The notes below the pieces were generated by a model, which saw only the letters and a list, made by a program, of their open reading frames with translations, was not told the DNA's origin and did no database searches. Shown here one piece after another: positions 1 through 39,090 of a stretch of DNA of 39,090 nucleotides (its first letter is position 1; each line of letters opens with the position of its first letter). The position numbers and the translations under genes are program-made. Source of the DNA: Ruminiclostridium sp. (GTDB taxonomy: Bacteria > Bacillota > Clostridia > Oscillospirales > Ruminococcaceae); the NCBI GenBank assembly GCA_017635095.1, contig JAGBMA010000109.1, positions 1 to 39,090 of the forward strand, read 5' to 3'.

Positions 1-145
1 CGCTTTGAAAAGAGAAAATGAGATAGCTGCGTCGGATACAAGGAAAGCCGACGAAGCCGGGCTGGCGCCCGGTTAGGAGGTTTGACGCAGTAGACGGCGC
101 GGCTAGCTCTTTTTCTCTCAAATTGGGTTTTTAGAGGTTCCCTTA
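1..145 (-). repeat. Extended copy of dispersed repeat family R1 (left window edge)
   Basis: Read on the minus strand, this block opens with TAAGGGAACCTCTAAAAACC, continues into a TTTGAGAGAAAAAGA block, and later has a GTCAA/CTCCT/ACC block and a TTTCCTTG block. The same order of blocks occurs on the plus strand at 38911-39090, so the two window edges carry inverted copies. The 15-base core (TTTTTAGAGGTTCCC on plus) is at 128-142. It lies just downstream of the protease gene. No ORF or transposase is visible. The left end of the element probably continues outside the window. Confidence 0.7.
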
Positions 146-170
146 TTTTCCTTGTCCGTGAAACTGACGT

Positions 171-296
171 TTATCTGCGTTTTCTGCTTGCAAAAGCTAT
201 TGCTGCAGCAGCGCCGGCAAGTATTGCGACCGAGTATATTTCATTCCCTGTAGCCGGGTTTTTGTCGGTCGCAGCATCTACCGAAGAAGAACCGCT
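171..296 (-). pseudogene. NPATG cell-wall sorting signal cut off from the protease gene by an in-frame TGA
   Basis: Reading on past the TGA at 297-299 in the same minus-strand frame gives a short Ser-rich linker, then NPATG, a hydrophobic run (EIYSVAILAGAAAIAFA), the basic tail SRKRR and a TAA at 171-173. That is a complete sortase sorting signal of the same type (NPxTG, hydrophobic stretch, basic end) as the one closing the 5'-nucleotidase at 14089. It therefore belongs to the upstream protease. The TGA either releases the protease as a soluble secreted form, is read through at some rate, or is a recent mutation or sequencing error. TGA is a normal stop elsewhere in the window (for example 13932-13934), so recoding of the whole genome is not supported. 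Confidence 0.8.
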
Positions 297-2771
297 TCAG
301 GTCTTTACAGTGAGTGTGAGTGTTTCTTCGAACAGAGCGCCGTAATCTATCTCTTCGCCGTTGAACTTAACGTTCACTCTGCTTGTAAATTCGCCTGCAG
401 CTACGTCTTCCTCAGTTACGGTATATTCATAGGTGTAGTACTCTTCCTTACCGGGTTTCAGCGAGCTTATATCAGCAATTTTGATGGTCTCTTCGCCGGT
501 GCCGACTGTAACATTGATGTCAAAGTCGTCGAAGCCGGTAAAATCATGACCGCTGTTGTTCTCTACCATAACAATGCCTTTGAGGATATCACCTGCATGG
601 TAGATCTCTTTTTCAAAATCGGTGTCAAGATGGATTATCGTTAACGGTTCGGTCTGCGGGTAGCTTCTTATCGGGAAGTTGTCGTATGCCAGTCCGTGTT
701 CGCTCAGTTTAAGACTGCGCTCTCTCAGCTCGGTAACGATCTCGGACCAGTCCGTCCATGCGCCGGGGTCATAGAGGTCTGTTCCCACAAAGCTCTCACC
801 GGGATTTACAATACCATTTACATAATAATCATAGCTGTCATCTTTTTCAGACGGACTCTGGTCATAATCAAATTCGTTGTACACCGAAGTATAGAACAGA
901 TCGCTCTTGCCGTCTGCATCAGCCTTTACTATGATGGAGTACTTCACGTCCTTCGGGAGATACCAGGTCTTGCCGATATCAACAACATGATAGCCTGCAT
1001 AGTTGAAATGCTCGGAAGCTTCTGCGATGAGTTCGCCGTCAACGGGGCTCACTGCGTCATCATTGAGCATATATACACTATAGTCAACGTCGATGTTCGC
1101 ATCTGCGGTCTCAAGACCTATGTAGCGGACGCTGCAGTTATTCTGTGTGGTAAATACATTCGCCATGTACAGATCATTGTCAAATGACATAGAGTTAAGT
1201 CCGCTGTTGGGGAGGAAGTCATACATATCGATGTTGTGCTGTGCTAAGGTGTTCTCGGTATCGAAGTCAAAGCTTTCGGGGATATCGAGGCTCTGATCGT
1301 AGTAGGAGAGCCAGAAGTAACCGCTGCCCGCGTTGCCCCATGTGCTTATCACAGATCCGTCTTTGTCCTCTTTCTTATTGCCCCAGCTGTTCTTTACAAG
1401 GAAAGCTCCGTTGCCGCCGATAGTGCCCTTAGGATCATTGAAGTATTCCTTCGGGAAATCATCGTCATAGCCGACAATGCACACTGCGTGGTTGACATCG
1501 ATCTTTTTGTTCACGGAATTCTTATCGGTGGGGTCGTATTCCTTGTCGTAGGTGTAATGCGTCCAGTATTCAGCTAACTGGTCGCTTGTGGGATTGCCGT
1601 CCTTGTCGATAAAGCGCATAAATGTCTCATTGTTGGCTTCTAACGTTTCACCCGGTAGAGACTGGTCAGCCTGAAACAATATCGAAACCGCTCTGCCGTT
1701 GACAAGTTCGGACTTTATAGCATCAACACCGGTCTGATTGAAGATATACTCGCCGTTTTTGCCAACGAGTGCGGGATTCGGCAGCATATTTCCGTTGCTC
1801 AGGGTATAGAGGCTGAGGAAGCGGTTGCTCTCGTCAAGAGTCCAGTCGCCGGTGGAATTGTCCTCGAAAGCTATGAAATGCTTCCTGACATCATCGGGAA
1901 GCTGATCCGCTGTTTCCTTATCCACATCAATATGGGTTATACCCTGCGAGACAAGGCTGTATATCAGCTCTGCTGAGAGAGGATCGGTATCTTCCTTGTA
2001 ACCCTTTTCTGTCCATTCTTTTCTGAGTTCTTCGATAGTTGTTTCCGAGGGGTCATATTCTGTTTTGGTGCATGAAACGTCACCATACCGCTCCATTTCG
2101 TACACATAAAGTGTTATGACCGGGTTTTCTCTGTCAACAGTCTGCTTGTAAGGCACTATTTCCTCAAGAGTAGGACCCATTCCCGAGGAATATATTGCTG
2201 TGGCGTAGTTCATATAACCGCCTTGATTATAGACTGTTCTGGATATTAAACCGGGATCGGCATCATCATTGAAAACGAAATGATATCCTTCTCCGGACTG
2301 GGAGGGATATTCCTCCGAATCCTCCGGGAGCGCCATATAAGAGAACCACGCGAGATGCTTTTCCGACAGATTGTACATAGCGTCTTCATCGCTGCCGGTC
2401 TCCTTGTTATAGTCGTGACCGAGCTCATAGGCGATACTCGTCTCTGCCGCTGCGGTCGCGCCGAAGCTCCAGCAGGTACCCCAGGGGTTCTGGAGCTTTA
2501 CAGGGGAAACAAAGTTTTTTCCGTCCACATCTCTGAGGTCAAACTTGGAGGGAAGGTCGGAAGTGTCCACAACAGGCATACGCTTTTTCGATGTCTGTAT
2601 CAAACCGTTGCCCCGCAGGATCTTGTCTGTTTTTTTGTCATAGTCGGAAATTGCCTTCACGATGTCGTCGGCTGTCAAAGAATTCTTTGCAGCGTATGCC
2701 GGCACGCAGTTCGCCGCAGCGAGCATTACAGCAAGAGCAGCTGCGGCAGCAGTTTTGATTTGTTTCTTCAT
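297..2771 (-). CDS. Secreted C1-family (papain-like) cysteine protease, lectin-like domain type
   Basis: 824 residues from an ATG preceded by AAGGA at 8 bases; a longer upstream reading frame exists but would bury the signal peptide. Residues 1-27 are a classical signal peptide (MKKQ, Ala-rich core, AYA cleavage site). The catalytic triad of the papain fold is visible: Cys100 in WGTCWSFGA, His428 in NHAVCIVGYDD and Asn461 in KNSWG. The Cys-His spacing of about 330 residues is far more than in papain, so a large insertion sits inside the peptidase domain. Residues about 490-824 form an extracellular beta-rich region ending in a domain that resembles bacterial surface-protein stalks. It probably degrades peptides or host proteins outside the cell. 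The wall anchor that would follow is separated by a stop (see 171-296). Monocistronic, with a roughly 230-base leader from the promoter at 3011-3039. Confidence 0.88.
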   Translation of the reverse strand: MKKQIKTAAAAALAVMLAAANCVPAYAAKNSLTADDIVKAISDYDKKTDKILRGNGLIQTSKKRMPVVDTSDLPSKFDLRDVDGKNFVSPVKLQNPWGTCWSFGATAAAETSIAYELGHDYNKETGSDEDAMYNLSEKHLAWFSYMALPEDSEEYPSQSGEGYHFVFNDDADPGLISRTVYNQGGYMNYATAIYSSGMGPTLEEIVPYKQTVDRENPVITLYVYEMERYGDVSCTKTEYDPSETTIEELRKEWTEKGYKEDTDPLSAELIYSLVSQGITHIDVDKETADQLPDDVRKHFIAFEDNSTGDWTLDESNRFLSLYTLSNGNMLPNPALVGKNGEYIFNQTGVDAIKSELVNGRAVSILFQADQSLPGETLEANNETFMRFIDKDGNPTSDQLAEYWTHYTYDKEYDPTDKNSVNKKIDVNHAVCIVGYDDDFPKEYFNDPKGTIGGNGAFLVKNSWGNKKEDKDGSVISTWGNAGSGYFWLSYYDQSLDIPESFDFDTENTLAQHNIDMYDFLPNSGLNSMSFDNDLYMANVFTTQNNCSVRYIGLETADANIDVDYSVYMLNDDAVSPVDGELIAEASEHFNYAGYHVVDIGKTWYLPKDVKYSIIVKADADGKSDLFYTSVYNEFDYDQSPSEKDDSYDYYVNGIVNPGESFVGTDLYDPGAWTDWSEIVTELRERSLKLSEHGLAYDNFPIRSYPQTEPLTIIHLDTDFEKEIYHAGDILKGIVMVENNSGHDFTGFDDFDINVTVGTGEETIKIADISSLKPGKEEYYTYEYTVTEEDVAAGEFTSRVNVKFNGEEIDYGALFEETLTLTVKT

Positions 2772-3010
2772 AATCGTTATCCTTTCCTTATGATCACTGA
2801 TACTGCACAAATGCAAAAGACGATCCTTTATTACTGCCATGCTTCTGCATAGCCGGTTTTGCAGGCTCTTTAATGCAGGATCACACACGGAATGTGACAG
2901 TGTTCACTGCACTGTCGGGCGCAGTTATGCACCTGTGCTTTGTCCGGCATGAAGAGCGCTGAGGGTTACGGACCGTTCTCCGATGCGGCGTATCATTCGC
3001 GTCTCATAGC

Positions 3011-3039
3011 ATTATAGCATATCGGAACGGATATTTCAA
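3011..3039 (-). promoter_or_regulatory. Sigma-A type promoter for the C1 protease
   Basis: On the minus strand, TTGAAA (3034-3039), a 17-base spacer and TATAAT (3011-3016). The predicted start near 3004 leaves a leader of about 230 bases before the protease ATG. I saw no known riboswitch in that leader; 2772-3010 otherwise holds nothing I can assign. Confidence 0.7.
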
Positions 3040-3174
3040 GTAAGTATGATAAAAAGTTGCAAAAATCAATTTAATTATTACAATATTGTCTTTGAGATTC
3101 TTTATCATATGTATTATCCGATCGTTCCGCTGCCGGGGTGACAGACCGGCGATCCGAAACAGTTTCAGGAGAAC

Positions 3175-3210
3175 AAAACCGGATCATCTCCTGGCAGACG
3201 ATCCGGTTTT
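3175..3210. terminator. Bidirectional hairpin terminator
   Basis: Perfect 11-bp inverted repeat AAAACCGGATC / GATCCGGTTTT with a 14-base loop, so both strands end in a T-run. It lies between the AT-rich gene (ending 3325) and the protease promoter region and would insulate the two. Confidence 0.75.
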
Positions 3211-3222
3211 AAGCAATATATT

Positions 3223-3258
3223 GGCAATACCGCGCAAATAGACGCACGAACCTTGTGC
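3223..3258 (+). repeat. Half-copy of dispersed repeat family R2
   Basis: GGCAATACCGCGCAAATAG followed by ACGCACGAACCTTG. Nearly the same 35-base string occurs at 22804-22840 and, inverted, at 34510-34547, where it forms one end of a complete small element. Only one end is present here. Confidence 0.75.
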
Positions 3259-3324
3259 TTTCTTTTATATGCTATTTTGACTTTACACAAAATTCGGGAT
3301 TGAGCCATAAACATGGTTTTTACA

Positions 3325-3750
3325 CTAGGTATTAATAAGTATTTCTTTAAATATAATGGTTATCTTATCTCCATTCCTTAATAAGATTTCAGCTACAATA
3401 CAATCATCAATATTATATCTTGTATTTTTATAACCATTTTTACTACCAGAATTTTGAATATCTTCATTAAGGCGTTTATTTAATATTGATTTAATCCCAG
3501 TAACAATATAATTCTCATTGACACAGTAAAAATCTATTATAGTACAAGTAATTCCATTTTTGAACAAATCTAGTCCCATATAATCAAAACATATAACACC
3601 AATAAATTTAATATTGTATATTTTTCCCTCATATAACTCTATAGTAAAATTTACCGTTTTCTCATTCAAATTAATGTCAAGGCTCAATATATCCGAGTCG
3701 TGAATATCCAAATTTTCTATTATCTTTGTATAATCTTCTTTGTTCATCAT
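3325..3750 (-). CDS. AT-rich orphan gene, small acidic protein of unknown function
   Basis: 141 residues starting at tandem ATG codons (3750 and 3747), with AAAGGA seven bases upstream. An in-frame ATG at 3798 has no ribosome site. The protein starts MMNKEDYTKI and has the phrase IHDSDILSLDINLNEKTV, followed by alternating hydrophobic strands. The layout resembles small beta-rich immunity or YxiG-like proteins that carry an HDS motif near the N-terminus, but I cannot assign a family. Codon use is extremely A/T-biased (Ile ATA, Asn AAT, Lys AAA) and unlike the neighbours, which points to recent transfer. A perfect 13-bp hairpin lies just upstream at 3832-3870 and a terminator downstream at 3175-3210. 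Confidence 0.7.
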   Translation of the reverse strand: MMNKEDYTKIIENLDIHDSDILSLDINLNEKTVNFTIELYEGKIYNIKFIGVICFDYMGLDLFKNGITCTIIDFYCVNENYIVTGIKSILNKRLNEDIQNSGSKNGYKNTRYNIDDCIVAEILLRNGDKITIIFKEILINT

Positions 3751-3831
3751 TATAAATTCCTTTACAATAATCGCATTTAGAAATCTTTTGACACACAATG
3801 TTTGCTATTACAGCTTTTTCCCTAAACATAT

Positions 3832-3870
3832 GTTGCATTTTCATCAGTCTAAAACCAATGAAAATGCAAC
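3832..3870. terminator. Perfect 13-bp hairpin between the AT-rich gene and the membrane-protein gene
   Basis: GTTGCATTTTCAT and ATGAAAATGCAAC flank a 13-base loop. On the plus strand the stem is followed by TTATTTTTCT, a terminator-like tail; on the minus strand there is no T-run. It lies just after the 3' end of the membrane-protein gene (minus strand) and before the AT-rich gene, so it may end transcription or mark the boundary of inserted AT-rich DNA. Confidence 0.5.
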
Positions 3871-3911
3871 TTATTTTTCTGTAATTTTGTATTGTTTCGG
3901 CGTGAAGCCTT

Positions 3912-4499
3912 TCAACGGCTCCCGCGTGTTTTTTTGTTCTCGTATTTGCCTTTTACGGAAAGACCTATCGTTCCGTCTGCGATCAATGCGGTAACGTAGC
4001 CTGTAAAGCTGAAATCAAATCCGACATTCACCATATTCATGACTGACAGGATCAGCGAAGCTATATCCAATCCGAGTATGACATAGAAAAGGATCCATGT
4101 TTTTTTGCTTCCGAGATCCTTTCCGAACACAAGTAACAGAAGATCGGCGGCTTTTATTGCATAGAGAATGCAAATAATCACCATTAACGGAGTGACGGTA
4201 TAGAAAAACAGATTTACGATGATCGACAGGACGCATACTCCGACGTGCAGGAACAGAAAGGCTTTATAGAAGACCGCGGCTTGTTTGCTGTAGTCTTTTA
4301 TTATGTATATCGCGCCCATAATGAGCATTGACAGTATCACTGCCATAAGAACGATATTTGTAATATTTGAGAACAGCGCCGCAGTCGTTTCTGAGCCGGC
4401 AGCTCCGATGATGAAGTTTACAGCGCCGCCTACGGTGCCGAACATCATAATAAACATTACGATCAGATGAAAAATTGTAACGGGACTCTTTTTTGGCAT
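3912..4499 (-). CDS. Multi-pass membrane protein of unknown function
   Basis: 195 residues from an ATG with AAAGGAG upstream. Five or six hydrophobic segments are visible, roughly residues 8-32, 43-65, 78-98, 100-120, 133-155 and 163-180, with a basic C-terminal tail (KGKYENKKTRGSR). There are no catalytic or transport motifs. It follows the HD-kinase gene on the same strand after about 80 bases that hold a 7-bp hairpin (GATGAGA / TCTCATC), so co-transcription is possible. I do not recognise the family. Confidence 0.75.
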   Translation of the reverse strand: MPKKSPVTIFHLIVMFIMMFGTVGGAVNFIIGAAGSETTAALFSNITNIVLMAVILSMLIMGAIYIIKDYSKQAAVFYKAFLFLHVGVCVLSIIVNLFFYTVTPLMVIICILYAIKAADLLLLVFGKDLGSKKTWILFYVILGLDIASLILSVMNMVNVGFDFSFTGYVTALIADGTIGLSVKGKYENKKTRGSR

Positions 4500-4577
4500 G
4501 ATGATTATAACTCCTTTAGTTTAAAAATTGAAAGTGGATGAGATAGTAAGCTTCTCATCTGACGTGGATACAGATTT

Positions 4578-6023
4578 TCAGTCTATAAGCGCCCTTACCT
4601 TTTCCGTGAGCATTTTCACCGATTCCTTATCCTTATCGGAAAGAGGCTTTTTCTTCATCTGACCGATAAGTCTGACAAATGCCCACAAGGACGAGCTGCG
4701 GACTGCTTTTTCGATCTCAGCTTCGTCGTCGGTCTTAAGATACTGCTTCAGAAAGCTGTGATAAAATGCCGAGGCGGTCTGAACAGAGAACCCCATAAAA
4801 TCTTCAATGATCTTCGGGTCAAGCTCCGCGTAGCCGACATAGAACAGATATATACTGCTGAGGTCAACTATCGGATCACCAATCGCCATTCTGTCAACGT
4901 CTATGAACAGCGGCTCGTTGTTTGAAAGGAACACATTTCCCGTATGGAAATCGCCGTGAACAAGGCAATCCGATACCGGACGAGCCGCGATGATGTCAAA
5001 CAGCTTTTTCTCGGTATCTTCGTCAAGTTTCGCTCTTCTTATCCAACTGTCGATGTATGTGGACGCTTGCGGGAAGAGCTTTCCGTTATCCGGACAGGTG
5101 CTGTGTATCTGCAGCGCAAGCTCAGCCATTACTCCCGCATAGTAATCGGTATGTTCCGGGTTCTTGGCGATAAGCTCGGAGATCGTTTTTGCATCTATCA
5201 GCTCAAACATAGACCCGTAGCCTTTTCCGACAGACACGATTCCGAATGATATCGCAGTTGGCAGACCGAGCACGAAAACGCTTCTTGCAAGAGCTATCTC
5301 TCGCTCAACGTCCTTGTAGGTGTTCTTCTCGTTGTACACCTTTACGATAAGCTCTTCGTCGTAGCGATAAACCTCAGCCTTCGCTCCCTTGCCGATACGG
5401 GCGCAGCCGGAAACATCTATCTCGCGGTACTCCTTGTACTTGGTCTTTGATGTATCAAAAGTACCCGGCCAGATGTAGTTTATCCTGTCGATGTACTCCT
5501 TGTAGGCGCCGGTTTTGTTCAGCTCCATTTCGACGTTTTCCGCTACAGTCTTGTAGTACCACTTATGTATCTCCGGATCCTTCTGGTGGAGATGTTCCCA
5601 TATCTTCTCGCCCATTTCTCCGTAAGAACCTGCAAGCGAGCGCATATTGGACAGCTTATCGGCAAGCCAGAGCATTTTTACGCCGATATCGGTGCTGGTT
5701 TTGAGCTTTTCAAGGCTTTCTTCCTTGCGCCTCTTCCATGTTGCGGCTCTGTCCTCACCCGCGTACTCTTCCTCTGTCTCGGAATCGACGAGATGAGCGA
5801 CCCTGCTGCCGAAGCGCTTCTCTATTTCTTTCAGCGTACCGTCTGTATCCTCAACGATATCATGCAGCACGCCGGCGGCAATTATCTCCATATCATCTGT
5901 CATTCCGGAAAGTATCTGCGCAACTTCGAGCGGGTGGAGTATGTAAGGGGAATTGTTTATCTTCCTTACCTTACCCTGGTGCATTATCGTTGAATAGATT
6001 ATTGCTTCTTCAAGTAAATTCAT
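4578..6023 (-). CDS. Fusion of RSH-type HD hydrolase domain and APH-like kinase domain
   Basis: 481 residues, ATG with AGGTGA upstream. Residues 1-180 are an HD domain of the RelA/SpoT and MESH1 type: His30, the His54-Asp55 pair inside AAGVLHDIVEDTD, and Asp122 in LADKLSN are all present. No synthetase domain follows. Residues about 205-481 are an aminoglycoside-phosphotransferase/choline-kinase fold: a Gly-containing loop (IGKGAKAEVYRY), Lys in LIVKVY, the Brenner motif HGDFHTGNVFL and the metal-binding Asp in FIDVDRMAIGDP. By family knowledge the HD part could hydrolyse (p)ppGpp or a related nucleotide; the kinase substrate is unknown. The next minus-strand gene upstream carries a homologous kinase domain joined to STAS instead, so both may serve the same signalling block. 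Confidence 0.85.
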   Translation of the reverse strand: MNLLEEAIIYSTIMHQGKVRKINNSPYILHPLEVAQILSGMTDDMEIIAAGVLHDIVEDTDGTLKEIEKRFGSRVAHLVDSETEEEYAGEDRAATWKRRKEESLEKLKTSTDIGVKMLWLADKLSNMRSLAGSYGEMGEKIWEHLHQKDPEIHKWYYKTVAENVEMELNKTGAYKEYIDRINYIWPGTFDTSKTKYKEYREIDVSGCARIGKGAKAEVYRYDEELIVKVYNEKNTYKDVEREIALARSVFVLGLPTAISFGIVSVGKGYGSMFELIDAKTISELIAKNPEHTDYYAGVMAELALQIHSTCPDNGKLFPQASTYIDSWIRRAKLDEDTEKKLFDIIAARPVSDCLVHGDFHTGNVFLSNNEPLFIDVDRMAIGDPIVDLSSIYLFYVGYAELDPKIIEDFMGFSVQTASAFYHSFLKQYLKTDDEAEIEKAVRSSSLWAFVRLIGQMKKKPLSDKDKESVKMLTEKVRALID

Positions 6024-6162
6024 AGTTTCACCTCAAACGGCAATATTCCGAAAAAATTATACAGCCCGCCCGGCTTCCCGGAAAGGCTTACAGATCAAGT
6101 GTTTGCCGGTTTGCTGCAGCAGAAAAGCATCACTTGCTATGCAGTGGTATCATTCCCATTCA

Positions 6163-6192
6163 TTTTTAGAGGTACCCATAAGACAATAATTC
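6163..6192 (+). repeat. R1 repeat core, GGTACCC variant
   Basis: TTTTTAGAGGTACCC at 6163-6177 followed by ATAAGACAATAATT. The copy at 7891-7918 shares the GGTACCC variant and the following GACAATAA, so these two are closer to each other than to the other copies. The 244-base gap between the two kinase genes otherwise shows nothing assignable. Confidence 0.65.
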
Positions 6193-6267
6193 TCCGATCC
6201 TGACCGGAAGCAGCTATCGGGATAAATGGATCAAATGCTTCTGAGCAATGACCCGATCATTTCGTCG

Positions 6268-7452
6268 TCACAGCGGCATTGAAAACAGCTTGCAGAAATT
6301 GTCCACATTCGGAAAAAATCTCTCGCGAAGCATTGCTGTTATCACAGGGGCTTTCGCTTTTGCGCGTTCTGTGCCCATTCCCAGCGTTGCAGCAAGACGG
6401 AACAGAGAGAAGGCTCCGCATATATTGCGGATAAGCCCGAGCTTTCCGGGGTCGGAAGTATCGAAATAAGTCGAAAGTGTGATGTCCCACACCTGTGCTG
6501 CCGACTTGCAGTCGAGCCCGATGACCTGCAAAGATATATTATCGTCATTCCCACCGCCGCTGTTCATTACAAGATACGAACCGGCAAAGTCAAACATCGG
6601 GTTCCCGCGGCTTATATCCGCCATGTCGATAAGCACAAGCTCGCCGTCGGATTGGACCATTACATTATTGGTATGGTAATCGCCGTGTACCATTACGCTG
6701 CCGTCAGGGACAGAATCCAGTATTTTCATAAAAATGTCGTTTTCCGCATCGGTAAAATACTCACCGGCTTTTTGCAGTCTGTCGCGGTATATATCTTTTA
6801 TATCGCCGTAGAGCTTTGGGTCTGCTTCCGTGGAATTGAGAGTTTTCAGCAAGGTTCCGAATTTTACGGCGTATTCCTGCAGTTTGTCGGGGTGAGCCGT
6901 GATATATTTACCGACGGTGGTCGCTCCTGCCATTTCAAATACCAGACCATATCCCTCTTCCGTTTCTGCGATGTCATAGGCTATTGCGGAAGGGACACCG
7001 TGGACAAACGCGTTCTTTGCGTAATCACGCTCTTTTTCGATAAGAGAAAGCGGGCTGTTGTCGTGGTAGACTTTGATGATCGTTTCTTCGTTCAGACGAT
7101 ATACCTTTCCGTGGCCGCCCCGCCCTATCGCCTCGCAGCCTGCAACAGACACCTTTCGCAGCGCCTTTTTCACATCGAGCAGCTCGGTAAATCCCGTAGT
7201 CTCGAATATATCATAAACTTCGCGCGAAACATTGATGACCGCAAGCGGCTTGCCGATGCTTTTGCGGAGCTTCATAAGCACTCTGAGCCCGGCGCTTGAT
7301 ATGTATTCGAGCTTCTCTGCATCTACGGTGATGTCTGCTGTTTTGCCTTCCACAGCACCGAATATTTCCTTTTCGGTCTGCGGAGCGTTGTTTGTGTCTA
7401 TCCTGCCTTCAAGGCGGATAGTCACTTTTCCGTTTTCTTCGTTGATAGTCAT
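6268..7452 (-). CDS. Fusion of STAS (anti-sigma antagonist) domain and APH-like kinase domain
   Basis: 394 residues, ATG preceded by AAAGGAG. Residues 1-97 are a STAS domain closely similar to the free STAS protein at 8214: both start MTIN, both have the EGR(I/L)DT turn, and both have YISSAGLRVLM/L with the candidate phosphorylatable serines. Residues about 105-394 are an APH/choline-kinase-like fold with IGRGGHGKVYRL (nucleotide loop), the Lys in IIKVY, HGDYHTNNVMV and LIDMADISRGNP. All key residues look intact. The gene is divergent from the STAS-MATE-GH3 operon across a 760-base regulatory region and has its own promoter (7599-7628). A STAS domain covalently attached to a kinase suggests that binding by an RsbW-type partner could control the kinase, or that the kinase acts on the circuit; this is inference. 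Confidence 0.87.
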   Translation of the reverse strand: MTINEENGKVTIRLEGRIDTNNAPQTEKEIFGAVEGKTADITVDAEKLEYISSAGLRVLMKLRKSIGKPLAVINVSREVYDIFETTGFTELLDVKKALRKVSVAGCEAIGRGGHGKVYRLNEETIIKVYHDNSPLSLIEKERDYAKNAFVHGVPSAIAYDIAETEEGYGLVFEMAGATTVGKYITAHPDKLQEYAVKFGTLLKTLNSTEADPKLYGDIKDIYRDRLQKAGEYFTDAENDIFMKILDSVPDGSVMVHGDYHTNNVMVQSDGELVLIDMADISRGNPMFDFAGSYLVMNSGGGNDDNISLQVIGLDCKSAAQVWDITLSTYFDTSDPGKLGLIRNICGAFSLFRLAATLGMGTERAKAKAPVITAMLRERFFPNVDNFCKLFSMPL

Positions 7453-7598
7453 GTCCTTGCTCCTTTGCGGCGTATCGCCTGTATTGTATTATCTGATATT
7501 TCTGCGGCCTGCGGCTGGAGTGTTTTATGATATGGCTTGTGACAAAACCTGCTCCGCGGCTTCAATGAATGGTGTACAGGCTGTAATAGCACCCACTG

Positions 7599-7628
7599 AT
7601 TATACCACAAAATGACATTAAAAGTCAA
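7599..7628 (-). promoter_or_regulatory. Sigma-A type promoter of the STAS-kinase fusion gene
   Basis: Minus strand TTGACT (7623-7628), 18-base spacer, TATAAT (7599-7604). It is oriented toward the gene starting at 7452 and leaves a leader of about 140 bases. Confidence 0.7.
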
Positions 7629-7890
7629 TAGACCGAAAGTGCAATTTCCGGATCGCTGAAAAAATGTCCGGTCGGAGAACTGCCTTTGGTATATGCTCTT
7701 GGCTTATATAAAAAGGAGATCTGCTCCGGAGCATATGACAAGCCGGTGCTGCAAAAAAAGAATTCAACTTGTCGCAAAGCGGCAATGCCACGGCTTCCTG
7801 CTGCGGTTTGTCACCCGACCCGGCGCAGCCCGGTCCCGCCGGTTTTCGATGTATCCGGCGCGGGCGGCTCATTTTCTCTTCTTAAAGCGG

Positions 7891-7918
7891 TTTTTAGAGG
7901 TACCCTATAGAGACAATA
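7891..7918 (+). repeat. R1 repeat core, GGTACCC variant
   Basis: GGTTTTTAGAGGTACCC followed by TATAGAGACAATAAA. It lies about 60 bases upstream of the strong promoter at 7966-7994 in the divergent intergenic region. From 7629 to 7890 I see nothing else I can support. Confidence 0.65.
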
Positions 7919-7965
7919 AATTTCTCGTTTTTTCGGTTTGGCGTGCAAAGATTGCAGTTCGAAAG

Positions 7966-7994
7966 TTGACATTCGACATTTTGTATGATATAAT
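7966..7994 (+). promoter_or_regulatory. Consensus sigma-A promoter for the RNA-like element and STAS-GH3 operon
   Basis: TTGACA (7966-7971), 17-base spacer, TATAAT (7989-7994): a perfect consensus. Transcription from about 8001 would pass through the conserved element at 8003-8160 into the STAS gene. The -10 region and the following block are shared with 38204 onward. Confidence 0.8.
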
Positions 7995-8002
7995 ATATAA
8001 CA

Positions 8003-8160
8003 TGATGTCGGGCATATATGAAAGTTTGCGATCGGCAAAGCAAATCGGGCAGTACCAAGAGATCTCTTCGCTGCACCTTATTGCACCGGCTCCGGCAGCA
8101 CGGCTCCCGCTTTCAAAGATCTTAAGGGAGAGGTGACCGGAAAATGCGGTACAATACAAC
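8003..8160 (+). ncRNA. Conserved promoter-proximal element, candidate leader or small RNA (copy A)
   Basis: The block from GCATATATGAA through TCTTCGCTGC and TTTCAAAGATC to TACAATACAACAG recurs at 38218-38380 in the same order and spacing, with the promoter -10 at the same place. A hand alignment of 114 bases (8013-8126 against 38231-38344) is gapless and about 69% identical. The 35 differences fall 14, 11 and 10 at the three codon positions, so there is no coding signature; the plus frame also has stops. A pairing CGGG (left side) with CCCG (right side) in this copy is replaced by GGAG with CTCC at about the same places in the other copy, as expected of an RNA stem. It ends about 55 bases before the STAS start, so it could be a leader that controls the operon. 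I do not recognise it as a known riboswitch. Confidence 0.5.
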
Positions 8161-8213
8161 AGCCGATCAATTCTTATCTGACAGCCGACAGAAAAAATTA
8201 CGGAGGAAAAACA

Positions 8214-8510
8214 ATGACCATCAACAAAAATCAGAACGGAGAAACACTTACTATAGCGATCGAGGGAAGACTTGACACAGTGACAGCGCCCCAGCTTGAA
8301 ACAGAGGTGAAGGCTTCTGTGGACGGGATCAAGGAGCTGATATTCGATATGTCAAAGCTCGAATACATATCTTCTGCAGGACTGCGCGTGCTGCTTTCAT
8401 CGCAGAAGATCATGAATAAGCAGGGAAAAATGATTGTCAGAGGCGCCGGCGAAGCTATAATGGAGATCTTTGACGTGACCGGTTTTGCAGATCTGCTGAA
8501 TATCGAATAA
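8214..8510 (+). CDS. STAS-domain anti-sigma factor antagonist (RsbV/SpoIIAA-like)
   Basis: 98 residues; the start is set by GGAGG seven bases before the ATG, and a longer frame from 8133 lacks a ribosome site. A complete single STAS domain: EGRLDTVTAPQLE, FDMSKLEYISSAGLRVLL (candidate phospho-acceptor Ser53/Ser54) and the closing VTGFADLLNIE. In partner switching, the unphosphorylated form binds an RsbW-type kinase and frees its client; phosphorylation blocks this. First gene of a five-gene operon that also encodes two RsbW-like domains and one SpoIIE phosphatase, so the full phosphorylation cycle is present in cis. One base separates its stop from the next ATG. Confidence 0.93.
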   Translation: MTINKNQNGETLTIAIEGRLDTVTAPQLETEVKASVDGIKELIFDMSKLEYISSAGLRVLLSSQKIMNKQGKMIVRGAGEAIMEIFDVTGFADLLNIE

Positions 8511-8511
8511 A

Positions 8512-10248
8512 ATGGACAAAAACGAAGGAATGCGCGCGCTGTCCCAGAATCAGGCATTCCTGAAAAAAGCATACACATCTGCGCTGATACCGTGTATGCT
8601 CTCTATAGTGAGCAATTGTGCGAACATCATTGCAGACGGTATTCTTGTGGGACAAAAGATAGGTGTTGCGGGACTTTCCGCGATAAATCTGTGTGTGCCG
8701 GTTTATCTTGTATTGTGCGTTATCGGATCGTTTTTTGTTTCGGGGACCGCTATTTGCGCTTCAAATGAAATAGGTAAGGGAAACGCCGACTCCGCACAGA
8801 AATATTACGGCACAGCGCTTACAGCGTGTACTGTATTCTCTGTTATAATGGCGGTTGTCGGGGTGTTCCTTTCGGATGCCGTGACATCTCTTCTTTGCTC
8901 TGAACCCGGGGTTTACCCTATGGTGAGGGATTACACACAGGTAACGCTTATCGGAGCCGCCCCGAAAATACTCATATATATGCCTTTCTGGTTTCTGCGG
9001 CTTGACGGCAGGAACAAGACTGTTACTGTTATGATGGCGATAATGGGCGTGGGCAACATACTTCTTGATATACTGTTTCTGTTTGTGATGGATATGGGTG
9101 TGTTCGGCGCGGCACTCGCAAGTGTGATCGCAACGTGCATTGCCTGCGTTATAGGTTTTGTGAGCCAGCATACGGGCAAGGCGACTTTCGTGTTCAGACC
9201 CGCTGTTCCGGATAAGAAAACAATTGTGAGAATGTCTAAAGCCGGTACTCCCGCGGCGCTGAACAATCTTATGCAGACTTTCAGACTGCTTTTTATCAAC
9301 GGTTTGCTTATGTCATACGGCGGTACTGAAGCGGTGGCGGTGTTTACCGTTGTCAACGGAATAGCCGCCTTTTCGGAAGCCGTTACTTCGGGTGTGCCCC
9401 AGGCTGCGTCGGCTATGCTCGGGGTATATAACGGGGAACACGATAATAAGAGCACAGTTATACTGCTGAAGCTCGAATTTGTCAGCGGTGTTATAAATTC
9501 CGCGGTGTTCGGCATCATCATTACAGCCGGTGCGGGAGTTATCGGTATGCTTTACGGTATCGACGTACCGATGTATATACCTATGCTCTGTCTTGCGCTG
9601 AGTCTGATACCGTGCCTTTGGAACAGCATATTGTCCGGATATTATAACGTTTCCGGCAGGGCTTTGCTTTCTTCCGTCATCATATTCCTGAGGGTATTTG
9701 TTTTTACTGTTATAAGCCTTTGGGGGCTGACGGCGGCCGGGTTTATACCGTGGCTCTTCCTCCCGCTGACGGAACTGCTCACCACGGGAGTGTGGTTTTT
9801 CATTACGCGTGAGTTGAGCCGAAAAAAAGAAAATATCAGCCGTTATATGCTTATGGACACGACGCTCGACAAAAGCGGCAATGTTATCAATTTTTCCATG
9901 ATAAGCGATAATGACGCGATATGTGACGCCTGTGAGCGTATTACCGGATTTTGTGAGAAAAACGGTATGCAGATGAAACAGACCATGCGTGTGAGTCTGG
10001 CTCTCGAAGAGATAATGACCGTCATTTCGCAGGACAATGCACCGAACAACGTGAATTTCGATATTCGCGTGTTCGCCATACAAGATGTTATCGGTATAAG
10101 AATACGTTATGACGGTAAGGAGCTTGACCCGCTGCAGTTTGATGCGGACGACGAGAGATATATGGGAGTCTCTATGATAAAAAGCCTTGTGGAAGAGCTG
10201 GTTTACACACAGGTCGTAGGTTTGAACTCGCTGATGATAATTATTTAA
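8512..10248 (+). CDS. MATE-family transporter fused to a C-terminal RsbW-like (GHKL) domain
   Basis: 578 residues. Residues about 15-440 are a MATE/polysaccharide-flippase-type transporter with about 12 membrane segments (for example SIVSNCANIIADGILVGQ in the first repeat). Residues about 446-578 are a cytoplasmic domain that reads as an RsbW-type ATPase: a VSLALEEIM helix (E499/E500), the RYDGKELDPL turn that matches IDSGMPYDPL of the kinase at 13530, and a final helix-strand pair. It is degenerate: the N-box Asn is Thr503, and the glycine lid (GGLG in the intact paralog) reads MGVS. It may therefore bind STAS or nucleotide without phosphorylating. The start codon follows the STAS stop by one base and has no clear ribosome site, which suggests translational coupling. 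The transported substrate is unknown. Confidence 0.88.
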   Translation: MDKNEGMRALSQNQAFLKKAYTSALIPCMLSIVSNCANIIADGILVGQKIGVAGLSAINLCVPVYLVLCVIGSFFVSGTAICASNEIGKGNADSAQKYYGTALTACTVFSVIMAVVGVFLSDAVTSLLCSEPGVYPMVRDYTQVTLIGAAPKILIYMPFWFLRLDGRNKTVTVMMAIMGVGNILLDILFLFVMDMGVFGAALASVIATCIACVIGFVSQHTGKATFVFRPAVPDKKTIVRMSKAGTPAALNNLMQTFRLLFINGLLMSYGGTEAVAVFTVVNGIAAFSEAVTSGVPQAASAMLGVYNGEHDNKSTVILLKLEFVSGVINSAVFGIIITAGAGVIGMLYGIDVPMYIPMLCLALSLIPCLWNSILSGYYNVSGRALLSSVIIFLRVFVFTVISLWGLTAAGFIPWLFLPLTELLTTGVWFFITRELSRKKENISRYMLMDTTLDKSGNVINFSMISDNDAICDACERITGFCEKNGMQMKQTMRVSLALEEIMTVISQDNAPNNVNFDIRVFAIQDVIGIRIRYDGKELDPLQFDADDERYMGVSMIKSLVEELVYTQVVGLNSLMIII

Positions 10249-10259
10249 AGGTGATAAAG

Positions 10260-11918
10260 ATGGAAAGCGGAAGGTATGCCGAAGCTTTTCGGCATCTGCG
10301 CGATGTGTGCGGCAGAGCCGTGAGTGAACAGGAGGCATTGCTGAAGCGGCTGCTGCAGGAAAACAAAGATACTGTATATGGGCGCAGATATGGCTTTGCT
10401 GATATACGCGGGCACACGGATTACCGGGAAAAGGTGCCTGTCACTGTTTTTTCGGACTACGATGGGTATATAAACAGGATAATAAACGGTGACAGAGATG
10501 TTCTTACTTCCGCGCCCGCAGTGTTTTTCAATGTAAGCTCCGGCAGTGTCGGAGAACAGAAGTATATCCCTATTGTCCGCGAAGATGTTGACAAGCACCG
10601 CCTTTACGCTGAGGAAGCGATACCCGGTATAGTGCAGAACGAACTTCCGCATGATGACCCGGAGGAACTTTTCGGCTGTATCTTCAATGTCGGTGATGTT
10701 TTTATGACGACTCTGGCTGACGGAAGGCTGTGCGGAGTGCGTTCCGGTATCTATCTGCAAAGCGCGATGGCGGCAGGTGAGCTTGACACCTCGGTATATA
10801 CCGCCCCGCCCGACATTATGTTCCCGCGGGAGATAACCGATATGCTGTACCCGAAGGTGAGGTACGCGCTTGCAAATGAGAACGTTACTGCGATACACGG
10901 CGTTTTTGTTCACCGTATGGCCGGACTTTTCGGATATATCGAGCGCAACTTCGGCGCTTTTATCGAAGATATAAGATACGGCAGGGTCGGTGAGGGCTTC
11001 CGCATGAGCGACAGCGTGCGAAAGCAGCTTAGCGGCAGATTTGCTCCGGATCCCGAACGGGCAGACTATCTTGCTTCTATTGCCGGCAAAGATCTTGCAT
11101 ACGGTATGCTGCTCAAGATATGGCGGAAGCTGCGGTATATAAGGTGCATAAACGGAGGCCAGTTCAGTGTTTACGGTGACAGCGCTTCAAGGTATGTCAA
11201 AGGAGTCCCGATACACAGTTATATTTACGCGGCGTCCGAGAGCGGGATAGGAGTTTCTCCGGGAATGGGACTGCAGGGCGAATATGTCCTGCTGCCCGAT
11301 GTGTGCTATACCGAGTTCATACCGGACGAGTCCGGCGATGAGACCGATACGCTCACCATAGGCGAGATCGAGACCGGAAAGCGCTATGAAATAATCATCA
11401 CGACTTTGTCCGGTCTTTACCGGTACAGGTTAGGCGATGTTGTTGAGGTCACCGGACGGTATGGCGAGGCGCCTGTAATAAGAATCTGCTATCGCAGGGA
11501 ACTTGTTATGAATGTCGCGGACGAGCGAATGAACGCTTCTCAGCTTGAACCGGCGGTCATGCTTTTTGAGCAGAGAACAGGAATATCGACCTTAAAGTAT
11601 TGTTTCTCCGGCGAAATGGGCGACACGCTGCCGAGGTATGTTCTGTATATCGAAGCGCCGCTCACAGGTGTGACGGATGCCGGCATGATACTTGACGAGT
11701 GCCTTTGCAAGTTCGGCGTCAATTACAGAAACGAGAGAATCATCGGAAGTCTCGGTGTACCGGACGTAAAGCCACTGAAGCCCGGGAGCTTCGCGGAATA
11801 TTACAGCGAATTCCGGGACGGAAAGAGAAATGACCAGCTCAAACCGCTCAGGATACTCACATCACCGGAACAGATCTCTTTTTTCAGGAGCAGAATGGAG
11901 GATAATAATGGAGAATAA
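10260..11918 (+). CDS. GH3-family acyl-acid amido synthetase (ANL superfamily)
   Basis: 552 residues. I chose the ATG at 10260 because AAAGGTG sits six bases upstream; a GTG at 10251 is the alternative. GH3 enzymes adenylate a carboxylic acid with ATP and transfer it to an amino acid or other amine. Visible family features: the N-terminal LLQENKDTVYGRRYGF, the phosphate-binding loop FNVSSGSVGEQKYIPI, the ISSG-like and adenine-binding region around SASRYVKGVPIHSYIYAASESGIG, the YRYRLGDVVEV motif, and a C-terminal lobe with GVNYRNER and LKPGSF. The full family length is present. In bacteria the substrates are mostly unknown. Here it sits between a transporter and the phosphatase, and its stop overlaps the next ATG by 11 bases. 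The reasonable reading is that its product is what the transporter handles, but no sequence feature proves it. Confidence 0.88.
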   Translation: MESGRYAEAFRHLRDVCGRAVSEQEALLKRLLQENKDTVYGRRYGFADIRGHTDYREKVPVTVFSDYDGYINRIINGDRDVLTSAPAVFFNVSSGSVGEQKYIPIVREDVDKHRLYAEEAIPGIVQNELPHDDPEELFGCIFNVGDVFMTTLADGRLCGVRSGIYLQSAMAAGELDTSVYTAPPDIMFPREITDMLYPKVRYALANENVTAIHGVFVHRMAGLFGYIERNFGAFIEDIRYGRVGEGFRMSDSVRKQLSGRFAPDPERADYLASIAGKDLAYGMLLKIWRKLRYIRCINGGQFSVYGDSASRYVKGVPIHSYIYAASESGIGVSPGMGLQGEYVLLPDVCYTEFIPDESGDETDTLTIGEIETGKRYEIIITTLSGLYRYRLGDVVEVTGRYGEAPVIRICYRRELVMNVADERMNASQLEPAVMLFEQRTGISTLKYCFSGEMGDTLPRYVLYIEAPLTGVTDAGMILDECLCKFGVNYRNERIIGSLGVPDVKPLKPGSFAEYYSEFRDGKRNDQLKPLRILTSPEQISFFRSRMEDNNGE

Positions 11919-13533
11919 TACGGGGAAACGATCAAGAATATCTGTCGTTATAGTTACGGGGATCACTTTTATCGTAGTGCTGCTGACTTTTGTTACAGCA
12001 ATGATAGGTTACAGTGAGTTCACTTCTGTGCTTGAGAAGCAGTATAACGATTCTGCATACGAGGTGGCATATACCGCGCTGTCATATCTCAATCCTGACA
12101 GATTTTCTCATTATGTGGAGACACTTGAAACAGACGAGGAGTTCGATGTCATACAGAAACGCCTTGATGAGCTTACCGATAATATGAATGTAAATTTCAT
12201 ATATGTCGGGGAAGTGGATCCCGAGGGAAAGTCGATCATCTATATCTACGACTCCGTCAACTCGTCTCTCGGGTATGACAGATACCCTCTCGGAAAGATC
12301 GGTGAGGATTTTGATCCCCAGTACAATCAGATACTCAGAGATGTTATCAGTACAGGCGAAAGATCGGATATATACCTGTATTCCTATACCGAGTGGGGAG
12401 ATCACACGACGGCTCTGCTGCCGGTCAAGGATTCCAACGGTAAGGTAGTTTCAATAATCTGCGTTGAGAAAACGATGGAGGTACTCCAGCAGGCGCGAAA
12501 CGACTATGTGGTCCACGTTGTTGTATTCTCGGGCATAGTACTTGTCATAGCGGTGCTGATATGCTTCCTGTTCCTGAGGCAGTACGTTATTTCGCCTATA
12601 GCGGAGATAACGCATGAAGCAGAGAGATTTGCGGACGACCACAGCGCAGGCAGCGATATAAAGGCGGTATCGTCAAGGAACGAGATAGGTGTGCTTGCAC
12701 GTTCCGTCAAAAAGATGGAATCGGATATTATACAGTACATAGATAATATCACGAAGATAACCGCTGAAAAAGAGCGTATCGGCGCGGAGCTCAATGTAGC
12801 AACGCAGATCCAGGCGGATATGCTCCCGTCCATATTCCCCCCATTCCCCGATCGCAGCGAGTTCGATATCTACGCTACCATGACCCCGGCTAAGGAGGTC
12901 GGCGGTGACTTCTACGACTTCTTCCTTATTGATGACGATCACCTTGCAATGGTAATGGCGGACGTTTCCGGCAAGGGCGTTCCTGCAGCTCTGTTCATGG
13001 TAATTGCAAAGACACTCATAAAGAACCACGCACAGCTTGGTGAATATTCTCCGTCCAAAGTCCTGATGAGTGCAAACGAGCAGCTCTGTGAGGGCAACGA
13101 GGCAGAACTTTTCGTAACTGTATGGATGGCTATACTTGAAATATCCACCGGTAAGGGAAAGGCGGCAAATGCCGGACATGAGCATCCTGCTCTTCGCCGC
13201 AAGGACGGAAAGTTTGAGCTTATCGAATATCGCCATTCGCCCGCAGTCGCAACAATGGAGGGCATACGCTTCAAGGAGCACGACTTCGAGCTGCACCCCG
13301 GAGACAGCCTGTTCGTATATACGGACGGTGTGGCGGAAGCTACTGACGCGCACAATGAACTGTTCGGCGGCGAGAGAATGATCGAAGCTCTGAACAAGAA
13401 TCCGGACGCTTCCCCGAAGGAAATGCTTGCAAATGTAAAGGCTTCGGTAGATGAATTTGTCGGTGAAGCTCCGCAGTTCGACGATATAACGATGCTTGGT
13501 CTTAAATACTTTGGCGCAGAGGATAACAAATGA
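11908..13533 (+). CDS. Membrane sensor with HAMP-like linker and SpoIIE/RsbU-type PP2C phosphatase
   Basis: 541 residues; ATG 11908 follows GGAGG and lies inside the end of the GH3 gene. Membrane segment at about 12-36, an extracytoplasmic sensor at about 37-200 (includes YIYDSVNSSLGYDRYPLG; Cache-like in size and pattern), a second membrane segment at about 205-230, a HAMP-type linker and coiled coil to about 300, then the phosphatase. SpoIIE landmarks are intact: ERIGAELNVATQIQADMLP, EVGGDFYDFFLIDDD, MADVSGKGVPAALFM, NAGHEHPALRR, FVYTDGVAEA and FDDITMLGL. It should dephosphorylate a phospho-STAS protein in response to an outside signal. Its stop overlaps the next start (ATGA). Confidence 0.92.
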   Translation: MENNTGKRSRISVVIVTGITFIVVLLTFVTAMIGYSEFTSVLEKQYNDSAYEVAYTALSYLNPDRFSHYVETLETDEEFDVIQKRLDELTDNMNVNFIYVGEVDPEGKSIIYIYDSVNSSLGYDRYPLGKIGEDFDPQYNQILRDVISTGERSDIYLYSYTEWGDHTTALLPVKDSNGKVVSIICVEKTMEVLQQARNDYVVHVVVFSGIVLVIAVLICFLFLRQYVISPIAEITHEAERFADDHSAGSDIKAVSSRNEIGVLARSVKKMESDIIQYIDNITKITAEKERIGAELNVATQIQADMLPSIFPPFPDRSEFDIYATMTPAKEVGGDFYDFFLIDDDHLAMVMADVSGKGVPAALFMVIAKTLIKNHAQLGEYSPSKVLMSANEQLCEGNEAELFVTVWMAILEISTGKGKAANAGHEHPALRRKDGKFELIEYRHSPAVATMEGIRFKEHDFELHPGDSLFVYTDGVAEATDAHNELFGGERMIEALNKNPDASPKEMLANVKASVDEFVGEAPQFDDITMLGLKYFGAEDNK

Positions 13534-13934
13534 AAGATATAACCGTAAAAGCCACAGACGAAGAACTTAACACAGTCATTGCTTTCGTGACTGAGCAGCT
13601 CGAAACTGTGGACTGCCCGATGAAAGCGCAGATGCAGCTGGAGGTCGCGGTAGAAGAATTATTCGTGAATATTGCACACTATGCTTATGCACCGGAAACC
13701 GGGAATGCGACGATACGCACGGAGATAACCGGCGAAACTGCCGAGATAACCTTCATAGACAGCGGAATGCCATATGATCCGCTTGCAAAGCCCGACCCCG
13801 ATGTTACACTTTCGGCAGAGGAAAGGAAGATAGGCGGGCTTGGCATCTATATGGTAAAAAAGAGTATGGACGATGTGAGATATGAGTACACCGACGGCAA
13901 AAACATACTCACGATCGTAAAAAAGCTCGTCTGA
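13530..13934 (+). CDS. RsbW/SpoIIAB-like anti-sigma factor kinase (HATPase_c_2)
   Basis: 134 residues. Intact GHKL ATP-binding motifs: N-box with Glu43 and Asn47 (EVAVEELFVNIAHYAY), G1 box Asp77 in FIDSGMPYDPL, and the glycine lid IGGLGIYMVKK at 101-111. By family knowledge it phosphorylates the STAS protein and holds a client when the STAS protein is phosphorylated. Usually the client is a sigma factor, but none is encoded in this operon. Last gene of the operon, overlapping the phosphatase gene by four bases and followed by a terminator. Compare with the degenerate copy on the MATE transporter. Confidence 0.92.
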   Translation: MKDITVKATDEELNTVIAFVTEQLETVDCPMKAQMQLEVAVEELFVNIAHYAYAPETGNATIRTEITGETAEITFIDSGMPYDPLAKPDPDVTLSAEERKIGGLGIYMVKKSMDDVRYEYTDGKNILTIVKKLV

Positions 13935-13971
13935 TCCGGTTACAGACGAGACAAAGAGTCATAATTTCTTA

Positions 13972-14014
13972 CAGGGAATACTCTGTCGGTGATCGGCAGG
14001 ATATTCCCTGTTTT
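13972..14014 (+). terminator. Terminator of the STAS-MATE-GH3-SpoIIE-RsbW operon
   Basis: CAGGGAATA (13972-13980) pairs with TATTCCCTG (14002-14010), followed by TTTTG. A second 8-bp hairpin, CTCGTCTG/CAGACGAG at 13926-13950, covers the stop codon. Confidence 0.7.
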
Positions 14015-14033
14015 GCTGAGTTATTTTGCAATT

Positions 14034-14072
14034 AAAAAAAGGCTTATCCCTGTATTGTGGGATAAGCCTTTT
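14034..14072 (-). terminator. Terminator of the 5'-nucleotidase gene (works in both directions)
   Basis: GGCTTATCCC (14041-14050) pairs perfectly with GGGATAAGCC (14059-14068). An A-run at 14034-14040 gives a T-run on the minus strand, and TTTT follows on the plus strand. Confidence 0.85.
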
Positions 14073-14088
14073 CGGATCGCTGTGTATA

Positions 14089-15984
14089 TTACTTCTTCTT
14101 TCTTGAAACAACTGCCGCCATAAGGCATATCGCCGGTACGATCACTGTTATACCGGCACCCGTGGAGGGATTGCCTTCTGCTGTTACGTCAGTGTTCTCA
14201 GCCACATCTTCCGCTGTATCATCAATTGCCGCGTTATCGCTGTCGGCATCTGTATAGGATTCCGTATCTTCGGTAACTTCTGCCGAGCTGTTGATGATCT
14301 TTATTCTGCCTTCGCCGTAAAGATCGCTGTACTTTTCGGGTATCACGCCGCCGAGGTTATCACGGATATATGCTGCAATAAGATCGGAATCCGATATAAC
14401 ACTGTCGCGGACAATACTGCACTTTTCGGATAATATGTATCTGAATCCGTCACCGCCGTTTTTCAGATAGTAGTCATGGCAAGCGAGAGTGTATGTTTTC
14501 TCCGTATCGAGAGGTTCACCGTTTATCAGCACGTCTTTGACTCTGTACTCTCCGTCAACACTGAGAAATGCGCCGGTGTCGTCCTGCTTTACAGAACTGG
14601 GGACACCTTCATCTATAGTGTATTCGATGCCGGAAACGTGGATAAACGAGGCATTTTCGCCGGGATATTTCATTGCTCCCGCTTCCAGTACATCAAGTAT
14701 CTGCTGACCGGTGACTTCAACTACCATTGCCATATTTGCAAACGGGAATACAGCCATAGCGTCACTGTATGTAATATCACCTGCGCTGATCGAAGTTCTG
14801 ACACCGCCGCCGTTTACTATTCCTACATCGGCTTCGAGGACATATTTATATGCGTCTGCGCAAAGGTCACCGAGGTTTGTCTCGTGGTTCCTTACCACTC
14901 TTTCTCCGGTCTCCGGGTCATTCGCAATAAGCTCATAATCGGAGCTGCCTATCTTCCGGTCAAGGATCACGCCGTATTCCGACTTTATCTGCATCATAAC
15001 GCTGTTTACTGTTTCATCGACGAATCTGCCTTCTCTGTCGTCGGGTTCGAGCCACGAATCTTCGGCGATACCGGAGTTCTCATCGGGTGCGGGAACGCTG
15101 TCTATAAGTTCGGTGGAGATCTTGCCGTCTGTGGTTATGGTCATCCTGCCGATATTTGCAAGCTTTGTTCCGGTCTGTGTGATGACAACGTCTTTGCCGT
15201 CCTTTGACTTCACGGTAATTCCGGGTGTAACATCGTGAGAATGACCGTCTATCACCGCGTCTATTCCGGAAAGCTCGGCGACGATCTCCTGTGCGCTCCA
15301 GCCTTCTCTTATATCAGTTTCGCCGAGGTGTCCGAGCAGGATAATGTAGTCCGCGCCGTCTTCTTTTGCATCGTCTACTGCTGTCTGGAGAAGCTCATAT
15401 ATACTGCCGTTTTCGCCGAATCCATAGATATATTCGCCTGCATCGTTCTGGAAAAATACAGGGTTGGATCCCGTAAGCGTTTCGGGAGTTGCCGCACCGA
15501 CAAAAGCTATTTTCTTGTCTCCCGCCTCGATCATCTTGTACGGTTCGAACAGCAGCTCGCCTGTTTCTATGCTATAGAAATTTGCGCAGATGTAACCGCA
15601 GTTCAGTTCGTCCGCTCTGACCATAAGCTCTTTGAGACTGTAATCAAACTCATGGTTGCCGAGAACTGCGGCATCATAACCGACCGCGTTCATAAGCCGG
15701 GTTATGTAAGCACCTTTCGAGAGTGTACCCACCGGCATACCATGAATGGCATCACCTGCATCGACCACCAGCACATTCTCATACTGCTCCTGCATTTCGC
15801 GTTTGTACAGCGCAAGTCCGTCATAGCCGATATTGACATCAATACCGCAGTGGACGTCGTTGGTGTAAAGAATGACGATATCGTCACTCTTGCCGCCGTC
15901 TTCCGCATAAACGGGAAGCTGTACGGCTGCGGCAGCAAACACCAGAGCGGCACCTGCTGCTGTGATCCTGATAAACTTTTTCAT
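14089..15984 (-). CDS. Wall-anchored 5'-nucleotidase / metallophosphoesterase
   Basis: 631 residues; ATG 15984 preceded by AGGAGG and starting a signal peptide (MKKFIRITAAGAALVFAAAA). The N-terminal calcineurin-like domain has all metal-site motifs: ILYTNDVHCGID, VDAGDAIHG, LGNHEFDYS, LLGHLGETD and DGHSHDV. The C-terminal 5_nucleotid_C domain has NGGGVRTSISAGDITY, the nucleoside-binding part. An acidic Asp/Glu/Thr-rich linker leads to NPSTG, a hydrophobic segment and RKKK, a sortase sorting signal. It should release nucleosides and phosphate from extracellular nucleotides at the cell wall. Single gene with its own promoter and terminator. The sorting signal is the internal reference for the broken one of the C1 protease. 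Confidence 0.95.
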   Translation of the reverse strand: MKKFIRITAAGAALVFAAAAVQLPVYAEDGGKSDDIVILYTNDVHCGIDVNIGYDGLALYKREMQEQYENVLVVDAGDAIHGMPVGTLSKGAYITRLMNAVGYDAAVLGNHEFDYSLKELMVRADELNCGYICANFYSIETGELLFEPYKMIEAGDKKIAFVGAATPETLTGSNPVFFQNDAGEYIYGFGENGSIYELLQTAVDDAKEDGADYIILLGHLGETDIREGWSAQEIVAELSGIDAVIDGHSHDVTPGITVKSKDGKDVVITQTGTKLANIGRMTITTDGKISTELIDSVPAPDENSGIAEDSWLEPDDREGRFVDETVNSVMMQIKSEYGVILDRKIGSSDYELIANDPETGERVVRNHETNLGDLCADAYKYVLEADVGIVNGGGVRTSISAGDITYSDAMAVFPFANMAMVVEVTGQQILDVLEAGAMKYPGENASFIHVSGIEYTIDEGVPSSVKQDDTGAFLSVDGEYRVKDVLINGEPLDTEKTYTLACHDYYLKNGGDGFRYILSEKCSIVRDSVISDSDLIAAYIRDNLGGVIPEKYSDLYGEGRIKIINSSAEVTEDTESYTDADSDNAAIDDTAEDVAENTDVTAEGNPSTGAGITVIVPAICLMAAVVSRKKK

Positions 15985-16069
15985 TTTTCCTCCTGATAAT
16001 CCTTGATTTGTGATACATTTAGTATCTTTTCTAAAAGATACCGGTCCCAAGCCGGAGTTTATACAAAAA

Positions 16070-16098
16070 ATTATACCACATTAGTTGTTATTTTGCAA
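16070..16098 (-). promoter_or_regulatory. Sigma-A type promoter of the 5'-nucleotidase gene, with a hairpin in the leader
   Basis: Minus strand TTGCAA (16093-16098), 17-base spacer, TATAAT (16070-16075). In the leader GTATCTTTT (16022-16030) and AAAAGATAC (16033-16041) form a 9-bp inverted repeat with almost no loop, a possible operator. Confidence 0.65.
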
Positions 16099-16155
16099 CA
16101 GTTTGATTTTCACGAAAAAGCAGCAGACGGTAACGGTGTAAAAGGAAAGGCTTTA

Positions 16156-16204
16156 GGGAACCTCTAAAAAATTTAATGATTATTTAATAATTTTATGCTA
16201 TAAT
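16156..16204 (+). promoter_or_regulatory. R1 repeat core followed by an extended -10 promoter for the ABC operon
   Basis: GGGAACCTCTAAAAA (16156-16170) is a minus-orientation R1 core. About 25 bases later TGCTATAAT (16196-16204) is an extended -10 element; the -35 region is poor. It reads toward the gene at 16247. Confidence 0.55.
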
Positions 16205-16246
16205 GTAATTACAGGGTCAGGAAAAACATAAGCGGAGGTACTTGAA

Positions 16247-16510
16247 ATGAATAAGACAGGATTTATCATGCAGCTCGCAGAGAGACTTAACATCACGGAA
16301 GAACAGGCAGCGTTAGTTGACGGGATAGTAGAAGCTCACCCCATAATCGGCAAAAACAGCAAACTTGCCGTTATCGCGGAGATAAAGGAAAAACTCGGTA
16401 CAGACGATGAGACTGCAAAGCAGATATCGGACACGGTATCGGAGCTTATCGGATCGAACATCAGGAACAAGCTGCTGCACCCGTTCGGCGGCAATGACGA
16501 GGATAAATAA
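16247..16510 (+). CDS. Small acidic/helical protein, first gene of the ABC transporter operon
   Basis: 87 residues; GGAGG lies eight bases before the ATG. Predicted to be all-helical (LAERLNITEEQAALVDGIVE, then EIKEKLGTDDETAKQISDTVSELIG) with a polar tail and no membrane segment or signal peptide. I do not recognise the family; the helix spacing is reminiscent of small DNA-binding or adaptor proteins. Thirteen bases separate it from the permease, so it is almost certainly co-transcribed. Confidence 0.75.
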   Translation: MNKTGFIMQLAERLNITEEQAALVDGIVEAHPIIGKNSKLAVIAEIKEKLGTDDETAKQISDTVSELIGSNIRNKLLHPFGGNDEDK

Positions 16511-16523
16511 GAAAGGCAATACG

Positions 16524-18896
16524 ATGTATCTGAATATACTGAAAAAAGATCTGAAACGCAAGAAAACGATGAACGTGATAGTGCTGCTTTTCGTGATACT
16601 CTCGGCGATGTTCGCGGCAAGCAGCGTGAACAACATTATCGCGGTATCAACGGGCATAGACTATTACTTTGAAAAGGCGGGAATGTCCGACTACTTCGTA
16701 GTCACGCTCGACAGCACCAATGCCGATATGGAGCAGAGGCTGCTGAATGAGCCGTATGTCACCGATGTCCGCCGCGAACCCGCGTTGTTCGCCGACAGAA
16801 CAAATTTCAAGCGAAACGGCGAATACCTTGCCGATACCACAAACACGATCTTCATAATGTCGGTGGACAAAACGAAGCTGAACTACTTTGACTCCGCCAA
16901 TGAAAATATCACCGCCGTTGAGCGCGGCAAAGCGTATATCTCGGGAAACGTCCCCAAAATGAGCGGTATCGGGGTCGGCGATAAATTCACGGTGAAGTTC
17001 GGAAACGCGGAGCTTGAACTTGAATACGCGGGCTTCGCGAAAGACGCGTTCCTCGGTGCCGAATTTGCGGCGAACACTCGCTTTATACTGAACTCGCAGG
17101 ATTACGCAGTGCTTAACTCCGATGAATACGCAGAACTCTCCGCCGGAAGCACCTACTATATCGACACCGACGATGTACCCGCCCTCGAAGCGTCGCTTGC
17201 CGATGCGAACGGCATACTGCTGAGCATAGATGCCGGGCAGATGAGACTCGCGTATGTGATGTCGATGATAGTGGCGGCGCTGCTGCTCATCGTGAGCGTC
17301 TGCCTTATACTTGTGGCATTCGTAGTGCTCCGGTTCACTATCGGCTTCACGCTCGAAGAAGAGTTCCGTGAGATCGGCGTAATGAAGGCTGTCGGTATTA
17401 AGAACAGCTCGATTCGCAGGCTGTACCTCGTCAAGTATTTCGGCATCTCCATAGTCGGTGCGCTGATAGGATTTATATGCAGTCTCCCGTTCGGCGATAT
17501 GCTCCTTGCAAGCGTTTCCGAAACAATGGTGCTCGGAACGGAGAACTCCTCGTTTACAGCGCTGCTGTGCTGCATCGCGGTAGTAGGTATCATAATGCTG
17601 TTCTGCTGGGGCAGCACCCGCAGGATAAAGAAGATGTCGCCTATCGACGCAGTGCGCAGCGGACAGACCGGTGAGCGTTTCCGAAAAAAGAGCATAATGC
17701 ACCTCGGTAAAAGCCGTCTCGGTACAACGTTCTTTCTCGCAGTAAACGATGTTATCAGCAGTCCGAAGCAATACGGCATAATCACCGCCGTATTCGCGAT
17801 CCTGCTTATGTTGGTAATGATACTCGCAAACACGGCAAATACGCTGAACAGCGAAAAGCTGCTTTTCCTGTTCGGGACAACAAAAAGCGATGTGTACATA
17901 ACAATGACCGGCGATGTTATGGACGCTATGGGCGACCCGGCTAACGGGAACGAACGTCTCCGGCATTCATTCGATGAGCTCGAAAAGACGCTTGCCGAAA
18001 ACGGTATGCCCGGCAAAGTACACGTTGAAAGAATGTACACGATACCGGTGAGCTTCGGCTGTGAAAAGACGAATATGGTATTCCAGATATGCCCTCAGAC
18101 CCACGCTTCCGATTATGTTTATGAGGAAGGCACAGCGCCAATGTATGACAACGAGATCGCACTCACATACCTGGTCGCCGAACGACTTGGCGCAAGGATA
18201 GGCGATACCGTGACCCTGACGGTGAATGGTGAGAACAGAAAATGCATCATAACAGCTCTTTTCCAGAGTTTCGGGCAGCTCGGAAAGACAGGGAGACTGC
18301 ATGAAAGCTTTGATGTGAACGGGCTTCAACCTTCGTCTGCGTATTCCTTTCAGATAGACTTCGACGATCACCCGGGTAAAGACGAGATCGACAGGCGGGT
18401 AGAGCTGCTCAAGAACATTTATGACACGAAAAATGTATTCAATGCCGCGGAGTTCGTCAAGGACTGCACCGGGGCGTCGGACACTATTGCGGCGGTAAAG
18501 AATATGATACTTATTGTTACTCTCCTAATAGTCATACTGATAGCAGTGCTTATGGAGCGTTCGTTCATTTCCCGCGAGAAGGCGGAGATTGCACTGATGA
18601 AGGCTGTGGGATTCAACAACGCATCGGTCATAGCTCATCACACGCTTCGTTTCGCGATAGTGGCGCTGATATCGTCTGTTATCTCGGCTGTGCTTTGCAT
18701 ACCGCTCACAAAGCTTGCCATTGATCCGATAATGGGTATAATGGGCGCGGTAAACGGTGTCGGTTATGACATAAGACCTTTGGAGATATTCGTTATTTAC
18801 CCGCTTGTTATCCTCGCTATAACGATACTTGCGGCATTCATCACATCACTTTACACGAAAACCATAAGATCGTCCGACACGGCTGATATAGAATAA
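16524..18896 (+). CDS. ABC transporter permease, FtsX/MacB type with two FtsX domains
   Basis: 790 residues; start at the ATG giving MYLNILKKDLKRKKTMN, because earlier in-frame codons overlap the upstream gene. N-terminal membrane segment at about 17-37, extracytoplasmic domain at about 45-245, three membrane segments at about 250-390 with the FtsX pattern (LEEEFREIGVMKAVGIKNSSIRRLYLVKYFG), a cytoplasmic loop with MSPIDAVRSG, another membrane segment and second extracytoplasmic domain at about 430-650, and a second FtsX block (EKAEIALMKAVGFNNASVIAHH). This duplicated layout fits mechanotransmission or antimicrobial-peptide-resistance transporters. The ATPase follows after 10 bases and a two-component system further on, which also fits envelope-stress or peptide detoxification. 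The substrate is not shown by the sequence. Confidence 0.9.
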   Translation: MYLNILKKDLKRKKTMNVIVLLFVILSAMFAASSVNNIIAVSTGIDYYFEKAGMSDYFVVTLDSTNADMEQRLLNEPYVTDVRREPALFADRTNFKRNGEYLADTTNTIFIMSVDKTKLNYFDSANENITAVERGKAYISGNVPKMSGIGVGDKFTVKFGNAELELEYAGFAKDAFLGAEFAANTRFILNSQDYAVLNSDEYAELSAGSTYYIDTDDVPALEASLADANGILLSIDAGQMRLAYVMSMIVAALLLIVSVCLILVAFVVLRFTIGFTLEEEFREIGVMKAVGIKNSSIRRLYLVKYFGISIVGALIGFICSLPFGDMLLASVSETMVLGTENSSFTALLCCIAVVGIIMLFCWGSTRRIKKMSPIDAVRSGQTGERFRKKSIMHLGKSRLGTTFFLAVNDVISSPKQYGIITAVFAILLMLVMILANTANTLNSEKLLFLFGTTKSDVYITMTGDVMDAMGDPANGNERLRHSFDELEKTLAENGMPGKVHVERMYTIPVSFGCEKTNMVFQICPQTHASDYVYEEGTAPMYDNEIALTYLVAERLGARIGDTVTLTVNGENRKCIITALFQSFGQLGKTGRLHESFDVNGLQPSSAYSFQIDFDDHPGKDEIDRRVELLKNIYDTKNVFNAAEFVKDCTGASDTIAAVKNMILIVTLLIVILIAVLMERSFISREKAEIALMKAVGFNNASVIAHHTLRFAIVALISSVISAVLCIPLTKLAIDPIMGIMGAVNGVGYDIRPLEIFVIYPLVILAITILAAFITSLYTKTIRSSDTADIE

Positions 18897-18906
18897 GGAG
18901 AAAGAA

Positions 18907-19665
18907 ATGGAAAAGATACTTGAAGTTAATGACCTCTGCAAGACCTATATAGTGAACAAGTGGCAGAACAACGTTCTCCGGAATGTGAATTTCACTGTTG
19001 AAGAGGGAGAAATGGTTGCGGTAATGGGACCGTCCGGCTCCGGGAAATCCACTCTTCTGTACACTGTCTCCGGCATGGACAGAATGACTGCGGGAACGGT
19101 GAAATTCTGCGGCAGCGACATATCGGCACTGAAAGACGACGAGCTTGCAAAGCTGCGCCTTGACGATATGGGATTCATATTCCAGCAGATGTATATGCTG
19201 AAAAATCTTACCGTGCTCGACAACGTGATACTTCCCGCCTGCAAGAGCGACAAGCACAAAGAGAAACGTTCCGGGATCGCTCAGCGCGGGCGTGATCTCC
19301 TGCGGAAGCTTGGCATACAGGATATTGCCGACAACGACATAAACGAGGTTTCCGGCGGCCAGTTACAGCGTGCCTGTATTTGCAGGAGCATGATAAACTC
19401 GCCGAAAATGATATTTGCCGACGAGCCTACAGGGGCGCTCAACCGCAGTTCCTCGGAGGAAGTAATGGAGGAGCTTGCAAGGCTCAATGAGGACGGCACC
19501 ACGATAATGCTCGTCACCCACGACGCGAAAGTTGCCGTGAAATGCACGAGAGTTCTGTTTATAGTTGACGGGAACATAAAAGGAGAGTATAATATAAAGA
19601 AAGAAGATACGCTTCGTGACCGCGAACGCGGATTGAACAACTGGCTTATGGAAATGGGCTGGTAG
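18907..19665 (+). CDS. ABC transporter ATP-binding protein (LolD/MacB-type)
   Basis: 252 residues, AAGGAG before the ATG. Walker A GPSGSGKST with Lys47, Q-loop FIFQQMYML, signature VSGGQLQRACICRSM, Walker B MIFADEPTGAL and switch His in LVTHDAKVA. Length and motifs fit the small ATPases that partner FtsX-type permases. The tail after residue 225 (KKEDTLRDRERGLNNWLMEMGW) is a short extension common in such Firmicute ATPases. Its stop lies right at the start of the 98-bp repeat array. Confidence 0.94.
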   Translation: MEKILEVNDLCKTYIVNKWQNNVLRNVNFTVEEGEMVAVMGPSGSGKSTLLYTVSGMDRMTAGTVKFCGSDISALKDDELAKLRLDDMGFIFQQMYMLKNLTVLDNVILPACKSDKHKEKRSGIAQRGRDLLRKLGIQDIADNDINEVSGGQLQRACICRSMINSPKMIFADEPTGALNRSSSEEVMEELARLNEDGTTIMLVTHDAKVAVKCTRVLFIVDGNIKGEYNIKKEDTLRDRERGLNNWLMEMGW

Positions 19666-20170
19666 GCGCGACGGCGCCACCGGTTCCGTCTGTTACTTTC
19701 ATCAACGGACGGGTCACTGCCTCGCAGCCGTTATCCTCTTCTTGCCGGAGCATGGATTTGCAGGCGCGACGGCGCCCCCGGTTCCGTATGTTATATTAAC
19801 TGTCGGACGGGTCACTGCCTCGCAGCCGTTATCCTCTTCTTGTCGGAGCGCGGATTTGCAGGCGCGACGGCGCCCCCGGTTCCGTCTGTTACTTTCATCA
19901 ACGGACGGGTCACTGCCTCGCAGCCGTTATCCTCTTCTTGCAGGAGCATGGATTTGCAGGCGCGACGGCGCCCCCGGTTCCGTATGTTATATTAACTGTC
20001 GGACGGGTCACTGCCTCGCAGCCGTTATCCTCTTCTTGCCGGAGCATGGATTTGCAGGCGCGACGCGCCACCGGTTCCGTCTGTTACTTTCATTAACGGA
20101 CGGGTCACTGCCTCGCAGCCGTTATCCTCTTCTTGTCGGAGCGCGGATTTGCAGGCGCGACGGCGCCCCC
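19665..20170 (+). repeat. 98-bp tandem repeat array, five units with alternating A and B types
   Basis: The block GGCGCGACGGCGCC recurs with starts at 19665, 19763, 19861, 19959, 20057 and 20154, giving a 98-base period (97 for the last, where one G is missing). Each unit shares CGGACGGGTCACTGCCTCGC and GTTATCCTCTTCTTG. Inside, units 1, 3 and 5 have CTGTTACTTTCATCAACGG (type A; unit 5 has ATTAACGG) and units 2 and 4 have ATGTTATATTAACTGTCGG (type B), so the array looks built from 196-base A-B pairs. Type A can fold as CCGTCTGTT/AACGGACGG. As 98 is not a multiple of three, the open frame across it is not a conserved protein. It lies between the ATPase and the regulator gene. Confidence 0.9.
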
Positions 20171-20233
20171 GGTCACATTTGCCGGTTTGGATGTCAGGAA
20201 CTTGCTCTCAACATCACATCTTTTGGAGTGCTT

Positions 20234-20896
20234 ATGGATATATTGATAGTCGAAGACAACAAAGAATTGCAGCAGCTCCTTACCGATTTTCTGCGTGCCG
20301 ACGGGTACACCGTCAGCGCCGCGGAAAACGGCGAGAAAGCCTTGTCTCTGTATGAAAAGTACGGGGCAAGGCTTGTTCTGCTTGATATAAACCTGCCGGG
20401 AATGGACGGTTTCTCCGTTTGCGAAAAGATACGCAAAAACAGCAACACGCCGATAATAATGCTCACTGCAAGAGTAAGCAAGGAGGACAAGCTGAACGGG
20501 CTTATCCTCGGTGCGGACGACTACATCGAAAAGCCCTATGATATTGACATTCTGCTTGCAAAGATAAAGGGCATCTTTAAACGCAGGTTTGCGGAGGACA
20601 AGCTGACAGACGGGGATATAACCCTTGACCTTGCGTCAGGAAAAGTCAGCAAGAACGGAAAAGTCCTCGATATGACAGCGAAAGAATTTGAGCTGCTGAA
20701 GCTTCTTATCGAGAACAAGGGACAGACGCTCACCAAAGACCGCCTGTTCAACGCGGTATGGGGAATGGACAGCGAATCCGAACAGCAGACGCTCACCGTG
20801 CATATAAAGTGGCTGCGCGAAAAGACAGAGAACGATCCGAAAAATCCCGTCCATATAATCACAGTATGGGGAAAGGGCTACCGCTGGGAGGGCTGA
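20234..20896 (+). CDS. OmpR/PhoB-family response regulator
   Basis: 220 residues; ATG 20234 preceded by GGAG. An open frame continues upstream through the repeat array but is not protein-like. Receiver domain with the acidic pair Glu7/Asp8 (LIVEDN), phospho-acceptor Asp51 in LVLLDINLPGMDG, Thr in MLTAR and Lys in YIEKPYD. The winged-helix effector has TAKEFELLKLLIENKGQTLTKDRLF and VHIKWLREKTENDP. It should bind DNA as a dimer when phosphorylated by the histidine kinase one base downstream; the ABC operon is the likely target. Confidence 0.95.
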   Translation: MDILIVEDNKELQQLLTDFLRADGYTVSAAENGEKALSLYEKYGARLVLLDINLPGMDGFSVCEKIRKNSNTPIIMLTARVSKEDKLNGLILGADDYIEKPYDIDILLAKIKGIFKRRFAEDKLTDGDITLDLASGKVSKNGKVLDMTAKEFELLKLLIENKGQTLTKDRLFNAVWGMDSESEQQTLTVHIKWLREKTENDPKNPVHIITVWGKGYRWEG

Positions 20897-20897
20897 T

Positions 20898-22112
20898 ATG
20901 AAAAGATTTGACAGGCTCATCGTTCTTGCGGCGGTGATAATAACAGCGGCATTTGTCATCATAAACGTCATTCCCGAAAGCAAGGACGGCGATGTCCGGC
21001 TGCACAATGTAGAGATCAGCCGTGCTGTGCGGGTGTTGACCGATACCGGGGAAATGCCCGATCCGGCGCAGTATAAAACTATAACCGGGATATATCCGCA
21101 GACCGGCGATAACAGCTTCTACGACTCACCCAATGAGTATGTTATCCGCGAGATAAACGGAAAGCTCTACAGGATCGAATACTCCGAGATCCCGCAGACT
21201 AACGGCAGGCTGTCTCTGAATGTGACTGCCGCTTTTTTTGCCTTGTTCACTATCGGATTACTGCTCTGGCTGCGTCAGACGGTGATAAAGCCGTTCGACA
21301 GAATAAGCGAGCTGCCCTATGAGCTGGCAAAAGGCGGGCTTTCCGTACCTTTGAAAGAAAGCAGGAGCCGGTATTTCGGCAGGTTCATATGGGGGCTCGA
21401 TATGCTCCGCGAGAAGCTCGAACAGTCGAAACAGTCGGAACTGGAACTGCAAAAGGAAAAGAAGACGATGCTCATGTCGCTGTCGCACGATATAAAAACT
21501 CCGCTGTCTGCAATAAAACTGTCCGCGAAGGCTCTCGAACGCGGGCTGTATCCCGAAACCGAAAAGCAGCGCGAAACAGCCCGTCTGATCGCGAAAAATG
21601 CCGACGACGTGGAGAAGCTGGTGAACGAGATAATGCACGCGAACAGCGAGGATATTATCCGGTTCGGCGTGAAGAACGGCGAGTTTTATATTTCCTCGGT
21701 CATAGACAGGATAAAGATGTATTATTCTGACAAACTTTCGGGAACGGAATTTACGGTGGATAATTGCTCCGACTGCATTTTAAGCGGCGATCCCGACAGG
21801 CTTGCGGAAGTACTGCAGAACATCATTGAGAATGCGATAAAATACGGTGACGGTCATTATATCCGTATAGGCTTCTCGGACGAGGAGGACTGCCGGCTTA
21901 TAAGTGTAACGAACAGCGGGTGCACACTGCCGGAAAATGAGCTCGCACATATTTTCGACAGTTTCTGGCGCGGTTCCAACATCGGCACGCAGAAAGGAAG
22001 CGGTCTCGGTCTTTCTATCTGCCGCAGCCTCATGGCAAAGATGAACGGAGATGTGTACGCGGAAATAAGCGGCGGTGATATGCGCGTAACTCTTGTCTGC
22101 AGAAAAGGATAA
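20898..22112 (+). CDS. Membrane sensor histidine kinase
   Basis: 404 residues. Membrane segments at about 7-27 and 108-128 enclose a roughly 80-residue extracytoplasmic domain (contains DTGEMPDPAQYKTITGIYPQ). HisKA has His197 in SLSHDIKTPLSAIKL; the HATPase domain has NIIENAIKYG (N-box), a degenerate G1 region (VTNSGCTLPENEL) and GSGLGLSICRSL (G2). Pairs with the regulator just upstream. Unlike BceS-type kinases it has a real extracytoplasmic domain, so it can sense directly. Confidence 0.94.
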   Translation: MKRFDRLIVLAAVIITAAFVIINVIPESKDGDVRLHNVEISRAVRVLTDTGEMPDPAQYKTITGIYPQTGDNSFYDSPNEYVIREINGKLYRIEYSEIPQTNGRLSLNVTAAFFALFTIGLLLWLRQTVIKPFDRISELPYELAKGGLSVPLKESRSRYFGRFIWGLDMLREKLEQSKQSELELQKEKKTMLMSLSHDIKTPLSAIKLSAKALERGLYPETEKQRETARLIAKNADDVEKLVNEIMHANSEDIIRFGVKNGEFYISSVIDRIKMYYSDKLSGTEFTVDNCSDCILSGDPDRLAEVLQNIIENAIKYGDGHYIRIGFSDEEDCRLISVTNSGCTLPENELAHIFDSFWRGSNIGTQKGSGLGLSICRSLMAKMNGDVYAEISGGDMRVTLVCRKG

Positions 22113-22296
22113 GCAGACGTGACAACGAACACCGCGAATCCCGAACCTGTCTCGGCGGATCGGGATACAGCTCGTGATATATCGGCACATTGCTGCCGCT
22201 CTCAAATCTGTATGGAAACCGGTAATAAGGTCTTTAAACAGCGTTACAAAGATACAAAGCCGCCGCCTGCAATATTGTCGTAAAATATTTTGTGTG

Positions 22297-22761
22297 TCAT
22301 ATCAGCTTCTCCAATTCATCAAGCAGCTTGCGCTTCATATCCGCAAGCTGTTTTTCGCTTGGTCTGTTGTCATCGGAATACATCTTCTCCATAGGATACC
22401 ACCAGACGGGTCCTCTGCCGTTATTGCCGTAGTTCTCAATATCACCGCTTACTCTCGGGAACAGATGCCAGTGCAGGTGCGCATCACCCATGCCGAGAAG
22501 CTCGTAGTTGATTTTCTCGGCGCAGAACGCCTTTGACACCGCTTCGGCAACTATCGTCATTTCTTCAAGGAACCTGGCTCGCTCTGTCGGGTCGAGGTGG
22601 AAAAGCTCGGTCCTGTCTCCGTGGTGCTTGTAGAGGAACAGCGTATAGCCGTGAAAATGCTGATTATCGCCTATCACAACATATCCCGTTTCAAGTTCCT
22701 TGACGAAACAGGGATTTGTTCCGTTTTGTATCATTTTTATTCTGTCGCATATCAGGCACAT
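22297..22761 (-). CDS. HIT-family (histidine triad) nucleotide-binding protein
   Basis: 154 residues, AGGAGG before the ATG. N-terminal CLICDRI and the histidine triad HLHWHLFPR near residue 100 identify it as a HIT hydrolase, probably acting on nucleotide phosphoramidates or dinucleoside polyphosphates. The tail PVWWYPMEKM and the Lys-rich final helix match a clostridial HIT subgroup. Transcribed from the promoter at 22857-22885 through a leader that contains an R2 half-repeat. Confidence 0.93.
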   Translation of the reverse strand: MCLICDRIKMIQNGTNPCFVKELETGYVVIGDNQHFHGYTLFLYKHHGDRTELFHLDPTERARFLEEMTIVAEAVSKAFCAEKINYELLGMGDAHLHWHLFPRVSGDIENYGNNGRGPVWWYPMEKMYSDDNRPSEKQLADMKRKLLDELEKLI

Positions 22762-22803
22762 TTTATGACCTCCTCAAATCTCATTTCAGATCCGGTGCAT
22801 AAA

Positions 22804-22840
22804 GGCAATACCGCGCAAACAGACGCACGGATCTTGCTTG
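22804..22840 (+). repeat. Half-copy of dispersed repeat family R2 inside the HIT gene leader
   Basis: GGCAATACCGCGCAAACAG followed by ACGCACGGATCTTGCTTGC. It lies between the HIT promoter and its start codon, so the inverse complement is transcribed as part of the leader. Confidence 0.75.
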
Positions 22841-22856
22841 CATAAATATTTCTGCT

Positions 22857-22885
22857 ATTATAACACCTGTTGAGATAAAAGTCAA
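22857..22885 (-). promoter_or_regulatory. Sigma-A type promoter of the HIT gene
   Basis: Minus strand TTGACT (22880-22885), 17-base spacer, TATAAT (22857-22862). Confidence 0.75.
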
Positions 22886-23030
22886 ATGTGATCTCATTTA
22901 TCGGTGCTCCCATTCCGCTTTCAGAGCCGCACAAGCAGCCGCATACCGGGATCTGTTGCGTTTTCTGTCGTTTTATGGTAGAAATATATATAACAGATCA
23001 TACTCATCTGATGCAAGGAGCAACTTTAAT

Positions 23031-23147
23031 GGCATATAAAATACTGCTCGTTGAGGATAATCCTCACATCATGGAGATCAATGCTGAGACACTCAGAATG
23101 GAGAATTATGATGTCGTCGGAGCGCCGGACGGCAAGACCTGCATCTG
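23031..23147 (+). pseudogene. Truncated response-regulator receiver domain
   Basis: 38 residues remain of a receiver domain: MAYKILLVEDNPHIMEINAE then a helix and YDVVGAPDGKTCI before a TGA. The acidic pocket residues are there, but the phospho-acceptor Asp and everything after it are missing. A good ribosome site (AAGGAG) remains, so this is the intact 5' end of a gene whose rest was replaced by foreign DNA. Confidence 0.85.
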
Positions 23148-23335
23148 AATGTTATAACAAAATTGATTTTGGAAAGCGAAACGAAGCATCCTGATTATAA
23201 AAATTCAGTTATGTCATTTTATAGAATAAGAAACCGTAATTTAGAGAAATTAGAAAATAAGCACAAAGTACTTTACAAAAAAGAACAATTGTGCTATAAT
23301 GTAAGTAAGATAAGAACAGGCGTTTTGAAGTAGAG
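23148..23335 (+). pseudogene. AT-rich fragment with a possible C-terminal protein remnant
   Basis: In one plus frame, from about 23147 to a TAG near 23333, about 60 residues read open (includes LILESETKHPDYKNSVMSFY and NRNLEKLENKHKVLYKK). No good start is present (an internal ATG at 23211 lacks a ribosome site). It looks like the C-terminal end of an unrecognised, highly charged protein, lower in GC than the neighbours. It starts where the response regulator is broken, so it probably marks the edge of inserted DNA. The promoter at 23272-23300 lies inside it. Confidence 0.3.
23272..23300 (+). promoter_or_regulatory. Strong sigma-A promoter upstream of the holin-like gene
   Basis: TTTACA (23272-23277), 17-base spacer, TATAAT (23295-23300), with an extended TG before the -10. 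Start expected near 23307. Confidence 0.75.
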
Positions 23336-23458
23336 ACTGTGCTGCTACGCACCTTACGGGTCAAAAGAAATGCGGGAAGGGGCACACCCGCCAAAATGCC
23401 GATTTCTGAACCGCTTTGAGCAATCAAGGCGGTTTTCTTATGCCCGAAAGGAGCCCCA
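23307..23458 (+). other. Structured leader with two hairpins ahead of the holin-like gene
   Basis: Contains GCGGG/CCCGC with a 9-base loop near 23371-23390 and a stronger AACCGCTTTGA / TCAAGGCGGTT hairpin (one G-T pair) near 23408-23434, followed by TTTCTT. The second has terminator form, so the leader may be an attenuator or the end of an earlier phage transcript. I do not recognise it as a known riboswitch. Confidence 0.4.
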
Positions 23459-23818
23459 ATGCCCGAACCAATAACACTGACTCTCAACGACCTGTGGCTG
23501 TTCCTGCTCGCGTTCGCCGGAGGATTGTCAACGATCTCGGCGGGTATCGCTGTGATCGTAAACATTATCCACAAAGCGAAAGCTCCCAACAAGAAGCAGG
23601 ACGAGCGCATTGCCGCTCTCGAAGAAAAGTGCGGCAAGACAGAAGCCCGGCTGGAACAGGGAAACAAACGTTTCGAGTCCGATGCAGAAAAGATGTGTGC
23701 GCTCGAACAGACTATGAAAGCCACGAACAAGATCATCATTGAGAGCTTACAGGCGCTTACAGCCCATGCGATAGACGGCAATAACACCGCGCAGCTCAAA
23801 CAGGCAGAGCGCTTATGA
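23459..23818 (+). CDS. Phage holin-like small membrane protein, C-terminally truncated remnant
   Basis: 119 residues, AAAGGAG before the ATG. One membrane segment at about 12-36 (LWLFLLAFAGGLSTISAGIA), then a charged coiled coil at about 45-95 and the tail ALTAHAIDGNNTAQLKQAE. This architecture is typical of phage holin or XhlA-like lysis proteins of clostridial phages, in which the HxIDGNN phrase precedes a short basic tail that is missing here. The stop overlaps the broken ABC exporter on the other strand, so the end of the gene was probably lost at the junction. No other phage gene is in the window. Confidence 0.6.
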   Translation: MPEPITLTLNDLWLFLLAFAGGLSTISAGIAVIVNIIHKAKAPNKKQDERIAALEEKCGKTEARLEQGNKRFESDAEKMCALEQTMKATNKIIIESLQALTAHAIDGNNTAQLKQAERL

Positions 23819-24660
23819 AATCAAAGCACTGTGCTTTCCGGGCTGCTTCGTACACCTCATCGCGGGTCGCTTCCGGGCGTCCCATTGCAATGTTGTTGTA
23901 TATCGTATCCTGAAAAAGATATACTTTCTGAAACACCATACTCACATTGTCCATAAGCTCGGAGAGCGGGACTTTCCGTATATCCTTTCCCCTCACAAGT
24001 ATCTCGCCGCCGGTAATATCCCAGAAACGTGCAAGCAGATTTGCTATCGTGGTCTTGCCGCTTCCGGACTGTCCTACCAGCGCGGTCATCTGACATTTCT
24101 TTGCGGAGAATGATATATCATGCAGCACATCTTCCGTCCCGTATGCAAACGAAACATTCCTGAACTCGATCTCGTTATCGGCACTTTCTGTTCCGAAATG
24201 CTCCGTGCCGCTGTCGGCAAGCTCACTTTCCGCAAATACTTCATCTATCCGATCAAGACAGCTTTTCATTATGGTAAGTCTTGTGGTCTGCTGATAAAGA
24301 TGCTTTATCGCGGAAAAAACGCTGAACAGGAACAATATCGTACCGACAAAATATGTGGCGGAAAGCTGTCCGTTCTGCATGAGCCATACCGCAGAAACGA
24401 GCAGAGCAGTGATGCCTATGCCGTATAAAATCAGATGCGCCGTTTCAAAAGGAATTATATGCTCCTCAAAGCTGAGATTGGTGGTTTTCATTTTTCTGAA
24501 AGCCGTGCGCATTTCCCCCGCACTCTCTCCCGTAAGTCCGTAGCTTTTTATTACAGGAAGCCCCTCAGAATACTCAAGCACGGCACTTGTGAGTTCTTCA
24601 ACCGCCGCTTGTCGGTCAGCAGCTTCACCGAGAGCTCTCCGCGCAGATAAAGGTCGATCA
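23796..24660 (-). pseudogene. ABC exporter fragment, both ends lost
   Basis: The open stretch starts before ALGEAADRQAAVEELTSAVL with no start codon, runs through the last membrane helices (HLILYGIGITALLVSAVW) and into the nucleotide-binding domain, with Walker A ALVGQSGSGKTTIAN and the Q-loop VSMVFQKVYLF. It ends at CFDFISALPV before the signature, Walker B and switch His. Type: MsbA-like half exporter. The 3' end was lost at about 23805, where phage-like DNA begins; the 5' end runs into the EcfT fragment at about 24660-24720. It cannot hydrolyse ATP and should be non-functional. Confidence 0.85.
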
Positions 24661-24687
24661 TGTATATAGCGGATACTATCGGAACAT

Positions 24688-25194
24688 TCATGAACAGAGA
24701 GTGAAAGAATGTGGAGATGTAGCCTTGCGGATCCCGTTCCACTCGTCGCGCACCGTAGGTATAAACCTGAACATAACGGCTATGGGGATAATGACAGCGG
24801 TGGGAAGGTGTATAGCCTGAAACGCGGATAAGAACTGATTTATCCGGGTCGTCTGTGTAAGTATCATGAACGACAGCATCATCGGAAAGAAAAACAGGAA
24901 TATCATCAGTATGCAGGACACTATCGTTACTATCACCGGCGCGCCTGTCCCGGCGTGTTCCATACTGAAACGCAGGAACACGGCGAATGCAAGCATGAGG
25001 AATGCCTTTACAGCATTCGCCTTTTTCCCGCAGAGAAACAGCATAAGGCACAGCACGACGCTGTAAATGACGAGTGCCGCAACATTGTACGAATTTGCGC
25101 TGACCACGAGGCTTGCCGCGAAAACGACAAACTTTGTGCGCGGGTCGAATTTAACGAGGGCATTTTTGTCCTCTCCGTAAAGTTCAAAGTCCAA
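24688..25194 (-). pseudogene. EcfT-like transmembrane component of an ECF transporter, truncated
   Basis: 168 codons with the EcfT/CbiQ pattern: FDPRTKFVVF near the start, four or five membrane segments, and the coupling region MFRFIPTVRDEWNGIRKA. In EcfT proteins this is followed by about 60 to 80 more residues, but here the frame leaves the family and stops 11 codons later. The only start is a TTG directly after an in-frame TAA. EcfA and a substrate-binding S component are absent. In Firmicutes EcfT genes often sit beside ABC exporter pairs, so one deletion may have removed the end of EcfT, the ATPase and the start of the exporter. Confidence 0.75.
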
Positions 25195-25319
25195 TTATAC
25201 TAATGGACTTGCATAAAAACAATAACGGTCGGCTGTAATGACAAGGCGTTACGGTGACAGCTCTCTCGGCATATCGTAAATGCAGAAAAGAGATCGCGGT
25301 ACAGATCCGTATTTTTGAT

Positions 25320-25880
25320 CTACTGTTTTTGGTTCTCGATAATGAGCCATAAGACAAGGCAGGATTCCAATACGGTCATTACCGCAGCTACGATTGCCGC
25401 GCCGCAGAAAATGCCTGAAAAGAGGGCTGCGACAGTTCCGGCGACAGATATGACCGTGTAAGCTTTCGATCTGTATAACCAGCCGAAAGGAAGAAGATGC
25501 GCCGCAAAGACTATTGCGTATAACATTACCATTGCATCGGGAGCGGCAGAGCAAGCCCACATCACGATCGTGATATAAAGCATCTGGTTCATTGTGAAAA
25601 GAAAGCCGGGTTTGCTTAACGGGTTTTCCTTGTCGCTGAAGGTTATCCCGAGTATCTTTGATGTCATGAATGAAAGCGGGAGAAGCATAGCCGATGAGCA
25701 GAAAACTGCAATGTTTTTTGCGCTTATGTCGGGGATCGCGAATTGCAGGACAAGTATCGCCGACCATATGATGACAGACGGGATAATAAAGTGGAGCCCT
25801 CGTTTCTGCGTCGTAACAAATCTGCTGCGAAGCTCATTGATCGTTTCTGTTCCGTTTATTTCACATATCTTGTTTTCCAT
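25320..25880 (-). CDS. Multi-pass membrane protein, DUF7010-like
   Basis: 186 residues; ATG 25880 with AGGA seven bases upstream. A short cytoplasmic N-terminus (ETINELRSRFVTTQKRGLHF) is followed by about six membrane segments. Length and the leading ELR...KRG helix fit the DUF7010 membrane family, which I suggest tentatively. It overlaps the DUF3021 gene by 20 bases, so it is the third gene of the LytTR operon. Function unknown. Confidence 0.7.
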   Translation of the reverse strand: MENKICEINGTETINELRSRFVTTQKRGLHFIIPSVIIWSAILVLQFAIPDISAKNIAVFCSSAMLLPLSFMTSKILGITFSDKENPLSKPGFLFTMNQMLYITIVMWACSAAPDAMVMLYAIVFAAHLLPFGWLYRSKAYTVISVAGTVAALFSGIFCGAAIVAAVMTVLESCLVLWLIIENQKQ

Positions 25881-26325
25881 AGTTATTCCTGCCTTTCTTG
25901 TAATTATCAAGCATTTCGTTTATACTCCTGCCTTCTTTTCTGCAGACAAGAGTTCCGATACCGACCGAAACAATATACAGAAATAATATCACACCGAAGA
26001 ATATCAGCCATTGCACAGGAGTCCCCGTTCCGCTGAAAATACCCATACTGTAAAAGACAGCTATCTCCGCGGGAATGAATACCAATGCAAAAAGATTGAT
26101 ACGGAAAAGGAAACCTTTTTTACGGATAACTGTGCGGGTGAACGCCACGGTGAGACTTACTGCGGCAATGACCGAAAGCATAAGTGTCTTTCCGAGAAGC
26201 TCCGCGGATATTGATACATTGCCGCCGATGAATGAAGCGATGATAATGAGTATCGTGAGCCATGAAAAGATGTATGAGGTATAATCTCTTATCTTTTTCA
26301 GAAATGGTATAAGTCTGTCGTTCAT
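25861..26325 (-). CDS. DUF3021-type four-helix membrane protein
   Basis: 154 residues with four membrane segments (about 18-38, 44-64, 76-96, 104-124) and a basic, polar C-terminus with SINEMLDNYKKGRNN. DUF3021 proteins are encoded next to LytTR regulators and are thought to restrain them. Here the start overlaps the LytTR stop (ATGA), which fits a regulator and membrane-inhibitor pair. Confidence 0.8.
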   Translation of the reverse strand: MNDRLIPFLKKIRDYTSYIFSWLTILIIIASFIGGNVSISAELLGKTLMLSVIAAVSLTVAFTRTVIRKKGFLFRINLFALVFIPAEIAVFYSMGIFSGTGTPVQWLIFFGVILFLYIVSVGIGTLVCRKEGRSINEMLDNYKKGRNNYGKQDM

Positions 26326-26765
26326 TTGCCTGCACCTCGTTCAATAATTGCCTTGAATCCGCTCACATATCTGCGCGAAATAGTTATCGCGTCGCCGCCC
26401 TTCATAAATGCAGTGATATTTCTTGATATTTCCGGGCGAATCCTTTCTACCGCGTTTATGTTGATGATGCACGATTTTCCGCAGCGATAGAAATCTGCGG
26501 GATCGAGCATCTCTTCAAGCTCGTACAGCTTCTTACCCGTTTCAAGAACATTGTCGCGGGTATAAATGAACGTCCGGCCGTCAACGGATTCAAAATACAG
26601 TATCTCATTAAGCGGAACTATCCTTGTTTCGCCGTCTGCTCTTCCGGAAAGTGCAGACCCGTATGCCTCAATATACTTTTGCAGTCTGCGGGTCTTATCG
26701 TCCGCTGTGACGCAGTGTATCTCCACTGCGGTCTCTTTGTTTCCTTCTGTGATATAAACTCTCAT
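26322..26765 (-). CDS. LytTR-domain DNA-binding regulator
   Basis: 147 residues; ATG 26765 with GAGG upstream was preferred over an upstream frame start that would overlap the promoter. Residues about 45-145 are the LytTR beta fold: VPLNEILYFESVDGRTFIYT, FYRCGKSCIININAVERI and the closing ISRRYVSGFKAII. No receiver domain, so it is the one-domain type controlled by a membrane partner (the DUF3021 protein that follows). Expressed from 26815-26843 and likely self-regulating. Confidence 0.92.
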   Translation of the reverse strand: MRVYITEGNKETAVEIHCVTADDKTRRLQKYIEAYGSALSGRADGETRIVPLNEILYFESVDGRTFIYTRDNVLETGKKLYELEEMLDPADFYRCGKSCIININAVERIRPEISRNITAFMKGGDAITISRRYVSGFKAIIERGAGK

Positions 26766-26801
26766 ATTGTCCTCGCTTTTAAAAGCACGGTGTTGTACCT
26801 C

Positions 26802-26843
26802 TGACGTCATCTGTATTATATCATGCTCTTCCGAAATAATCAA
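26802..26843 (-). promoter_or_regulatory. Promoter of the LytTR operon with a palindrome
   Basis: Minus strand TTGATT (26838-26843), 17-base spacer, TATAAT (26815-26820). The 8-base palindrome TGACGTCA (26802-26809) lies just after the start site, where a repressor could bind. Confidence 0.65.
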
Positions 26844-26937
26844 TAGTCATCAAGGTAAGCGGTACAATTCGGCGGTCATGCGGTCAGAGATCCGGTTTGT
26901 TTGACCGGTATCACCGGAAGCCGGCGAAAAGACAGAA

Positions 26938-26965
26938 CCCCGTACCGCTTATCAGCTATACGGGG
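26938..26965 (-). terminator. Terminator of the first ECF sigma/anti-sigma operon
   Basis: CCCCGTA (26938-26944) pairs with TACGGGG (26959-26965); on the minus strand it is followed by TTCTGTCTTTT. Confidence 0.7.
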
Positions 26966-26971
26966 TGGGTG

Positions 26972-28657
26972 TTATTCTGTTGTTTGTTCAGGGTCAATGA
27001 CATCGCTGTCCGGGAATGATATCGCCAGATGTGCGCCGGTGGTGAAGCCGGTCAGACCGACCGCAGCGATCTTGTCGCCTGCTTTCACGGTATCGCCGAC
27101 ATTCACGAAAACGGCACTGCAATGACTGTATCTCCATTTTCTTCCGTCGGGAGACTGAATAATGACATAGAAACCTTCCTTGTGTTCGCTTTCGCTGTTT
27201 GCATATTTATGGGAGGTATCTGTTTCAACTACCTTTCCGCCTGTTACCGCGAATATAAGGTCGCCGTCCTGTGCCTTGATGGTGAATCTGTAATCTCCGC
27301 TTGTATCGGGTCCTGTCATTTCATCGTGAGTGCGGTATTTCACATCATCGGTTATCTGCTCTTTGAGCGGGTAACAGTAGTCGTCGCCCGCGTACTGTTT
27401 CAATATGCTCAGTGCAGCTTCACCCTCGTAATAGCCGGGGTGCGACGGTGCTGTCGTGGTGTCCTCGGAGCTTTCTTCCGCCGGTTCGCTCGTTTCCAAA
27501 GGAGCTGTTGTAACAGCAGTTATTGTAGTAGCATAGGCTTCCACGATCTCACCGTTTTCAAGCACGGTAGTAATTATGTGGCGTGCTTCTCCCGTAAGCT
27601 CCGTTATTTTGCCGTTTATCTCAAAAGCCCTCATTTTAGTAAGGTCTATGCCGATATCATCGGGATAGAAAAGATATACTCCCTCCCACTCGTATTCCAC
27701 ATCGGGGTTGCCCTCTACTTTCAAAGATACAGTCTGCATATTCAGTGCTATCCGGGTACCGTCATTCGCTATCGCGAATATTTCCGGTTCAACCCTTTTA
27801 TCGCTCCTCCAACCAGTCGCTCCCGGGTCTTTCGAGTTTGCCTGCATTGTTATCGTGAGCGGAGTAATACTAAGCCCCGCGCACCACACATTCGGCTCTA
27901 TTTCCTTATTGTCTTCGAGCGGCTGATAGACATGCGTGTTTTCCTCCTTTCGCACCGTTACCGTAAGATCGTTTATGCGCTCTATGTTGCCCTCCTGCGG
28001 TATCATCTCGGGAACGAGATCATAGTTCTTAAAAGCCTGGATCGGCAGCGGAATGAATTGTACTGCTTCAACATAACGGTTTTCCGTGTCATAAACCGGA
28101 GTATATGACTTGATGTTTTCAACGGAGTATCCATATATACGCGACATCGGTTCGAGTGTGAAGCCGAACGGATTTGATCCCTCGTCGTAATTTACGGAAT
28201 AATCGAGCCTCATGACCTCCCCGTCGAATGCCGCGCCTGTGATGCTTACAGTCTCATTTGAGAATTTCAGCGTTTTCCCGACAAGCTCGGACAGACTTAT
28301 CCCGGTGCTTGTTACGGGATCGGCATAATATGTGCTGCCGGAGGAATGCCCCGCACCGGTGCTTTCAATTCCTCTCTCTTTAAGCCCGCCGTGCTCACCC
28401 AGCCAGTTCAGTCCGAATACCGCTCCGGTGAGGACTGCCGCTGTTCCGGCTATGCCCAGAACTGCATTACGGAGCCTGTGCGGTCTGTATTCTGCCGCTG
28501 ATGCGGGCATCTCTCTTATACTGCCGCCCTGACCTGTCATCACCGTATTCCGCCTTGCTTTCGCACGGACGGCAGCCGAAAAATCGCTGTCGCTCATGCG
28601 GCTTTTTTTATTACCGAGCGCATGAAACGCTTCATCAAACATATTTTTATATGTCAT
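26972..28657 (-). CDS. Membrane anti-sigma factor (1) with DUF4179-like ectodomain and degenerate LytM domain
   Basis: 561 residues. Cytoplasmic N-terminus at about 1-82 (KNMFDEAFHALGNKKSRMSD), membrane segment at about 84-105, an ectodomain whose first part (LVGKTLKFSNETVSITGAA) matches the corresponding part of the anti-sigma at 35686, a Thr/Glu/Ser-rich linker at about 390-420 and a C-terminal M23/LytM-like domain at about 430-561. That domain has YSHCS, VNVGDTVKAGDKIAAVG and TGAHLAISF. The usual HLH zinc motif reads HLA and the HxxxD motif is not evident, so it is probably a peptidoglycan-binding or sensing domain rather than an endopeptidase. The start overlaps the sigma gene by 11 bases, the usual pairing for an inhibitor. 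Confidence 0.85.
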   Translation of the reverse strand: MTYKNMFDEAFHALGNKKSRMSDSDFSAAVRAKARRNTVMTGQGGSIREMPASAAEYRPHRLRNAVLGIAGTAAVLTGAVFGLNWLGEHGGLKERGIESTGAGHSSGSTYYADPVTSTGISLSELVGKTLKFSNETVSITGAAFDGEVMRLDYSVNYDEGSNPFGFTLEPMSRIYGYSVENIKSYTPVYDTENRYVEAVQFIPLPIQAFKNYDLVPEMIPQEGNIERINDLTVTVRKEENTHVYQPLEDNKEIEPNVWCAGLSITPLTITMQANSKDPGATGWRSDKRVEPEIFAIANDGTRIALNMQTVSLKVEGNPDVEYEWEGVYLFYPDDIGIDLTKMRAFEINGKITELTGEARHIITTVLENGEIVEAYATTITAVTTAPLETSEPAEESSEDTTTAPSHPGYYEGEAALSILKQYAGDDYCYPLKEQITDDVKYRTHDEMTGPDTSGDYRFTIKAQDGDLIFAVTGGKVVETDTSHKYANSESEHKEGFYVIIQSPDGRKWRYSHCSAVFVNVGDTVKAGDKIAAVGLTGFTTGAHLAISFPDSDVIDPEQTTE

Positions 28658-29129
28658 CTTCGATCTCTCCTTTTATTAGTGCTTTCAGCTTTTCACGACC
28701 GCTTTTCAGCCGCTGCTTTACTGCCGACTGGCTTATTTTCAGTATCCGGGCTGTCTCCTGTACCGAATAGCCCTCGTAATAATGCAGGTATATCGCTATA
28801 CGCAGTTTAGCCGGAAGAGCCATTATCGCGGGCAGTACCGCGCTTTTCTCGTTATTTCGGGCAGGCTGTTCACCGATATCCGAAAGCGAAACAGCGTTTT
28901 TCCGTCTGAACGAGCGCAGAGCGTCGATGCTCAGATTCGCGGCACATCGGAGCAGCCAAGCCCTGACGTGTTCATCGCCTGTGAACCTGCCGGAGTATGT
29001 ATATAGCCGCAGAAACACCTCCTGCGCTATATCCTCCGCTTCGTCGGCGTCCCGCAGTATGCACATCGCGGCTCGCGTCACGCTGTTCCGGTAAAGCCCG
29101 ACATATCGGTCAAAGTCGTTGTCTGTCAT
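28647..29129 (-). CDS. ECF-type RNA polymerase sigma factor (1)
   Basis: 160 residues. Region 2 with DADEAEDIAQEVFLRLYTY and VRAWLLRCAANLSIDALRS; region 4 with YYEGYSVQETARILKISQSA and VKQRLKSGREKLKALI. AAGGAAG ribosome site before the ATG at 29129. Followed by its overlapping anti-sigma. A 13-base motif upstream (29162-29174) is shared with the region before the divergent GH5 gene. Confidence 0.94.
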   Translation of the reverse strand: MTDNDFDRYVGLYRNSVTRAAMCILRDADEAEDIAQEVFLRLYTYSGRFTGDEHVRAWLLRCAANLSIDALRSFRRKNAVSLSDIGEQPARNNEKSAVLPAIMALPAKLRIAIYLHYYEGYSVQETARILKISQSAVKQRLKSGREKLKALIKGEIEDDI

Positions 29130-29154
29130 GTTTTCACTTCCTTCTGAAAGATCT

Positions 29155-29174
29155 TTCTGAATATATAACGAATG
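29155..29174 (-). promoter_or_regulatory. Candidate -10 region of an ECF-sigma promoter, autoregulatory
   Basis: Minus strand CATTCGTTATATA followed by TTCAGAA. The same 13 bases occur on the plus strand at 29411-29423 followed by AGCAGAA. It would give a transcript starting about 20 to 30 bases before the sigma ATG. The AAC-type -35 is not clear in this copy. Confidence 0.4.
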
Positions 29175-29395
29175 AGAAGCCCCAAAAGGACAGGTCGAAA
29201 ATCAAATTCGGCAATTTCAACAATATAATATCATACTTTTGTGCAGGAAGCAATGCTTTTTAACTATTGCACTTAACCAAATTGACAAATATGGAGATAT
29301 AATATAATTTAATGTGCAGGCATTATCCGCTATGTACAAATGATACCCGCCGGGATTGTTGCTTTTACCAAATCGAAATTTTTGCAAAACAGCGT

Positions 29396-29423
29396 AACTT
29401 TTTGCATTTTCATTCGTTATATA
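29396..29423 (+). promoter_or_regulatory. Candidate ECF-sigma promoter ahead of GH5
   Basis: GTAAC (AAC at 29396-29398), 16 bases, then CGTTATA (CGT at 29415-29417): the AAC-N16-CGT arrangement known for sigma-W-like ECF factors. The -10 block is shared with the divergent sigma gene. The 483-base gap also holds a weak TTGACA-15-TATAAT at 29282-29308. Confidence 0.45.
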
Positions 29424-29431
29424 AGCAGAAG

Positions 29432-29513
29432 GCTGAAAAAGCGAAACTGTCCGTAGCGCGGAACGGAAGCTCACGTCCCGGCGATAACGGAAAATGAGAC
29501 GGTTTTCCTCAGC
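29432..29513 (+). other. Foldable leader segment upstream of GH5
   Basis: GCTGA (29432-29436) can pair with TCAGC (29509-29513), GAAAC with GTTTTC just inside, enclosing two small hairpins (CCGT/ACGG and CCG/CGG). Part of it (ACGGAAGCTCACG) faintly resembles the ACGCAAAGCCACG core of c-di-GMP-I riboswitches, but key positions differ. It would be transcribed only from the upstream ECF-type promoter. Confidence 0.3.
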
Positions 29514-29526
29514 TGTATAAACGGGC

Positions 29527-29555
29527 TTGCAAATTCATACAATTTATGATATAAT
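29527..29555 (+). promoter_or_regulatory. Sigma-A type promoter of the GH5 gene
   Basis: TTGCAA (29527-29532), 17-base spacer, TATAAT (29550-29555), about 50 bases before the GH5 ATG. Confidence 0.65.
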
Positions 29556-29612
29556 ATATTTAATCTATATAATCAGAAGCTGCTCTTATCTGTTCAACAG
29601 GAGAAATACTTT

Positions 29613-31445
29613 ATGAAAAAAAGCAAATCAAAAACACTTATTTCGCTTTTATTTGCAGTTATAGCCGCGTCAAGCTGTGGAAATCCCACACAGCAGAACA
29701 CAACACAATCCACAGCGATAACAACTGTTACGGAAGAGACAACGACCGAAGCTGTGACGACTTCGGCACCGGCACCTTCCGCTGTAACGGAGCCTGCCGC
29801 ACCAAAGCTTCCTGCCATGGTCGAAAGAATGAGTGAGACGGCAGTCACCAACACAATTCCCGACGATGTAAAAGTGCTCGCTGCCAAGATGCCCGAAGCA
29901 AATTACAAAAAGCTTCCGGACTGGAACGGAACGACGCTTTGCAATAAATATGAATATGGCTGGCAGGCTGGCGGTATCTTACCGACTTATTTTTCTGAAG
30001 AGCTTGTAAAAGAAGTCGCCGGACAAGGCTTCAACTTTGTGAGAGTAACGCTCGATTCCAGATATTTCTATGCGGATCCCAAGAAGAGAGCTGAACCCGG
30101 ACAATTCTTTGACGGCGACAGCAGTATGGTCAGCACCATTCAGCTTCAGAATCTTGATAACCTGATAAAATGGTGCATAGAGAATGATATCCATGTCTGT
30201 CTTGATTTACATAACACCCCCGGCGGATATATGATAGGAGGGGACGAGGAAGCGTCAAGAGAGCTTCTGTTCACAGAGGGAAGTACGGAAGAGCAGATGT
30301 TTATGGATTTCTGGGAGTTTATCTCGAAACGCTACGACGATATCTCTTCTAATGCTCTTTCGTTCGACTTGTATAATGAGCCGCCGAATTTTGTGACAGA
30401 TGAGCAATATACGACATTTATAAAGAAAGCTCTTGATGTTATCAGGCAATCGTCACCGGATCGGCTTATATTTGTTGATATGCTTGAATATGCCGTTACG
30501 CCTGTATATGGTCTTGTCGGCGAAAAAATAGTGCAGACATTCCATTTCTATGAACCTTATGAATACACGAATTCAGGCTTTTCAACTATGGACTATGAGA
30601 GCGGTGACTATAACAGAAGAGCTAAGCTTCGTGAGATCATCACATATCCCCTGCCCGCACTGAATACTGGTATTACAGTCAATGATTATATTGTGTCAGG
30701 CTCATTTCCTGCCGGAACAAAGCTCACTATGAAGTTTTCGGGCGGCAGCGTTAATGTGGGTGTAGAGCTTCTCGCGGACGGAAATGAGATTTTTACACAG
30801 AAGTTTGACTCTGATCTTGTCGCGGACAAAGGGTTTAAGCTTGATGAATACAATAACTTCTCCTGCTACAATGAACTCAATGAAGGAGTTCCGATGATAG
30901 AGGTAACATTTGATCTTCCTGATGAAGCGAAAGAACTTCGTTTCGTCATGACAGACAAGGAAAAGTGGCTCGATATGAACGAACTTTTGATCGAGACAGA
31001 AACGTATAAAGCAAAACTTGTCGGTCAGTGGATCGAAGAGATCGGTGATAATCTTCCTCCTACCCGTGCACAAGTCGATGAAAACGGCTGCGTTACGATA
31101 CTCAATGAAGCTGCCGAATATAATATCGGAAGACAGTTCATAGAGGACAGATTCCAAAAATACAAAGATTTTTCCGATGAGACAGGAACACTCGTTATGC
31201 TGCAGGAATTCGGAGATACGGTATATACCGAAATATCCTGCGCCGAGAAGTTTTATGAGGATGTTTTGCAGACCTGCGATGATCTCGGAATAAACTGGGT
31301 GCATTACGCTTACGACTCCGCAGATTTTTCGTATGTAGCCATAGACAGCCTGTATAAACGCCATGGTGCGACGTATGAAGACCTTGGTGACGGACGTGCC
31401 GTTTGTGTCGAACTGCATGACGTTTTCAGAAAACACATGGGATAA
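29613..31445 (+). CDS. Lipoprotein glycoside hydrolase, GH5-like, with a domain inserted in the catalytic barrel
   Basis: 610 residues, AGGAG before the ATG. Lipoprotein signal with Cys22 (AVIAASSCG), a Thr-rich linker to about 65, then a (beta/alpha)8 barrel. GH5 landmarks: GFNFVRVTLD, VCLDLHNTPGGY, acid/base Glu256 in DLYNEPPNF, His311 in TFHFYEPYEY and nucleophile Glu532 in MLQEFGDT. Between His311 and Glu532 lie about 220 residues where GH5 enzymes usually have 30 to 60; residues about 350-480 (NDYIVSGSFPAGTKLTMKFS and onward) look like a beta-sandwich. The enzyme should act on beta-glucans or other beta-linked polysaccharides at the outer face of the membrane; the exact substrate cannot be read. 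No dockerin. Single gene with its own promoters and terminator. Confidence 0.88.
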   Translation: MKKSKSKTLISLLFAVIAASSCGNPTQQNTTQSTAITTVTEETTTEAVTTSAPAPSAVTEPAAPKLPAMVERMSETAVTNTIPDDVKVLAAKMPEANYKKLPDWNGTTLCNKYEYGWQAGGILPTYFSEELVKEVAGQGFNFVRVTLDSRYFYADPKKRAEPGQFFDGDSSMVSTIQLQNLDNLIKWCIENDIHVCLDLHNTPGGYMIGGDEEASRELLFTEGSTEEQMFMDFWEFISKRYDDISSNALSFDLYNEPPNFVTDEQYTTFIKKALDVIRQSSPDRLIFVDMLEYAVTPVYGLVGEKIVQTFHFYEPYEYTNSGFSTMDYESGDYNRRAKLREIITYPLPALNTGITVNDYIVSGSFPAGTKLTMKFSGGSVNVGVELLADGNEIFTQKFDSDLVADKGFKLDEYNNFSCYNELNEGVPMIEVTFDLPDEAKELRFVMTDKEKWLDMNELLIETETYKAKLVGQWIEEIGDNLPPTRAQVDENGCVTILNEAAEYNIGRQFIEDRFQKYKDFSDETGTLVMLQEFGDTVYTEISCAEKFYEDVLQTCDDLGINWVHYAYDSADFSYVAIDSLYKRHGATYEDLGDGRAVCVELHDVFRKHMG

Positions 31446-31450
31446 CTGCA

Positions 31451-31482
31451 AATACCACGGGCTTCGGCTCGTGGTATTTTAA
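31451..31482 (+). terminator. Strong terminator of GH5
   Basis: AATACCACG (31451-31459) pairs with CGTGGTATT (31470-31478); the inner GGGC/GCTC bases extend the stem to a TTCG tetraloop. TTTT-rich tail. It separates GH5 from the next sigma operon. Confidence 0.88.
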
Positions 31483-31574
31483 TACAGAATATTTTCAGAA
31501 AAAGTGTAACACTTGCGCTATTTTTGTCGTTTATATTTATAGAAGCTTCTGAAAACAGCTGCGGGAGGACGGAA

Positions 31575-32135
31575 ATGGAAGACGAAAAGATAATTTCGCT
31601 GTACAACGAGCGTTCGGAAAGCGCAATATCCGAGACCGACAAAAAATACGGGGCTCGCTGCCGTACAACGGCGTATAACATACTTCAAAATCGCGAGGAC
31701 AGCGAGGAATGCACGAACGATACATATATGCGCTTGTGGAACACGATACCGCCACAGGAGCCGTCTCCGCTTGCGGCATTCATATACCGCATAGTGCGCA
31801 ATCTCGCTCTCGACCGTGTGAAAGCCGCATTGCGCAAGCGCAGAGCGCAGAATAACTACACTGACGTATATAACGAGCTTTCGAACTGTATCCCCTCCCC
31901 CGAAAATATTGAACGCACTGTCGAGGTCAAGGAGCTCACCACGCTTATCGACCGCTTTCTTGACACTCTCGGGCGGGATAAAAAGGTGATGTTTCTGATG
32001 CGGTACTGGAATTTCAGCACATCTTTGGATATTGCAAAACGGCTCGGTGTAAGCGAGAGCAAAGTGCGTGTGACGCTCATGCGGACCCGTGAGAAGCTGA
32101 AAGAATACCTCGAAAAGGAGGGCGTTGATATATGA
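31575..32135 (+). CDS. ECF-type RNA polymerase sigma factor (2)
   Basis: 186 residues; GGAGG before ATG 31575, so the longer frame from 31524 was rejected. Region 2: NREDSEECTNDTYMRLWNTI and FIYRIVRNLALDRVK; region 4: LDIAKRLGVSESKVRVTLMR. Very similar to the sigma factor at 35132 (both open with an acidic residue, then IISLYxxRSExAIxETDKKxG), clearly a paralogous pair. The stop overlaps the anti-sigma start (ATGA). Upstream is GTGTAAC with a TGTCGTTTATA block, a possible self-recognised promoter. Confidence 0.93.
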   Translation: MEDEKIISLYNERSESAISETDKKYGARCRTTAYNILQNREDSEECTNDTYMRLWNTIPPQEPSPLAAFIYRIVRNLALDRVKAALRKRRAQNNYTDVYNELSNCIPSPENIERTVEVKELTTLIDRFLDTLGRDKKVMFLMRYWNFSTSLDIAKRLGVSESKVRVTLMRTREKLKEYLEKEGVDI

Positions 32136-34321
32136 CAAAGGAAGAAAAACTGATAGACGCTATCGGCGACACAAAGGACAAAAACGTGCTTGCCGCAGTG
32201 GGAAACGAAAATGCTGACCCGGAAATGAAGACAGACGTGCATCATGTCGAGTTCAGGGAAGTTCCGAAACTGCCGGAAAAGGATTTGAAGCGTATGCGTA
32301 TCAGGAACGCCATTCTCGGCGGGTTTGCCGCGGCGGCAGTTATCGCGGGCGGTATCGTGCTGTGGAACAGCCTGCAGAATAACACGATCGGGACAAACCC
32401 CGCGCAGCAGTCTTCAACGGAGCCTGTTGTCACGATATATCAGCCGGGCGGAAGCGATGACGTTTCCGTAACTGCGGAAGACCGATTTGAGCAGATAACA
32501 GATACATCTATGCCTCTTCCGTTTGAGTATTATGACTCGCGTTATAACAGTATTTTTCAAGATCTGTGGGTAAATAAATTTACGACAATATCAAACAAAT
32601 TGCTGGAATTATCCGACAATGATAAGGATCTTGAACTAATGAGCAAATTGTCCCAAATACGTTGTGAAACACCATATACTCTTGACGGAAATGACGGCAC
32701 CATGAATCTTTATTGGTGGATGACGGAGCTTGGTCTTACGATTGACAAAGTTTATGATGCGATAGAGAATAATAACGAGTATTATCGTACACGCGAAAAC
32801 TTCAAGGATATGATATATACCGATGAGGAGTTAGCTGCTCTTCGGTCTGAGGACAGGAATAAGATAGCTGAGACTTTCGCCTCGGAATACTGTATTGTTA
32901 TCGGTGAAAATGTATTCTCTCCGAAGTGGCTCTACTATCACACTATTGAGGACTACAGAGCGGCGGGCATTACGCCTGTTATGATGTTCCGCGTGATGAA
33001 CAAATATAAGGAGTTCGAACTTACCGACGAAGCATGGAGAGCATTATGTCAGAAGTTTTATGCTTTCTACTTTGACCTTGACAAAGCCTCTCCCGATGTA
33101 CAAAACGCAATAATCTTCGATGTCCCGGACGATCTGACTTTTGACGACCACGCGTTTGAAATACTCGAAAAATACTTTTATGGCGAATGGGAACCTTCAC
33201 CGGAAAACGAACAGCCTTATGTGACATTGCCTCTGACGTACAGCAAAAGCAGGAACGCACGTTTTCACGGAATAATTGAAACAGACGAGCTATATATACT
33301 GTTATACACATCTTCTGGCGGTGTGGGAGCCTGCTGCATCATCGAAAAGAATGTCCCGGATGTTTTGTATTCAACGGAGCTTGGATTCGGATTCGGAAAT
33401 ACAGTAATGACCACCGGTCTCGACAGTATGACAAAATACTCCGAAAGAAAATCTGAAATACCTGTGCTCGATGTCGGCGGAGAGATAAGCCGTCTGGGTA
33501 TGGAATTCCTTGTTCACAATTATGGCAAGGATTTTGAGCAGCTTTATGACAGTACCCTAAATGAATACAATGTAAGCTTTGAAACCATAGCATTTGAAGA
33601 TGACAGAGGTGATCTATACCTTGCAAACGGATATACATCGTCCGATATAAGACGGTATCTTATTGCAATGTCCGACAATGCCGTAACACTCGGTGTACCG
33701 TATGTAAGAGATCAACAAGTGCTTGCACAGACTCCTGAATATTTCGCGGTAGCATTCACAAAGGACGAAAACGGAGAATGGTCTGTAAGCTATGGCGAAT
33801 TCGACGATGTTTACGCCGATTATCCCGAGTTCACGATATACTCGATCAAGGATACACCGTATGTTGCTGAATTTGAAATGCACGATCTTGAGCTTCGCGG
33901 CTCGTCGCTTCTGTATCAAGGGGGAGTAGTCCGACTTGTGGACGGCGCGGATCATTCAGTCCTCGGTGAAGCTCCGATAAGTACAGGACTTGTGGGACTT
34001 AACGGCTACGTCTGTGGGAAAGATACAACGATAGATTATAATGTTCTTGCGGACGGAGGAGTGCTTATAAGCATTATGCTGGCGACGGAGGGAAAATGGG
34101 TAGTACCGCTGTATTATTACAACGGAGAGAAGCTTGTGAGAGTATCGGAAAGCTCTTCGGGCGGCATAGCGGATTTTCAGGTGAGCGCAAAAGATTGGCT
34201 CGGGATCGAGGACGACAAGATCTATATAACCACCTCCGATGATTATGTAACCGGATATACGATAGACAACGGAGTGCTCACAAAGATAAGCCGTGAGGCT
34301 CCCGCTTATCTGTCGGAATAA
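32132..34321 (+). CDS. Membrane anti-sigma factor (2) with large ectodomain
   Basis: 729 residues. Cytoplasmic part at about 1-54 (MTKEEKLIDAIGDTKDKNVL), membrane segment at about 58-80 (AILGGFAAAAVIAGGIVLW), short linker, then an ectodomain that begins FEQITDTSMPLPFEYYD. Residues about 110-560 align with the second half of the anti-sigma at 35686 (shared FSPKWLYYHTIEDY, FEILEKYFYGEWE and EWSVSYG). The last 150 residues (from YSIKDTPYVAEFEMHDL) have no counterpart there and look beta-rich. No enzymatic motif. It is the likely membrane inhibitor of sigma factor (2), sensing an envelope or external condition. Confidence 0.8.
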   Translation: MTKEEKLIDAIGDTKDKNVLAAVGNENADPEMKTDVHHVEFREVPKLPEKDLKRMRIRNAILGGFAAAAVIAGGIVLWNSLQNNTIGTNPAQQSSTEPVVTIYQPGGSDDVSVTAEDRFEQITDTSMPLPFEYYDSRYNSIFQDLWVNKFTTISNKLLELSDNDKDLELMSKLSQIRCETPYTLDGNDGTMNLYWWMTELGLTIDKVYDAIENNNEYYRTRENFKDMIYTDEELAALRSEDRNKIAETFASEYCIVIGENVFSPKWLYYHTIEDYRAAGITPVMMFRVMNKYKEFELTDEAWRALCQKFYAFYFDLDKASPDVQNAIIFDVPDDLTFDDHAFEILEKYFYGEWEPSPENEQPYVTLPLTYSKSRNARFHGIIETDELYILLYTSSGGVGACCIIEKNVPDVLYSTELGFGFGNTVMTTGLDSMTKYSERKSEIPVLDVGGEISRLGMEFLVHNYGKDFEQLYDSTLNEYNVSFETIAFEDDRGDLYLANGYTSSDIRRYLIAMSDNAVTLGVPYVRDQQVLAQTPEYFAVAFTKDENGEWSVSYGEFDDVYADYPEFTIYSIKDTPYVAEFEMHDLELRGSSLLYQGGVVRLVDGADHSVLGEAPISTGLVGLNGYVCGKDTTIDYNVLADGGVLISIMLATEGKWVVPLYYYNGEKLVRVSESSSGGIADFQVSAKDWLGIEDDKIYITTSDDYVTGYTIDNGVLTKISREAPAYLSE

Positions 34322-34410
34322 ACGAAAACGCGGTGTTTACTACGTCAGGAATAAAGAAGCTTTCAAACATTGTAAGACAGGTACAGCAAAATAAATGATT
34401 GATATGATTT

Positions 34411-34548
34411 AGGCAACACTGCACAAACAGCGTGCGGAGATCGCGAAGTCAGTTAATTTATTAGTGCAGCTTATTTCGCGTCATCGTGCCGCGTTTTGAC
34501 TGCATTAATGCAAGCAAGGTTCGTGCGTCTATTTGCGCGGTATTGCCT
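34411..34548. mobile_element. MITE-like element, complete R2 copy with inverted ends
   Basis: Left end AGGCAACACTGCACAAACAG (from 34411) and right end, read inverted, AGGCAATACCGCGCAAATAG (to 34548) form imperfect terminal repeats that extend about 27 bases. About 136 bases in all, no ORF. Internally CGCGAA and TTCGCG form another inverted pair. Half-copies of the right end are at 3223 and 22804. It lies about 90 bases after the anti-sigma (2) stop. Target-site duplication is not evident. Confidence 0.65.
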
Positions 34549-34838
34549 TTACACTAAATATAAAAGCGTACAGACCTTAAGCCTGTTCGCTTTATAAATA
34601 CAGGTGCGAATCTCTTAATGTTTTTTTCATGATGATTTTCCTTTCTGTCTTTCCATTGTGTTATTCAAGTGGGTTTTGTCCCTCTCGTATATATAAACGG
34701 AAAACAGCGTCAATTTGTGACAGAATATACCGGAAAGAGAAACAATTTGTAGCTTCTTACAAAAAGGCGGCTGGACGTTTGTATAAAACGTCGCATAAAT
34801 AACAGGCGCAAAAGCCCGAAAGCCTGTAAGCGCTACAC

Positions 34839-34960
34839 TCATTCAATTATCATCGAATCGTCAGGCTTTATGGTGCAGTTGCCGATCTGTACCGATGCTA
34901 TGTCAAACGCGTCTATGAGATAATTATTCTGAAATGCCTGCCATACCGGGTTTACGGTTT
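34839..34960 (-). pseudogene. C-terminal remnant of an unrecognised protein
   Basis: On the minus strand a frame of about 39 codons between two stops reads TVNPVWQAFQNNYLIDAFDI and then a Cys/Pro/Asp-containing end, SMIIE. No start codon is available. The amino-acid mix looks protein-like, so this may be the tail of a deleted gene. The rest of the 810-base gap 34322-35131 holds the MITE, a 12-codon start-like piece on the minus strand near 34600-34630 (MKKTLRDSHLYL), and nothing else I can support. Confidence 0.3.
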
Positions 34961-35131
34961 ATGAATACATGACCGGAGGGTAAAGCCAGCAGAAAAAGCA
35001 TCATCGGAATATACCGTGATGCTTTTCTTGCATTTCCTGACGATCTGCGCTATAATATTTCTGAAAATGTGTGACGTTTGGCACCTGTTTCCTGTCATAT
35101 ATATCAGAGTGCCAAAAACGGGAGGGATAAG

Positions 35132-35689
35132 ATGAAGGACTCCGAAATAATAGAACTGTACTTCGCGCGTTCGGAAGACGCTATAACCGAGACTGACAAA
35201 AAGCACGGAGCTTTCTGCCGGTCAATGACCTTCGGCATTCTCGGAAACCGCGAAGACAGCGAGGAATGTGTCAACGATACATATATGAGACTCTGGGAGA
35301 TAATACCGCCGCAGCGACCGGAGAAGTTCCGCGCGTTCATAGCACGTATTGCCCGCAATATCGCACTGAATATGCTCGGTCGTATGTCGGCAAAGAAGCG
35401 GGGCGGCAGATACGGGGCTGTTTATGATGAACTTTCGGAGAGTATTCCCTCGAACGAAAATGTGGAAAAGCGCGTTGATGATAAAGAGCTTTCGGCGCTG
35501 CTCGATAAGTTTCTGCGCTCACTTGACCGCGAAAAGCAGCTTATCTTCTTAAAGCGGTACTGGTATATGCGCACAGTCGCGGAGATAGCCGCCGAAATGA
35601 GTGTCATCGAGAGCAAGGTAAAAATGGTGCTGCACCGTACCCGTGAAAAGCTGCGGGAATATCTGGAAAAGGAGGGCGTGCAGATATGA
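35132..35689 (+). CDS. ECF-type RNA polymerase sigma factor (3)
   Basis: 185 residues; GGGAGG before ATG 35132 decides the start. Region 2: NREDSEECVNDTYMRLWEII and FIARIARNIALNMLG; region 4: VAEIAAEMSVIESKVKMVLH with a Lys-rich final helix ending in KEGVQI. Paralog of sigma (2), including similar upstream DNA (AATATTT.TGAAAA..GTGTGAC). ATGA overlap with its anti-sigma. Confidence 0.93.
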   Translation: MKDSEIIELYFARSEDAITETDKKHGAFCRSMTFGILGNREDSEECVNDTYMRLWEIIPPQRPEKFRAFIARIARNIALNMLGRMSAKKRGGRYGAVYDELSESIPSNENVEKRVDDKELSALLDKFLRSLDREKQLIFLKRYWYMRTVAEIAAEMSVIESKVKMVLHRTREKLREYLEKEGVQI

Positions 35690-37785
35690 ATGAACGAGCA
35701 GACAGGCTTCTGAAAGCTCTTGGAAACATCGGAGAAGACCTGATAGACAAAGCTGCACCCGTTTATCCCGCTGACAGCGGAGCAGGCGGGAGTGTTCGGA
35801 AAGTTGCTACCGCGATATATGAACCGGAAGTGAAGATAACAAAGAAAGACCTGCGGATATATTGGATAACCCGTGCGCTCGGTATGGCGGCGGTTGCCGC
35901 GCTGATAGTCGGTGCAGTTGTTCTTCTGGTGCAGAACTGGGATAAGATAGCGGTGAGCGGAGGCGAAAGACCGGGAACAATTGTGAAATATATTGACGAA
36001 CTTCCCGATATAAGCGAAGCATACGGAAAGACGATAGAATTCAGCGACGCGTCTGTAAGGTTTTCATCGGTCGCGTATGACGGAACAAGGCTGAATACGA
36101 ATTTTTATTTGCTGTACAAAGGCAATGATGAGTTTTATTCACCTGCTCTCTGGATAAATGTTGAGGGTGCGGAGCATGGTGACCCCTCCTGCGGAATAAA
36201 TCCTGTTATGGAAGCGGACAGCTATGATTATCTTATTCAAAGTTCTGTTCCTGTTGATCTTGAACCGGGTAAGTCTTACGCGATAAACATAGTATATAAG
36301 GGCAGCGGAAACCGTGAAAACGATACTCAGAAGTACAGATTTAACTGCCCGGATATTCCGGTGGTAACTGCGGTAACCACAACAAATGATCCGTATCTCA
36401 CATCTGCTGTGGAGCCGCTGATAGAGCCTGCCGAAGCCGACACCTTTGAGCAGATAACCGATACATCTATGCCGGAGCCTTTCGCAGTGAATGAAAATCC
36501 CACTGTATATGGCGGTACAGACGGCTGGCACGATAATTTCTACGATCTATGGAAGAAAGATTTCTATGCGATAGACGAAAGGCTTCAGGAGCTTGCAGGC
36601 TTTGAACGCGCCTCTGAAATAATAGCCGGATATAAAGCCGAAGAATCTGCCGATAATGAAGCGGGCAATATCACCCGTTATAAGCTCGATGATACGCAGA
36701 ACCGATATCGTTTTATCATGGACGCAGGACTGTCCGCAGAGGAGGTGGAACGTGCCCTGAGAGGAACAGACAATACTCGCGGAGGAATGGTCGATCCCGA
36801 TATTCTTGTCACGTTTGCTTCAAAAGAAGAAACTGTCAAGGAGCATATGACTGACTATTGCATAGCGGTGGGTGAATATGTATTCTCTCCGAAGTGGCTT
36901 TACTATCACACTATTGAGGACTACAAAGCAGCAGGCATAGACCCGTATTCCATGCACTCACTGCTTGAAAAGTACAGCGAACTCGGGCTTTCCGAAGAAG
37001 CTTGGAGAGCATTCCGTAGGAAGCTGATACTTTACGCTTACAGTGAAATGTACCCTGAGAAAGACCGGGTATATACCTACGAGCTTGATACTTCCGAGCC
37101 CCTCGGAGATGATGCTTTCAGGATATTTGAGGATATGTTCTGCGGAGAATGGGAATATGCAGGCAAATATGACCACCACGACGCATCATTCGATATGACT
37201 TACGGCGGCACTTCGTTCAAGTTCGGAAGGATATTCGGGATTTTTGAAACAGATGAAATATATGTTATCCGTTACAACGACGGCGGCGGGGTTCTTATGT
37301 GCTTCGTAATAGAGAAAAGTTCTCCGGATATAATGTATAACACAGATGTGCTCACAAGTCTCGGAGGTATAGAAGAAATAAAGCTCGGTGACGATGAATG
37401 GGTGAAATATATCAACCGCAAGCCAGCCGCAGCGGAGCTGAAACCGGGCGACCTGAGCATTCCCGGACTTACATATCTTTTCCATTTGTACGGCAGTGAT
37501 TTTGAGGATTATTACCGCGCCGTTATTGAACGTGACAGCTATCAGAGCATAAGTGAAGATGAAAACCTCTACATAGGCAACGGTCATATTCTCGATGATT
37601 TCTGGCAGTACCTTGTTGATATGTCTGAGAACAGTGTGGTTCTTGCTCTTCCTTATGTTCACGATACCCAGACTGCACATCAGACCCCGGTCTATTATGA
37701 GCTTACATTCACAAAGGACGAGAGCGGTGAATGGTCGGTAACTTATAACCGTAGTGGAGAAGTTTACGAAAGAGCAGATTATTGA
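35686..37785 (+). CDS. Membrane anti-sigma factor (3), mosaic ectodomain
   Basis: 699 residues. Cytoplasmic part at about 1-62, membrane segment at about 65-88 (ALGMAAVAALIVGAVVLLVQ). Ectodomain part 1 at about 105-240 (YGKTIEFSDASVRFSSVAYD) matches the DUF4179-like part of anti-sigma (1) and is absent from (2). Part 2 at about 250-690 starts FEQITDTSMPEPF and matches anti-sigma (2), including EYVFSPKWLYYHTIEDYKAA and WSVTYNRSGEVY, where the protein ends about 150 residues earlier than (2). No enzymatic motif. Likely inhibitor of sigma (3). The domain make-up is a hybrid of the other two. Confidence 0.82.
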   Translation: MNERADRLLKALGNIGEDLIDKAAPVYPADSGAGGSVRKVATAIYEPEVKITKKDLRIYWITRALGMAAVAALIVGAVVLLVQNWDKIAVSGGERPGTIVKYIDELPDISEAYGKTIEFSDASVRFSSVAYDGTRLNTNFYLLYKGNDEFYSPALWINVEGAEHGDPSCGINPVMEADSYDYLIQSSVPVDLEPGKSYAINIVYKGSGNRENDTQKYRFNCPDIPVVTAVTTTNDPYLTSAVEPLIEPAEADTFEQITDTSMPEPFAVNENPTVYGGTDGWHDNFYDLWKKDFYAIDERLQELAGFERASEIIAGYKAEESADNEAGNITRYKLDDTQNRYRFIMDAGLSAEEVERALRGTDNTRGGMVDPDILVTFASKEETVKEHMTDYCIAVGEYVFSPKWLYYHTIEDYKAAGIDPYSMHSLLEKYSELGLSEEAWRAFRRKLILYAYSEMYPEKDRVYTYELDTSEPLGDDAFRIFEDMFCGEWEYAGKYDHHDASFDMTYGGTSFKFGRIFGIFETDEIYVIRYNDGGGVLMCFVIEKSSPDIMYNTDVLTSLGGIEEIKLGDDEWVKYINRKPAAAELKPGDLSIPGLTYLFHLYGSDFEDYYRAVIERDSYQSISEDENLYIGNGHILDDFWQYLVDMSENSVVLALPYVHDTQTAHQTPVYYELTFTKDESGEWSVTYNRSGEVYERADY

Positions 37786-37873
37786 TACATATTAGCAGTA
37801 AATGCCCCCTCAAAGATTTCTTTTTGCGTGCGTCATGCACGGTTTCGGAAAACTTCATTAGGTTTATACAAAG

Positions 37874-37907
37874 CAAGCGCACAGGCTTCGGCTCGTGCGC
37901 TTGTTTT
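37874..37907 (+). terminator. Terminator of the third sigma/anti-sigma operon
   Basis: CAAGCGCAC (37874-37882) pairs with GTGCGCTTG (37895-37903), with a TTCG at the tip, followed by TTTTG. Its GGCTTCGGCTC core is the same as in the terminator at 31451. Confidence 0.85.
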
Positions 37908-37963
37908 GCACAATATAAAAGAATTCAGAAAAAATAACAACAATAGCGGTCTTTTTAGTCCTT

Positions 37964-38080
37964 TTGTCAGATCGCTGTTTGTTGTGTTATAATCAACCAT
38001 GGTGCAATTATCTTCTTCGGTACATGATTTTGACTGTTATCATTGTACCATATTGGAAATGATATTGCACTATTGTTTTT
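37964..38080 (+). ncRNA. Candidate small hairpin RNA with its own promoter
   Basis: TTGTCA (37964-37969), 18 bases, TATAAT (37988-37993). The expected start near 38000 coincides with the base of a long imperfect hairpin: GTGCAAT (38002-38008) pairs with ATTGCAC (38064-38070), and inside GGTACATGAT pairs with ATCATTGTACC (one bulge). TATTGTTTTT follows directly, like a terminator tail. A 59-codon open frame from 37999 crosses it but begins only six bases after the -10 and has no ribosome site. Confidence 0.45.
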
Positions 38081-38180
38081 GGCTTGTTTTCAAAATACTA
38101 TTTGCCGCAAGTCATTTATTCATCTGCTTTTTTCAGCTTTTTATGGTTTATGTTTCGGGGATACTTAAAATATTATAGGG

Positions 38181-38380
38181 TAGACTAATTCACGCTTTTG
38201 TGATATAATATACGATAAGGCGCTCAGGAGCATATATGAAGGTCTGCACCCGGTAAAGCATATAAGGCTGTAAACCGATATTTCTTCGCTGCCTTTTATT
38301 GTGTCGGTCCTGGCGCTATGACTCCCTATTTCAAAGATCATTAAGATCAACATCTTTAAAAAACGCAATACAATATAACA
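38181..38380 (+). ncRNA. Conserved promoter-proximal element, candidate RNA (copy B)
   Basis: Promoter-like TAGACT (38181-38186), 17 bases, TATAAT (38204-38209), then the block from GCATATATGAA through TTTCTTCGCTGC and TTTCAAAGATC to CAATACAATATAACAG, matching 8003-8160 without gaps over 114 bases. Here no gene follows directly; after about 20 bases comes an R1 repeat, whose AACC...GGTTTTTT could end the transcript. This suggests the RNA may be free-standing. Confidence 0.5.
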
Positions 38381-38607
38381 GGGAACCGCTCAAATTGGTT
38401 TTTTAGAGGTTCCCTTAATTCCTTGACGATACGACAGATGTTTTGACAGACAGCATTTTTGTTTCTCAGCGTAATGGTGATAACAAGCAGATCGCCGTAG
38501 ATCTGAGTACGCCGGTATGCTTGTGTTCTGCCAAGATCTATTTGTGATAAGATTTTTCGTTCGGGCAGCATGATGACATAATTATACAGGCTTTTCACCA
38601 AATGCAA
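38356..38607 (-). pseudogene. Possible gene remnant running into an R1 repeat
   Basis: A minus-strand frame reads MLPERKILSQIDLGRTQAYR and continues with a regular pattern (DLLVITITLRNKNAVCQNIC), then enters the R1 repeat (KELREPLKNQFERFP is repeat-encoded). The first part looks protein-like, the end does not, so this may be a gene truncated by the repeat. It has no clear ribosome site and its start region overlaps the upstream region of the gene at 38645. Family not recognised. Confidence 0.25.
38384..38428 (+). repeat. R1 repeat copy with internal hairpin
   Basis: CTCAAATTGGTTTTTTAGAG then GTTCCCTTAA and TTCCTTG, the same order as at 110-155. Core TTTTTAGAGGTTCCC at 38400-38414. Preceded by GGGAACC, which is inverted to GGTTCCC. 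Confidence 0.7.
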
Positions 38608-38644
38608 TTATAAAACACCGAAACAGAACGATCGGAGGATACAT

Positions 38645-38902
38645 ATGATAAAGAAACTCAAAAACAAAATTGTAATAATTGAATTGATTTTTGCAATAGC
38701 AACAGCCGTGGCCCTTATGAATACCGAGGGAAGCACAGTAAAATTTGTTGATATAAACGGATATGAAGCGTTTTATTATATTGCGCATGAAACCGTACAT
38801 TGTCTGACATGGGATAATGGGGATTATCTGTTTGAATTTGACTTTGCAGGTATCGACTATGAGACCGGAATAAAAATTGCGGAGTCGATCAGGAAAGTGT
38901 AA
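38645..38902 (+). CDS. Small membrane-anchored or secreted protein, unknown function
   Basis: 85 residues; GGAGG seven bases before the ATG. A basic start (MIKKLKNK) and one hydrophobic segment at about 9-25 are followed by a 55-residue outside part with YEAFYYIAHETVHCLTWDNG and an acidic-aromatic stretch (YLFEFDFAGIDYETG). It could be a type II membrane protein or have an uncleaved signal. Family not recognised. It lies alone between two inverted R1 copies (38400 and 38914). Confidence 0.7.
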   Translation: MIKKLKNKIVIIELIFAIATAVALMNTEGSTVKFVDINGYEAFYYIAHETVHCLTWDNGDYLFEFDFAGIDYETGIKIAESIRKV

Positions 38903-38910
38903 GGCGTTGT

Positions 38911-39090
38911 TAAGGGAACCTCTAAAAACCCATTTGAGAGAAAAAGAAGTGCTTGCACCAACTGCTTCGTCAAGTCTCCTCACCTTGCGTGGTCTCCCCG
39001 GCAGCGGGGAGGTGTCGAGCTTGCGAGACAGAGGGGCTGACCGACAGACCAGCAAGCTTTCGGAGCCTTTCCTTGCATTTGGCGCCAGAG
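38911..39090 (+). repeat. Extended R1 repeat copy (right window edge)
   Basis: TAAGGGAACCTCTAAAAACC then CATTTGAGAGAAAAAGA, a GTCAA/CTCCT/ACC block, an inverted CTCCCCG/CGGGGAG pair near 38993-39011 and a TTTCCTTGCAT block. It corresponds to the inverse of 1-145: the first 38 bases differ at one position by hand alignment. It probably continues outside the window. Confidence 0.7.

Follow-up and report, generated by a model that had tools for sequence, protein, structure and literature searches.

The window (the whole stretch of DNA analysed here, 39,090 nucleotides of a Ruminiclostridium sp. contig) contains a compact five-gene operon in which the parts of a partner switch are combined with a transporter and a GH3 synthetase. 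The features of this region are:

4578-6023, minus strand: HD_4-APH protein adjoining the STAS-APH protein, possible accessory part (Pfam)
6268-7452, minus strand: divergent STAS-APH protein, possible accessory part (Pfam)
7966-7994, plus strand: promoter-like site TTGACA-17-TATAAT with TG (12/12, pattern match only)
8214-13934, plus strand: whole five-gene operon in the order STAS, MATE with tail, GH3, SpoIIE, RsbW-like kinase
8214-8510, plus strand: STAS protein, RsbV/SpoIIAA-like (Pfam STAS, 4e-16), with the YISSAGLR phosphosite region
8512-10248, plus strand: entire MATE gene, tail from about 9838
8512-9837, plus strand: membrane part of the MATE exporter (PF01554, two stretches; TIGR00797)
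9838-10248, plus strand: RsbW-like (GHKL) C-terminal tail of the MATE protein, degenerate ATP site
10251-11918, plus strand: GH3-family acyl acid amido synthetase with the full set of three GH3 domains
11908-13533, plus strand: SpoIIE-type phosphatase with two membrane helices, an outside sensor of about 165 residues and a HAMP-like linker
13530-13934, plus strand: RsbW/SpoIIAB-like kinase, intact ATP-site motifs
13971-14011, plus strand: terminator-like stem-loop 3' of the operon (fold z -3.8)

In the open reading frame analysis the five genes share one strand, and their successive junctions are a 1-base gap, a 2-base gap, an 11-base overlap and a 4-base overlap. The gene order, the overlaps or tiny gaps and the domains of the five-gene operon were all borne out as the first-pass annotation had described them. 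For the GH3 gene the GTG start at 10251 is given, an in-frame ATG at 10260 seeming likelier; the SpoIIE start at 11908 was set by eye, while the ORF tool starts at 11830. The promoter-like site corresponds to the sigma-70 consensus with an extended -10 element and lies 220 bases 5' of the STAS start. Judged by this pattern it is likely to be the operon promoter; promoter-like matches in the region as a whole are near chance (13 versus 10.1 expected). Given this consensus, transcription of the operon may depend on the housekeeping sigma factor. A strong stem is found 3' of the RsbW gene, with terminator-like matches in the region again near chance (7 versus 5.3 expected).

The partner-switching parts present are a SpoIIE/PP2C phosphatase, a STAS protein with the phosphosite serine and a kinase with N, G1 and G2 boxes. 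The phosphosite motif of the window STAS protein is intact; among the STAS-bearing ORFs the SSAG/SSSG form occurs in 49/53 and CSAG in 2/53, and two (2/53) are without a phosphosite match, one of them containing masked letters. The phosphatase matches Pfam PF07228 with E 4.7e-45. Its membrane helices were identified by eye from the sequence, and its outside part, joined by the HAMP-like linker, belongs to no named family. A known sensor family was considered for this part and rejected, HAMP alone being common to the relatives (22/32). The kinase at 13530 has a complete RsbW/SpoIIAB-like domain (Pfam HATPase_c_2, E 3e-25). The N-box Asn, the G1 Asp and the G2 sequence GGLG are each invariant in 43/43 RsbW sequences, which were chosen by a profile built from the operon RsbWs. 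In a PDB search with the RsbW profile the single match at E<=0.01 was an RsbW.

The membrane part of the second gene product is assigned to the MATE family by Pfam (MatE, E 3e-19; PF01554, 69.8 bits, cut-off 24.9), and TIGR00797 is matched with 122.3 bits, under its cut-off of 147.4. The tail, which should be cytosolic as is usual in this family, is weak in Pfam in the window protein (HATPase_c_2, E 5.7e-4, 20.3 bits, cut-off 27.4). Of the aligned tails, 41/53 match PF13581 (HATPase_c_2) at E<=0.01, the best at 1.6e-16, and the tail profile aligns with the RsbW profile (hhalign 96.5%, E 7e-10). A PDB search with the tail gave no significant match, SpoIIAB appearing at E of about 0.2 behind PomB at 0.03. 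In the window tail Val replaces the N-box Asn and Tyr the G1 Asp, and with these residues lost an active kinase was rejected. Over the best 80 of 91 loci the N-box Asn is found in 10/80 tails, the G1 Asp in 11/80 and both in 9/80; the residues are retained only in some second MATEs, and all nine tails with both belong to second MATEs at loci that also hold a degenerate-tailed MATE. Conservation of tail and MATE core was 0.41/0.37, 0.54/0.56 and 0.81/0.81 in three divergence bins (31 loci). The tail is thus as conserved as the transporter core, which argues for its maintenance by selection. In a plasmid collection no close relative was found among the matches listed, the best showing 27% identity.

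The GH3 protein matches Pfam GH3 (5e-57) as well as the middle and C-terminal GH3 domains (PF03321, PF23571, PF23572). In 14 aligned sequences S97, G98, G101, K104, S329, E330, Y390, R391, Y392 and D396 are invariant; we take these residues to be the nucleotide-site motifs. Plant GH3 structures are matched, along almost their entire alignment, by a GH3 profile to which the window protein contributes, and the window protein falls outside the NCBIfam OlsH equivalog (72.6 bits, cut-off 620). GH3 enzymes join acids to amino acids; by analogy, an acyl-amino acid is a plausible product of the predicted synthetase. The GH3 slot of MATE operons is alternatively filled by a formyltransferase-like protein (L072, L073) or an uncharacterised protein (L067), and an ATP-grasp ligase adjoins the MATE gene in L143, L191 and L232. 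A same-strand NRPS lies upstream in 8/68 tailed-MATE loci (from the best 80 of 91), and Pfam scans of four of these showed condensation, adenylation, carrier and terminal reductase domains. A reductase-ended NRPS also precedes three class-wide tailed MATEs. Dipeptide aldehydes and pyrazinones are the products of such NRPSs in gut bacteria.

The operon is real and widespread. In a MATE alignment scan of named genomes, of which the best 80 of 91 relatives were retained, a tailed MATE was found in 68/80 loci. The 12/80 loci without a tailed MATE ORF, being untailed or fragments, were left out: four are fragments or pieces (L207, L211, L214, L218) and the other eight, from Paenibacillus, Helicobacter and others, encode ordinary MATEs (447-495 aa), with no GH3, STAS or SpoIIE seen at these loci. 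Among the tailed loci with at least 6 kb downstream, GH3 is present in 49/50, SpoIIE in 49/50 and RsbW in 40/50, one locus (L199) being without both GH3 and downstream SpoIIE; a STAS gene lies within 2.5 kb upstream in 34/56 loci and is absent there in 22/56, all counts referring to the best 80 of 91. Since the scan query was derived from GH3-linked MATEs, this linkage is shown within that branch. Some loci are near-copies of one another or of loci of the genus, and 29/32 complete loci are non-redundant at 90% MATE identity. The conservation across loci rules out a chance grouping of the operon genes; they are not scattered over gut Clostridia, and the linkage for which the first-pass annotation had suggested a gene-neighbourhood check is there. 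By record label, the 68 tailed loci come chiefly from gut Clostridia (Lachnospiraceae, Oscillospiraceae, Ruminococcus, Eubacterium and others); the labels also assign one MAG to the Spirochaetaceae and one to the Dehalococcoidales, and misbinning is possible. Cultured carriers exist among the operon loci, including Petralouisia muris (L182), Lachnospiraceae bacterium 3-1 (L208) and Oscillibacter valericigenes An411 (L189).

A search starting from GH3 gave a similar arrangement. Within the genus, 28 matches were obtained, of which 23 at E<1e-30 were kept and 5 rows above 1e-30 dropped. SpoIIE follows directly downstream in 14/23 and a tailed MATE is adjacent in 12/23. The other nine comprise a 570-aa type without such same-strand neighbours (4), a type of about 500 aa (3) and two proteins fused to a GT2 glycosyltransferase, encoded behind STAS genes. 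Outside the genus, 33 rows were reduced to 12 (E<1e-40; 20 weaker ones were dropped and one was the window's own); SpoIIE is next door or one gene away in 9/12 of these and a tailed MATE is adjacent in 4/12. The tail profile, with stand-alone RsbW-like proteins counted too, found matches in 28/71 genomes of the genus and, in a class sample, in 28/391 genomes and 20/222 genera. Among the class rows, 33/40 have open frames whose length, 570-673 aa, corresponds to that of the MATEs.

The association of the tail with switch genes was also assessed by distance. In 16 genomes, a STAS or SpoIIE gene was located no more than 5 kb away from 16/43 tailed and 5/108 untailed MATEs (Fisher p 1e-6; among the matches listed), a contrast inflated by the GH3 operons that the tailed set includes. 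With a profile built partly from those same loci, the tail was also found on ABC ATPases in 15/68 operon loci (from the best 80 of 91), in some within one protein of about 900 aa; the carrier L207 was left out of the 15, not being among the 68 tailed loci. The ABC tail aligns with the MATE tail (hhalign 98.7%, E 3.5e-16) and with RsbW (97.1%, E 4.8e-11). The tailed ABC ATPases are paired with SBP_bac_3-type solute-binding/permease proteins in the three loci checked (L064, L093, L172). In addition, one Na+:dicarboxylate symporter with an N-terminal copy of the tail adjoins a STAS gene (L100).

Taken together, the best-supported reading of these sequences is that the transporter would be the output of the switch. 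We regard it as somewhat likelier to be right than wrong that the operon encodes a partner-switching module with transporter activity, not a sigma factor, as its output, and with GH3 supplying the conjugate. RsbW would phosphorylate STAS, and an outside ligand would trigger the dephosphorylation of STAS by SpoIIE. Depending on the phosphorylation of STAS, the MATE tail would be bound by STAS, RsbW or both, and this binding would switch export on or off. The exported compound would be a carboxylate-amino-acid amide made by GH3; in some relatives an ABC transporter with the same tail might be switched together with the MATE. That the transporter is the likely client through its tail had been proposed in the first-pass annotation, and the idea gains from the occurrence of the same tail on MATE and ABC proteins and one symporter, often beside STAS, SpoIIE and RsbW genes. 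Its proposal that GH3 is switched as well loses ground, as GH3 has no switch domain and tailed MATEs also stand in STAS/SpoIIE operons without GH3 (L067, L072, L073, L235, L243). STAS-GH3-SpoIIE operons without MATE exist too (L135, L138), which leaves GH3 a possible, though unsupported, client.

The partial distance correlations given below that join tail with RsbW, RsbW with the catalytic part of SpoIIE and STAS with RsbW were counted in favour of the transporter as output. Counted against it were a STAS-tail correlation of -0.01 (STAS-GH3 0.24), the loci without STAS or RsbW, ECF genes in 4/68 loci, 6/19 class-wide loci without switch genes and a STAS-sigma pair in the source genome (L251). 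Distant STAS or RsbW copies may serve loci without their own; the source genome has at least 29 STAS and at least 16 SpoIIE matches among the matches listed.

A broader reading is possible, and we offer it tentatively: the operon may belong to a general phosphorylation-controlled STAS/RsbW-like wiring in gut Clostridia, in which RsbW-like tails mark transporters (MATE, ABC, symporter) and STAS acts alone or tags enzymes, linking outside signals, transport and small-molecule synthesis, with SpoIIE sensing the exported product of its own operon.

A variant of the transporter-output proposal with a different direct partner appears unlikely to us. RsbW/SpoIIAB-type GHKL proteins form dimers, and the tail might pair with RsbW; STAS would then act on RsbW only, its phosphorylation state deciding whether RsbW docks on the exporter. 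Over 29 loci the partial distance correlation between tail and RsbW was 0.47 (bootstrap 0.25-0.63), whereas coevolution of STAS and tail was not seen (-0.01), and the second MATEs that retain the N-box Asn and G1 Asp (9/80 tails, best 80 of 91) also fit such a pairing. On the other hand, rate effects may be common to the two partners, each of which is a GHKL domain, and no RsbW gene was found downstream in 10/50 loci (best 80 of 91). In the same 29 loci values of 0.56 were obtained for RsbW and the catalytic part of SpoIIE, 0.31 for STAS and RsbW and, weakly, 0.24 for STAS and GH3; the SpoIIE sensor gave 0.60 with the MATE core and 0.37 with GH3. As pairs of loci are not independent, all these correlations are suggestive only.

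Decidedly unlikely, in our estimate, is a docking code in which the RsbW-like domains of transporters would serve as ports for STAS domains, which as tags would recruit enzymes (STAS-APH, methyltransferase-STAS) to the transporter, and kinase and phosphatase would time the docking. STAS-APH genes, called by homology to the window protein reaching into the APH part, do lie near tailed MATE or ABC genes in the window and in L035, L036, L076, L085, L086 and L185. A methyltransferase-STAS gene lies near the tailed MATE of L033, and STAS-APH-RsbW fusions, one of them checked by Pfam, occur in the tailed-MATE stretches L234, L243 and L246. However, GH3 itself has no STAS domain and the operon STAS proteins are mostly single-domain; these genomes are rich in STAS genes and the proximities are without a control, and L035 and the genomes of several of the loci are closely related to the window's.

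The switch could also act, as usual, on a sigma factor whose gene lies nearby or at another place, with GH3 and MATE no more than co-transcribed; this we consider very improbable. Its parts are canonical, and an ECF sigma gene stands directly before STAS in 4/68 loci (L150, L153, L163, L188; from the best 80 of 91). The ECF gene of L188 is accompanied by a radical SAM protein and a Nif11-like peptide and may therefore belong to a peptide cluster. In the source genome another contig (L251) carries a STAS gene resembling that of the window 1.4 kb from a sigma gene (SigF query, 3e-32), presumably SigG by its motif, and weaker STAS-sigma pairs occur in L252 and L253; these looser pairs keep the explanation alive. 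No SigF-query match, however, was found in the window, L029-L054, L063-L102, L132-L223 or L231-L250, and the sigma gene observed closest to the operon within the window, at 28647-29129 on the opposite (minus) strand, is of the ECF type. The first-pass annotation's statement that there is no sigma factor holds in that no SigB/SigF-type gene is present in the operon loci searched; of the sigma genes beside homologous operons that it had named as evidence to the contrary, the only ones found are the ECF genes of the 4/68 loci. Moreover, 13/13 genomes have, on another contig, a STAS gene and a sigF-sized sigma gene separated by less than 1 kb (judged by eye among the matches listed), the STAS matches per genome ranging there from 2 to 29 among the matches listed. 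Three such pairs were fetched; NCBIfam names one SpoIIAB above the cut-off, and the sigma factor is SigF/SigB/SigG-like, under the NCBIfam cut-offs. Ordinary sigma control would also leave the RsbW-like tails on three kinds of transporter unexplained.

Least probable is that the tail has nothing to do with the switch and serves as a structural or nucleotide-sensing appendage: some tailed MATEs do lack nearby switch genes (several genus loci, and 6/19 class-wide loci whose stretches contain neither STAS nor SpoIIE nor a stand-alone RsbW gene), but the enrichment beside switch genes and the conserved operon order speak against it, as does, for nucleotide sensing, the fact that most tails have lost the ATP-site residues.

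The release of sigma factors is the role for which partner switching is mainly known. If the transporter is indeed the client, this classic switch would have gained a new output, a membrane transporter, and in a widespread version. It could explain the many STAS (at least 29) and SpoIIE (at least 16) genes, among the matches listed, in the source genome, and it would tie outside sensing directly to the export of undescribed gut metabolites such as GH3 conjugates and reductase-ended NRPS products. A literature search covering titles and the starts of abstracts of the top matches, mostly outside subscription journals, returned nothing on RsbW-tailed MATE or ABC proteins.

The window GH3 protein matches the plant GH3 proteins JAR1 and PBS3/GH3.12 over nearly the whole length. 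EDS5 is a MATE protein, and we know of no partner switch in the plant EDS5/PBS3 salicylate pathway. EDS5 and PBS3 are described in PMC11416591 as a transporter-GH3 pair of salicylate synthesis. OlsH is a bacterial GH3 enzyme making N-acyl-ornithine according to PMC12493201; on this description both OlsH and the window protein are of the GH3 type joining an acid to an amino acid, and the window substrates are not assignable from OlsH (72.6/620 bits). With the SpoIIAA-SpoIIAB-SigF and RsbV-RsbW-SigB systems the window operon shares a STAS protein, an RsbW-type kinase and a SpoIIE/RsbU-type phosphatase. It differs from them in having no SigB/SigF-type sigma gene and a transporter that bears an RsbW-like pseudokinase tail. 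In MlaB-MlaF a STAS domain is linked to membrane transport. SLC26/SulP transporters carry a STAS domain (PMC8256260). As in these systems, STAS is tied to membrane transport in the window operon, whereas here the transporter carries the RsbW-like side and STAS, kinase and phosphatase are separate. The review PMC8256260 names HmpUVW of Nostoc and SypA/SypE of Vibrio fischeri as partner switches with non-canonical outputs. Like the window operon, these have STAS, RsbW and PP2C-type parts without a known sigma client in that account; their targets are given there as unknown or regulatory, whereas the window operon itself encodes a candidate client.

Three of the related stretches that carry a tailed MATE (a MATE exporter with a C-terminal RsbW-like domain) also encode STAS, APH and RsbW domains within a single protein of 520-535 aa:

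7139-8701 of L234, STAS-APH-RsbW protein
8452-10041 of L243, STAS-APH-RsbW protein, confirmed by Pfam
11702-13309 of L246, STAS-APH-RsbW protein

The occurrence of these fusions in tailed-MATE stretches ties the STAS-APH proteins to the switch. At L132 (1647-4546), which belongs to a genus other than that of the window, a STAS-APH gene and a GH3 gene overlap by 4 bases.

Seven loci (L162, L168, L173, L177, L179, L182, and L208) share the gene order NRPS, second MATE, MATE-GH3-SpoIIE operon. The tail of the second MATE retains the N-box Asn and the G1 Asp in all seven, and a glyoxalase-like gene is also present in five of them. Other loci show these arrangements:

4005-7677 of L188, Nif11-like leader peptides, radical SAM protein and ECF sigma factor, immediately 5' of the operon
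5687-7988 of L187, Nif11-like leader peptides and radical SAM protein, immediately 5' of the operon
11006-15920 of L052, carrier-protein-like and reductase-like genes (both assigned by eye) and ketoacyl synthase, preceding a SpoIIE-RsbW pair
582-3185 of L043, Glycosyltransferase-2-GH3 fusion, immediately 3' of STAS genes
8351-10969 of L048, Glycosyltransferase-2-GH3 fusion, immediately 3' of STAS genes

The gene following the fusion in L043 and L048 resembles, by eye, an AMP-binding ligase. The window itself contains an sRNA:

23320-23399, + strand, skipping-rope sRNA (Rfam RF02924)

In L144 (the same locus as L035), from a close relative of the window's genome, the STAS ORF preceding the operon (7551-7922) lacks the phosphosite motif and looks frame-shifted or misassembled. 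Locus L251, on contig C118 of the window's own genome, carries two relevant genes 1.4 kb apart:

5269-5580, STAS gene similar to that of the window
3089-3859, sigma factor gene

From its motif we take this sigma factor to be SigG-like.
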